36,113 nt of DNA from a virus. Below the pieces are notes generated by a model. The model was not told the origin of the DNA. It saw nothing but the letters and a program-made list of their open reading frames with translations, and searched no databases. The DNA lies in the IMG/VR virus record IMGVR_UViG_3300048777_000064, positions 1 to 36,113 of that record. The stretch is one strand, 5' to 3'. Each line of letters starts with the position of its first letter. Position 1 is the first letter of the stretch. Of this stretch, positions 1-36,113 are shown in pieces. Both the position numbers and the translations under genes were made by a program.

Positions 1-65
1 TAGGTGCCGCCATCGCATGGGGCATCATCGCTAATTCACCCATCCCCAATTACATGGGGTTTTGA
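1..65 (+). CDS. C-terminal end of small membrane protein (cut by window edge)
   Basis: The first 65 bases read as the last 21 codons of a small protein ending in NSPIPNYMGF and TGA. The stretch 1-112 is identical to 982-1093, where the same codons are the end of the complete 45-residue membrane protein at 909-1046. The start of this copy therefore lies beyond the left edge. The identity is direct; that the missing part matches the other copy is inference. Confidence 0.75.
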   Translation, partial: GAAIAWGIIANSPIPNYMGF

Positions 66-81
66 CCCCAGGAGCTCCACC

Positions 82-906
82 ATGAAGACCTACAGCCCCG
101 ACGAACTGAAAGGGGTTATCCGCCTGCATGCACTGTGGCTGGCCGATGCTGATGGCGGCGTCCGTGCCAACCTGCGCGGTGCCGACCTGAGCCGTGCCGA
201 CCTGAGCCGTGCCGACCTGATCGACGCCGACCTGAGCCGTGCCGACCTGAGCTGGGCCAACCTGCGCGACGCCGACCTGCGCGACGCCGACCTGCGCGGT
301 GCCTGCCTGGGTGATGCCAACCTGAGTGGTGCCAACCTGCGCGGTGCCAACCTTAGCGGTGCCGACCTGCGCGACGCCAACCTGCGCGACGCCTACCTTA
401 GTGGTGCCTGCCTGGGTGATGCCAACCTTAGCGGTGCCAACCTTAGCGGTGCCAACCTGGGCCGTGCCGACCTGAACCGTGCCGACCTGAACCGTGCCGA
501 CCTGAACCGTGCCGACCTGAACCGTGCCTACCTGAACGGTGCCAACCTGTGCGGTGCCAAGGGAGCGGATCTCGCGCTAGCAATGGGGATGCATATCCCG
601 CCGACCGGGCCGTTCTGGGCCTGGAAGAAGTGTCACTCCGTCAGTGGTGATGTCATCGTTAAACTGTTGGTCCCGGAAGATGCCCGGCGATCCCATGGCG
701 CAGAGCGGAAATGTCGGGCCGAGTTTGTGAATGTGCTGGAGGTGATCGGAGCCGAAGAATGCTACTCGGACCGTACCCCCAGGACAATCTATCGAGCCGG
801 CCAGCGCGTCACGGCAGACTCTTGGAATGACAACCGATGGGATACCTGTTCCAATGGCATCCATTTCTTCCTGACCAAGGCAGAGGCGGAGGCATACAAC
901 CTGTGA
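82..906 (+). CDS. Pentapeptide-repeat protein, copy 1, with DUF5758-like C-terminal domain
   Basis: This 274-residue protein begins with a non-repeat cap ([20 protein letters not shown]), followed from about residue 29 to 160 by some 26 near-perfect A(D/N)LXX pentapeptides, which in this family fold as a right-handed quadrilateral beta-helix. The last 110 residues form a separate domain with a conserved WKKC start, a VIVKLLVPEDARRS segment and a CSNGIHFFLTKAEAEAY end. This resembles the DUF5758 tail found on many phage pentapeptide proteins. I chose the ATG at 82 because it has an AGGAG box 6 bases upstream and the same start is conserved in all three copies; an upstream in-frame ATG at 4 lacks this. 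Pentapeptide proteins such as Qnr and MfpA mimic DNA and bind gyrase, but nothing here shows that target. Role unknown; probably early-expressed. Confidence 0.88.
   Translation: MKTYSPDELKGVIRLHALWLADADGGVRANLRGADLSRADLSRADLIDADLSRADLSWANLRDADLRDADLRGACLGDANLSGANLRGANLSGADLRDANLRDAYLSGACLGDANLSGANLSGANLGRADLNRADLNRADLNRADLNRAYLNGANLCGAKGADLALAMGMHIPPTGPFWAWKKCHSVSGDVIVKLLVPEDARRSHGAERKCRAEFVNVLEVIGAEECYSDRTPRTIYRAGQRVTADSWNDNRWDTCSNGIHFFLTKAEAEAYNL
166..562 (+). repeat. 15-bp tandem repeat array encoding pentapeptides, copy 1
   Basis: About 26 tandem 15-bp units. The scaffold codons GCC, GAC or AAC, and CTG are almost invariant. The last two codons of each unit come from a small set (AGC CGT, AGC GGT, CGC GAC, AAC CGT, CGC GGT). 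Three or more units use CTT instead of CTG for leucine, a marker shared with copy 3 but absent from copy 2. Confidence 0.95.
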
Positions 907-908
907 CC

Positions 909-1046
909 ATGCGTGTCTATGTAGACCATGCCCACCTCTTGACGGAGGTAGGCGAATACATCCGAATCATCCTGATCATCGTAGGTGCCGCCATCGCATG
1001 GGGCATCATCGCTAATTCACCCATCCCCAATTACATGGGGTTTTGA
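909..1046 (+). CDS. Small single-TM membrane protein between pentapeptide genes
   Basis: This 45-residue reading frame starts with ATG two bases after the stop of pentapeptide copy 1 and ends 16 bases before pentapeptide copy 2, so it is probably translated by coupling. A GGAGG lies 16 bases upstream, which is far for a ribosome-binding site. It has a short polar N-terminus (MRVYVDHAHLLTEVGEY), one hydrophobic helix (IRIILIIVGAAIAWGIIA, about residues 18-35) and a short tail, NSPIPNYMGF. The tail of a second copy with identical bases opens the window, which argues the frame is a real, duplicated gene. Function unknown; the pairing suggests it works with, or is carried along by, the pentapeptide proteins. 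Confidence 0.65.
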   Translation: MRVYVDHAHLLTEVGEYIRIILIIVGAAIAWGIIANSPIPNYMGF

Positions 1047-1062
1047 CCCCAGGAGCTCCACC

Positions 1063-1800
1063 ATGAAGACCTACAGCCCCGACGAACTGAAAGAGGTTAT
1101 CCGCCTGCATGCCCTGTGGCTGGCCGGTGCCAATGGCGGCGTCCGTGCCAACCTGAGCGGTGCCAACCTGAGCGGTGCCAACCTGCGCGACGCCGACCTG
1201 TGTGGCGCCGACCTGTGCGACGCCGACCTGAGTGGTGCCAACCTGATCGATGCCGACCTGAACGGTGCCCACCTGAGCGGTGCCAACCTGTGCGACGCCG
1301 ACCTGAGCCGTGCCTACCTGATCGATGCCGACCTGATCGGCGCCAACCTGAACCGTGCCGACCTGCGCGACGCCCACCTGAGCCGTGCCGACCTGCGCGA
1401 CGCCAACCTGCGCGACGCCAACCTGTGTGGCGCCGACCTGATCGGCGCCGACCTGAACGGTGCCCACCTGAGCGGTGCCTACCTGTGCGACGCCTACCTG
1501 AGTGGTGCCTACCTGATCGGTGCCTGCCTGAGCGGTGCCAAAGGAATCAATGTCCTCCAGGTTGGCCCCATCGGCAGCCGGCGCGCGACCACCACCTACT
1601 GGGTCGACGAGGACCGCGTGCAGTGCGGCTGCTGGCGCTACTACCAGGGTGGATCCCTGGAGGATTTTGTGGCCAGGGTCAGTCAGGAACACGCAGACAA
1701 TCCCCGCTTTCTTGCCGAATACAACGCAGCCATCGCGCAGTTCCGCGTGGCCCGGGAGGACGCGGCCGCACTCAAACCCAGCAAGCAAGAAGAGGTGTGA
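1063..1800 (+). CDS. Pentapeptide-repeat protein, copy 2, with a different C-terminal domain
   Basis: This 245-residue protein shares the N-terminal cap of copy 1 ([20 protein letters not shown]) and has about 26 A(D/N/H/Y)LXX units from residue 29 to 160. Its last 85 residues are unrelated to the DUF5758-like tail of copy 1. They contain a [16 protein letters not shown] segment followed by a helical part ([19 protein letters not shown], then [11 protein letters not shown]). Tails of this type occur on other phage pentapeptide proteins; I do not know its activity. The start has the same AGGAG box as copy 1, within an identical 112-base upstream block. Array and cap are shared while the tail is swapped, so this looks like a modular family with a constant scaffold and exchangeable effector end. 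Confidence 0.87.
1147..1541 (+). repeat. 15-bp tandem repeat array encoding pentapeptides, copy 2
   Basis: About 26 tandem 15-bp units with the invariant CTG leucine codon throughout. It is richer than copy 1 in CAC and TAC at the second unit position and in TGT/TGC GAC pairs, so it has drifted independently of copies 1 and 3. Confidence 0.95.
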
Positions 1801-1802
1801 CA

Positions 1803-2126
1803 ATGGGAATCACCCGATACGTCGCAAAGATCGATGAACACACGGATTTCGGCCAGACGCCCCCCAAAGACGGCCGGGCACTGGTGGTCTACGCCCACGT
1901 GGCGGACTGCTGCGGGTCCGACTGGCGCTGGGTTGAGGATTGCCCGGTGGACGTGCTGAATCACCTGGTCCTCACCGGCGAGCTGCCCCAGGGGGACGCA
2001 ATCGTGATCACCATGAAGCTGGAAGCGTTGAAAAAGGCGATCGTCAAAGCGATCGACAACGCCAGCCTGATCCAGGACATCAATACGGAACTGGACGCGC
2101 TGACGAGTGGTCCGGATCCGTCCTAG
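1803..2126 (+). CDS. Hypothetical early protein, 107 residues
   Basis: The ATG at 1803 lies two bases after the stop of pentapeptide copy 2, with a GAGGTG box overlapping that stop, so the two are one operon. The protein begins MGITRYVAKIDEHTDFG, has an acidic, tryptophan- and cysteine-containing middle (VADCCGSDWRWVEDCPVDV) and a helical, lysine-rich C-terminus (LEALKKAIVKAIDNA). No family recognised. Another frame crosses this stretch but is continuous with the pentapeptide array in the wrong phase and lacks a ribosome-binding site. Confidence 0.7.
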   Translation: MGITRYVAKIDEHTDFGQTPPKDGRALVVYAHVADCCGSDWRWVEDCPVDVLNHLVLTGELPQGDAIVITMKLEALKKAIVKAIDNASLIQDINTELDALTSGPDPS

Positions 2127-2139
2127 CCTGGAGCCCGGT

Positions 2140-2388
2140 ATGACACCGCTTCAAGATGCAGCCGAATCGCTCGCAGAACGTCTCATGATCTGGCACCGAC
2201 TCGCCCAGCAATGCCACGAACGCGGCGAAGAAGGCGAGTGGATCGATCTGCGCGACATGTGGAATCTCGCAGATCAGGTAGCCATCGACAAATTCACGGA
2301 GGCCAAAGCCAGAGCGCAGGGCCTCCGCCCGCTATTCCCCACGGAAGGAGATGACCATGAACGCCGAGTTGCGAACACCAACGCCTGA
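2140..2388 (+). CDS. Hypothetical early protein, 82 residues
   Basis: ATG at 2140 follows a TGGAG box; an in-frame GTG/ATG further upstream would overlap the previous gene. The protein is predicted largely helical and charged (QDAAESLAERLMIWHRLAQQ, then MWNLADQVAIDKFTEAKARA). It ends 32 bases inside the following recT gene, so the two are translationally linked. No family recognised. Position directly before recT suggests an early role in DNA metabolism, which is inference only. Confidence 0.65.
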   Translation: MTPLQDAAESLAERLMIWHRLAQQCHERGEEGEWIDLRDMWNLADQVAIDKFTEAKARAQGLRPLFPTEGDDHERRVANTNA

Positions 2389-3433
2389 CCGCCTCAAGAA
2401 CTATCTGGGAAAACACCTGGATGCCATCCAGAGCGTGGCCAACCGGGTCATCACTCCGGATCGCATGGTGCGGCTGGTCTGCGCAGCGGCGAGCCGGGAG
2501 CCCGCGCTCCTGAAATGCACCCCACTTTCGATCCTGCGGGCTACGATGCAGGCCGCAGAGCTGGGCCTGGAGGTGTGCAGCGGAAAGAACGAGGCTTACC
2601 TCATCCCCCGATGGAACAAGAACACCAAGAGCACCGAGGCTACATTCCTGCCCGGCTACCAGGGCCTCATCAAGTTGGTGTGCGACTCTGGCCAGGTCCG
2701 CAACGTGGAGGCGCGCCTCGTCTACGCCAAGGACATCACCTTTGAGGTGGAACAGGGGACAAACCCACACATCACCCATCGGCCCACATGGGAGAAGGAC
2801 CGTGGGGCCATCGTGGCCGTCTATGCCGTGGCTTTCTTTCCGGATGGGACCTGCCAGTTTGAGGTGATGCCCTGGCACGAAATTGAAGCCATCCGCGACC
2901 GGTCCAAGGACAAGGAGGGCTTCAGCCCCTGGAAGACGGATGAGGGTGAGATGGGGCGGAAAACAGCCGTTCGTCGCCTGTCCAAGTACCTCCGCAAGAG
3001 CCCAGAACTGGCAAGGGCGCTGGAGATCCAGGCCCGGGCCGAGGCCGGCGACTACGAGCTGGAGCCGCCGGCCCTGGTGCCGCCGACCCTGGTGCGCCCG
3101 GGCGATGAGCTCCCCCCCGAAACGGACATGCCCAGGAAGACCCTCAACGAGGACGGAGATCTCGAAACCGTCTGGACGGATGAAGAACGCGCAGCAGCGA
3201 AGGCTGAATGCGAGGACATGACCGAACGCCTTTTGGAATCTGGGATGAGCGAGCGAGATGCCGAGGCCCTGATGGTGGATCGCTGGAACGGCATTGGCCT
3301 CCCCGACCTGTCCTACGGCACGTGGCGCAACCGGTTCCTGGCATTCCGGGCCTCCCACATCAAGGAAGTGCCACCCCATCTCAATCCAGAAACCGCGGCT
3401 CTGGCCGCTGCCTACGCGAGGAACCCTGCATGA
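2357..3433 (+). CDS. recT: RecT-family single-strand annealing protein
   Basis: This 358-residue protein matches RecT, which anneals complementary single strands during phage recombination. The RecT core occupies about residues 10-230: a helical start (LKNYLGKHLDAIQSVANRV), the conserved LLKCTPLSILRATMQAAELG stretch, the substrate loop around YLIPRWN, the PGYQGLIKL segment and the terminal GRKTAVRRLSKYLRK motif. A low-complexity proline/glutamate linker and a helical tail of about 100 residues follow, longer than in E. coli RecT (269 residues). I prefer the ATG at 2357, which is 6 bases after AGGAG, to the ATG at 2351 that touches the box. No partner exonuclease (RecE or lambda Exo type) is seen nearby. 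The stop overlaps the next start (ATGA). Confidence 0.93.
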   Translation: MNAELRTPTPDRLKNYLGKHLDAIQSVANRVITPDRMVRLVCAAASREPALLKCTPLSILRATMQAAELGLEVCSGKNEAYLIPRWNKNTKSTEATFLPGYQGLIKLVCDSGQVRNVEARLVYAKDITFEVEQGTNPHITHRPTWEKDRGAIVAVYAVAFFPDGTCQFEVMPWHEIEAIRDRSKDKEGFSPWKTDEGEMGRKTAVRRLSKYLRKSPELARALEIQARAEAGDYELEPPALVPPTLVRPGDELPPETDMPRKTLNEDGDLETVWTDEERAAAKAECEDMTERLLESGMSERDAEALMVDRWNGIGLPDLSYGTWRNRFLAFRASHIKEVPPHLNPETAALAAAYARNPA

Positions 3434-3678
3434 ACATTCCGCAGATCACCCCCACCGAGAAACACACCTGGGCCGTGTTCGACGGCCGGCCAGAATTCCC
3501 CCACGCCCAGAGATGCACACGCTGCGATGGCGAGGGCGGTTGGGATGCCATCCCTTGGGGGGCGCAGAGCAAAGATGCGACCTACCACTGGACGGAATGC
3601 CCGGTGTGCCAGGGAAAGCGCGAGTTCCCCAGCCAGACGGCCCGGTGCGTCGGTCGCCACGTTCTGGCGCCGGCATGA
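3430..3678 (+). CDS. Small zinc-ribbon protein, 82 residues
   Basis: The start overlaps the recT stop (ATGA) and the stop overlaps the next start, so it is locked between recT and the Ref-like nuclease. It carries two CxxC pairs with following glycines (CTRCDGEGG near residue 29 and CPVCQGKREF near residue 57). This resembles half of a DnaJ-type cysteine-rich zinc domain, as often seen in small phage early proteins. A structural zinc site is likely. A role in recombination is inferred from position only. Confidence 0.72.
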   Translation: MNIPQITPTEKHTWAVFDGRPEFPHAQRCTRCDGEGGWDAIPWGAQSKDATYHWTECPVCQGKREFPSQTARCVGRHVLAPA

Positions 3679-4016
3679 AGCACCGCCCTTCACCCGCTGA
3701 GATCGAACACATGGGCCGCGTCAAATCGCTCCCATGCATCGTATGTGATATGCGCGGAGAGGCCCAGACGAGCCCCAGCGAGGCCCACCATATCAAGCGG
3801 GACCCCATCACGGGCCAGCCCCTGGGAGCGTCCCAAAAGGGAGATGCCTGGACCACCATCCCCCTCTGCTCCGGACGGCACCATTGGAACGGCGTGCATG
3901 TCCACATGGGCAGCAAAGAGTTTGAGGCCCGCTATGGCAACGAACTGGACCTCCTGGCCCTCGTCTATGAGCGGCTGGGGGTCGCCTACCCCTGGAGGCG
4001 CTCGCATGACTTTTGA
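3675..4016 (+). CDS. Ref-like HNH-superfamily recombination nuclease
   Basis: This 113-residue protein resembles the Ref / RecA-dependent nuclease family (phage P1 Ref), short nucleases with an HNH-type metal site that help recombination. Visible features are a CIVC pair near residue 19, the EAHHIKRD motif near residue 37, and a PLCSGRHHWNGVHVHMG segment with FEARYG near the C-terminus. These are the usual histidine and cysteine ligands in the usual order. The start overlaps the preceding stop (ATGA). Together with RecT it forms a compact recombination cassette. Confidence 0.85.
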   Translation: MKHRPSPAEIEHMGRVKSLPCIVCDMRGEAQTSPSEAHHIKRDPITGQPLGASQKGDAWTTIPLCSGRHHWNGVHVHMGSKEFEARYGNELDLLALVYERLGVAYPWRRSHDF

Positions 4017-4091
4017 GATTGCCCCTCCCACCACCCGCGCACCAACGATAATGAATTATTTCTAATCCAATCCTGTCCAGGAGGACGAACC

Positions 4092-4262
4092 ATGCTGGAG
4101 CGAGTCCCAGAAACCTCATGTTGGTGCCGAATCGAGCCACAAGGGGTAATCGCCTGGTGGAATGTTGACCGCGGCATCTTCGAGTGGTCCGGCGAGCCTG
4201 GACACGGCTTCGAAGACCCGATCAAACCCCAACCCGAGTCCTGGTCCATCTACCAGGGCTGA
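4092..4262 (+). CDS. Hypothetical small protein, 56 residues
   Basis: A strong AGGAGG box lies 7-8 bases before the ATG at 4092. The product begins MLERVPETSCWCRIEPQG and is rich in tryptophan (five in 56 residues, for example IAWWNVDRGIFEW). No family recognised. The box, the position in the operon and the codon use like its neighbours support a real gene. Confidence 0.65.
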   Translation: MLERVPETSCWCRIEPQGVIAWWNVDRGIFEWSGEPGHGFEDPIKPQPESWSIYQG

Positions 4263-4294
4263 TGTCCAGGCGCAGCCCTGGAACCGAGGAAATC

Positions 4295-4510
4295 ATGAGC
4301 ATGAATTACATCCGGAACTACTACGGCGTCCCTGCCAAACGTGGCGGGCGGATCAAATTCGGCAACGATCTCGGGACCATCGTGGGATCTGTCGATTGCC
4401 ACCTCCGGGTTCGCCTCGACGGCGCGAAACGGTCGATCCGAATCCATGCCGTGTGGGAGGTGACATACCTCGATCCCCCAAACGCAATCGTCCCCTACCT
4501 CTGCCGGTAA
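4295..4510 (+). CDS. Small SH3-like phage protein, 71 residues
   Basis: ATG at 4295 follows a GAGGA box. The sequence YYGVPAKRGGRIKFG, then GTIVGSVDCHLRVRLDG and HAVWEVTYL, matches a widespread small early phage protein with a barrel-like pattern of short beta strands around RGGRI, GTIVG and LRVRLDG. The cellular role of that family is unknown to me. A second ATG six bases downstream is also possible. Confidence 0.7.
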   Translation: MSMNYIRNYYGVPAKRGGRIKFGNDLGTIVGSVDCHLRVRLDGAKRSIRIHAVWEVTYLDPPNAIVPYLCR

Positions 4511-4558
4511 CGGAATGTCCATCTGCCGGACCCTTCCGGCCCACCTGAAAGGCATCCA

Positions 4559-4828
4559 GTGAATCTCAAGGAAATCAAAGCCATGTTCAAGGCGGGCCAG
4601 TTCTGGCAAGCCGAGAACACCTACAGCACCAGGGCCAACGGAGAGCGGCGAGTCCAGAAGGTCGGCGGAGGGTATCTCATCTGGGAAATCCCATCTGAAC
4701 CGAGGTGGCGCATGGAATTCCCGAAGGCTTCCGATGTGATCGAGGCCAAAGACGGATTCCTCAAGATCCGTGTCAAGGCCCACACGGAACACACCCTCAC
4801 GCTCACCCGCAACCCCGACTTCATTTAG
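4559..4828 (+). CDS. Hypothetical small protein, 89 residues (GTG start)
   Basis: The GTG at 4559 is preceded by AAAGG at a normal distance; an internal ATG at 4583 is the alternative. The protein starts MNLKEIKAMFKAGQFWQAEN and continues with a beta-rich part (GGGYLIWEIPSEPRWRMEF, then HTLTLTRNPDFI). The N-terminal helix with KxMFKxGQxW recurs in other phage early proteins, but I do not know a function. GTG and TTG starts recur across this genome. Confidence 0.65.
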   Translation: MNLKEIKAMFKAGQFWQAENTYSTRANGERRVQKVGGGYLIWEIPSEPRWRMEFPKASDVIEAKDGFLKIRVKAHTEHTLTLTRNPDFI

Positions 4829-4861
4829 CGAATGTCCAAATCCACGAACCAAGGAGGTCAT

Positions 4862-4936
4862 ATGGAATTTCTCGAATTTCCCAAGATCGCTCGACTGAGC
4901 CGGGAGTGCGTCATCACTGAGAAGCCACCTTCTTGA
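4862..4936 (+). pseudogene. 5' stub of the RNA ligase gene, cut at the catalytic lysine
   Basis: A strong AGGAGG box and ATG at 4862 begin 21 codons that match the start of the RNA ligase at 5418 (18 of 21 residues identical), reaching the motif I lysine of ITEK. The frame then leaves the ligase sequence and stops after three foreign codons. The stub uses the GC-rich codons of this genome. It is best read as the original ligase start, severed when the HNH endonuclease gene was inserted. It may still be translated into a 24-residue peptide. Confidence 0.85.
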
Positions 4937-4966
4937 TATCTTGGGCATTTGGTCCATACTTGTGTT

Positions 4967-5440
4967 ATGGAAATTACCCTGAAGTGCCCCAACTGCCAGA
5001 CTGTAGCCACCCGTCAATATCGTGGCCAGGCCCCCAGATTTTGCTCCGATAAGTGCAGGATGGGGCATTGGGTTACAAACAACCGCGAAAAGCTAAATGC
5101 AAATGTCCGCAAATATAGGGCCAAAAGATACAAAGAAGACGGATCCTGGTTGGATAAAAGCCCCAAATCATTAGAGTTAAGGGCATGGATGATTGAACTA
5201 AAATCTAAACCATGCCATGACTGTGGCAATTCATTCCCCGTGTGCTGCATGGACTTTGACCACAGGGGGGATGACCCTAAAGAATTCAACATCGGCTCAA
5301 TGTTTGCTCATCATTATGGGAGATCTCTTATTGAACAAGAAATAGCGAAATGCGATCTTGTGTGTGCTAACTGCCATAGGATCAGGACCAGAAACCGAAG
5401 AACCGGAGGTGGCAAAAATGGAATTCCAAGAGTTCCCTAA
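4967..5440 (+). CDS. HNH endonuclease inserted in the RNA ligase gene (probable homing endonuclease)
   Basis: This 157-residue protein has an N-terminal zinc finger (CPNC near residue 7 and CSDKC near residue 27), a basic linker, and a C-terminal HNH nuclease domain: CHDCG, the MDFDHR motif, and a KCDLVCANCHRIRT end carrying the last catalytic and zinc ligands. I chose ATG 4967; a TTG at 4949 is in frame. The DNA from about 5070 on is more AT-rich than its neighbours (codons AAA, ATT, TTA), a sign of transfer. The last 23 bases overlap the start of the downstream ligase. Free-standing HNH genes of this type are homing endonucleases that cut an unoccupied allele. The spare non-coding DNA (about 60 bases) is too short for a group I intron. 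Confidence 0.9.
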   Translation: MEITLKCPNCQTVATRQYRGQAPRFCSDKCRMGHWVTNNREKLNANVRKYRAKRYKEDGSWLDKSPKSLELRAWMIELKSKPCHDCGNSFPVCCMDFDHRGDDPKEFNIGSMFAHHYGRSLIEQEIAKCDLVCANCHRIRTRNRRTGGGKNGIPRVP

Positions 5441-5954
5441 AATAGCTAGATTATCCAGAGAGGCAATAATCACAGAAAAAATCGACGGCACCAACGCCCA
5501 GGTCTACATCACCGAGGACGGGCAGATCCACTTTGGCTCCCGCACCCGCTGGATCACTCCCGAGGATGACAACTACGGCTTCGCCCGCTGGGGTATGGAG
5601 CACCGGGAGGAACTACTCCATCTTGGCGAGGGTCGTCACTACGGGGAGTGGTGGGGCGCTGGCATCCAGCGTAAGTATGGGATGACCGAGAAACGATTCA
5701 GCTTGTTCAACGTGTCCCGCTGGGATAGTGAGGACCGCCCCGCTTGCTGCTGTGTGGTACCGACCCTCTACCGGGGCGACTTCATTAATGATGCCGTGAC
5801 GGCTGCGCTGGAAGGACTCAAGGCGAACGGGAGCAAAGCCGCGCCGGGGTTCATGAAGCCTGAAGGGATCGTGGTCTACCACACCGCAGGGCGCATGTAT
5901 TTCAAGAAGACCATCGAGAAGGATTCCGAACCGAAGTCCCGGCAAATTGCCTGA
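5418..5954 (+). CDS. RNA ligase (Rnl2-like nucleotidyltransferase domain)
   Basis: This 178-residue protein has the ordered motifs of ATP-dependent RNA ligases: motif I KIDGTN with nucleophile Lys21, SR at residues 41-42, YGEWWG near 75-80, FSLFNV near 94-99, motif IV EGIVVY at 149-154 and motif V FKK at 162-164. It is the adenylyltransferase domain only; T4 Rnl2 is about 334 residues with an extra C-terminal domain. Phage RNA ligases typically repair tRNA nicks made by host defence nucleases; here that role is inference. Start ATG 5418 has GGAGG nine bases upstream, inside the HNH gene. Its first 21 codons are AT-rich and recoded relative to the stub at 4862, while codons from motif I onward return to the GC-rich genome style. 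Confidence 0.9.
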   Translation: MEFQEFPKIARLSREAIITEKIDGTNAQVYITEDGQIHFGSRTRWITPEDDNYGFARWGMEHREELLHLGEGRHYGEWWGAGIQRKYGMTEKRFSLFNVSRWDSEDRPACCCVVPTLYRGDFINDAVTAALEGLKANGSKAAPGFMKPEGIVVYHTAGRMYFKKTIEKDSEPKSRQIA

Positions 5955-5990
5955 TCTTGTCCATCCTCCGCACCCTTCCGAAAGCCGACC

Positions 5991-6060
5991 ATGACCTTTG
6001 AACGAGTTGAAATTGGGAGCGCCACCCTCTACTTGGGGGACTGCCGAGAAATTCTACCAG
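5991..6060 (+). pseudogene. N-terminal remnant of a DNA methyltransferase
   Basis: The first 23 codons read MTFERVEIGSATLYLGDCRE and ILP, the typical opening of N6-adenine/N4-cytosine DNA methyltransferases (the LGDC segment precedes the catalytic DPPY loop). No DPPY or later motif follows. Around 6060 the frame turns into unrelated sequence, while a sensible protein continues in another frame. It looks like a deletion fused a methylase start to the end of another small gene. Confidence 0.6.
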
Positions 6061-6192
6061 GTGACGGACGACGAGGGGCACATGCCGACCGGCAAGACCT
6101 ATGGACCCGTCCGGATCATGTATCTCCTGTTCCCCGCCACCGGCAACATCATCCCGGCCGGAACCTGCATCTTCACCCATACCCAGGCGTGA
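6061..6192 (+). CDS. Small hypothetical protein or C-terminal gene fragment, 43 residues
   Basis: A GTG at 6061 opens a frame with protein-like composition (MPTGKTYGPVRIMYLLFPAT, then IPAGTCIFTHTQA). No good ribosome-binding site precedes it, and the same frame extends upstream through FYQ into the methylase remnant. It may be the surviving end of a larger gene fused by deletion, or a short gene with a weak start. No family recognised. Confidence 0.35.
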   Translation: MTDDEGHMPTGKTYGPVRIMYLLFPATGNIIPAGTCIFTHTQA

Positions 6193-6212
6193 GCCTGTCC
6201 AGGAGACTGCCA

Positions 6213-6356
6213 GTGAAAACCCTCTACTACATGCTGCGCGGCGAATGGAAGGTGGGGTTCCGCAGGGACTTCCGGCTCTGGATCGACCGCACCTACTATG
6301 ACGGAGAAATCTGGCAACTCAGCCTTGGCTGGGTTTGGATCTTCAACCGCTATTAA
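6213..6356 (+). CDS. Hypothetical small protein, 47 residues (GTG start)
   Basis: An AGGAG box sits 7 bases before the GTG at 6213. The protein reads MKTLYYMLRGEWKVGFRRDF and ends in aromatic-rich QLSLGWVWIFNRY. No family recognised. The clear box and operon position support translation. Confidence 0.55.
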   Translation: MKTLYYMLRGEWKVGFRRDFRLWIDRTYYDGEIWQLSLGWVWIFNRY

Positions 6357-6378
6357 TTCTGTCAAAAAGGAGGAACCC

Positions 6379-6570
6379 TTGAGCAACTACAACAACGATC
6401 TAGTTCTGGAACTTGAATCCAGGGCGGTCAAGGCAGAAGCCAGGGTCGCGGAACTGGAGTGCTGCCGGGAGGCCCTGGACCAGATCATCAGTGACCCCAG
6501 GTGGGTCAGGTTCGAGAATTCCGATGCCGCCTGGATCTACACCATTGCGACCGAAGCCCTCCACCCCTAA
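6379..6570 (+). CDS. Hypothetical small coiled-coil protein, 63 residues (TTG start)
   Basis: A perfect AAGGAGG box lies 5 bases before the TTG at 6379, a better start than any upstream ATG in this frame. Residues about 8-35 form a charged helix likely to be a coiled coil (LELESRAVKAEARVAELECC), followed by ALDQIISDPRWVRFENSDAA. Similar short helical proteins are common at the ends of phage early operons. It is the last rightward gene before the terminator. Confidence 0.65.
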   Translation: MSNYNNDLVLELESRAVKAEARVAELECCREALDQIISDPRWVRFENSDAAWIYTIATEALHP

Positions 6571-6598
6571 CCCACCCCGCGGGGAGCCCCGCACAACG

Positions 6599-6623
6599 AA
6601 TCCCCCGCTCATCACGGGGGATT
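6599..6623 (+). terminator. Hairpin terminator between converging operons
   Basis: A perfect 9-bp stem (AATCCCCCG / CGGGGGATT) with a 7-base loop is followed by TTGCG, and on the other strand by TCGTTG. It lies between the last rightward gene (ends 6570) and the last leftward gene (ends 6629), so it can stop both. The T-run is short, so efficiency is uncertain. Confidence 0.7.
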
Positions 6624-6628
6624 TTGCG

Positions 6629-6784
6629 TTATGCCTGGAATTGCCGTGGGTCAAGCGTGGCTTCGTAGGCTGCCTCCGCCTGGCGCGATTTCCACACCCG
6701 CTCCACCATCCGGGCCTGGATGGCTGCGGCGTGCTGCTCGGCCCGGGTCAGCAACCGGGCCGGTTCCTCTTTGTGCTTGGCCAT
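6629..6784 (-). CDS. Hypothetical small basic/helical protein, 51 residues
   Basis: The ATG at 6784 overlaps the tailspike stop (ATGA). The frame runs 51 codons to TAA at 6629. It reads MAKHKEEPARLLTRAEQHAA, then a helical QARMVERVWKSRQAEAAYEA segment. It is the last gene of the late operon. No family recognised; overlap coupling and codon use support it. Confidence 0.65.
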   Translation of the reverse strand: MAKHKEEPARLLTRAEQHAAAIQARMVERVWKSRQAEAAYEATLDPRQFQA

Positions 6785-8952
6785 CACGAAAGAATCTTCA
6801 CGATACCTTCGGCGTAGGCTACGGTGCCTGATGCCCCGAAGGCGGATCCGGTGATGGTCAGCCGGACGAACCCACTGAAATTCGACACGGCCACTGTATA
6901 CCCGCTGGTGGGGGTATCGATCACCGCGTTGGTGGCGCTGAACCGGCCCATCAAGGTCCCGGTGGCAGGGTAGAGATTGTCGGTGCCGGTAAAGGTTAGA
7001 TTAAAGATCCCCATCAAATATTTGTCCGGGTTCCCATTGGGCAATGAAAAGGGAATCCTCGTATCGATCACCACTGACCGGGAAGTACCGCTTCCAGTGG
7101 TGTACTGGGAACAGAAGGGGATGGCGCCCGGGACATAACCCGACAGCCCGAAGAAGTTGAACGGAATAGGGGCATTCGTCAGGCCCGGGGAGTTGGCCGC
7201 AACCTCCACCTGGTTGTTGTTCGTGACGCTGTTGATAAGGCTGCGCCCCTTGACGACCATCTTGGTGGTCTGGCCGGCCGGGTTGAACGTGAACATCGGG
7301 GGCGCGGTGGGCATGAGGGCGATGCCGAGGGCACCGCTGGCGGCGGTGGTCATCCCGGTGACCGGATAGGTGCCGTTGCCACCCGTGCCCGTGCCCGTCA
7401 TACCGGAGACGGTCACCAGGGAGGTCAGGTTCGGGCCATAGAAAGAGGTCCCCTGCTGGATGCCGGTTTGGGTGTAGCCACTCACGGTCGCCACCCCGGC
7501 GGTGATGCTGATGGTGCCGATGCCGCCGATGTTATCAAAGATCTGGGAATCCTGGACGTTCACCTCGCCGCCGCTGGTCGTGTTGTCGTTCAGGTAGGCG
7601 ATGGCCGCTGGGAGCGGAGAACCTGCAATGGAATTGCACTTCCCCCAGCGCAGGTTTGGAAGCCAGATGGCGTTCAGGATGGTGCCGAGGCAGTAGTTGA
7701 AGTAGCAGTCGTCGATGTCCAGGGTGTAGATGGGGGCCGATACTCCCTGGTGGGTGAAGTCAAAAATCAGGCCCGACATCCCCTCGATGTAGCAGTCCCT
7801 AAATGATACCTTCTGAGACACCCCGGAGAAGAAGAAGCCGTTCACGCCCTGTTCACAGGAACAATTCCGCAGGCTGATGCAGATTCCCTGGCCCGAACTC
7901 CAGAACTCATACCCCAAGATGCGGCCACTACAAAACAGGGAGTCCATCTCTTGGACGTTGACCGCCCCTTCGAAGTGGTAGGCGCCATTGGTGGGTCCGG
8001 AGCTGATCCAGCCGGAGGCGCATCGGGTCATCATGTTGTGGAAGCAGGCATAGAAGCACTGGTAGGCGTAGATACTGTAAGTGCAGTTGTAGAACTTCAG
8101 GGTGTCGAAGACGCAGGTGTCCAGGCAACCCCAGAGGGAGAGGGCGCAGTAGCACTCACTGAAGCTGCCGTTGTGGATCTTGATGGCCCCCACGTAGGAG
8201 GGCGGGGTGGTGGTCTGGGCGGTGCTCCAGGGGGTTGCCCCGCCGACCTGGTTGGTGGTCAGCACGCTCCCATTCAGGTAGGCGCTCTGGAAGGTGGCGC
8301 CCACCGTGGAGTGGCCCGGACCGACAATATCGCAGCCCTGGAGGTCGATCTCCAGGCCGGAAGGCACCAGGACGGTGCCCAGGACCTTGAAGGTGGCGCC
8401 TTGGGACCCCATCCGGAGAACGCCCCCGGTGTAATTCATGGATGAAGCCCCGCCTGCCCCTACTCCCAGGGTGACCAGGAAGGCGATCGCCGCGTTGAAG
8501 GCCGCGGTGCTGTCGGCCACCCCGGTGGGATCGCCCCCGAACTGCAGCACCGTCACCTCCCGGCTGTTCAGCTGGTGCTGAGTGAGGACGACCGCACCAG
8601 ATCCGGACAGGGCATCCCCGATCTGGGCTGCGCCCCCACTGCCGGCAAGATTCCCCTGCCAGGCGGTGAAGGCCGCGCCCGGGTCGGCGAGGATGCCATC
8701 CCGGGGCCAATTCGCCTGCTGAACCCCGTTGGCGTCCGTGAGGTTGATTTTGTAAGTGAGGCCCGATTTGAGCCAAAACGAGGTCTGCCCGTTGCCATCG
8801 AGTTGAAGGGGGTTCGCAAGCGGGACGGTCCCCGTGGCATCCGAGTATGCGGCCTGTGGCGTCGTGGTCCCGGCCTGGTAGAAATATAGATACCCGAGGG
8901 GGCAGGAAGGCCAATTGAATACGATCTGGGGGGGGAGAAGGGCACTGGTCAC
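6784..8952 (-). CDS. Tailspike / tail fibre with pectate-lyase-like beta-helix
   Basis: A 722-residue receptor-binding protein. Residues about 10-90 resemble the N-terminal head-binding module of phage tail fibres (LYFYQAGTTTPQAAYSDATG, then NPLQLDGNGQTSFWLKSG). Around residue 135 it enters the QFGGDPTGVADSTAAFNAAI motif that opens pectate-lyase/tailspike beta-helices, and beta-helix-like sequence continues to about 480, with a glycine-rich C-terminal part. I start at GTG 8952, which overlaps the previous stop (GTGA) and follows AGGAG at 8 bases; an ATG at 9003 would overlap the upstream gene by 55 bases. Such proteins bind and often hydrolyse surface polysaccharide; catalytic residues cannot be named here. 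Confidence 0.85.
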   Translation of the reverse strand: MTSALLPPQIVFNWPSCPLGYLYFYQAGTTTPQAAYSDATGTVPLANPLQLDGNGQTSFWLKSGLTYKINLTDANGVQQANWPRDGILADPGAAFTAWQGNLAGSGGAAQIGDALSGSGAVVLTQHQLNSREVTVLQFGGDPTGVADSTAAFNAAIAFLVTLGVGAGGASSMNYTGGVLRMGSQGATFKVLGTVLVPSGLEIDLQGCDIVGPGHSTVGATFQSAYLNGSVLTTNQVGGATPWSTAQTTTPPSYVGAIKIHNGSFSECYCALSLWGCLDTCVFDTLKFYNCTYSIYAYQCFYACFHNMMTRCASGWISSGPTNGAYHFEGAVNVQEMDSLFCSGRILGYEFWSSGQGICISLRNCSCEQGVNGFFFSGVSQKVSFRDCYIEGMSGLIFDFTHQGVSAPIYTLDIDDCYFNYCLGTILNAIWLPNLRWGKCNSIAGSPLPAAIAYLNDNTTSGGEVNVQDSQIFDNIGGIGTISITAGVATVSGYTQTGIQQGTSFYGPNLTSLVTVSGMTGTGTGGNGTYPVTGMTTAASGALGIALMPTAPPMFTFNPAGQTTKMVVKGRSLINSVTNNNQVEVAANSPGLTNAPIPFNFFGLSGYVPGAIPFCSQYTTGSGTSRSVVIDTRIPFSLPNGNPDKYLMGIFNLTFTGTDNLYPATGTLMGRFSATNAVIDTPTSGYTVAVSNFSGFVRLTITGSAFGASGTVAYAEGIVKILS

Positions 8953-11399
8953 TGGTTGGGCTCCTGAGCATTGTTCTTGGATCTTAGGGCATTCATTACC
9001 CAATTAAATTGGTCAACCTTCCCCGTTGGGAGGCCGACTGTTTTAGCAAAGTCCTGAAACGCTTGGCTCTTAATCAATGCGTTTGAGGTTGGGATGCTAA
9101 CGGCTGGCTTGGTTGCTGATTCAGTGAGAAGGCTCTGGAATTCGGGGCTATTGAACATCTCGCCAGCCGCAGCCACGGCATTTTTCTTCCCCCCCGAAAT
9201 GGCGCTCATCAAAGACCCAGTGACACCAGCGGCTACGGGGCCACCCCCAAGAGCGGATACCCCAGTGGCAACACCCTTCGTCGCGGTGCTCTGGAGCACC
9301 TTTGAGACAAGTCCTTCTGCATTTATGGAATTAATTATCCCTTGGTTCGCCTTCCCTGTTGTTAGGACATTGGCGCGAGCTTCAGTGGCCCGCTTTGACA
9401 CCTCGTAAAGGTCATCCATAATCTGGCTGGATTCAGGCCCGATAGCATCCACGATCTGCTGATATACCGGGGCATTGGCCTTCAAGCCCTGGTAGGTTTT
9501 GGCAAACTCGGAGAAGCCGAACCCTCCCCGCTCTGCCCCACGCATGGAGCGGGTTGCCGCCGCAAGAGCGGTTGATACAACCTCTTTTTTGAGGTCATCC
9601 GGGACAATCTCCATGAGGTTCTCGAAATCAGCAGAACCCCCCTTGCTTGACCCGGATATTGCCGCCCGCATCTTCCCGGCGAGATCCCCATTCACATTGT
9701 CACCAAAGTTGGAAACAATGAGATCCCCAAGCGCTTTATGTTTGGCCGTCAGGAGGTTAGCGGAACGAAGTTGCTGTTCGAGTTCCGGGGAACCCACGTT
9801 TGAAACAGTCGCTAATTGGTCTTCTGCTAGCGCTCCATAAAGTTGTTTTAGCGTTCCTGCATCCATGTTCCCGTAGGTTGAATCCTTTCCCGCGATGGCC
9901 TTACCGATGAGGCTCTTTTCCCGGATTATCCGCCCATAGGTAACGCCATCGGGGTCATTTACCATGCCCATCAATCGTCTTTCCTGGGTGGTAAGGCCAT
10001 TGGTGCCAACCTCATCGAGGTTTTTTTGCAAGAGCGCAGCCAGGTTATCGGTAATGGCGGGGGATGTCCGAGGGACACCTTCATCAACCGTTTGATAGAG
10101 CTTACTGGCTTCATCGTCCATCATTTGACGGGTTGAGACTAGCCTGTCTCTTACCTTTTGGGATACAACTCCAGGGCTTACCGTGCCCCCTTCATAGGTT
10201 GCGCCCAGGGCATCCTTGGTAACTTGGTCGGCCTGGTCTATGGCGTTTGAGAAGGTATTCCGCCACCCAGCTTCAGCGGCGCTCCCGGCAGCGGATCGGG
10301 TAAGCCCTACGGCAGCTCGGATCTGGGGATTATCCGCGAATACATCCTGGGGAAGCTCAATCCCGAGTCTGGTAGCTGAGGCTGCGGCTTTGGGATTATA
10401 CGATGCCATATCTGCGATCTGCTGCTTTGCGGCGGTGGCGGCAGTGCCAGACCCTAACGATGCCTTTTTGATGAGTGTCCCGAGGTCTGTTGGAGAGATT
10501 TCGGCCGACACAGGGGCCGTAACCGGGGCGGTCGGATGTTCTGCCGCCGTGGGCTCCATGGGTGATGCCCCGATGGGGGATGAGGATATTTTGGGTATGC
10601 GAGCCGCGAAGGGAGCGCCAGCGATCACTGACCCAGCCAGGCCAGCCCCCATCTGGGCCAGGGGACCCCCTCCAGCCTCTGCTGCTCCTTGTGACGCAAC
10701 GCCGCCCCCGGCTGCACCGGCAAGTTGGACAGCGGGCTGAGATGACAATGCCTTCCCAACGGTTTGTGCCGCTGGAGAGAAACCCTGGCCAGCGAGTGAT
10801 CGACCGAGCCCGATTTGGCCACCAGCGCCGGCCATCGTTGAAACACCCGCTTGGACCATGCGCTCAGCGGTCGTTTTGGGCTCCGGGACTCCAAGGCTGG
10901 TAAGCAGATGCTGGACTGCCTCTGTCGGCATCTGATATTTGGTCCCGAACATGCGGTTGATGCCACTAACGAGGGGGTCGCCAACGAGCTGTGCGCCACC
11001 CACTGCCGCAGCACCGGCCGCAGCACCAGGTATGGCACCTACGCCGGCAAAGGGCGCGCCAACCGCTGCGCCAAGAGCGGCACCTGCCGTAACCGGGGCC
11101 AAGCCCCTTACGCCAGCTCCAGCCAGTCCGCCAACGGATGTGCTGGGAGGAGCGGTATCCTGCCCGTTGGTGAGCCCCATTCGGCGGCCTACGGCATCGA
11201 ACCATCCAGGCTTCCCGGCATTCCCCTGATCAGGGCCATACCAGACGCCTCCATCGGGGCGCTGGACGCTCGGCTTGCCGTTGAATGTGGTCACGGGCTT
11301 GACCTGGGATTGCCACTCAGAAGGCTGGACCAGCTGGGCGGCGTCGAAAGGATTGGCGCCGGCCTGGGCGGGAATGGCGTTATCGAACGGATTTGCCAT
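8949..11399 (-). CDS. Large internal virion / DNA ejection protein, 816 residues
   Basis: The protein begins MANPFDNAIPAQAGANPFDA and has a long alanine/glycine-rich hydrophobic stretch at about residues 90-145 (AGVRGLAPVTAGAALGAAVG and onward), then helical segments. Size, composition, and position as the third of three genes after the gp7-like protein fit the P22 ejection set (gp7, gp20, gp16), whose products leave the capsid with the DNA and form a channel across the cell envelope. No enzymatic motif is visible. Assignment to a specific P22 protein is uncertain. Confidence 0.7.
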   Translation of the reverse strand: MANPFDNAIPAQAGANPFDAAQLVQPSEWQSQVKPVTTFNGKPSVQRPDGGVWYGPDQGNAGKPGWFDAVGRRMGLTNGQDTAPPSTSVGGLAGAGVRGLAPVTAGAALGAAVGAPFAGVGAIPGAAAGAAAVGGAQLVGDPLVSGINRMFGTKYQMPTEAVQHLLTSLGVPEPKTTAERMVQAGVSTMAGAGGQIGLGRSLAGQGFSPAAQTVGKALSSQPAVQLAGAAGGGVASQGAAEAGGGPLAQMGAGLAGSVIAGAPFAARIPKISSSPIGASPMEPTAAEHPTAPVTAPVSAEISPTDLGTLIKKASLGSGTAATAAKQQIADMASYNPKAAASATRLGIELPQDVFADNPQIRAAVGLTRSAAGSAAEAGWRNTFSNAIDQADQVTKDALGATYEGGTVSPGVVSQKVRDRLVSTRQMMDDEASKLYQTVDEGVPRTSPAITDNLAALLQKNLDEVGTNGLTTQERRLMGMVNDPDGVTYGRIIREKSLIGKAIAGKDSTYGNMDAGTLKQLYGALAEDQLATVSNVGSPELEQQLRSANLLTAKHKALGDLIVSNFGDNVNGDLAGKMRAAISGSSKGGSADFENLMEIVPDDLKKEVVSTALAAATRSMRGAERGGFGFSEFAKTYQGLKANAPVYQQIVDAIGPESSQIMDDLYEVSKRATEARANVLTTGKANQGIINSINAEGLVSKVLQSTATKGVATGVSALGGGPVAAGVTGSLMSAISGGKKNAVAAAGEMFNSPEFQSLLTESATKPAVSIPTSNALIKSQAFQDFAKTVGLPTGKVDQFNWVMNALRSKNNAQEPNQ

Positions 11400-11402
11400 G
11401 GT

Positions 11403-13064
11403 CTACCCCGCGCTCGTTACTTTGCCGCCCTGGACCACGAAGCCGTGATAGTGCCCATCCGGGAGAACAGAGCCATCACTTCGCTTAGGGACCATGCCCG
11501 GAGTGATCCCTGTCGGCAGTGGACGGTTCCCAGGCGTATGGTTGATGCCCAGGGACTTTAGCACATCGCTAGCCCCGGGGTCGAGGAGGCTCATCGGCAC
11601 CCGGTTGGGGTTGTTCCGGTTTAGCATGTTTTCCTTGGAGCTGATAGTCTGGTTCATTAGATGCCCAACTGCGGAAAGGTTGGAAGTCAACTGTCCGATT
11701 GGCTTGCTCGGATCAAACACGTTTTCTCTCTTGAGATCGCCAGAAACGTTTTGCCCAGCTCCTAGCGCTTTGCCATACTCTTCCGAAAGCGAAAGGGCTG
11801 TAGTCTGGAGTGCGGAAATGGTCTGGGCATATGGCGAGTCAGTGAACGCTTGGGCAAGTTTATTCAATGGCGTATTGAGAATCTTCGCTTGTGTCTGCGC
11901 AGGCAGTTGATTGAGTAAACCCTTGAAGTCACCGATATGGCCCAACGCCGCATTGGTCGCATTTACCGCAGGGTCGGCTAATGCTTTTTGTTTGATGTCA
12001 TAGTCATGTTGTGTCACGTTCGGGTCGATCTTCGCCGCTTCCATTTGGATCTGTCGGTCTACGGCAGCGTTCCTTCCCCCCATGATTTTGTAATCCCCAT
12101 TCAAATATTGGTCCACGGAGGTTGCCAATTGCCCATTCTTTTGCGCAAGCGACTGGAACCCGGCATTACTGCGCCAGGGCTTGGTCGGATCTTGGCCAAA
12201 CTGGTCCGCTTGGGCTGGAACGCCTCCCCCGGGCATCACATTCACGGTCGTCTGTGGGGGGATATGGGTTTCTTTCGCCTTGATCAAGTTGTAGGTGTTC
12301 TGGTCGATCAGGCCGTTTTTGAGATCCAGCGCGGCCTTGGCGACAGGGGACTGAGCCGGGGCGGCGCCAATAGGCGTGACCGTGGGATTTTGCGATGAGT
12401 CGATGGGAGTTTTGATGTTCACCAATCCGTTCGGGGTTTCCTTATTCTCGCCGAAGGCTGCGGCATGGGCCTGGTTCATGGTCGTGGCGTTTGCGATGAG
12501 CATTGCCTTGCTCTGTGGGCTCCAGTCGCCATATTTCTGTGCCAGGGGAACATATCCTTGCATTCCCTGGGGGACCGGATACTGGGCATCCAGTTGCGCC
12601 AATGCCTGCTGCGCCTGCTGGGGGTCATTTATCGTCTGGGCGATTACCCCCGCCTTCGTCGCCTTTTCATTCTGCATGTCCAGGGCGGTCTTGGCTGCGG
12701 CGCCGTTGCGTTGGGCCGCCGTGGCGAACCCTTGAGCAGTGGAAGCGATTTTCTGCTGCTGATCGATGGACTTCTGAGAAAGTGCCATGACTGCATTCGG
12801 AGACGCGCCGGCCTGCCCGGCATCCGTCGCCATTTGACGGACGCTATTGGGGTCGCCCATGTTGTATTTCCCGCTCTGCATGAGCTGGGAAAGAACCTGC
12901 TGGTCGTGCAGGCCCATTTGCCCCTGCTGAACCTGGATTCCGCCCAGTTGGTTCTGCTGCTGCATATTCTGGAGCTGCGCGAATTGAGAGGCCCGCTGGA
13001 TGGGATCCTGAAGGGGAGTAACCCCCTGGCCGGCCTGGAGCGCGATTGCGGGATCGAGTGCCAT
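11403..13064 (-). CDS. Internal virion / DNA ejection protein, 553 residues
   Basis: The protein is rich in glutamine and alanine, especially in its first 150 residues (SQFAQLQNMQQQNQLGGIQV), with long predicted helices and coiled-coil character, as expected for a P22 gp20-like ejection protein. The ATG at 13064 overlaps the previous stop (TAATG) and has GGAGG upstream. It ends four bases before the next gene. Identification rests on composition and gene order, not on a signature motif. Confidence 0.7.
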   Translation of the reverse strand: MALDPAIALQAGQGVTPLQDPIQRASQFAQLQNMQQQNQLGGIQVQQGQMGLHDQQVLSQLMQSGKYNMGDPNSVRQMATDAGQAGASPNAVMALSQKSIDQQQKIASTAQGFATAAQRNGAAAKTALDMQNEKATKAGVIAQTINDPQQAQQALAQLDAQYPVPQGMQGYVPLAQKYGDWSPQSKAMLIANATTMNQAHAAAFGENKETPNGLVNIKTPIDSSQNPTVTPIGAAPAQSPVAKAALDLKNGLIDQNTYNLIKAKETHIPPQTTVNVMPGGGVPAQADQFGQDPTKPWRSNAGFQSLAQKNGQLATSVDQYLNGDYKIMGGRNAAVDRQIQMEAAKIDPNVTQHDYDIKQKALADPAVNATNAALGHIGDFKGLLNQLPAQTQAKILNTPLNKLAQAFTDSPYAQTISALQTTALSLSEEYGKALGAGQNVSGDLKRENVFDPSKPIGQLTSNLSAVGHLMNQTISSKENMLNRNNPNRVPMSLLDPGASDVLKSLGINHTPGNRPLPTGITPGMVPKRSDGSVLPDGHYHGFVVQGGKVTSAG

Positions 13065-13780
13065 TAGAATTCACCTCCCGTGCCGGAAGCCGTGCCAGAC
13101 GGATAAGTCTGGATGTTCTGGGCCGCCCAATTGTTGTTTGAGCTATTCCCGAGATTCGATAGCGTGTTGTAATTCCCATAGGCATTCGCTGCACCGTTGA
13201 TCCCTGAGGTGTAGGCGTTTGCAACCCCAACCTGCCCAGCCGCGCTCGCAGCGCCGGCGCTGGTTAGTGTATTCGCCATCGAATTACTGGCCGATGTCCC
13301 TGCGGCGGTGGTCTGCGCCCCAGCGTTCTGGCCCAGGCCGGCCAGAGACATGAGGTTCCCGATGTTGGACTGGTATCGGTTGTAGGCGTTGCTGTATGCC
13401 TGGTTCCCCATCTGCTGGCTGTAGTTGTCCAGTGAAGCCATGTTCGACCCGCTGAGCATCCCACCCTTGTTCGCGGAGGCCCGACTAAGGGCGTCCTGGC
13501 CCTGCCCCATGGCATATTGAGCGCTGGGGTCGGTATATTCGTTGAAATTGAAATTCCCGATCCCATTGGAGCCCTGGAGCTGGGAAAGAGCATTGTTCCG
13601 AGCATCCAGCGCCGGTTGATTGTCAGTCCGGGTCTGCTGATACATGTTCCACTGAAGCTGATCCGCATTATTCGCGGCTGATAGCTGATCACCTGCAGCA
13701 TTGCTGGCGGCATTGCTGGAAAGGACCCCGCCCAATAGTGCGGCGCCCCCGCCGATAAGTGCAGCCGTTACGAAAGACAT
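13064..13780 (-). CDS. P22 gp7-like DNA transfer/ejection protein
   Basis: A 238-residue protein starting with a small-residue hydrophobic segment (VTAALIGGGAALLGGVLSS), followed by QLSAANNADQLQWNMYQQTR and many asparagine, serine and glycine residues. This arrangement is typical of the DNA transfer proteins (p32/gp7 type) of P22-like phages, which are packaged and injected. The start has GAGGTG upstream and overlaps the end of the cupin gene by 13 bases. Confidence 0.78.
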   Translation of the reverse strand: MSFVTAALIGGGAALLGGVLSSNAASNAAGDQLSAANNADQLQWNMYQQTRTDNQPALDARNNALSQLQGSNGIGNFNFNEYTDPSAQYAMGQGQDALSRASANKGGMLSGSNMASLDNYSQQMGNQAYSNAYNRYQSNIGNLMSLAGLGQNAGAQTTAAGTSASNSMANTLTSAGAASAAGQVGVANAYTSGINGAANAYGNYNTLSNLGNSSNNNWAAQNIQTYPSGTASGTGGEF

Positions 13781-14235
13781 TTGGGCACCTCTCCAATCTC
13801 ACAGGGAACAATTAATTCCCGCTCCATGGCATCCGGGTCCGTGTGCCCATTCGGGTTCACATGGGCGGAATACATCCAGGTATCCTCATGGGCATGGACA
13901 AGCGGCTTTGTCATGGCCTTGACAGTGGTCATGCAGGGTCCCTCCAGGGTCGTGGCTCCGTTTTCGGTGTAGAAGGTCACGCGGCCCTTGGCGATGATCA
14001 ACAGGTCCTCATGGGTATGGAGTTTCCCGGTGTTCCAGGACCCAGCCGGGAGGAAAACTTCGCGGGCATAGACCCCATGCACGAACAGGTGTTTGGTCGG
14101 CGAACAGTCCACAGCCTGGGTCCCGGGCGGGACGCTGGCGATAATCCTTTCGGCCTGGAAAATGGCCGCACGGATCTTTCCGGCCGGAACCTCCGCGACC
14201 CCAAATCCATGCTGGCTTACGTGATGCGTGATCAT
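13768..14235 (-). CDS. Cupin-fold protein, 155 residues
   Basis: The ATG at 14235 follows a GAGAG box. The middle has the cupin pattern: GSWNTGKLHTHEDLLIIAKG for the first motif (His, His and Glu as metal-ligand candidates), VTFYTENG between, and LVHAHEDTWMYSAH for the second. An upstream LFVHGVYAREVFLPAG strand fits the beta-barrel. Cupins bind metals or sugars; the substrate is unknown. Its place between the tail fibre gene and the ejection protein genes suggests a virion or virion-modifying protein. Confidence 0.78.
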   Translation of the reverse strand: MITHHVSQHGFGVAEVPAGKIRAAIFQAERIIASVPPGTQAVDCSPTKHLFVHGVYAREVFLPAGSWNTGKLHTHEDLLIIAKGRVTFYTENGATTLEGPCMTTVKAMTKPLVHAHEDTWMYSAHVNPNGHTDPDAMERELIVPCEIGEVPKCLS

Positions 14236-14243
14236 GGGCACTC

Positions 14244-15113
14244 TCAAGTGGTGAAATAGAAACCGCTGATGACGATGTCGGAGGAGGCGCTCCATGTCGG
14301 CGCGTAAAGCAGCCCGTTGGTAATGCACAACCCATTCGCATACTGCGTGCTGACCACGTTGTTTGCCACGTACACAACGGTGACGGCGGCCGGCGTCGAT
14401 GGCAGGCTGAAAGTGGTGCTGCCCACGGTCGCGGCCGTGCTGATGGTGGACTGGATGTGGAGAGAGAAGAACACCACGTTACCGATTTGCTTGAATTTCG
14501 CGGTGTAGGTCGGCGTGCCGACGATGGTCAGGCCCGTCACCGTGGGCGTCCAGGTGCCATCCGTCTCGGTTAGCGGGGTGGACATTACCCAGCTGGTTCC
14601 GTTGTAGAAGAGGTTGCCCACGGACAGCGACGGGAGGGGTGACCCAAGCAGCCCTGCCACGGTCGGGCTCGGGAAGGTCCCCACCAGATCCCCGCCAGCC
14701 GGCCCCGCTGCGGGAGGGACGGCCCAGACGCCATCGGCACGGGCAAAGTTCAGGGTGCCACCTCCTGAAGCTCTGACAAGTCCCTGTGCCGTTGGGGTGA
14801 AGGCATTGAGCATGGCCGTGACCTGGACTGGAGTAAGGGCCTGGGGGGTGGCGGCGGACCCCGAGCTATTCCCGATCAGGGAGGTTAGGGGCAGTGCTGC
14901 CATCTTCCCCAAGGTCACAGCTCCAGCAGAGATCGTCGTCGCAAAGCTGGACCCTCCCGAGCCAGTAACGTCACCCGTCAACGTGAAAGTCGATAGGGAA
15001 TTTGCTACAGCTGGGCGTATACTCTGGACCAGCCATTGGGAGAACGTCTGATTCATGATCCCTGTTTTGGGATCCACTATTGGGCCGAGAGGGACAGGCG
15101 GGATAGACGTCAT
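14244..15113 (-). CDS. Tail fibre-like structural protein, 289 residues
   Basis: ATG 15113 overlaps the stop of the gp10-like gene (ATGA). After a short start (MTSIPPVPLGPIVDPKTGIM) come tail-fibre style repeats (LTGDVTGSGGSSFATTISAG, LPLTSLIGNSSG), a proline/glycine linker (VPPAAGPAGGDLVGTFPSPT) and a beta-rich C-terminal domain of about 110 residues starting near TDGTWTPTVTGL. This last type of domain recurs at the ends of fibre or baseplate proteins. Likely an adhesion or fibre component. Confidence 0.72.
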   Translation of the reverse strand: MTSIPPVPLGPIVDPKTGIMNQTFSQWLVQSIRPAVANSLSTFTLTGDVTGSGGSSFATTISAGAVTLGKMAALPLTSLIGNSSGSAATPQALTPVQVTAMLNAFTPTAQGLVRASGGGTLNFARADGVWAVPPAAGPAGGDLVGTFPSPTVAGLLGSPLPSLSVGNLFYNGTSWVMSTPLTETDGTWTPTVTGLTIVGTPTYTAKFKQIGNVVFFSLHIQSTISTAATVGSTTFSLPSTPAAVTVVYVANNVVSTQYANGLCITNGLLYAPTWSASSDIVISGFYFTT

Positions 15114-16600
15114 GCTAACCCCTGTGTGGTCTGCATCTCTGCCCCAAACAGCGTCCAGGACACGGGGTCGGTCCCGCTGAATTCCCAGACGCGATTCCGG
15201 CTCTTGCCGCAGCGATCCCACTTGCACCGGGTCAGATAACCGCCAATTGCGCCGGATGAGGCCCAACGCTCCGCGCTCCACGTCATGCCGGCGTCATTGC
15301 TATAGCGCATCATGACCTGGGGATTGATTCCCTGTCCGGACCCGTCAAGGCCGATGCCAACTTCCATCTCCAGTTGGACGCGGCTGAAATAGAGCGTCAG
15401 ATTGTTATCCGCCATGTGCGGGGTTCGCCGCATCCAGCGCTTGGGGGACCCGTTGTCCGTGTTGTTGTCCTGGTCCAGGGAATAGAGGTTGCCCGTCTGG
15501 TAGTCACCCACCACATGGGTTCCGTTCCACCATGCGTGGCAGTCGGCAATATGCCTGGAGTCCTGGCCGTTCACAAGGGCCGCCCGCTCATGCCAGAGTC
15601 GGGACGTAACGTCATAGCACCAGGTTACGGGAGCGCCAGGGATATTTAGGCAGTAGAAGCCGTGCCCGTCCTGCTCATAGCTCCAGGACGTGGCCTGTTG
15701 GAGGTTGGCGTAGCCATAGGACAGCAGTTCTTCTTCGACCGCATGCGTGCTCACCCGAACCGGTGGTGCCGCATAGCCTTGGGCCATCCATACGACGCCG
15801 GGTCCATGGCGCCCATCGCCCAGCCAGAACATCTGATTCATAACCTGCTGCGGGCTGTTCGGAGAGCAGCACCCGACTTCCAGGATGCTGCCGGGGATCC
15901 GGGACAGCACGATCCCCGGGGGTGCCGACTGGGCGTCATACCAAACTTCAGTCGTTTGGCTGCCGAAAATCCAGACGTTGGAATGGTCCGCCATGATCGA
16001 AACGATGGGATCCGAGAACCCAGCCTTGTAGGCATAGTTCGGGCTGGTTTCTACACTGGTCCCATTGTATGTCGTGAAGTCAAGCTGATTCGAAGTATAG
16101 AATTCGGCCGTTCCCGGGACGGCAAAGATGCCCCACTGGTCCAGATAGGCCACCACATTGGACCCCTGCCAGCCAGATACGTCTGCCAATAGCAAAAACT
16201 GGGTGGTGTTGGCAGCGGGGGCGAAAGTCCAAACATACCCTTGCCTATCCACAACGCAGAGTTGTGCCCCATTATCGGCTATCTGGACCCGTCCTGATGT
16301 GGTCCCCAAGGTCCCCAAGAGCGTCCCACTCCAGGTTTTGGAAACCGAATAAAGGCCGTTCCCGCTGACGCAATAGCAATTACCATCTGATCCAGCCCAC
16401 AGGCCACGAATCGGCCCGGTGCCGATGGTCCCGAGCAATGTCAGGCCGGGAGTCGAAGTCAGGATCCCCTTCTCCTGGTTCGCGGCGGTCCCCATCTCGT
16501 CCATTTCGGGATACAGGTTCAGACAGCGCTGGCATTCGGCCTGCCACTGGCGAAGGGTGTAGCTGCCCGAAATGAACCCTGGGATGCGGGTTAGGCCCAT
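15110..16600 (-). CDS. P22 gp10-like tail hub / packaged DNA stabilisation protein
   Basis: A 496-residue protein opening with GSYTLRQWQAECQRCLNLYP, the family's typical start, then GILTSTPGLTLLGTIGTGP, and beta-propeller-like strands including RVQIADNGAQLCVVD and VSIMADHSNVWIFG. P22 gp10 (472 residues) forms the tail hub below gp4 and plugs the portal channel. The ATG has GGGGAGG upstream, and the gene lies three bases after the gp4-like gene, the order found in P22. Confidence 0.88.
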   Translation of the reverse strand: MGLTRIPGFISGSYTLRQWQAECQRCLNLYPEMDEMGTAANQEKGILTSTPGLTLLGTIGTGPIRGLWAGSDGNCYCVSGNGLYSVSKTWSGTLLGTLGTTSGRVQIADNGAQLCVVDRQGYVWTFAPAANTTQFLLLADVSGWQGSNVVAYLDQWGIFAVPGTAEFYTSNQLDFTTYNGTSVETSPNYAYKAGFSDPIVSIMADHSNVWIFGSQTTEVWYDAQSAPPGIVLSRIPGSILEVGCCSPNSPQQVMNQMFWLGDGRHGPGVVWMAQGYAAPPVRVSTHAVEEELLSYGYANLQQATSWSYEQDGHGFYCLNIPGAPVTWCYDVTSRLWHERAALVNGQDSRHIADCHAWWNGTHVVGDYQTGNLYSLDQDNNTDNGSPKRWMRRTPHMADNNLTLYFSRVQLEMEVGIGLDGSGQGINPQVMMRYSNDAGMTWSAERWASSGAIGGYLTRCKWDRCGKSRNRVWEFSGTDPVSWTLFGAEMQTTQGLA

Positions 16601-16602
16601 GT

Positions 16603-17352
16603 CTACCTCCCCGCCAGGAAGTCGGCCAGGGAATAGCCGATGGGGGGCTGTCCCAGGATCGCGGCGTCACACCCGAGGTAATGCACGCGGTGATTCGACC
16701 GCTTAATGGCAGCACGAGCGCCCAGGGCAGTCGAAAGGACCGTCTGGCCGATTGGGCATCCAGGGAATTCGTGGGACAACTCCACTGCCAGGTTGTAGAT
16801 GATCGCCTTCATCCACCCGGGCGGGAGGTTGACCACATCGTTGATGGTTGCGAAAGCCGCTGCCTGGCTCCAGTAGGTCAGGTTCAGGGTTACATTGACC
16901 GATGGGCAAGGCCAGAAAGAGATGTTCCCGGTGGGGAACTGCTGGTCGAAGTAAATTCCACGGGGAATGTTGGTCTGGGTCTGCTTCAGGGTGATAGAAT
17001 TCCATTCCTCAACGGAGAGGATCTGGAGTGGGTAATCGATGGTTCCCGCACTTGCCGTGGACGGCATGGTGAGGGTCGCCACGGCAATGCCAACCGGGCG
17101 GGTGGGGACCACGATGGTTCCGGCCGGCCCAATCGTCACACTGAACCCCTCAGTGGGGACCGTGCTGGGAGGCTGGATTAGGGTCGAAACCATGACGTTG
17201 GAAACGCTCATACCTTCCTGGGTGTTCCACTCGTCCAACATCACGTTGATGACGTTGAAAGCGTCCTGGGCCTGCTGAGGGGTGGGCGTCTCGCCTTCGG
17301 CCAACACGCCGATGATGCGATACGCTCGGTCAATCAGGTCCAGGACTTTCAT
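16603..17352 (-). CDS. P22 gp4-like portal-tail adaptor
   Basis: A 249-residue protein starting MKVLDLIDRAYRIIGVLAEG followed by PTPQQAQDAFNVINVMLDEW, the helical opening shared by P22 gp4-like head completion proteins; YPLQILSVEEW and NLTYWSQAAAF are further family-like segments. The ring of gp4 closes the portal after packaging. P22 gp4 is 166 residues, so this is a longer family member and no lysozyme-like motif is evident. Order portal, scaffold, coat, gp4, gp10 matches P22. Confidence 0.86.
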   Translation of the reverse strand: MKVLDLIDRAYRIIGVLAEGETPTPQQAQDAFNVINVMLDEWNTQEGMSVSNVMVSTLIQPPSTVPTEGFSVTIGPAGTIVVPTRPVGIAVATLTMPSTASAGTIDYPLQILSVEEWNSITLKQTQTNIPRGIYFDQQFPTGNISFWPCPSVNVTLNLTYWSQAAAFATINDVVNLPPGWMKAIIYNLAVELSHEFPGCPIGQTVLSTALGARAAIKRSNHRVHYLGCDAAILGQPPIGYSLADFLAGR

Positions 17353-17355
17353 ACT

Positions 17356-17490
17356 TCACTTGCCTTTCTTGGGAGTGGCCTTGACAACCGCCGGGGGCGT
17401 GCTTCTGGGGTTCGTCCCCAGCGGAGCAACGGGTTTCCTGGTTTCGGCGTATTGCTCTTTCCGCTTTTTGGCCCAGGTCTCATCGCGCAT
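17356..17490 (-). CDS. Small basic protein, 44 residues
   Basis: ATG 17490 follows the stop of the previous gene by two bases; TGA at 17356 lies three bases before the gp4-like gene. The product reads MRDETWAKKRKEQYAETRKP and ends TPKKGK. Lysine-rich, proline-containing and probably disordered. Small basic proteins at this place may be packaged with DNA; this is inference. Confidence 0.6.
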   Translation of the reverse strand: MRDETWAKKRKEQYAETRKPVAPLGTNPRSTPPAVVKATPKKGK

Positions 17491-17492
17491 GG

Positions 17493-17690
17493 CTAGCCCT
17501 TGTAATTCTTGGACGAGTGGTGCTGGTGCGGGCCGGCGACCGCCTTGGCGATGCGGCCCGTGTCGCGCTTGGCCAGCTCGGGATCGTGGTGAATGCCGGG
17601 TTTGCCGAGCATCGGAACGCCCGGGATCTCGTCATCTTCCATGTCGATCTTCTTGCCGGAGTAGCCCTGGGTGTAGGTCTTCTTGGCCAT
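17493..17690 (-). CDS. Small charged protein, 65 residues
   Basis: ATG 17690 overlaps the previous stop (TGATG). The protein MAKKTYTQGYSGKKIDMEDD continues with DPELAKRDTGRIAKAVAGPH and ends in a histidine-rich HQHHSSKNYKG. No family recognised. It belongs to a run of five small genes between coat and gp4-like genes. Confidence 0.65.
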   Translation of the reverse strand: MAKKTYTQGYSGKKIDMEDDEIPGVPMLGKPGIHHDPELAKRDTGRIAKAVAGPHQHHSSKNYKG

Positions 17691-17983
17691 CACTTCTTCC
17701 CTTTCTTGGAAGCCTTCATGAGCTTCCGATCAGCCTTTAGGTCGGCCTTAGAGCCTTCCTTGAGGGCGTGTTTCTTGTCATAGGCATCATCCTTGCGCTT
17801 CACAGAAGCGGGTGCGCCCTTCGGAATTCCGATTTCCTTCTGTTTCTTCACGGTTTTCGCCTTTTCGGGCAACTTGAGCCCTTTTGATGCTGAATCCCAT
17901 TCCTTTACGCCCGCATTGCCCAAGGCTTTATGACCAGCGGGACTGTTCACCCATCGGAGTTGGGCCTTGGACTTTGCGGGCAT
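17690..17983 (-). CDS. Small lysine-rich head-region protein, 97 residues (DUF3008-like start)
   Basis: It begins MPAKSKAQLRWVNSPAG, the signature opening of small phage proteins near DUF3008, followed by KALGNAGVKEWDSASKG and a strongly basic tail (KADRKLMKASKKGKK). About a quarter of residues are lysine, so DNA or RNA binding, or packaging with the genome, is plausible. Start has AGGAC upstream and overlaps no neighbour. Confidence 0.7.
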   Translation of the reverse strand: MPAKSKAQLRWVNSPAGHKALGNAGVKEWDSASKGLKLPEKAKTVKKQKEIGIPKGAPASVKRKDDAYDKKHALKEGSKADLKADRKLMKASKKGKK

Positions 17984-17986
17984 CGG

Positions 17987-18283
17987 TCACGTCCTTTTCT
18001 TGGGGAGTTTCGGGGTCGCCACATTGATACTTGGCTTGGAGGGGTGGAAGACCGTTTTTCGCTGGTAATCCCCCTTCGGACCCTCATTCGAGTGATGGAG
18101 GAGATACCCGTTTTCGATCTTCTCGATGCGGATAGTCGAACCATCCCCTACGGTACCGGCCAAGGCTGGGGCCGAAATCCCAAGGGACTTCGGACGAGGC
18201 ACGGCCTTATCCTTGGCCGCAGCCTGGGGGATCTTCCCCGGCTTGATTTTTCCGGGATTGGGCGGACCCATTTTGGTTTTCAT
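17987..18283 (-). CDS. Small basic hypothetical protein, 98 residues
   Basis: ATG 18283 directly follows the previous stop (TAA ATG). The N-terminus is lysine/proline-rich (MKTKMGPPNPGKIKPGKIPQ) and the middle has a beta-rich RIEKIENGYLLHHSNEG segment. No family recognised. Expected to be expressed with the coat protein. Confidence 0.65.
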   Translation of the reverse strand: MKTKMGPPNPGKIKPGKIPQAAAKDKAVPRPKSLGISAPALAGTVGDGSTIRIEKIENGYLLHHSNEGPKGDYQRKTVFHPSKPSINVATPKLPKKRT

Positions 18284-18520
18284 TTACGCTCCCACGGGGG
18301 GTTCGGCGGCGGGTTCTGGTGCAGCCGGGTCGGCAGGGGTGAAAGAAACTTCCGCCACAGGGTCAGGAGCCGGGGTGGGGGCCACGACTACGGCCCCTTC
18401 ATCCCAGTTCCGCCACCCCTTTTTCCGCGCCCGGGTTTCCTCGGACGCGTTCTGGACGATCAGGTATTCCCCGGGGTTGGCCGCGAAATCCTTGTAGATC
18501 ATCTTGGGGTAGTCAGCCAT
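18284..18520 (-). CDS. Small hypothetical protein, 78 residues
   Basis: It begins MADYPKMIYKDFAANPGEYL and IVQNASEETRARKKGW, then ends in a proline/alanine-rich disordered tail (PTPAPDPVAEVSFTPADPAA). The globular first half resembles small head-region proteins encoded just after the coat gene in other phages. Function unknown. Confidence 0.65.
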   Translation of the reverse strand: MADYPKMIYKDFAANPGEYLIVQNASEETRARKKGWRNWDEGAVVVAPTPAPDPVAEVSFTPADPAAPEPAAEPPVGA

Positions 18521-18523
18521 TGT

Positions 18524-19747
18524 CTACTCCGACACGCGGCAGGCGTGGTAGCCCCGGACGCCGACGAGGCCATACAGCACGTCGATGCGGGTCACTTCGG
18601 TGTCGTTCAGGATGTTGCCGCCGGTCATGACGCGGACCGCCATTTCGTCGGAGTCGAAGGTATAGCCCTCGCATCCGGCGATGACAGGCAGGGGCACGAA
18701 TGCCGCAGCGTAGGCATCGCGCTGGAACAGCAGGTTCTGCCGGTAGGCGGTGTTCGCGGAGCCCCAGAAGGTCAGGGCGGCGGAAGCGGCGGGCAGGGCC
18801 GAGCAGAACGGAATGTCGGGGGCGGCGGTGGTGATCGGCGGGTAGACCGGGATCGGCTGCTGGGTGGTGCTGGTGACAGTGACGGGCGCGGTCACCACGA
18901 ACTGGCGCAGGGTGGTGCCGTAGGCGAAGCCCAGCAGCGGGTGGACGGCGTAAACGTTGGCGATAGTGAAAATGGCACCAGCAGCGATGGTGTTGCCGAT
19001 GGTGGCACCAGCGATGTACAGCACGGAACCCGACTGGCCGGCAGTGGTGGAAACGGTCAGGCCGGTCAGGGTCTGGGTGCCGTTGGTCAGGTAGGGGGTC
19101 GCCTGGGATTCGAAGAACTCGAAGCCCATGAACTCGCCGCAGCTGCCCTTGAGGTAGCTTTCGGCCAGGAGCCGCGAGGGATTGAACAGCACCTTGCTGG
19201 CGTCGATCAGGGCGGACTGGGCGTCAGACGACCAGATCGCCATGCGGGGTTCCTCGGGGGCCAGCATCTTTTCCAGCCACACGCGGCCGGAGGAATAGGT
19301 CACGCTGGACGAGGGGACGGCTCCAGCGGTGCCGACGACCTGAGGGGTCCACCAGAGCGCCTGGTTGAGCAGATCGGCATGGACGCCGGAAGCCAGGGTG
19401 CTGATGGCGGGGCGCAGGAACCTTTCCTTGAAATCGGTCAGTTCCAGGGCTCGTTCAGCGGCCGAGAACATCAGGGCCACGTGCTTGCGGGAGTTGACGG
19501 TCAGGCTGGCGAAGGTTTCCTTCTGGTCAGGAGCACTGCCACCACCAGCGAAAATCGCGCCGTTGTAGATCGCGCTCGCAGGGGGGATCTTGATCTTGAC
19601 CGTCGCGCCTTCGCTGTAGCCGTCAACGTCCCGGCCGATGGCCTTTTCGCGGCTGCGGTTCAAGCCCTTCAAAAACGGCAGCTGCTCTTCGAGCATCCCG
19701 GCCGCCTCGCGGGCAATCATCTGGTGGGTGATAACGATGTTCGCCAT
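18524..19747 (-). CDS. Major capsid protein (P22 gp5-like coat)
   Basis: A 407-residue protein in the coat position, directly after the scaffold gene. Residues such as HQMIAREAAGMLEEQLPFLK, then VKIKIPPASAIYNGAIFAGG and SRKHVALMFSAAERALELTD, fit the P22 coat (HK97-fold) family, where the N-terminal helix is followed by a beta-rich E-loop region. P22 coat is 430 residues. The ATG at 19747 has GGAG 8 bases upstream and follows a short hairpin at 19761-19777. Confidence 0.86.
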   Translation of the reverse strand: MANIVITHQMIAREAAGMLEEQLPFLKGLNRSREKAIGRDVDGYSEGATVKIKIPPASAIYNGAIFAGGGSAPDQKETFASLTVNSRKHVALMFSAAERALELTDFKERFLRPAISTLASGVHADLLNQALWWTPQVVGTAGAVPSSSVTYSSGRVWLEKMLAPEEPRMAIWSSDAQSALIDASKVLFNPSRLLAESYLKGSCGEFMGFEFFESQATPYLTNGTQTLTGLTVSTTAGQSGSVLYIAGATIGNTIAAGAIFTIANVYAVHPLLGFAYGTTLRQFVVTAPVTVTSTTQQPIPVYPPITTAAPDIPFCSALPAASAALTFWGSANTAYRQNLLFQRDAYAAAFVPLPVIAGCEGYTFDSDEMAVRVMTGGNILNDTEVTRIDVLYGLVGVRGYHACRVSE

Positions 19748-19760
19748 TGTGTTTCTCCGG

Positions 19761-19777
19761 GCCGGATTTCAACCGGC
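19761..19777 (-). promoter_or_regulatory. Small hairpin before the coat gene
   Basis: GCCGG and CCGGC flank a 7-base loop in the 37-base gap between the scaffold stop and coat start. It could stabilise or process the coat mRNA or cause partial termination. No T-run follows. Short stem, so weak evidence. Confidence 0.35.
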
Positions 19778-19784
19778 GAATGGT

Positions 19785-20576
19785 TTAGCGGCGTCCCCTC
19801 GCAGGGCTGGCCTGGTACTGCGCCTTCCGCCAAGCGAGATACTGGGCATCGGTCATTTTCGAGGGGTCACCAGAACCGGCCGGCGCATTGCCCCGAACAG
19901 GCTGGAGCGGCGGGGGCGCGGAGGTGGTGGGCCGCGTTGCGGGTTTTTCGAATTGGGCTTCGATCTTGCCGAGTTTGAGCAGCGCCTTCTCTGGCGACAT
20001 GGCCGCCAAGTCTTTCGCTTCTTCGAGGTTTTTGCACAGGTGGTAGAGCATCTGGGGGCCGAATTCCGACTCCGAGATGGCCTTTGCCATGGCCGGGGTG
20101 ATCGCACGATTACGCTGGAGCATCGCGGAGTCCGCGACTTCCTCGTAATCCTCGATGTCCTTCATGGCAGTGCGTTCCCGCTCGGACCATGCGGCACTGG
20201 CCGTCTGGCTCCTGCGGGCCTGGTCTTCCTGACTGCGCCTGTCGTTTTCCAGCCGCAGGGCTTCCTTGACGGCCACCTTCGCCTTGTGCTCCGCGAGCGC
20301 GGCGTAGTAGTCTGCCGGGTTCTGGAACTTGGGGTCGTTGGGGTCCGGAGCGTTTTCCTGCACCACGGGGACAGGCGGGGTCTGGCGAAGCGCCCTGTTT
20401 TCGTCGTCGCGCTGCTGGAGCTCGCGGTCGAACTTCTTGCGTTCCCGGGCCAGTCGCTTTTCGATGGCCTGGTCAACCTCGGCTTGAGTGAGAAGCTTTG
20501 GCTCTTCAACCTGAGCGACCGGCTCAGTGGCAGGGACCGGCGTTTCTGCCGGAGCGGTAGTGGGTTCGTCGTTCAC
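19785..20576 (-). CDS. Capsid scaffolding protein
   Basis: A 263-residue, highly charged and largely helical protein between portal and coat genes, where the P22 scaffold gene (gp8) lies. It has an acidic/proline N-terminus, a long coiled-coil candidate (QAEVDQAIEKRLARERKKFD and onward) and a C-terminal helix with basic residues (DAQYLAWRKAQYQASPARGR), which fits the coat-binding end of scaffolds. Start is GTG at 20576, overlapping the portal stop (GTGA), with GGAGG six bases upstream. Confidence 0.82.
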   Translation of the reverse strand: MNDEPTTAPAETPVPATEPVAQVEEPKLLTQAEVDQAIEKRLARERKKFDRELQQRDDENRALRQTPPVPVVQENAPDPNDPKFQNPADYYAALAEHKAKVAVKEALRLENDRRSQEDQARRSQTASAAWSERERTAMKDIEDYEEVADSAMLQRNRAITPAMAKAISESEFGPQMLYHLCKNLEEAKDLAAMSPEKALLKLGKIEAQFEKPATRPTTSAPPPLQPVRGNAPAGSGDPSKMTDAQYLAWRKAQYQASPARGRR

Positions 20577-22717
20577 TGCATACCTCCAGGATTAGGCCCC
20601 TGTGAGCCGTCGAGCGGTTGCGCGGGCATAGTGCCCCCGGCAGACGGTGCCGTGCCGTTCTGACCCTGCTGCTGTTGCTGCTGGGCCTGACTTGCTTGCA
20701 GGTTGGCCATGGCCACGTCATGGTCACGGTCGGCCTGCGATTCGAGGGTGCCGATGGTGTGCTGGAGTTCCAGGGCCGCAGATTTGCTGCCGATGGTCAA
20801 CAAGGCGATGAGACGCTTCGTCTCTTCCTGCATGGCCGTCATCTGGATTCGGGCGTCCGTTTCGGTCTGTTTGGATTCGATCTTTTGCTTCAGGGCGTCG
20901 GCCACGTCCATGAGGTGATGAATCACCTGCCCGGACTGTGCGATCTGGGCCTGAAGCTGCTGGGGGTCCGGCTTGCCCTGGTTGTCCTGGAGTTGGGGCG
21001 GAAGCATCTTCTTCAGCCGGTCGGCAACTTCCTGGGCGCCAGGAAGGTCCAGATTGCGGAACATGATGTCCCCCACCAACTGCATGAGCTGGGGATTGCC
21101 GCGAAGCACTTCCTGGAGCCACGTGGCGGATTCCTGGCGCTTGCTGGAGTAGGACGGCCCGGAATGCACGATCACGTCATAGCGGCCCTGATCCATTTTG
21201 TGGTGGACCTTGTCGCCGTTCTCTTTGGTGAAGATTTGGTTAATTCCGATCATCTCGGATTCGCCATCTTCATGGAGGATCCGCACGGTGCGGGGCGTGT
21301 CGTAAATTTTGGGGATCAGGTCAACCAGGATCCGCCCGAGGTGGCGAAGCGACTTGTGGAGGTTGTCCACCAGATGGAAGTTCGCGCTCTGGCTCTGGGT
21401 CTGCCGGGCCAGGATGGCCTTGCCGGACTTCTGGTCGCCGCCAGAGCCAAGCTCGTCCTGATAGATGCCGCTGACTTCCTTGAATTCGTCCGACGCCTGC
21501 TGGACGCTCTGGAGCACGGCCCCCGTTTCGGCGGTGAACGCCTGACGCTGGGGAGCGGGAAGCGGCGAGCCCTCGTTCGACACGGGGTTGTAGGTCAGGA
21601 AGGCGTGATTGCGGGTGTTCGCGGACTCCCAGTCGGCCTGGTAGTTGTCGAGCTGGCCTTCGGCCACTACATAGGGGGCCTTGGGCGCCAGGGCGATTAT
21701 TTCCGCCTCCTGGCTACGGAGGTAGTTGTAGCGGCGCTGGATGTCACGCAGGAACCGGATCAGGCCCCAGCGATGGCGCTGGCCGTCAACGATGCACTCT
21801 TGGCCGCGGACAGGGATAATGGGAATCCACTGGCCGGCCCATTCGGTGCGCTCCAGAACCTCGATACCGTTAATCTTATACCAGTAGATCGTAGGAACCT
21901 GGACCTTGCGCTTCGTCGGGTTGCCGTCCTTGTCGAGCTTGAATTTTGGCTTCTTTGCCGGCAGTTCATCCTCAAAGGCCGTATCGCCGTTGGCCAAGAG
22001 GTAGAGGGTCTTCTCTTTCCATTCCTTCTCGAAGTAATCGGCGACACGGATGTTTGCACCCTTGAACCAGTCCGGCGCCTTCATGAGATATTCAGTCAGC
22101 GAGCCGATCCCCTGCGAAACCTGGGCATTGGGCCACTTCTGCTCGAAATCTTCCTTAGTGAAGTCTTCGACAACCATGCCCCAGTCGCAATCGGAGCCAT
22201 CAGGCTCGATGCCGGCCGGGTCGAGGAACACAGAGTCCGGGTTGGTGACCGACTTGACCTTGATGACCTGGTCGAAGCTGTCGTCGGACTCGTATTCGGT
22301 GACCACCTTGAAGAACCCGTCACCACAGGCCACCTGGTAGTCGTGCGCGGTGTCCAGCGCGGTGTCCTCGCGGGAGTCATAGGCAATGTGCCGGATGAGG
22401 CCCTGGTAAACCTCGGCCGTCTCCTGTGTGGCCCCCTCAGCAACAGGGTCAACGGAGACCTCTGGCCGGTTCTGGCGCTGATCGTTCGTGACGAGGTTGA
22501 TGATGGCGGGCAGACGATTGATGGTCATGCAAGGCCGCTGATCGGCCTGCCGCGCAAGCTTGATCTCGTTCGGCCACTGCTCGCCCACCATGAATTTCAA
22601 GTCCTCGGTGCGCTGGGACCGCAGTTCATCCTCCGCGTCCTGGACCTGGGCCAGACGCTTCCGGACCCTCTCGATGAGGGCCAGATCCGGGTCTTCCTTC
22701 GGCTTGCGCTTGGCCAT
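20573..22717 (-). CDS. Portal protein (P22 gp1-like)
   Basis: A 714-residue protein, close to P22 portal (725). It begins MAKRKPKEDPDLALIERVRK and has the family segments FMVGEQWPNEIKLARQADQR, PCMTINRLPAIINLVTNDQR and RPEVSVDPVAEG, then TAHDYQVACGDGFFKVVTEY. The C-terminus is a long helical, glutamine-rich part, as in the barrel of P22 portal. The ATG at 22717 overlaps the upstream stop (TGATG); a TTG one codon earlier is not needed. Confidence 0.92.
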   Translation of the reverse strand: MAKRKPKEDPDLALIERVRKRLAQVQDAEDELRSQRTEDLKFMVGEQWPNEIKLARQADQRPCMTINRLPAIINLVTNDQRQNRPEVSVDPVAEGATQETAEVYQGLIRHIAYDSREDTALDTAHDYQVACGDGFFKVVTEYESDDSFDQVIKVKSVTNPDSVFLDPAGIEPDGSDCDWGMVVEDFTKEDFEQKWPNAQVSQGIGSLTEYLMKAPDWFKGANIRVADYFEKEWKEKTLYLLANGDTAFEDELPAKKPKFKLDKDGNPTKRKVQVPTIYWYKINGIEVLERTEWAGQWIPIIPVRGQECIVDGQRHRWGLIRFLRDIQRRYNYLRSQEAEIIALAPKAPYVVAEGQLDNYQADWESANTRNHAFLTYNPVSNEGSPLPAPQRQAFTAETGAVLQSVQQASDEFKEVSGIYQDELGSGGDQKSGKAILARQTQSQSANFHLVDNLHKSLRHLGRILVDLIPKIYDTPRTVRILHEDGESEMIGINQIFTKENGDKVHHKMDQGRYDVIVHSGPSYSSKRQESATWLQEVLRGNPQLMQLVGDIMFRNLDLPGAQEVADRLKKMLPPQLQDNQGKPDPQQLQAQIAQSGQVIHHLMDVADALKQKIESKQTETDARIQMTAMQEETKRLIALLTIGSKSAALELQHTIGTLESQADRDHDVAMANLQASQAQQQQQQGQNGTAPSAGGTMPAQPLDGSQGPNPGGMQ

Positions 22718-22959
22718 CAAAGAGCCTTATGGGGGTGGCGAATTGAACACGCGCTTTCCACCAGGGAAACGCGGTTTTTGAGGCTGTAGATTTCCTCGGT
22801 GTGGGTGCCCGTCTTGTCTTCGACCTTCGTCAAGCGCTGGTCCTGGGCCTCCCACTTTTCCGACAGGAGCTTGGTGATTAGCGAATGCTGACCGCGCAGG
22901 ATGACGCCCACCGCAGCGGATAGGGCGAGGACGATGGAAATCCAGTTGGCCAGGGTCAT
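22717..22959 (-). CDS. Membrane-anchored coiled-coil protein, 80 residues (lysis region)
   Basis: One N-terminal transmembrane helix (WISIVLALSAAVGVILRG, residues about 6-23) is followed by a coiled-coil-like segment (LLSEKWEAQDQRLTKVEDKT, then EEIYSLKNRVSLVESA). This N-in, single-TM-plus-coil layout fits an inner-membrane spanin or a small holin-like protein. The lysis cassette around it supports that, but no decisive motif is seen. Confidence 0.6.
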   Translation of the reverse strand: MTLANWISIVLALSAAVGVILRGQHSLITKLLSEKWEAQDQRLTKVEDKTGTHTEEIYSLKNRVSLVESACSIRHPHKAL

Positions 22960-22961
22960 GG

Positions 22962-23231
22962 TTAAACCGCCGTGGAAGGGGTGATGGTCACGGTCGCGGC
23001 GGTCTTCGCGGCTTCGGCCTTCACGTCTGCGGCGAACTGGGCGAAGATGGCCTTTACGTCCGCTTCGGCGACCTTGGGCACAGCCTGGGCCGCCTTGATG
23101 TCAGCCTCGGCCTTGGCTTTCAGTGCGGAGAGTTCGGCCCGAATCGCCTTCCGGTCGGCGATGAGCCACCAGATGCCGGCGATGCCGAGGCCGATCAGGA
23201 TCCCGATGAGGTATTGGAAAATGCTGCTCAT
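22962..23231 (-). CDS. Single-TM alanine-rich coiled-coil protein, 89 residues (lysis region)
   Basis: ATG 23231 overlaps the holin stop (ATGA). A TM helix (YLIGILIGLGIAGIWWLIAD, residues about 7-26) is followed by a long alanine/lysine-rich helix (LSALKAKAEADIKAAQAVPK and onward) reaching residue 80. Architecture is like i-spanins, which span the periplasm as a coiled coil. Exact role unproven. Confidence 0.62.
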   Translation of the reverse strand: MSSIFQYLIGILIGLGIAGIWWLIADRKAIRAELSALKAKAEADIKAAQAVPKVAEADVKAIFAQFAADVKAEAAKTAATVTITPSTAV

Positions 23232-23641
23232 TTTGCGGCCACTCCATTGAGTTTTTCGGTCATTCGGATTGCGCCCATGCCGAGCATCCCGAGCAGGAGG
23301 GGAAGCATCTGGGTCAGGTCGGCTGGCGCCATGGCTAGGGGGCGGTGAAGGATGGCGGTGATGAAGTTCGCCAAGGGCAGGCCCACCCAGTTCCATGCGC
23401 AGGCGGAACCACAGACCCAGCCCACGAAGGGACGCCAGCCGGACACGAACAGGTTGGTGCTCGCGGCCTCCACCTTATTGGTGTCGATCTGGGACTGCTG
23501 AGCGGCGATCTGGCCCTGGATGATGACCATGGCCTGAGCCATCTGGTCCTTTTCGGCCTGGGTTTTGTCGGGCCAGATTTTGCCGATTACACTGGATGCC
23601 AGATCAGCGATAGAGCCGATGCCAGTAATGTCAATTCCCAT
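23228..23641 (-). CDS. Holin, 3-TM superfamily
   Basis: A 137-residue protein with an N-terminal helical part (KTQAEKDQMAQAMVIIQGQI), the signature FVSGWRPFVGWVCGSACAWN of the phage holin 3-TM family, and two further hydrophobic segments (LPLANFITAILHR and LPLLLGMLGMGAIR). It has a good ribosome-binding site (GGAGG). Holins time lysis by permeabilising the inner membrane. Confidence 0.85.
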   Translation of the reverse strand: MGIDITGIGSIADLASSVIGKIWPDKTQAEKDQMAQAMVIIQGQIAAQQSQIDTNKVEAASTNLFVSGWRPFVGWVCGSACAWNWVGLPLANFITAILHRPLAMAPADLTQMLPLLLGMLGMGAIRMTEKLNGVAAK

Positions 23642-23703
23642 CGTGGGTCCTCCGGTAATGGGACGCCATACGGGTCCTCGTCGTAGGGATCATCGGGGTC
23701 CAT
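23587..23703 (-). CDS. Possible small acidic protein overlapping the holin start, 38 residues
   Basis: ATG 23703 has GAGGGA upstream and opens a frame MDPDDPYDEDPYGVPLPEDP that runs into the holin gene in another phase and ends LLASALSLIWHPV. The first half is intergenic; the second half overlaps the holin codons. It may be a real regulator of holin translation or merely a chance frame. Low confidence. Confidence 0.3.
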   Translation of the reverse strand: MDPDDPYDEDPYGVPLPEDPRWELTLLASALSLIWHPV

Positions 23704-23710
23704 TCGTCCC

Positions 23711-23935
23711 TCATCTCTGCACCATCAGACTGGTCCGCGAGTGCGGAGCTGCGTCAACCGGGCCGGAAGCAGCGCTAACGCCGGCCAAGAACCCCTTGAG
23801 GTAGGCCAGCTCGACTTTCAGGGACGTGTTCTCAACCCGCAGCTTCGGGGAGGCACAGCCGAATGCCAGGGCGAACAGGGACAGCACCATCAGCGCCAGG
23901 ACGGCTTCGACCCAGAAACGCTTGAGCAGCTTCAT
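23711..23935 (-). CDS. Small membrane or lipoprotein-like lysis protein, 74 residues
   Basis: ATG 23935 overlaps the endopeptidase stop (ATGA). The N-terminus has two basic residues and a hydrophobic core (FWVEAVLALMVLSLFALAFG) ending in CAS, which looks like a signal peptide with a possible lipobox (AFGC, imperfect at -3). The remainder is a short helix (LRVENTSLKVELAYLKGFLA). It might be an outer-membrane (o-)spanin or a signal-anchored coil. Confidence 0.55.
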   Translation of the reverse strand: MKLLKRFWVEAVLALMVLSLFALAFGCASPKLRVENTSLKVELAYLKGFLAGVSAASGPVDAAPHSRTSLMVQR

Positions 23936-24375
23936 GGCTGCACCTCCTGGTAGGACCAATGGCCAGGGCCACCGGCAGCGGTGAGGGCCATGCGCCGGGG
24001 GGTTTCGCCGGGGCGGGCAATGGCCAGGTGAATCCAGGCCCTGCATTCGAAGATAACTTGGTCATAGGGCAGGCTGGACTTGCGCAGCAGGTCGAATGCG
24101 GCTTGCAATACCACGCCCTGCGGAACCAGGTCAGCAGCTCGCCCGTCTAGGTGCGCGGAGGACTTCGCCCCCCCAACCGCTTCATTCAAAGCCTCAGACC
24201 GGAACCCCGAGTCAACGGAAATAGGCACTCCAAGGAGTGCCCGTGCTGGTTCCAGAAGCGTGCTGCAAAGCAGGTTGAGGCTGTCGATAGCCTGTTGGGG
24301 AGGCGTGTTATCAATGCCCTTCCGCGAGGCCGTTTGGCTCCGCGTCAGGTCATCGAGGGTGAAATGTTCGGACAT
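23932..24375 (-). CDS. Peptidase M15 endolysin
   Basis: A 147-residue L-Ala-D-Glu/D-Ala-type M15 peptidase that cuts peptidoglycan cross-bridge peptides. Zinc-site residues are visible: SGFRS at 56-60, SSAHLDGRAADL with His75 and Asp82, and WIHLA with His116. The family N-terminus HFTLDDLTRSQTASRKGI is present. ATG 24375 follows AGGGG; a GTG two codons earlier is the alternative. No signal peptide, so it depends on the adjacent holin for export. Confidence 0.9.
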   Translation of the reverse strand: MSEHFTLDDLTRSQTASRKGIDNTPPQQAIDSLNLLCSTLLEPARALLGVPISVDSGFRSEALNEAVGGAKSSAHLDGRAADLVPQGVVLQAAFDLLRKSSLPYDQVIFECRAWIHLAIARPGETPRRMALTAAGGPGHWSYQEVQP

Positions 24376-24383
24376 CGGCACCC

Positions 24384-25262
24384 CTAATAGGTCGTGATGG
24401 AGGGCCAGAGAACCAGCATGTTGGCGCAGCCAACTTCGGTCGTCGCGGAAGTGATGGCCTGGATGTCGATATCGCTCTGCGGCTGGATGATCGGCAGCAA
24501 CCCGAGGCTGATGGTGTCGGGGTTGTTGTTGGAGCTGACGCCTCCCACATCGAATTTCAGGGCGATCCCGTTGGCCCCGGTCGTGGTGGTCAGGCGGATC
24601 TTCCCAAACTTGGCCGTCGCGGTGACATCGTTGATGGCCGGAAGAAGCTGGAAGATCATCCCGAAGAAGCCGGCCGGAATGGTGAAATTAGCGGTGCTGT
24701 CGTTGTTGTCGCCGGCCAGGATGCAGTCATAGATCAGAGCCGGAGACTGCGGGACGCCAAGCGTGAAGGTCTGGGTTGCGCCGCTGTAGATGTTTCCAGC
24801 AGCGGAGCCACCGGACCCAACGGCGACCACTTCGACCCCGTTGTTCCGCAGGCAGTTGGTGATCGTGAAAGGTCCGGTCACTCCGTCCAGCTGGGCCGCA
24901 GCGGAAACCATCGTCTGGCCGTTGAGGGCAAAGACGGCGGTGTGGGGCTGATAGGACGTGTCCAGGTAGCTGATGGCCACCTGCTGAGCTCCGGTCCCGG
25001 CCGATGCGTCCGCCGTGCTGTCCGAGCAGACCACCAGGGTATAGCCAGCAGTCGGGTTGGCCCGGACATACTGGGTGGCGCCGGCCGTGGTCGCCGGGAA
25101 CCCCCAGAGATCGGCCAGGGTGGTGCCAGCCGCAGGGTTGCGCCCCGTCAGCAGCACGGGCGTCACCACATTGCGCTGGATGGCCTTGAGTAACCCCACG
25201 GGCAGCGTGGGGAGCATGTTGTCCGTGATCAGGTTGGGCGGCAGTGCGAGTTGGATTGGCAT
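24384..25262 (-). CDS. Putative virion structural protein, 292 residues
   Basis: A beta-rich protein with many T, G, A and V residues (GRNPAAGTTLADLWGFPATT, VVAVGSGGSAAGNIYSGATQ) and a regular C-terminal part. It sits 27 bases downstream of another structural-type gene (25290-25925) and nine bases upstream of the M15 gene. No motif identifies it. Possible roles are capsid decoration or a fibre component. Confidence 0.55.
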   Translation of the reverse strand: MPIQLALPPNLITDNMLPTLPVGLLKAIQRNVVTPVLLTGRNPAAGTTLADLWGFPATTAGATQYVRANPTAGYTLVVCSDSTADASAGTGAQQVAISYLDTSYQPHTAVFALNGQTMVSAAAQLDGVTGPFTITNCLRNNGVEVVAVGSGGSAAGNIYSGATQTFTLGVPQSPALIYDCILAGDNNDSTANFTIPAGFFGMIFQLLPAINDVTATAKFGKIRLTTTTGANGIALKFDVGGVSSNNNPDTISLGLLPIIQPQSDIDIQAITSATTEVGCANMLVLWPSITTY

Positions 25263-25289
25263 TATGAGTCCTCCAGGTCAGAGGACCGG

Positions 25290-25925
25290 TTAGGCCAAGC
25301 AGATTCCGAGCAGAGCGATGTTTGCGGTGGCGGCGGCGCCCTGGGCGGAGGTGAGGCTGAAGTAGGGCATCGTCTGGGCGTAGGTGAAGACGGAGGTCGC
25401 GGCGGCGGCGGTGAGCTGGGCCGAGGTGGCGACGGTCAGGGATGAATAGGTGGTGGCGGCGGCGATCAGCACGCCCGACTTGCCGGTGGTGTTGTAGGAC
25501 CCGCCCGCAGCGGTGGTGAGCGAGATGCTGGGATTCCAGGCGAGCTGGCCGGTGACGAGGAACTGGCCGCCCACAGGGTTGCCATTCAGTCCGCCCCAGT
25601 TGAACTGCTGGTCGGTCGTCACGTTCATGTTCGCGCCGAACAGGTTGGCGCAAACGGTCTGGGTGCCGATGACGCCAGCGATAACGCCGGACGGCTCCAG
25701 CGAAACGGGCTCATTGGTCGCCGGGACCTGGAGAGCGGTATTCACGGGCCACCAGCAGCCCAGGGCGGTCGCGGCCGAGATGTCCCGGGGGTCAATATTG
25801 AAGGTGCCGGCGCCGTTGCCGCTCACCGGGGAGTTGACGGTGACGGTCCCGGAGAATGGGAGAGAGATGGTGGAGCCCGCAGCCTGGAGATGGACAGGGG
25901 CGATAACCTGAAGCTGGAGGGCCAT
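25290..25925 (-). CDS. Putative virion structural protein, 211 residues
   Basis: A beta-rich, low-charge protein (LQAAGSTISLPFSGTVTVNS, then QFNWGGLNGNPVGGQFLVTG) with an alanine/threonine-rich C-terminal helix region. Composition suits an abundant virion surface protein such as a decoration protein. It is the first gene after a 101-base gap, and its ribosome-binding site is buried in a strong hairpin (25928-25959), which suggests its own control. Confidence 0.55.
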   Translation of the reverse strand: MALQLQVIAPVHLQAAGSTISLPFSGTVTVNSPVSGNGAGTFNIDPRDISAATALGCWWPVNTALQVPATNEPVSLEPSGVIAGVIGTQTVCANLFGANMNVTTDQQFNWGGLNGNPVGGQFLVTGQLAWNPSISLTTAAGGSYNTTGKSGVLIAAATTYSSLTVATSAQLTAAAATSVFTYAQTMPYFSLTSAQGAAATANIALLGICLA

Positions 25926-25927
25926 GG

Positions 25928-25959
25928 TTGAATCCTTTGAGGACTATCCTCGGATTCAA
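25928..25959 (-). promoter_or_regulatory. Hairpin overlapping the ribosome-binding site of the 25290-25925 gene
   Basis: TTGAATCC pairs with GGATTCAA (8 bp) and GAGGA with TCCTC (5 bp), with a 3-base bulge on one side and a 3-base loop. On the minus strand the stem ends two bases before the ATG, and the AAAGGA that should act as ribosome-binding site is partly in its 3' arm. It would reduce translation unless opened by a protein or RNA. Confidence 0.6.
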
Positions 25960-26026
25960 TCATGCGATTTAAAAATATAGTGGCAATGTTGCCTGTATGC
26001 GTTATCAGACCACAACTTGCCTACGT
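25960..26026 (-). other. AT-rich intergenic stretch before the structural genes
   Basis: Together with the hairpin this makes the only gap of about 100 bases inside the late operon. On the minus strand it contains an AT-rich TATATTTTTAAAT tract. A promoter is possible, but I find no pair of -35 and -10 boxes at proper spacing. Confidence 0.3.
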
Positions 26027-26260
26027 TTATGACTCTTGATTATTGCCTCCCACTATGATTGTATGCGCCTGCAAATAGCGGATAACGCTGATGGTTAGGA
26101 TTTTATAACGCGGTGTTCCCTTGGGGCCATGGAAACGTTGCACAACTAGGTCGGTGCAGGTCCGCGTGTCCGGGTTCACGAAATGCTCACGGAAATAGCC
26201 CACGCTCATCTGGTGGATCATCTTTGCCGCTTCGCTGGGGTCGATCCAGTCCTTAGCCAC
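26027..26260 (-). CDS. Small HTH/excisionase-like DNA-binding protein, 77 residues
   Basis: The start KDWIDPSEAAKMIHQMSVGY and the end TPRYKILTISVIRYLQAH match the pattern of short MerR/excisionase-type winged-helix proteins: EAA helix, turn, second helix, then a strand and a last helix with RYL. The wing is longer than usual (about residues 28-52). It may regulate late genes; the gap and hairpin lie just downstream. Assigned by pattern only. Confidence 0.5.
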   Translation of the reverse strand: MAKDWIDPSEAAKMIHQMSVGYFREHFVNPDTRTCTDLVVQRFHGPKGTPRYKILTISVIRYLQAHTIIVGGNNQES

Positions 26261-26543
26261 GCGCAGCCCTCACAGCTTCGTCCATCGCCTTCACGTCGCC
26301 CGGGGCCATGTTCCATCGGCATGGCCGCACGAACCTTCGGTATGGGCCTCCCTCGTAGCCATAAACGATCTCCCAGACGCCTGATGCGTCAACATATCCT
26401 TCCGGGTCGTTCGGGTCCAGGATCGGCGGTGTGAAGGACGGCGGCTGAATGTAACCGACGATTTGGCCGGATTCAAGCTTCGCCTCTTTGCGCCAAGCCA
26501 CGGCAACATCAGGCAGTTCGGGGAGGTGGCAGCGCCAGCACAT
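26253..26543 (-). CDS. Hypothetical protein, 96 residues
   Basis: It begins MCWRCHLPELPDVAVAW with a CxxC and contains proline-rich GYIQPPSFTPPILDPNDPEG followed by YGYEGGPYRRFVRPCRW. The ATG shares a base with the previous stop, and its end overlaps the next start by eight bases. No family recognised; late-operon position after terminase. Confidence 0.6.
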   Translation of the reverse strand: MCWRCHLPELPDVAVAWRKEAKLESGQIVGYIQPPSFTPPILDPNDPEGYVDASGVWEIVYGYEGGPYRRFVRPCRWNMAPGDVKAMDEAVRAARG

Positions 26544-26767
26544 CAGTTATTCTCCTTGATCTTCCAACCTTTTGGGCTGTCAACAATCCAGATCGTTTGG
26601 CCGGCCAATTCACCGTGGCACGTGCCACAGAGGCCAACCCAGTATTCGAGCAGATTCTCGGCACAGGTAGCGCGTTCCCACGCCTCGAGGGGCATCTGTG
26701 CGCAGCGCTGGCACATCTCCACCTTGTTGGTGTGCTTGATCGGGAGGCGAACGGGGCGCGGGAACAT
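26543..26767 (-). CDS. Small zinc-ribbon protein, 74 residues
   Basis: ATG 26767 follows the large terminase stop by one base, with GGGGTG upstream; a longer form from an ATG at 26809 would overlap terminase by 41 bases. Two cysteine pairs, CQRC near residue 19 and CGTC near residue 49, suggest a zinc ribbon, as in HNH-like phage proteins near terminase, but no HNH catalytic motif is visible. Possibly a packaging accessory protein. Confidence 0.6.
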   Translation of the reverse strand: MFPRPVRLPIKHTNKVEMCQRCAQMPLEAWERATCAENLLEYWVGLCGTCHGELAGQTIWIVDSPKGWKIKENN

Positions 26768-26768
26768 G

Positions 26769-28022
26769 TCACCCCATCCATCCAAACCCGTTGTTGTGGT
26801 CCAACACACGCCCCTGGCTTGGTTTGGGCGGCGTCACGATTCGTTTCTTGCCCAGGATCAAAGGCTCCAGGGCGTAGCCCACAGCATCCCAGCCATGGTC
26901 CCATCCGGGCTGGAGCACATTCAGAATGTCCTCGCCCTTATTGGTCTTCCAGGACCAGAGTTTGCCCTGCTTGATGATCTCGGGACACGTGGGCGCAATG
27001 ATGATCCGGTGGAACGAGCGCAGGAACGAGACGCGGTCCTCCACACAACCGGCCCATTTCTGGCAGGAGACAGCGCGAGGGAATCCGTTTCGGCGAAGGT
27101 AGCTCACCATTTCAGGTCGGGCATTGTCGCAGCGCAGCACATGCTCGCGGATGCCGGGGATCAGGTCCAGCGTGGCCGGGTGATCCTCGATCTCGCACTT
27201 CTCGCCGTAGGCTTCATTCGCGATGTAAAGGCATCCTTCCCAGGTCCAGCACTTCACGCCATGGAGCGGATCCTGCCCATAGCCAAAGTCCAGGCCATGG
27301 TAAGGGCCATCCCAGTTCGGGCCGGGCTCAAACGGGCGAACCTCAATCTTGCCGCGCAGTACCTGTTTGTCGGAGATGCGCCGGCAATTCCCGCCCCAGA
27401 TCCAGTCCGCAGCTTCAACGTCGCGCTCATAGTCGGCCTGCATCTCCTGGCGCAGGACATCGTTGAACCATGGGTTGTCGAACCAGGATACCTTGGCCAC
27501 GATGGCGTTCTTCGGGGTGTGGATGACGAGTTCCTGATAGATCGGGTCGTCTTCGTCCTCAGGATTGAACGAATACCAAATCTGCGAGCCGGCCTTGCGG
27601 ATGGTCGGCTTGAGGTATTGGAGGCTGCGCTTGGTCATGCTCTGCGCTTCTTCGACCCAGCAACCGTTATATCCTTCGTAGGATTTCAGGTTGTCCAGGC
27701 TCTTGTCGTGCAAGCCAACGTAGGAAATAACCGAACCGTTGGGACCAAGGATCTGATCACGCTGGATGTCAAAGTCACTTCCCAGGCCCAGCATCTCGAT
27801 CTGGGAGCAAAGCAGTTGATGGACAGACTCACGGATGGAACTCTGAAACTCACGGGCACAGAGCCAGCGAGTGGGGCGCAGACAACAACGGCCCAGAATT
27901 GCTCGAGCGAACGACCATGATTTGGCAGATCCGCGTCCTCCGAAGGCCCCGAACGTCCGAACCTCGTCATTCTCGCCAGGGAGGATGAACGTCAGGGCTT
28001 CGGGGATTTGGAAATTGGACAA
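26769..28022 (-). CDS. terL: Terminase large subunit
   Basis: A 417-residue ATPase/nuclease that drives DNA into the capsid. Visible motifs are Walker A GGRGSAKS at residues 28-35, Walker B ending GCWVEEA near 120-126, the FNPEDEDDP coupling region, and a GLDFGYGQDP start of the nuclease domain. It resembles the Terminase_3/PBSX type. I start at TTG 28022, which follows the small terminase stop by one base with AAGGGG upstream. An in-frame ATG at 28178 would add 52 residues of frame-shadow sequence inside the small terminase gene. Confidence 0.92.
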   Translation of the reverse strand: MSNFQIPEALTFILPGENDEVRTFGAFGGRGSAKSWSFARAILGRCCLRPTRWLCAREFQSSIRESVHQLLCSQIEMLGLGSDFDIQRDQILGPNGSVISYVGLHDKSLDNLKSYEGYNGCWVEEAQSMTKRSLQYLKPTIRKAGSQIWYSFNPEDEDDPIYQELVIHTPKNAIVAKVSWFDNPWFNDVLRQEMQADYERDVEAADWIWGGNCRRISDKQVLRGKIEVRPFEPGPNWDGPYHGLDFGYGQDPLHGVKCWTWEGCLYIANEAYGEKCEIEDHPATLDLIPGIREHVLRCDNARPEMVSYLRRNGFPRAVSCQKWAGCVEDRVSFLRSFHRIIIAPTCPEIIKQGKLWSWKTNKGEDILNVLQPGWDHGWDAVGYALEPLILGKKRIVTPPKPSQGRVLDHNNGFGWMG

Positions 28023-28023
28023 A

Positions 28024-28614
28024 CTATTGCCCCTTAATGGGTGATTGGGTATCCGAGTGGGAATCCGGGAGACTTTGGCCCGTTTTGGTATGAATTGACG
28101 GTGGCCTGATGATCTCGAACGTGATTTTCTTGGCCTCAGTCGGCTCATTCTGGGATTCGACGGCCGCCTTGTTCGCATTCATCAGCGCCAATCCCAAGCT
28201 CGCCCCCTTCTGTGCAGTCTCGGCCAGGGCTGCGATGGGGCGCAGATCGTCCATGTCTGCGTCTGCGGGCAGGTTGGCAACCTGGCGCTCAAAGCGGGCC
28301 ATGAGCGAAGCCGCGCCTTTCATCCCTGACCTACCACCAGCAGATGCGGACTGCGCGATGTGTTTCAGGTTGTCCGCGAAGGCCATTACGGAACTCTGTT
28401 CCGAAACGGGAAGTCGTTCTATTGCCGCTTCTACGTTAACCAATTGTGTGGCCAACGCTTTGATATTTTCAGCCTTTCCGCTGAACCGTTCCGAAATGCG
28501 GGCCTTGCCGATCTTAAACTCCCTGGAGAGATCAGCGGCTGATTCCCCATTGGCAAGGCGCCGACCTATCTCGCCCCATTGGCGATCCGTCAGCTTTGAG
28601 GGGCGACCAGCCAT
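28024..28614 (-). CDS. terS: Terminase small subunit
   Basis: A 196-residue protein starting MAGRPSKLTDRQWGEIGRRL with an HTH-like segment (ESAADLSREFKIGKARISER), followed by helices and a disordered end. This is the DNA-recognition architecture of small terminases, and it lies directly upstream of the large subunit. ATG 28614 overlaps the preceding stop (TAATG). The sequence GRPSKLT is common at the start of such HTH proteins. Confidence 0.82.
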   Translation of the reverse strand: MAGRPSKLTDRQWGEIGRRLANGESAADLSREFKIGKARISERFSGKAENIKALATQLVNVEAAIERLPVSEQSSVMAFADNLKHIAQSASAGGRSGMKGAASLMARFERQVANLPADADMDDLRPIAALAETAQKGASLGLALMNANKAAVESQNEPTEAKKITFEIIRPPSIHTKTGQSLPDSHSDTQSPIKGQ

Positions 28615-28814
28615 TACAGCGCCTGCCCGTTCAGATCGACCAGCGAGGTTTTCTCGTTCTTTCCTTGCGCCCGCAGGAGTCCGATGATCGTCTCGGCTTC
28701 CTTGTGCGGGTCGAACTTCACCGGAATAACCGCGCCGGCCGCAGTGTAAACGTCCTGGAGGAAATCCCCCATGACCTGGCATCCGTCCATGTATTTCTGT
28801 TTGCTCAGGCTCAA
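28614..28814 (-). CDS. Hypothetical protein, 66 residues (TTG start)
   Basis: The best start is TTG 28814, five bases after GGAGG, giving MSLSKQKYMDGCQVMGDFLQ and a C-terminal HKEAETIIGLLRAQGK segment. An ATG at 28934 gives 106 residues but lacks a box, and its extra part reads like out-of-frame sequence. Helical, no family recognised. Adjacent to small terminase, whose start it overlaps. Confidence 0.5.
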   Translation of the reverse strand: MSLSKQKYMDGCQVMGDFLQDVYTAAGAVIPVKFDPHKEAETIIGLLRAQGKNEKTSLVDLNGQAL

Positions 28815-28964
28815 TGCCGCCTCCAGAATTCCAGTTTCGCCATGAAGCTCATGCCTAAAGTATAGGCTGGATCTAGTCGTTTGTGTAGCTTTGTGACGCT
28901 TTTGGCCCCGGCTCCACCGGAGGCTCGATTCCATACTGGCGGAAATATTTTTCAGCCCGTGATT
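28815..28964 (-). other. Gap between ninB and the late genes with a possible promoter and leader frame
   Basis: On the minus strand a good -10-like TATACT lies at 28859-28864 without a clear -35. A 13-codon frame (MSFMAKLEFWRRH) runs from ATG 28852 and its stop overlaps the TTG at 28814 (TTGA). Another frame, open from 28980 to 28873, encodes IKSRAEKYFRQYGIEPPVEP but has no start codon. This is a plausible late-promoter region or a site of gene decay. Confidence 0.3.
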
Positions 28965-29393
28965 TTATCGTCCAGTCGGCTCAACGTCCTCCACAAACCG
29001 CACTGGCGGGTCGTTCTGGGTGCCGATGCAGTAGGCCCGCTCGATTACCTCGCTCATTTCCTTGGAGGTCATGTCGCTGGTGTGGCACCCGAGAATTACA
29101 ACCCCTCCGTCCATGCCAGGGACGATGCGCAGTTCCCCGCGCTGAGACGCCATCACAGCAGCTCCCAGAACGTCCTTCCAGTCCTCAACGTCCATGCGCT
29201 GTCCGCAGTATTTCGCGTTAGCTTTGACCAGTTGGCCAAGGACCACGTGCATCTTGGCGTTCTGGACGTTCGACCTGGTTGGCGGCTTGATGGTTACGAC
29301 CCAATCATTCAGTGCTGACCAGATCGCCTTCACACAATTCGCGCGGGATGGGCTAGGAGCCGCCCGGAGGATGAAGTGTGCCCCGGTGGTCAC
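28965..29393 (-). CDS. ninB: NinB-family recombination protein
   Basis: A 142-residue protein with the NinB pattern: DWVVTIKPPTRSNVQNAKMH, then CGQRMDVEDWKDVLGAAVMA and VVILGCHTSDMTSKEMSEVI. Lambda NinB (Orf) loads annealing/recombination proteins on SSB-coated DNA. GTG 29393 overlaps the previous stop (GTGA) with GGAAGG upstream. Confidence 0.85.
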   Translation of the reverse strand: MTTGAHFILRAAPSPSRANCVKAIWSALNDWVVTIKPPTRSNVQNAKMHVVLGQLVKANAKYCGQRMDVEDWKDVLGAAVMASQRGELRIVPGMDGGVVILGCHTSDMTSKEMSEVIERAYCIGTQNDPPVRFVEDVEPTGR

Positions 29394-29650
29394 GCGATAC
29401 CTTCCCACACTTCCTGGACCTTGCTACCTCGTCGTAGCGCCCCTTCCTTGCCCATCTTCTCGGTGATATCCATGACAGCCCACTCCACAAACTTGGGGAT
29501 CTTCAGCTCGTGAAGCTCGAGCGACCCGGATTTGCGGTAGTAGAGCAGGTGGTTTCGCCGGTCGATCCTGACGATTTCCCGGTTGGGGCCGCCCGTGCCG
29601 AGATACACGCATCCCTGCTCCAGGTCTTCGGGTTTGATCTTCATGCTCAT
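29390..29650 (-). CDS. Hypothetical protein, 86 residues
   Basis: ATG 29650 lies five bases after GGAGG, which is part of the helicase gene's end. The protein MSMKIKPEDLEQGCVYLGTG continues with NREIVRIDRRNHLLYYRKSG, a pattern of short beta strands, and ends in a helical tail. It is coupled to ninB. No family recognised. Confidence 0.68.
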   Translation of the reverse strand: MSMKIKPEDLEQGCVYLGTGGPNREIVRIDRRNHLLYYRKSGSLELHELKIPKFVEWAVMDITEKMGKEGALRRGSKVQEVWEGIA

Positions 29651-29651
29651 T

Positions 29652-31028
29652 TCATCCTCCAATGGGTAGGGACTGGTTGGGGTCGTATTCATGAAAAGAC
29701 TTTGTGGCCTTGTTGGATTCCGTGAACTGGTTCCGGGCCGGGTTGAAGATGAGATTGATTCGCTTGTAGCGTTCGCCGCCGCGATTCTTAGCCACTCGAC
29801 ACGAAACGGACCGATCCGCCCCGGGTTGAGGGTTTGAATCGGTGTTCCACAAGAGCAGGGCGATATCGATATCTCGCTCGATCTGGCCAGACCCGAGGAA
29901 GTTCTGCAAGGTGGGCTCCTGTCCCTCTTCAACCTTGCGGTTGAACTGGCTCAACATCACCACGTTGATCCCGAGCCGCTGGGCTAGGCGCTTTGCCGAT
30001 TTGGTGATTTCCCCGATAGCCTGGGCCTCAGTGTCGTTTCGGCGGGACCGGGTGTCAGGTTCACCGAGCAGTTGGAGGTAATCCACAATGGCAACGTCCA
30101 ACTTGGAGCGGCGATGCTCCCGGACGATGGCGGACTCGATGCTTGACCACGAATCCCCGGCGCATCCATGGATACCGACGATACCGCGCCTCACAGCGTC
30201 CAGGACGGCCCGATCCTCTGGGGATGGTGTATGCGCACACCGAAGGGCCACAAGGCTATTCACAGAGCAGGCGCAGGCCACGATGCGGGCAGATATCTCA
30301 TCCTCGTCCATTTCCAAGCTTCCCATGGCCACGCGCCGGCCGAATTGGGCGGATCGCACGGCGAGCTGGACGGCGAGGGCGGTTTTGCCCGCGCTCGGAA
30401 GGCCACCGATGACAATCAACCGGCCTGGGTTCGCCACGATGGTTGAATCGATGGCTGGCACCCCGACAACGGTTAGGTTCTGCTGGGATTCAGGGGGCAG
30501 GATCGGCGCGCCGGAAAGGTATGCCTCAAACTGCCTGGCGTAGTCGGTAGCAGCGCGAAGGCGTGGATTCCCGGCCTGGGAAACCTTGCCCATGAGTTCC
30601 GCCATCTCGGATTCAACATCTGCTAGCGGGGCAACCATGGCCCTCTTGGACAGACCTTCCATGGCACGGGCCAGGACGTTTCGCTTGTATGCGTCTGCAA
30701 CCTTGGCGATTCGGGGCCGAAGGTCTGCAGCATCGAACCGGTTCCCCGCTTCGGCGAACACGCGCTCAAGGGCATGTAGGTCCGGGGTATCGCCACCCAT
30801 TTTGCGCATGGCCTTTCCTGTGGACCATGCATCGATGATCCCGCCGTTGCCGGCGATGGCCTGGAACGCCTGCCAGATCAATCCATGGCCCCTGCCCACG
30901 AACATTTCCGGGGAAAGACTGGTCAGGTGGGACGGCGTATCGATGTCCGCCCGCAAATTGATCACACCCATGAGAAGGGAGGATTCCGTCTCAACTTCTT
31001 CCTGATAAGCCAGATCGACTTCGCTCAT
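29652..31028 (-). CDS. dnaB: Replicative DNA helicase, DnaB type
   Basis: A 458-residue protein with an N-terminal helical domain (EEVETESSLLMGVINLRADI) and a RecA-fold C-terminal domain: Walker A GLPSAGKT at 209-216, Walker B LDVAIVDYLQLL near 312-324, and the family-specific MLSQFNRKVE and GSGQIERDIDIALLL segments. It unwinds DNA at the phage fork. The ATG overlaps the previous stop (ATGA). Confidence 0.92.
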   Translation of the reverse strand: MSEVDLAYQEEVETESSLLMGVINLRADIDTPSHLTSLSPEMFVGRGHGLIWQAFQAIAGNGGIIDAWSTGKAMRKMGGDTPDLHALERVFAEAGNRFDAADLRPRIAKVADAYKRNVLARAMEGLSKRAMVAPLADVESEMAELMGKVSQAGNPRLRAATDYARQFEAYLSGAPILPPESQQNLTVVGVPAIDSTIVANPGRLIVIGGLPSAGKTALAVQLAVRSAQFGRRVAMGSLEMDEDEISARIVACACSVNSLVALRCAHTPSPEDRAVLDAVRRGIVGIHGCAGDSWSSIESAIVREHRRSKLDVAIVDYLQLLGEPDTRSRRNDTEAQAIGEITKSAKRLAQRLGINVVMLSQFNRKVEEGQEPTLQNFLGSGQIERDIDIALLLWNTDSNPQPGADRSVSCRVAKNRGGERYKRINLIFNPARNQFTESNKATKSFHEYDPNQSLPIGG

Positions 31029-31321
31029 GCCGTCTCTCCCAGTGATTCCTTGAGTAGCCGGCGCAGTTCATCACCCCAGGCCAGCGCACTTTCCGCGGCA
31101 TGGAGCATTTCGGGGGTCAGGATGTCCCCTTCGGTTTTGGCAAAGTCAACGGATTCGCGGAGCATCATGAGATCCGAATCAAGGATCATGCTTCTCCGCA
31201 CATATTTTGCGAAGTCGTCAAGATCGCCCTTGAGGGACGCTAGGCGATCCTGCCGCCATCTGGAGCGGTAGTCCCGGACCTCGAAAAAAGCGCTCGCCTG
31301 TTCTGTGGTTTCAAACTGCAT
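31025..31321 (-). CDS. Hypothetical protein between initiator and helicase, 98 residues
   Basis: ATG 31321 has GAGGTG upstream and lies inside the last codons of the initiator-like gene. The protein is helical and charged (ETTEQASAFFEVRDYRSRWR, then MLHAAESALAWGDELRRLLK). Position between initiator and DnaB suggests a helicase loader or co-factor, but no P-loop is present. Unrecognised. Confidence 0.65.
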   Translation of the reverse strand: MQFETTEQASAFFEVRDYRSRWRQDRLASLKGDLDDFAKYVRRSMILDSDLMMLRESVDFAKTEGDILTPEMLHAAESALAWGDELRRLLKESLGETA

Positions 31322-32318
31322 TCTGCACCTCTTGGGAGCACGACCGTTTCCTGACAACGTCAATCACGGCGTCCATGAATTCAGGTTTGTTTAGCATTCG
31401 GGAAAGCATTGGGGCAGCCAGTTCAACTCGGTCCTGGGCCTTCAGGAGTTTCACCCTGATCCATCGGCGAACAGACTCAAGCAGATCGGCACCGGTAATA
31501 GATATCCCGTTCACTCGCTCTCGATTCAACTCGATCCACTTAAGCCATGCGGCCTCTTTTGACCCGGCCCCTGAAGCTACAAACCGCTTTTCTTTGGGAA
31601 AGGATCCCTCGAATTCTCGGATGTCCCTCATGAACTTGCGCCATTCGGCCATGGCTTCCTCAAATTCGGGGGAATATTTCCCCAGATCGTGATGCCCACC
31701 ACGTTTGAGTTTTGGCGCAGCCGAAACAGTCTTTTCTTCTTTTGCTATGGGTGCGGGTGCGGGTGCGGGAGTGGGGTAACAGTCCGTAACTTTCGGTAAC
31801 ACGTTACCGTAACGTTCTGCACTTGTTACGGAAGATTCAGTAACGGTCGGTAACGCAGGGTCACTCACGGGTGAGTGGTTGTCACGCCAACTCTTTTGTT
31901 TGCAAGAATCAGAACAAAATTTAGACCTCAAATCAGCAGAATGGAAAATGGCACCACAGCAAGCGCATACCTTGGTCTTTTGCCTTTCCTGTTCCTTTCG
32001 CCGACGCCCAGCCACATATTCAGGGGCATGGTCGAAAAGGTCATGGCAAAGATAATGGCCTGGCCGGTCGGGGTCTTCGTCAATAAACCCTGGGTTGCCA
32101 GCCCCTCCAGCCTCCAAGAGTGCCTTGGTTAGTGTTCCGGGCACACCGCTCCAATTCGCAGCAGCTTCCACGTCGATTTCGTCCCCAAGGTAAGATTCTC
32201 CGCTCTGGTAGCAGCGTTCCCACATAAATTCTAGAAGGCCCAATGCCAGAGGGGCACACCCAAGAACCCGAGCAAGGCGCAGGAACTTCCGATGCTGGGT
32301 TAGACCCGGTCGCGCCAT
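31311..32318 (-). CDS. Replication initiator-like protein with zinc finger
   Basis: A 335-residue protein starting with ARPGLTQHRKFLRLARVLGC, the winged-helix opening of phage replication proteins (O-like). A zinc finger CACCGAIFHSADLRSKFCSD near residues 118-140 follows, then a proline-rich linker with a PAPAPAPIA repeat (GGTGCGGGTGCGGGTGCG type DNA), then a helical C-terminal domain. It probably binds the origin and recruits the adjacent DnaB. ATG 32318 overlaps the previous stop (TAATG); an ATG six codons upstream is in frame. Confidence 0.7.
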   Translation of the reverse strand: MARPGLTQHRKFLRLARVLGCAPLALGLLEFMWERCYQSGESYLGDEIDVEAAANWSGVPGTLTKALLEAGGAGNPGFIDEDPDRPGHYLCHDLFDHAPEYVAGRRRKEQERQKTKVCACCGAIFHSADLRSKFCSDSCKQKSWRDNHSPVSDPALPTVTESSVTSAERYGNVLPKVTDCYPTPAPAPAPIAKEEKTVSAAPKLKRGGHHDLGKYSPEFEEAMAEWRKFMRDIREFEGSFPKEKRFVASGAGSKEAAWLKWIELNRERVNGISITGADLLESVRRWIRVKLLKAQDRVELAAPMLSRMLNKPEFMDAVIDVVRKRSCSQEVQNAV

Positions 32319-32485
32319 TAGAGCGATATCCCCCAAAAGAGCGGATCAACTCCGTTCTTGTTTGCCCAGGAACGGTAAATTTCAGCAGTCTTATCACATT
32401 GGAGTCGGTCTTCTCTCTCGCACCACGCCGGGTACGAACGGTCCTCAAGTTGAGGGAACCGATTGAAGGGGATTATTTCAGACAT
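32318..32485 (-). CDS. Hypothetical small protein, 55 residues
   Basis: ATG 32485 follows AAGGGA at 7 bases. The protein MSEIIPFNRFPQLEDRSYPA ends in KNGVDPLFWGISL. Its stop overlaps the initiator start (TAATG). No family recognised. Confidence 0.6.
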   Translation of the reverse strand: MSEIIPFNRFPQLEDRSYPAWCEREDRLQCDKTAEIYRSWANKNGVDPLFWGISL

Positions 32486-32693
32486 GCGGCATCCCTTTCC
32501 CGACTTCCTCGACCCGCTTCGCGGCGAGACGCAAGGAAATAGCCATGTGGTTTGCCTCTTCCCTGCAGCAAGGGTAGAAGTCAATGTTCCAGCTCCCTTC
32601 CGGATGATGCCAAGTAATCTGCGCACCACTTGGGTCCAGACAGACATCTATGTCTTGGGTCGGACGGAGGTATTGAGGAATCCATGAGGCCAT
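32478..32693 (-). CDS. Hypothetical small protein, 71 residues
   Basis: ATG 32693 follows a perfect AGGAGG. The protein has MASWIPQYLRPTQDIDVCLD followed by SWNIDFYPCCREEANHMA and ends in a charged helix. It is the first gene after the structured leader, so it and the replication genes downstream are likely controlled together. No family recognised. Confidence 0.66.
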   Translation of the reverse strand: MASWIPQYLRPTQDIDVCLDPSGAQITWHHPEGSWNIDFYPCCREEANHMAISLRLAAKRVEEVGKGMPHV

Positions 32694-32824
32694 AGCGGTC
32701 CTCCTATGTTTGGCTCGCCCAACCGGGTAACGGCGCAGGATGCTGCCCCCGGGGCCATTATCCCGGGCGCTGGCCTGCCCGATTGGGCGATGGAGCTGAA
32801 GATGATCGTGCGTTGTTACTTCGC
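32694..32824 (-). promoter_or_regulatory. Structured 5' leader of the replication operon
   Basis: This stretch of about 130 bases between the promoter at 32831-32859 and the AGGAGG at 32698 has no convincing gene. CGCCCAACCGGG at 32715-32726 pairs with CCCGATTGGGCG at 32777-32788 (11 Watson-Crick pairs and one G-U on the minus-strand RNA). The interval between them contains nested CCCGGG/CCCCGGG palindromes. Such a stable leader could act as an attenuator, protein target or stability element. Confidence 0.55.
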
Positions 32825-32830
32825 AATTAT

Positions 32831-32859
32831 ATTATAGCCCTATGCCGGTTTGGCGTCAA
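32831..32859 (-). promoter_or_regulatory. Strong sigma70 promoter
   Basis: On the minus strand TTGACG (32859-32854) and a perfect TATAAT (32836-32831) are separated by exactly 17 bases. Transcription would begin near 32824 and read the leader and replication genes. The promoter overlaps the end of the gene at 32840-33034. Confidence 0.88.
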
Positions 32860-33034
32860 CCCCTTGCTGGGGTTCACCGGCCAACCGGGACGCGCTTTGC
32901 AGCTTTGACTTCGCCGCCAAAAGGTCTGTGACGGCTCGGTTTACGAGTGCTCTAGCGGTTCCGTCCGGGACATCCAGAGCGGATGCCTGAACGGTGATCT
33001 GGGCCACGATGAGGGAAGCTTCCCGACAGTTCAT
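32840..33034 (-). CDS. Small helical hypothetical protein, 64 residues
   Basis: ATG 33034 overlaps the RusA stop (ATGA). The protein MNCREASLIVAQITVQASAL continues RALVNRAVTDLLAAKSKLQS and is probably a helical bundle. Its stop lies inside the spacer of the promoter that serves the next operon. No family recognised. Confidence 0.62.
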   Translation of the reverse strand: MNCREASLIVAQITVQASALDVPDGTARALVNRAVTDLLAAKSKLQSASRLAGEPQQGVDAKPA

Positions 33035-33393
33035 TCGATATCCTCAATGGCAACGCGGGTTGACGGGTAAATTTTGCGTGATACAACCTGTGGTAAGGCG
33101 ATTAATTCCAGGTGGTCGTCATCATCGTCAACGATTAGGCGCTCGGCTTTGATAGCGTCGATCAACCATTTGAAACCACCCATCAGATTGTCCGGGTCCA
33201 GCCGGCCGCGCCCCGTTCGCTCGATGGACACGCGGCGCTTCCCCGTGGCAACGGGGATCTTGGCTTGGAGGTTCAGGGCCGAGCGAAGGGACCAGGCGAT
33301 GGCCTCTTTTTGCCGCTTGGCAAACGACCAGTGCTGGCCCTGAATTTCATTCAGGCTGGGGGTTGCGAAGGGGAGGATGATGGTCCAGGTCAT
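33031..33393 (-). CDS. rusA: RusA-like Holliday junction resolvase
   Basis: A 120-residue protein matching the RusA family, which resolves four-way junctions as a dimer. It has the PSLNEIQGQHWSFAKRQKEA opening, RTGRGRLDPDNLMGGFKWLI with Asp66 and Asp68 as metal ligands and Lys75, and an acidic run at 89-93 before HLELIALPQVVSRK. Start overlaps the previous stop (ATGA). Confidence 0.9.
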   Translation of the reverse strand: MTWTIILPFATPSLNEIQGQHWSFAKRQKEAIAWSLRSALNLQAKIPVATGKRRVSIERTGRGRLDPDNLMGGFKWLIDAIKAERLIVDDDDDHLELIALPQVVSRKIYPSTRVAIEDIE

Positions 33394-33953
33394 TTCCGGG
33401 CCAGCACGGCGTCAATGGCATCGGAAAACGAGACACCGCCTTCCTGTTGGATGCTGCCCATGATCTCTATAGCACGGTAGCGGTCGCGCTGGACTTTGAT
33501 GGGCGCGGGGATGTCTTCCTTGGCTGAGGTATCCTCCACCTTGCGGAGACGATCCGGGGAGTAGGTCCCCCATGTTCCACCACGACTAGGCCAATCAACC
33601 TCAATGTTATTATTCGCATGGACCTCAAACACCTTGCCGATGGTCCCAACTGGGCAACTGCCGCTGCCTTGGGTCAGTAGCTCCACCCTATCCCCCACCT
33701 TGAACGGCGCGGCTTCTGCTGATGGGGATGCGTCAGACGTAGGAAGATCCGCCAGAGAGGCGGTGCCGGCCGCCATAATCTGATGGCCGAAAGGGGCGCC
33801 CTTGATGATATAATCGCCATCGCCATCGATATCCTCAATTACCCCTTCCATGCCGGTTCCATCACACCAGTGGCGACCTTTGACCCGGTCCCCGATTTTG
33901 AATCCGTAGGCGTCAGTCTTAGAGAACCTTCCCTTTGTGTCTCGGTTGGTCAT
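33390..33953 (-). CDS. Protein with two SH3/KOW-like repeats, 187 residues
   Basis: Two similar barrel-like segments are seen: FKIGDRVKGRHWCDGTGMEG near residue 18 and FKVGDRVELLTQGSGSCPVG near residue 84, each followed by a GVIEDIDGDGDYIIKG- or GKVFEVHANNNIEVDW-type strand pair. A helical tail follows. KOW-like barrels often bind nucleic acid. ATG 33953 overlaps the previous stop. Function unknown. Confidence 0.68.
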   Translation of the reverse strand: MTNRDTKGRFSKTDAYGFKIGDRVKGRHWCDGTGMEGVIEDIDGDGDYIIKGAPFGHQIMAAGTASLADLPTSDASPSAEAAPFKVGDRVELLTQGSGSCPVGTIGKVFEVHANNNIEVDWPSRGGTWGTYSPDRLRKVEDTSAKEDIPAPIKVQRDRYRAIEIMGSIQQEGGVSFSDAIDAVLARK

Positions 33954-34156
33954 TTCTGCTCCTGTGCAGGTTGCGCGGATACGTTTCGCGCCCCCGCTGG
34001 GTGGTGGTGAAGTGCGTATTGGCGCAGCGCCTCGAGCTCATCAGGGGTTGGGGGCGTGTGTTCCAGGATCCAGCATTGCCACTGGGCCGGCGACATAAAG
34101 GCGAACCGGATCAAGAGACGGTCCACCACGGGATTCCAATGAAAGTCCCTCACCAT
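33950..34156 (-). CDS. Hypothetical small protein, 68 residues
   Basis: ATG 34156 lies inside the last codons of the 25-residue membrane protein upstream. The protein starts MVRDFHWNPVVDRLLIRFAF and has PAQWQCWILEHTPPTPDELE. Helical and tryptophan-rich; no family recognised. Confidence 0.6.
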   Translation of the reverse strand: MVRDFHWNPVVDRLLIRFAFMSPAQWQCWILEHTPPTPDELEALRQYALHHHPAGARNVSAQPAQEQK

Positions 34157-34227
34157 TGGAGCACCAGGATGGCGAGCGTTGCGCCGGCCATGAAGCCCAG
34201 GAACAGGGCGCCGAAAAGGATTTTCAT
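34150..34227 (-). CDS. Single-TM mini-protein, 25 residues
   Basis: ATG 34227 has AGGAG five bases upstream and overlaps the stop of the HTH gene (ATGA). The whole product, MKILFGALFLGFMAGATLAI then LVLQW, is one hydrophobic helix. The overlaps at both ends fit the operon's coupling pattern, so the frame is likely translated. It could be a membrane regulator or superinfection factor; that is guesswork. Confidence 0.55.
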   Translation of the reverse strand: MKILFGALFLGFMAGATLAILVLQW

Positions 34228-34445
34228 AACTTCTCCTTATCAGGCACGAGGTGCCACCATATTTCAGGGTGGCCCATCTGCTTGGCTATCTTCCGAGCCG
34301 CCTTGTTCCCGCAACTTTTGCCGGAAACCACGTTCTCAATGGTCCGGGGAGTGACATGAATTGCCAGGGCCAGGGCAACCCGTTCCTCTGGCGTTTTTGA
34401 TCGGAGTGACGTTAGTAGGTTCCTCATGAGACTAGTATGGGTCAT
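34224..34445 (-). CDS. Cro/CI-like helix-turn-helix regulator, 73 residues
   Basis: ATG 34445 has a GGGAG box; an ATG six codons later is also possible. The protein reads LRSKTPEERVALALAIHVTP, RTIENVVSGKSCGNKAARKI and ends PEIWWHLVPDKEKL. This fits a Cro-type HTH in which the VTPRTIENVVSGK turn and recognition helix contact DNA. It is the first leftward gene next to the control region, the usual site of a Cro/CI switch. No second repressor is seen on the other strand. Confidence 0.66.
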   Translation of the reverse strand: MTHTSLMRNLLTSLRSKTPEERVALALAIHVTPRTIENVVSGKSCGNKAARKIAKQMGHPEIWWHLVPDKEKL

Positions 34446-34686
34446 GTTCTCCCGAGCGCAAGAAAAAAAATTGCAGAAAATTCTTGACAAGGATCGAGGT
34501 TGACCGATGATTGTCCTTGTAGACGGTTGACCCGGATCATTCTCAACCCACCAGCGATCTTAGGTCCAGCGCGGGAATGCCATAACGATTCCAGGATGCC
34601 CGGCTTAGGCAACGGTCGGGAACGGAACAACATGAACTTTCGAGGAAGTGAGGCGCACAGTCTCCCCGTCCTTCCATCCTGCCCCT
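34446..34686. promoter_or_regulatory. Control region between divergent operons, with inverted and direct repeats
   Basis: No gene is supported here. ACAAGGA (34487-34493) and TCCTTGT (34514-34520) form 7-base inverted arms 20 bases apart. GGTTGACC occurs twice, at 34498-34505 and 34525-34532. These could be operators for the adjacent HTH protein. TTGACA at 34484-34489 could be a -35 box for rightward transcription, but only a poor -10 lies 17 bases on. The 34567-34590 part has a short GGAAT/ATTCC hairpin. Confidence 0.45.
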
Positions 34687-34805
34687 GCCGGGGAAGCTAC
34701 TGGGTAGAGCACCTTCAAGTATGCCGATCATCTGAGCAACTGCAGTTGCCCCGCCAAGGTGAAACGCGGAAGAAGCAGGTCCGAGTTCGAGTCTCGGTCC
34801 CGGCA
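34687..34805 (+). tRNA. tRNA-like element with expanded central region (possibly degenerate)
   Basis: A complete 7-bp acceptor stem is formed by GCCGGGG (34687-34693) and TCCCGGC (34798-34804, one G-U), followed by A and CC. The T arm is canonical: CCGAG, loop TTCGAGT, CTCGG. A D-arm-like GCTACTGGGTAGAGC follows the acceptor. ACCTT and AAGGT could form the anticodon stem, but they enclose about 40 bases instead of 7, including the perfect 14-base palindrome GCAACTGCAGTTGC at 34736-34749. The variable region is also about 15 bases too long. Total length is 119 rather than about 75, so no anticodon can be called. It may be a disrupted tRNA, an intron-bearing one or a tRNA mimic. Confidence 0.5.
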
Positions 34806-34878
34806 CCTTTCAATGATGGAGACCCAGCCGCCCTCTCATGGACGGCTGCATAACCACCACCCAATAATAGGAGAAGAA
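34806..34878 (+). other. Leader before the first rightward gene
   Basis: A CAGCCG/CGGCTG hairpin with a 12-base loop lies at 34825-34848, followed by an A-rich stretch and the AGGAG box of the next gene at 34869-34873. No clear promoter; transcription probably starts further upstream. Confidence 0.35.
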
Positions 34879-35385
34879 ATGATCACCATCCGTAACATCA
34901 ACCCCAACCTCGGCGAAGTGGGCGTGGAATTCACCCAGGAGACCATCCAGGCGGCCATGGATGAGATGTCCCAGGCCGTCCGTGACTGCGGCTATGAGTG
35001 CGTTGAGGTCTGCGAGGGCGTCGATTTTGAGACCGTTTCCGCCGAGACCGAAACCATCACTGGCCATGAGGCCATCCGGTATGCAGAGGCCCAGGGCTCG
35101 ACCCTGAGCAAATATGCCGATCCCATTCAGCCGGCGCATACCCACCTGACCATCGATGAGGCCCAGGAGATCGCCCAGATCGACCCCTCCCTGATCTGGG
35201 TCGCCGCTGTCCCGCTCCCTGGTGGCATGATCCCCAACTCGGTCCACTATGCCCTGGATGGGCCCCGCGAGCAGGTCCTCAGCCGCCTCCGGCAGATCGT
35301 CCGCGGGTGCGAGGCATGGGGGACCCTGGCTGCCGATGATCTGGCCGAGGAAGCGCAGGACGCCATTTCGGATCTGGATTCCTAA
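34879..35385 (+). CDS. Hypothetical acidic protein, 168 residues, first rightward gene
   Basis: ATG 34879 has AGGAG five bases upstream; longer in-frame extensions would read through the tRNA-like element. The product is acidic and helical ([60 protein letters not shown]) and ends [16 protein letters not shown]. No family recognised. After its TAA the same frame stays protein-like for 38 more codons. Confidence 0.68.
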
Positions 35386-35502
35386 GCCCTACCCGAAACA
35401 AACGACAGCCCACGCTATCTGTCCTACCATGCTGCCCGCGTGCTGGGATACGCCATCAATGGCCATTCCGACGCGATCCGGATCCAAGGAACGGAGAACT
35501 GA
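35386..35502 (+). pseudogene. Protein-like frame after the TAA of the preceding gene
   Basis: In the same frame as the 34879-35385 gene, 38 codons from [20 protein letters not shown] to [18 protein letters not shown] end in TGA at 35500. The stretch [20 protein letters not shown] looks like a conserved phage peptide. It contains no ATG; GTG and CTG are the only internal starts. It may be a former C-terminus cut off by a new stop, a readthrough product or a small gene with a rare start. It also contains the GGAG box for pentapeptide copy 3. Confidence 0.4.
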
Positions 35503-35503
35503 A

Positions 35504-36113
35504 ATGAAGACCTACAGCCCCGACGAACTGAAGGAAGTTATCCGCCTGCATGCCCTGTGGCTGGCCGGTGCCAATGGCGGCGTCCGTGCCTACCTGAGCG
35601 GTGCCAACCTGAACCGTGCCGACCTGATCGGTGCCTACCTGAGTGGTGCCGACCTGCGCGGTGCCAACCTTAGCGGTGCCGACCTGGTCGGCGCCGACCT
35701 GAGCGGTGCCAACCTGTGCGACGCCGACCTGAGCCGTGCCGACCTGAACCGTGCCGACCTGCGCGACGCCAACCTGAGTGGTGCCAACCTGCGCGGTGCC
35801 AACCTTAGCGGTGCCGACCTGGTCGGCGCCGACCTGAGCGGTGCCAACCTGCGCGACGCCGACCTGAGCCGTGCCGACCTGAACCGTGCCGACCTGCGCG
35901 ACGCCGACCTGAACCGTGCCGACCTGCGCGACGCCGACCTGAGCCGTGCCAACCTGAGCGGTGCCAACCTGCGCGACGCCGACCTGAGCCGTGCCGACCT
36001 GAACCGTGCCTACCTGAACGGTGCCAACCTGTGCGGTGCCAAGGGAGCGGATCTCGCGCTAGCAATGGGGATGCATATCCCGCCGACCGGGCCGTTCTGG
36101 GCCTGGAAGAAGT
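35504..36113 (+). CDS. Pentapeptide-repeat protein, copy 3 (cut by window edge)
   Basis: ATG 35504 follows GGAG and starts the same cap as copies 1 and 2 ([20 protein letters not shown]). About 30 A(D/N/Y)LXX units run to residue 180. The last 125 bases of the window (35989-36113) are identical to 507-631 in copy 1 and enter the WKK start of the DUF5758-like tail, so this copy should end like copy 1. The leader upstream differs from that of copies 1 and 2. A 135-bp internal duplication makes the array longer than the other two. Confidence 0.88.
35588..36042 (+). repeat. 15-bp tandem repeat array encoding pentapeptides, copy 3, with a 135-bp duplication
   Basis: About 30 units. Bases from 35653 and from 35788 are the same for about 118 bases with a single change (TGC to CGC), an offset of 135 bases or nine pentapeptides. 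Each block carries one CTT leucine marker, as in copy 1. Confidence 0.93.

Follow-up and report, generated by a model that had tools for sequence, protein, structure and literature searches.

The closest described counterparts of the locus reported here are the mORFs of fungal mitochondria, which carry foreign C-termini and are known from atp6 of Allomyces and from atp6, atp9, cox2 and nad3 of Glomus (PMC3630166). In Glomus atp6 the native terminus is 91% identical to that of a relative, while the two copies of the terminus are only 63.5% alike (PMC3630166). Among phages, mobE in nrdA of Aeh1 and mobA in gene 60 of T4 are split-gene homing endonucleases whose host enzymes are made as two polypeptides (PMC2988022). 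Free-standing HNH genes also lie between genes, as in T4 mob, lactococcal Skunavirus (PMC12724721) and cluster J mycobacteriophages (PMC3706429).

The window analyzed here is a stretch of 36,113 nucleotides of viral DNA (IMG/VR record IMGVR_UViG_3300048777_000064), in which an HNH gene interrupts an RNA ligase gene. As in the mORFs, an endonuclease gene has invaded a protein gene, supplying a foreign terminus in frame and leaving a native leftover that matches relatives; however, mORFs affect the C-terminus, encode LAGLIDADG or GIY-YIG endonucleases and are mitochondrial (PMC3630166), whereas the window unit affects the N-terminus, encodes an HNH protein and resides in a phage. The unit thus works like an mORF but is not one. 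Like mobE and mobA (PMC2988022), it comprises a free-standing HNH gene that lies, with no intron, where a phage enzyme gene is functionally critical; unlike them, it restores the severed end, and the window ligase is encoded as a single full-length polypeptide. The intergenic phage HNH genes resemble the window gene in their small products, sporadic presence and fixed locations, and differ from it in that the latter lies inside a coding region (PMC12724721, PMC3706429). Neither a terminal-replacement case in phages nor an N-terminal case anywhere was found in the open-access literature searched. By function, the unit would be an HNH homing element whose principle is known from fungal mORFs, the N-terminal phage version being the new part.

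Organization of the Ligase Locus

The ligase was assigned to PF09414 (RNA_ligase, E=1.5e-15) and PHROG 548, and gave a weak sequence match to T4 Rnl2. Its first 21 codons occur twice with the HNH gene in between (Table 1), and the counts given in the initial annotation, 18/21 identical residues and 40/63 identical bases, were exact. The upstream copy, provided with a strong SD sequence (AAGGAGGTCATATG), encodes MEFLEFPKIARLSRECVITEK and, as had been described, ends at the motif I lysine and then stops, the reading frame closing with PPS and a stop codon at 4934. The second copy, MEFQEFPKIARLSREAIITEK, runs on as IDGTNAQ... to 5954, and the restored ligase contains the KxDG motif I together with all downstream nucleotidyltransferase motifs. 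The extent of the HNH gene, which overlaps the replacement start, refines the layout first proposed.

Table 1. Features of the interrupted RNA ligase locus, in window coordinates.
Feature	Position	Strand	Basis
24-codon stub, remainder of the native ligase start	4862..4934	+	21 ligase codons to motif I Lys, then PPS and stop; matches L009
Inserted unit (linker, HNH gene, replacement ligase start)	4925..5480	+	Missing in L009, L002, L003
Linker, promoter-like	4933..4966	+	TTGATA-16-CATACT, ending 6 bases 5' of HNH ATG; 9/12 consensus matches
HNH endonuclease gene, 157 aa	4967..5440	+	PHROG 3106, alignments, AlphaFold model
Ribosome-binding site CGGAGGTGG of restored ligase, within HNH coding region	5404..5412	+	Sequence
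Replacement ligase start to motif I lysine; 23-base overlap with HNH 3' end	5418..5480	+	41/63 bases to L009
Native ligase body (IDG onward), read from replacement start	5481..5954	+	RNA_ligase PF09414, dN/dS, motifs

The GC content was 51% in the stub, 35% in the replacement start, 60% in the ligase body and 46% in the HNH gene. The contrast in codon style suggested earlier was thus evident between the AT-rich replacement start and the body, but the stub is only moderately GC-rich. The inserted unit as a whole has a GC content of 45% versus 60% for the window, and is its most AT-rich 556-bp stretch among 712 positions sampled.

Identification of the Native Ligase Start

A search of 2.9 million viral contigs returned three uninterrupted ligases (L009, L002 and L003) showing 90-93% identity to the window ligase. 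In all three, ATYGACGG directly follows GAGAAG, the L009-type empty-site sequence being GAGAAG-ATCGACGG, and this contiguity places the insertion exactly at the motif I lysine, as had been proposed. Compared with L009, the stub matched at 21/21 residues and 56/63 bases and the replacement start at 18/21 residues and 41/63 bases, with identity resuming at codon 22, precisely where the return to native ligase had been located. Since the uninterrupted relatives match the stub and not the second copy, the upstream stub is the native start and the second copy is foreign; by the same comparison, 4925-5480 is an insertion carrying its own ligase start, acquired after the split from L009. The initial annotation had also considered two old, separately inherited ligase genes, but the relatives have one uninterrupted gene.

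Relative to L009, dS was 0.50 for the stub and 0.61 for the ligase body, and the dN/dS of the body was 0.06, while synonymous sites of the replacement start were saturated against L009, L002, L003 and the stub. As the dS values of stub and body are similar, most of the divergence would be older than the insertion. The restored ligase gene is, as far as its codons tell, intact and under selective constraint.

Some further features of the surrounding window were recorded. Positions 5991-6057 encode a DNA methyltransferase-like start (MTFERVEIGSATLYLGDCREILP) broken off after about 23 codons; because Rhizobium phage RHph_Y1_10 has a whole methylase gene after its ligase, this start may be a deletion remnant. 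Two pentapeptide-repeat genes (4-906 and 985-1800) have the same leader (MPPSHGASSLIHPSPITWGFDPRSS) and represent a recent duplication. The hexamer TGTCCA stands just 3' of stop codons between small genes (4263, 4516, 4833, 5958 and 6196) and also near the ligase genes of L009 and L002, with no over-representation in the whole window.

Sister Units in Other Phage Contigs

The three nearest IMG/VR relatives of the HNH protein (L082, L083 and L084; full-length identity of 54-57%), which belong to different phages, were all found at the same RNA ligase codon as in the window. Their common plan consists of a native stub to motif I, a promoter-like linker, the HNH gene and a replacement start fused to the ligase body, and in all four units the last 63 bases form an in-frame ligase start with conserved protein sequence. 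The L082 stub shared 52/63 bases with the empty relative L169 and its replacement start 40/63; for L084 compared with the empty relative L316 the values were 56/63 and 41/63, respectively. A close empty relative was not found for L083, whose stub has lost the lysine codon and ends in AAT. Together, the empty-site relatives and the recurrence of this unit, at an identical codon, in three other phage contigs bear out the earlier proposal of a mobile endonuclease that brings along a start-to-lysine cassette.

Examination of 307 ligase loci, some of which repeat a contig, showed the unit in four contigs only, window included. The four stubs scored 61-90 in matching the N-terminus of their own ligase, against 42 for the best chance upstream match (299 ligase loci). 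The four HNH proteins form one clade with a support of 0.97, and divergences among the four units are similar for the HNH protein (57-66%) and the ligase body (52-60%). As the units come from four separate metagenomic contigs, an assembly artefact is very unlikely. At L255:2896-2964 the last HNH codons abut the ligase start with no stub, which looks like a decayed unit retaining an HNH 3' remnant. The four units are, on these comparisons, a family of elements that lack an intron and make good the lost end of their host gene.

A profile search of genome contigs with the four HNH proteins yielded no confirmed relative, and a single-sequence search returned 45 HNH relatives, none with a convincing terminal duplication. 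No interrupted ligase was seen in cultured phages, where the best HNH match was 35% over most of the protein.

The HNH Protein and the Linker

The middle gene matched PHROG 3106, an HNH endonuclease family, with E=4.7e-25, and alignments identified an HNH nuclease domain with the conserved His/Asn/Cys residues. The AlphaFold model (pLDDT 86.6) predicts an N-terminal zinc-ribbon-like part, a long helix and a C-terminal HNH domain; the zinc-ribbon cysteines are absent from the L084 protein. Model residues 71-155 gave the best structural alignment with the HNH nickase 4h9d (Z 5.4), and T4 endonuclease VII scored Z 3.4. As the top structural neighbours are mostly HNH nucleases, the model offers weak but consistent support for the fold; a PDB sequence search with the HNH profile gave no match. 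The gene occupies one exact site and is missing from that site in close relatives.

A sigma-70-like promoter sequence (TTGAtA/TTGACA, 16-17 bases, CATAcT/CATAAT) occurs in the linker of all four units. Compared with shuffled sequences, the number of consensus matches out of 12 was 9 in the window (P=0.02), 9 in L082 (P=0.04), 11 in L083 (P=0.001) and 10 in L084 (P=0.0025). In three of the four units the -10 box lies 6 bases 5' of the HNH ATG, a leaderless layout, and the sequence TTTRGTCCATAMT is present in three units and nowhere else among 457 loci. These signals suggest that the linker serves as a promoter. In the window, in L083 and probably in L084, the ribosome-binding site of the restored ligase falls within the last part of the HNH gene.

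Divergence of the Two Ligase Starts

The initial annotation had regarded the replacement start as recoded. Base identity between stub and replacement was compared with that of natural ligase pairs matched for protein identity. The window pair, 40/63 against an average of 48.9, was more diverged than all 202 comparison pairs; however, L082, L083 and L084 (41, 38 and 41 of 63 bases, against natural-pair averages of 37.0, 38.4 and 43.4) were ordinary, and recoding beyond expectation was rejected as a general rule. The simpler reading is that the replacement cassette is a foreign or long-diverged allele. The recoding is not clearly selected, but the divergence still has a consequence: exact matches between the window stub and replacement start do not exceed 8 bases in length, which makes removal of the unit by recombination of the two copies improbable. 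The sequence of the occupied junction differs from the empty site.

A Mirror Image at the 3' End of a Ligase Gene

When the other HNH loci were scanned for duplicated ends, most matches were of low complexity or tRNA-like (L105, L140 and L418), the exception being L104. At L104:2333-3390 a more distant HNH gene (42% over the shared part) adjoins an RNA ligase gene at its 3' end in the order replacement C-terminus, HNH gene and native C-terminal leftover, the latter fused to the HNH frame. The working ligase ends in LLEGDELHKWQQS*, the HNH reading frame in ENDEIHKWEVTQ* and the uninterrupted relative L390 in LLENDEIHKWETK*; the leftover ENDEIHKWE shares 25/27 bases with L390 and the working C-terminus 19/27. 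The L104 HNH falls outside the clade of the four N-terminal HNH proteins, and the nearest relatives of its ligase are mostly found on contigs of about 112 kb.

L104 is a phage C-terminal counterpart of the mORFs. Because it mirrors the N-terminal units, the terminal-replacement strategy arose, as these alignments indicate, at both ends of the same ligase family; as only one locus is involved and its duplicated segment is short, L104 weighs less than the N-terminal family. Two other arrangements were observed: in L105 and L140 tRNA-like repeats apparently flank the HNH genes, and at L307:3632-3946 an HNH gene overlaps a ligase 3' end with no leftover terminus seen.

Proposed Mechanism and Alternative Explanations

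We consider it highly probable that the unit belongs to a terminal-replacement type of free-standing HNH homing endonuclease element, which re-supplies the ligase end that it severs. The endonuclease probably cuts ligase alleles at EK^IDG, beside the conserved codons of motif I, after which an occupied allele would serve as the template for repair. The insertion severs 21 ligase codons, for which the last 63 bases of the element encode an equivalent start; as this start is in frame with the body and has its own ribosome-binding site, one continuous and presumably active ligase would be made. The promoter-like linker would transcribe both the unit and the restored ligase. The two copies would be too diverged for recombination to excise the unit readily, and the junction, which no longer matches the empty site, would protect the occupied allele from its own endonuclease.

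A self-splicing intron containing the HNH gene would fuse stub (TEK) and body (IDG), the second start being incidental. Joining 4924 to 5481 would indeed restore the native ligase exactly, and HNH genes are common in phage introns. However, no group I or group II family was matched around the HNH gene in Rfam at either gathering or relaxed thresholds, and some 40 bases remain for a ribozyme once the HNH gene and the cassette are accounted for. A second in-frame start would be unneeded in an intron, yet its protein sequence is conserved in all four units, and the lysine codon lost from the L083 stub also speaks against splicing. The intron that the initial annotation had raised as a counter-explanation did not emerge at sequence level, and we regard it as very improbable.

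An HNH gene lying upstream of another phage's ligase might instead have arrived by ordinary illegitimate recombination, with no homing and with the old start left behind, and in three of the four cases the replacement starts do resemble ordinary diverged ligase alleles. This appears unlikely, since insertion at one and the same codon in phages of four different backgrounds, together with the mirror-image L104 case with its related HNH, indicates site-specific cutting; the original capture of the cassette may have occurred by illegitimate recombination. That the stub is a functional small peptide or a leader regulating the ligase, and not a leftover, would agree with its strong SD sequence and its 21 conserved residues, but in relatives these codons are a plain ligase start, and their conservation fits a recent insertion, given the comparable dS of stub and body, which makes such a role extremely improbable.

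Implications

Survival of a homing endonuclease in important coding sequence is generally considered to depend on an intron, an intein, an intergenic site or an enzyme that still works when split. The terminal-replacement units suggest a further route in phages, in which the endonuclease carries a spare end of its target gene, and this spare end would explain how an endonuclease gene can be located at an enzyme's most conserved codons. The chances seem evenly balanced that phages carry a whole class of intron- and intein-free homing elements in coding regions, which re-supply the severed end at either terminus and whose own promoter takes over expression of the host gene, the element then being lost only at the expense of that gene. 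Genome annotation would be expected to reveal short "duplicates" of gene starts or ends next to HNH genes, and in the unit homing, self-immunity and loss of the element could be tested on a small system.
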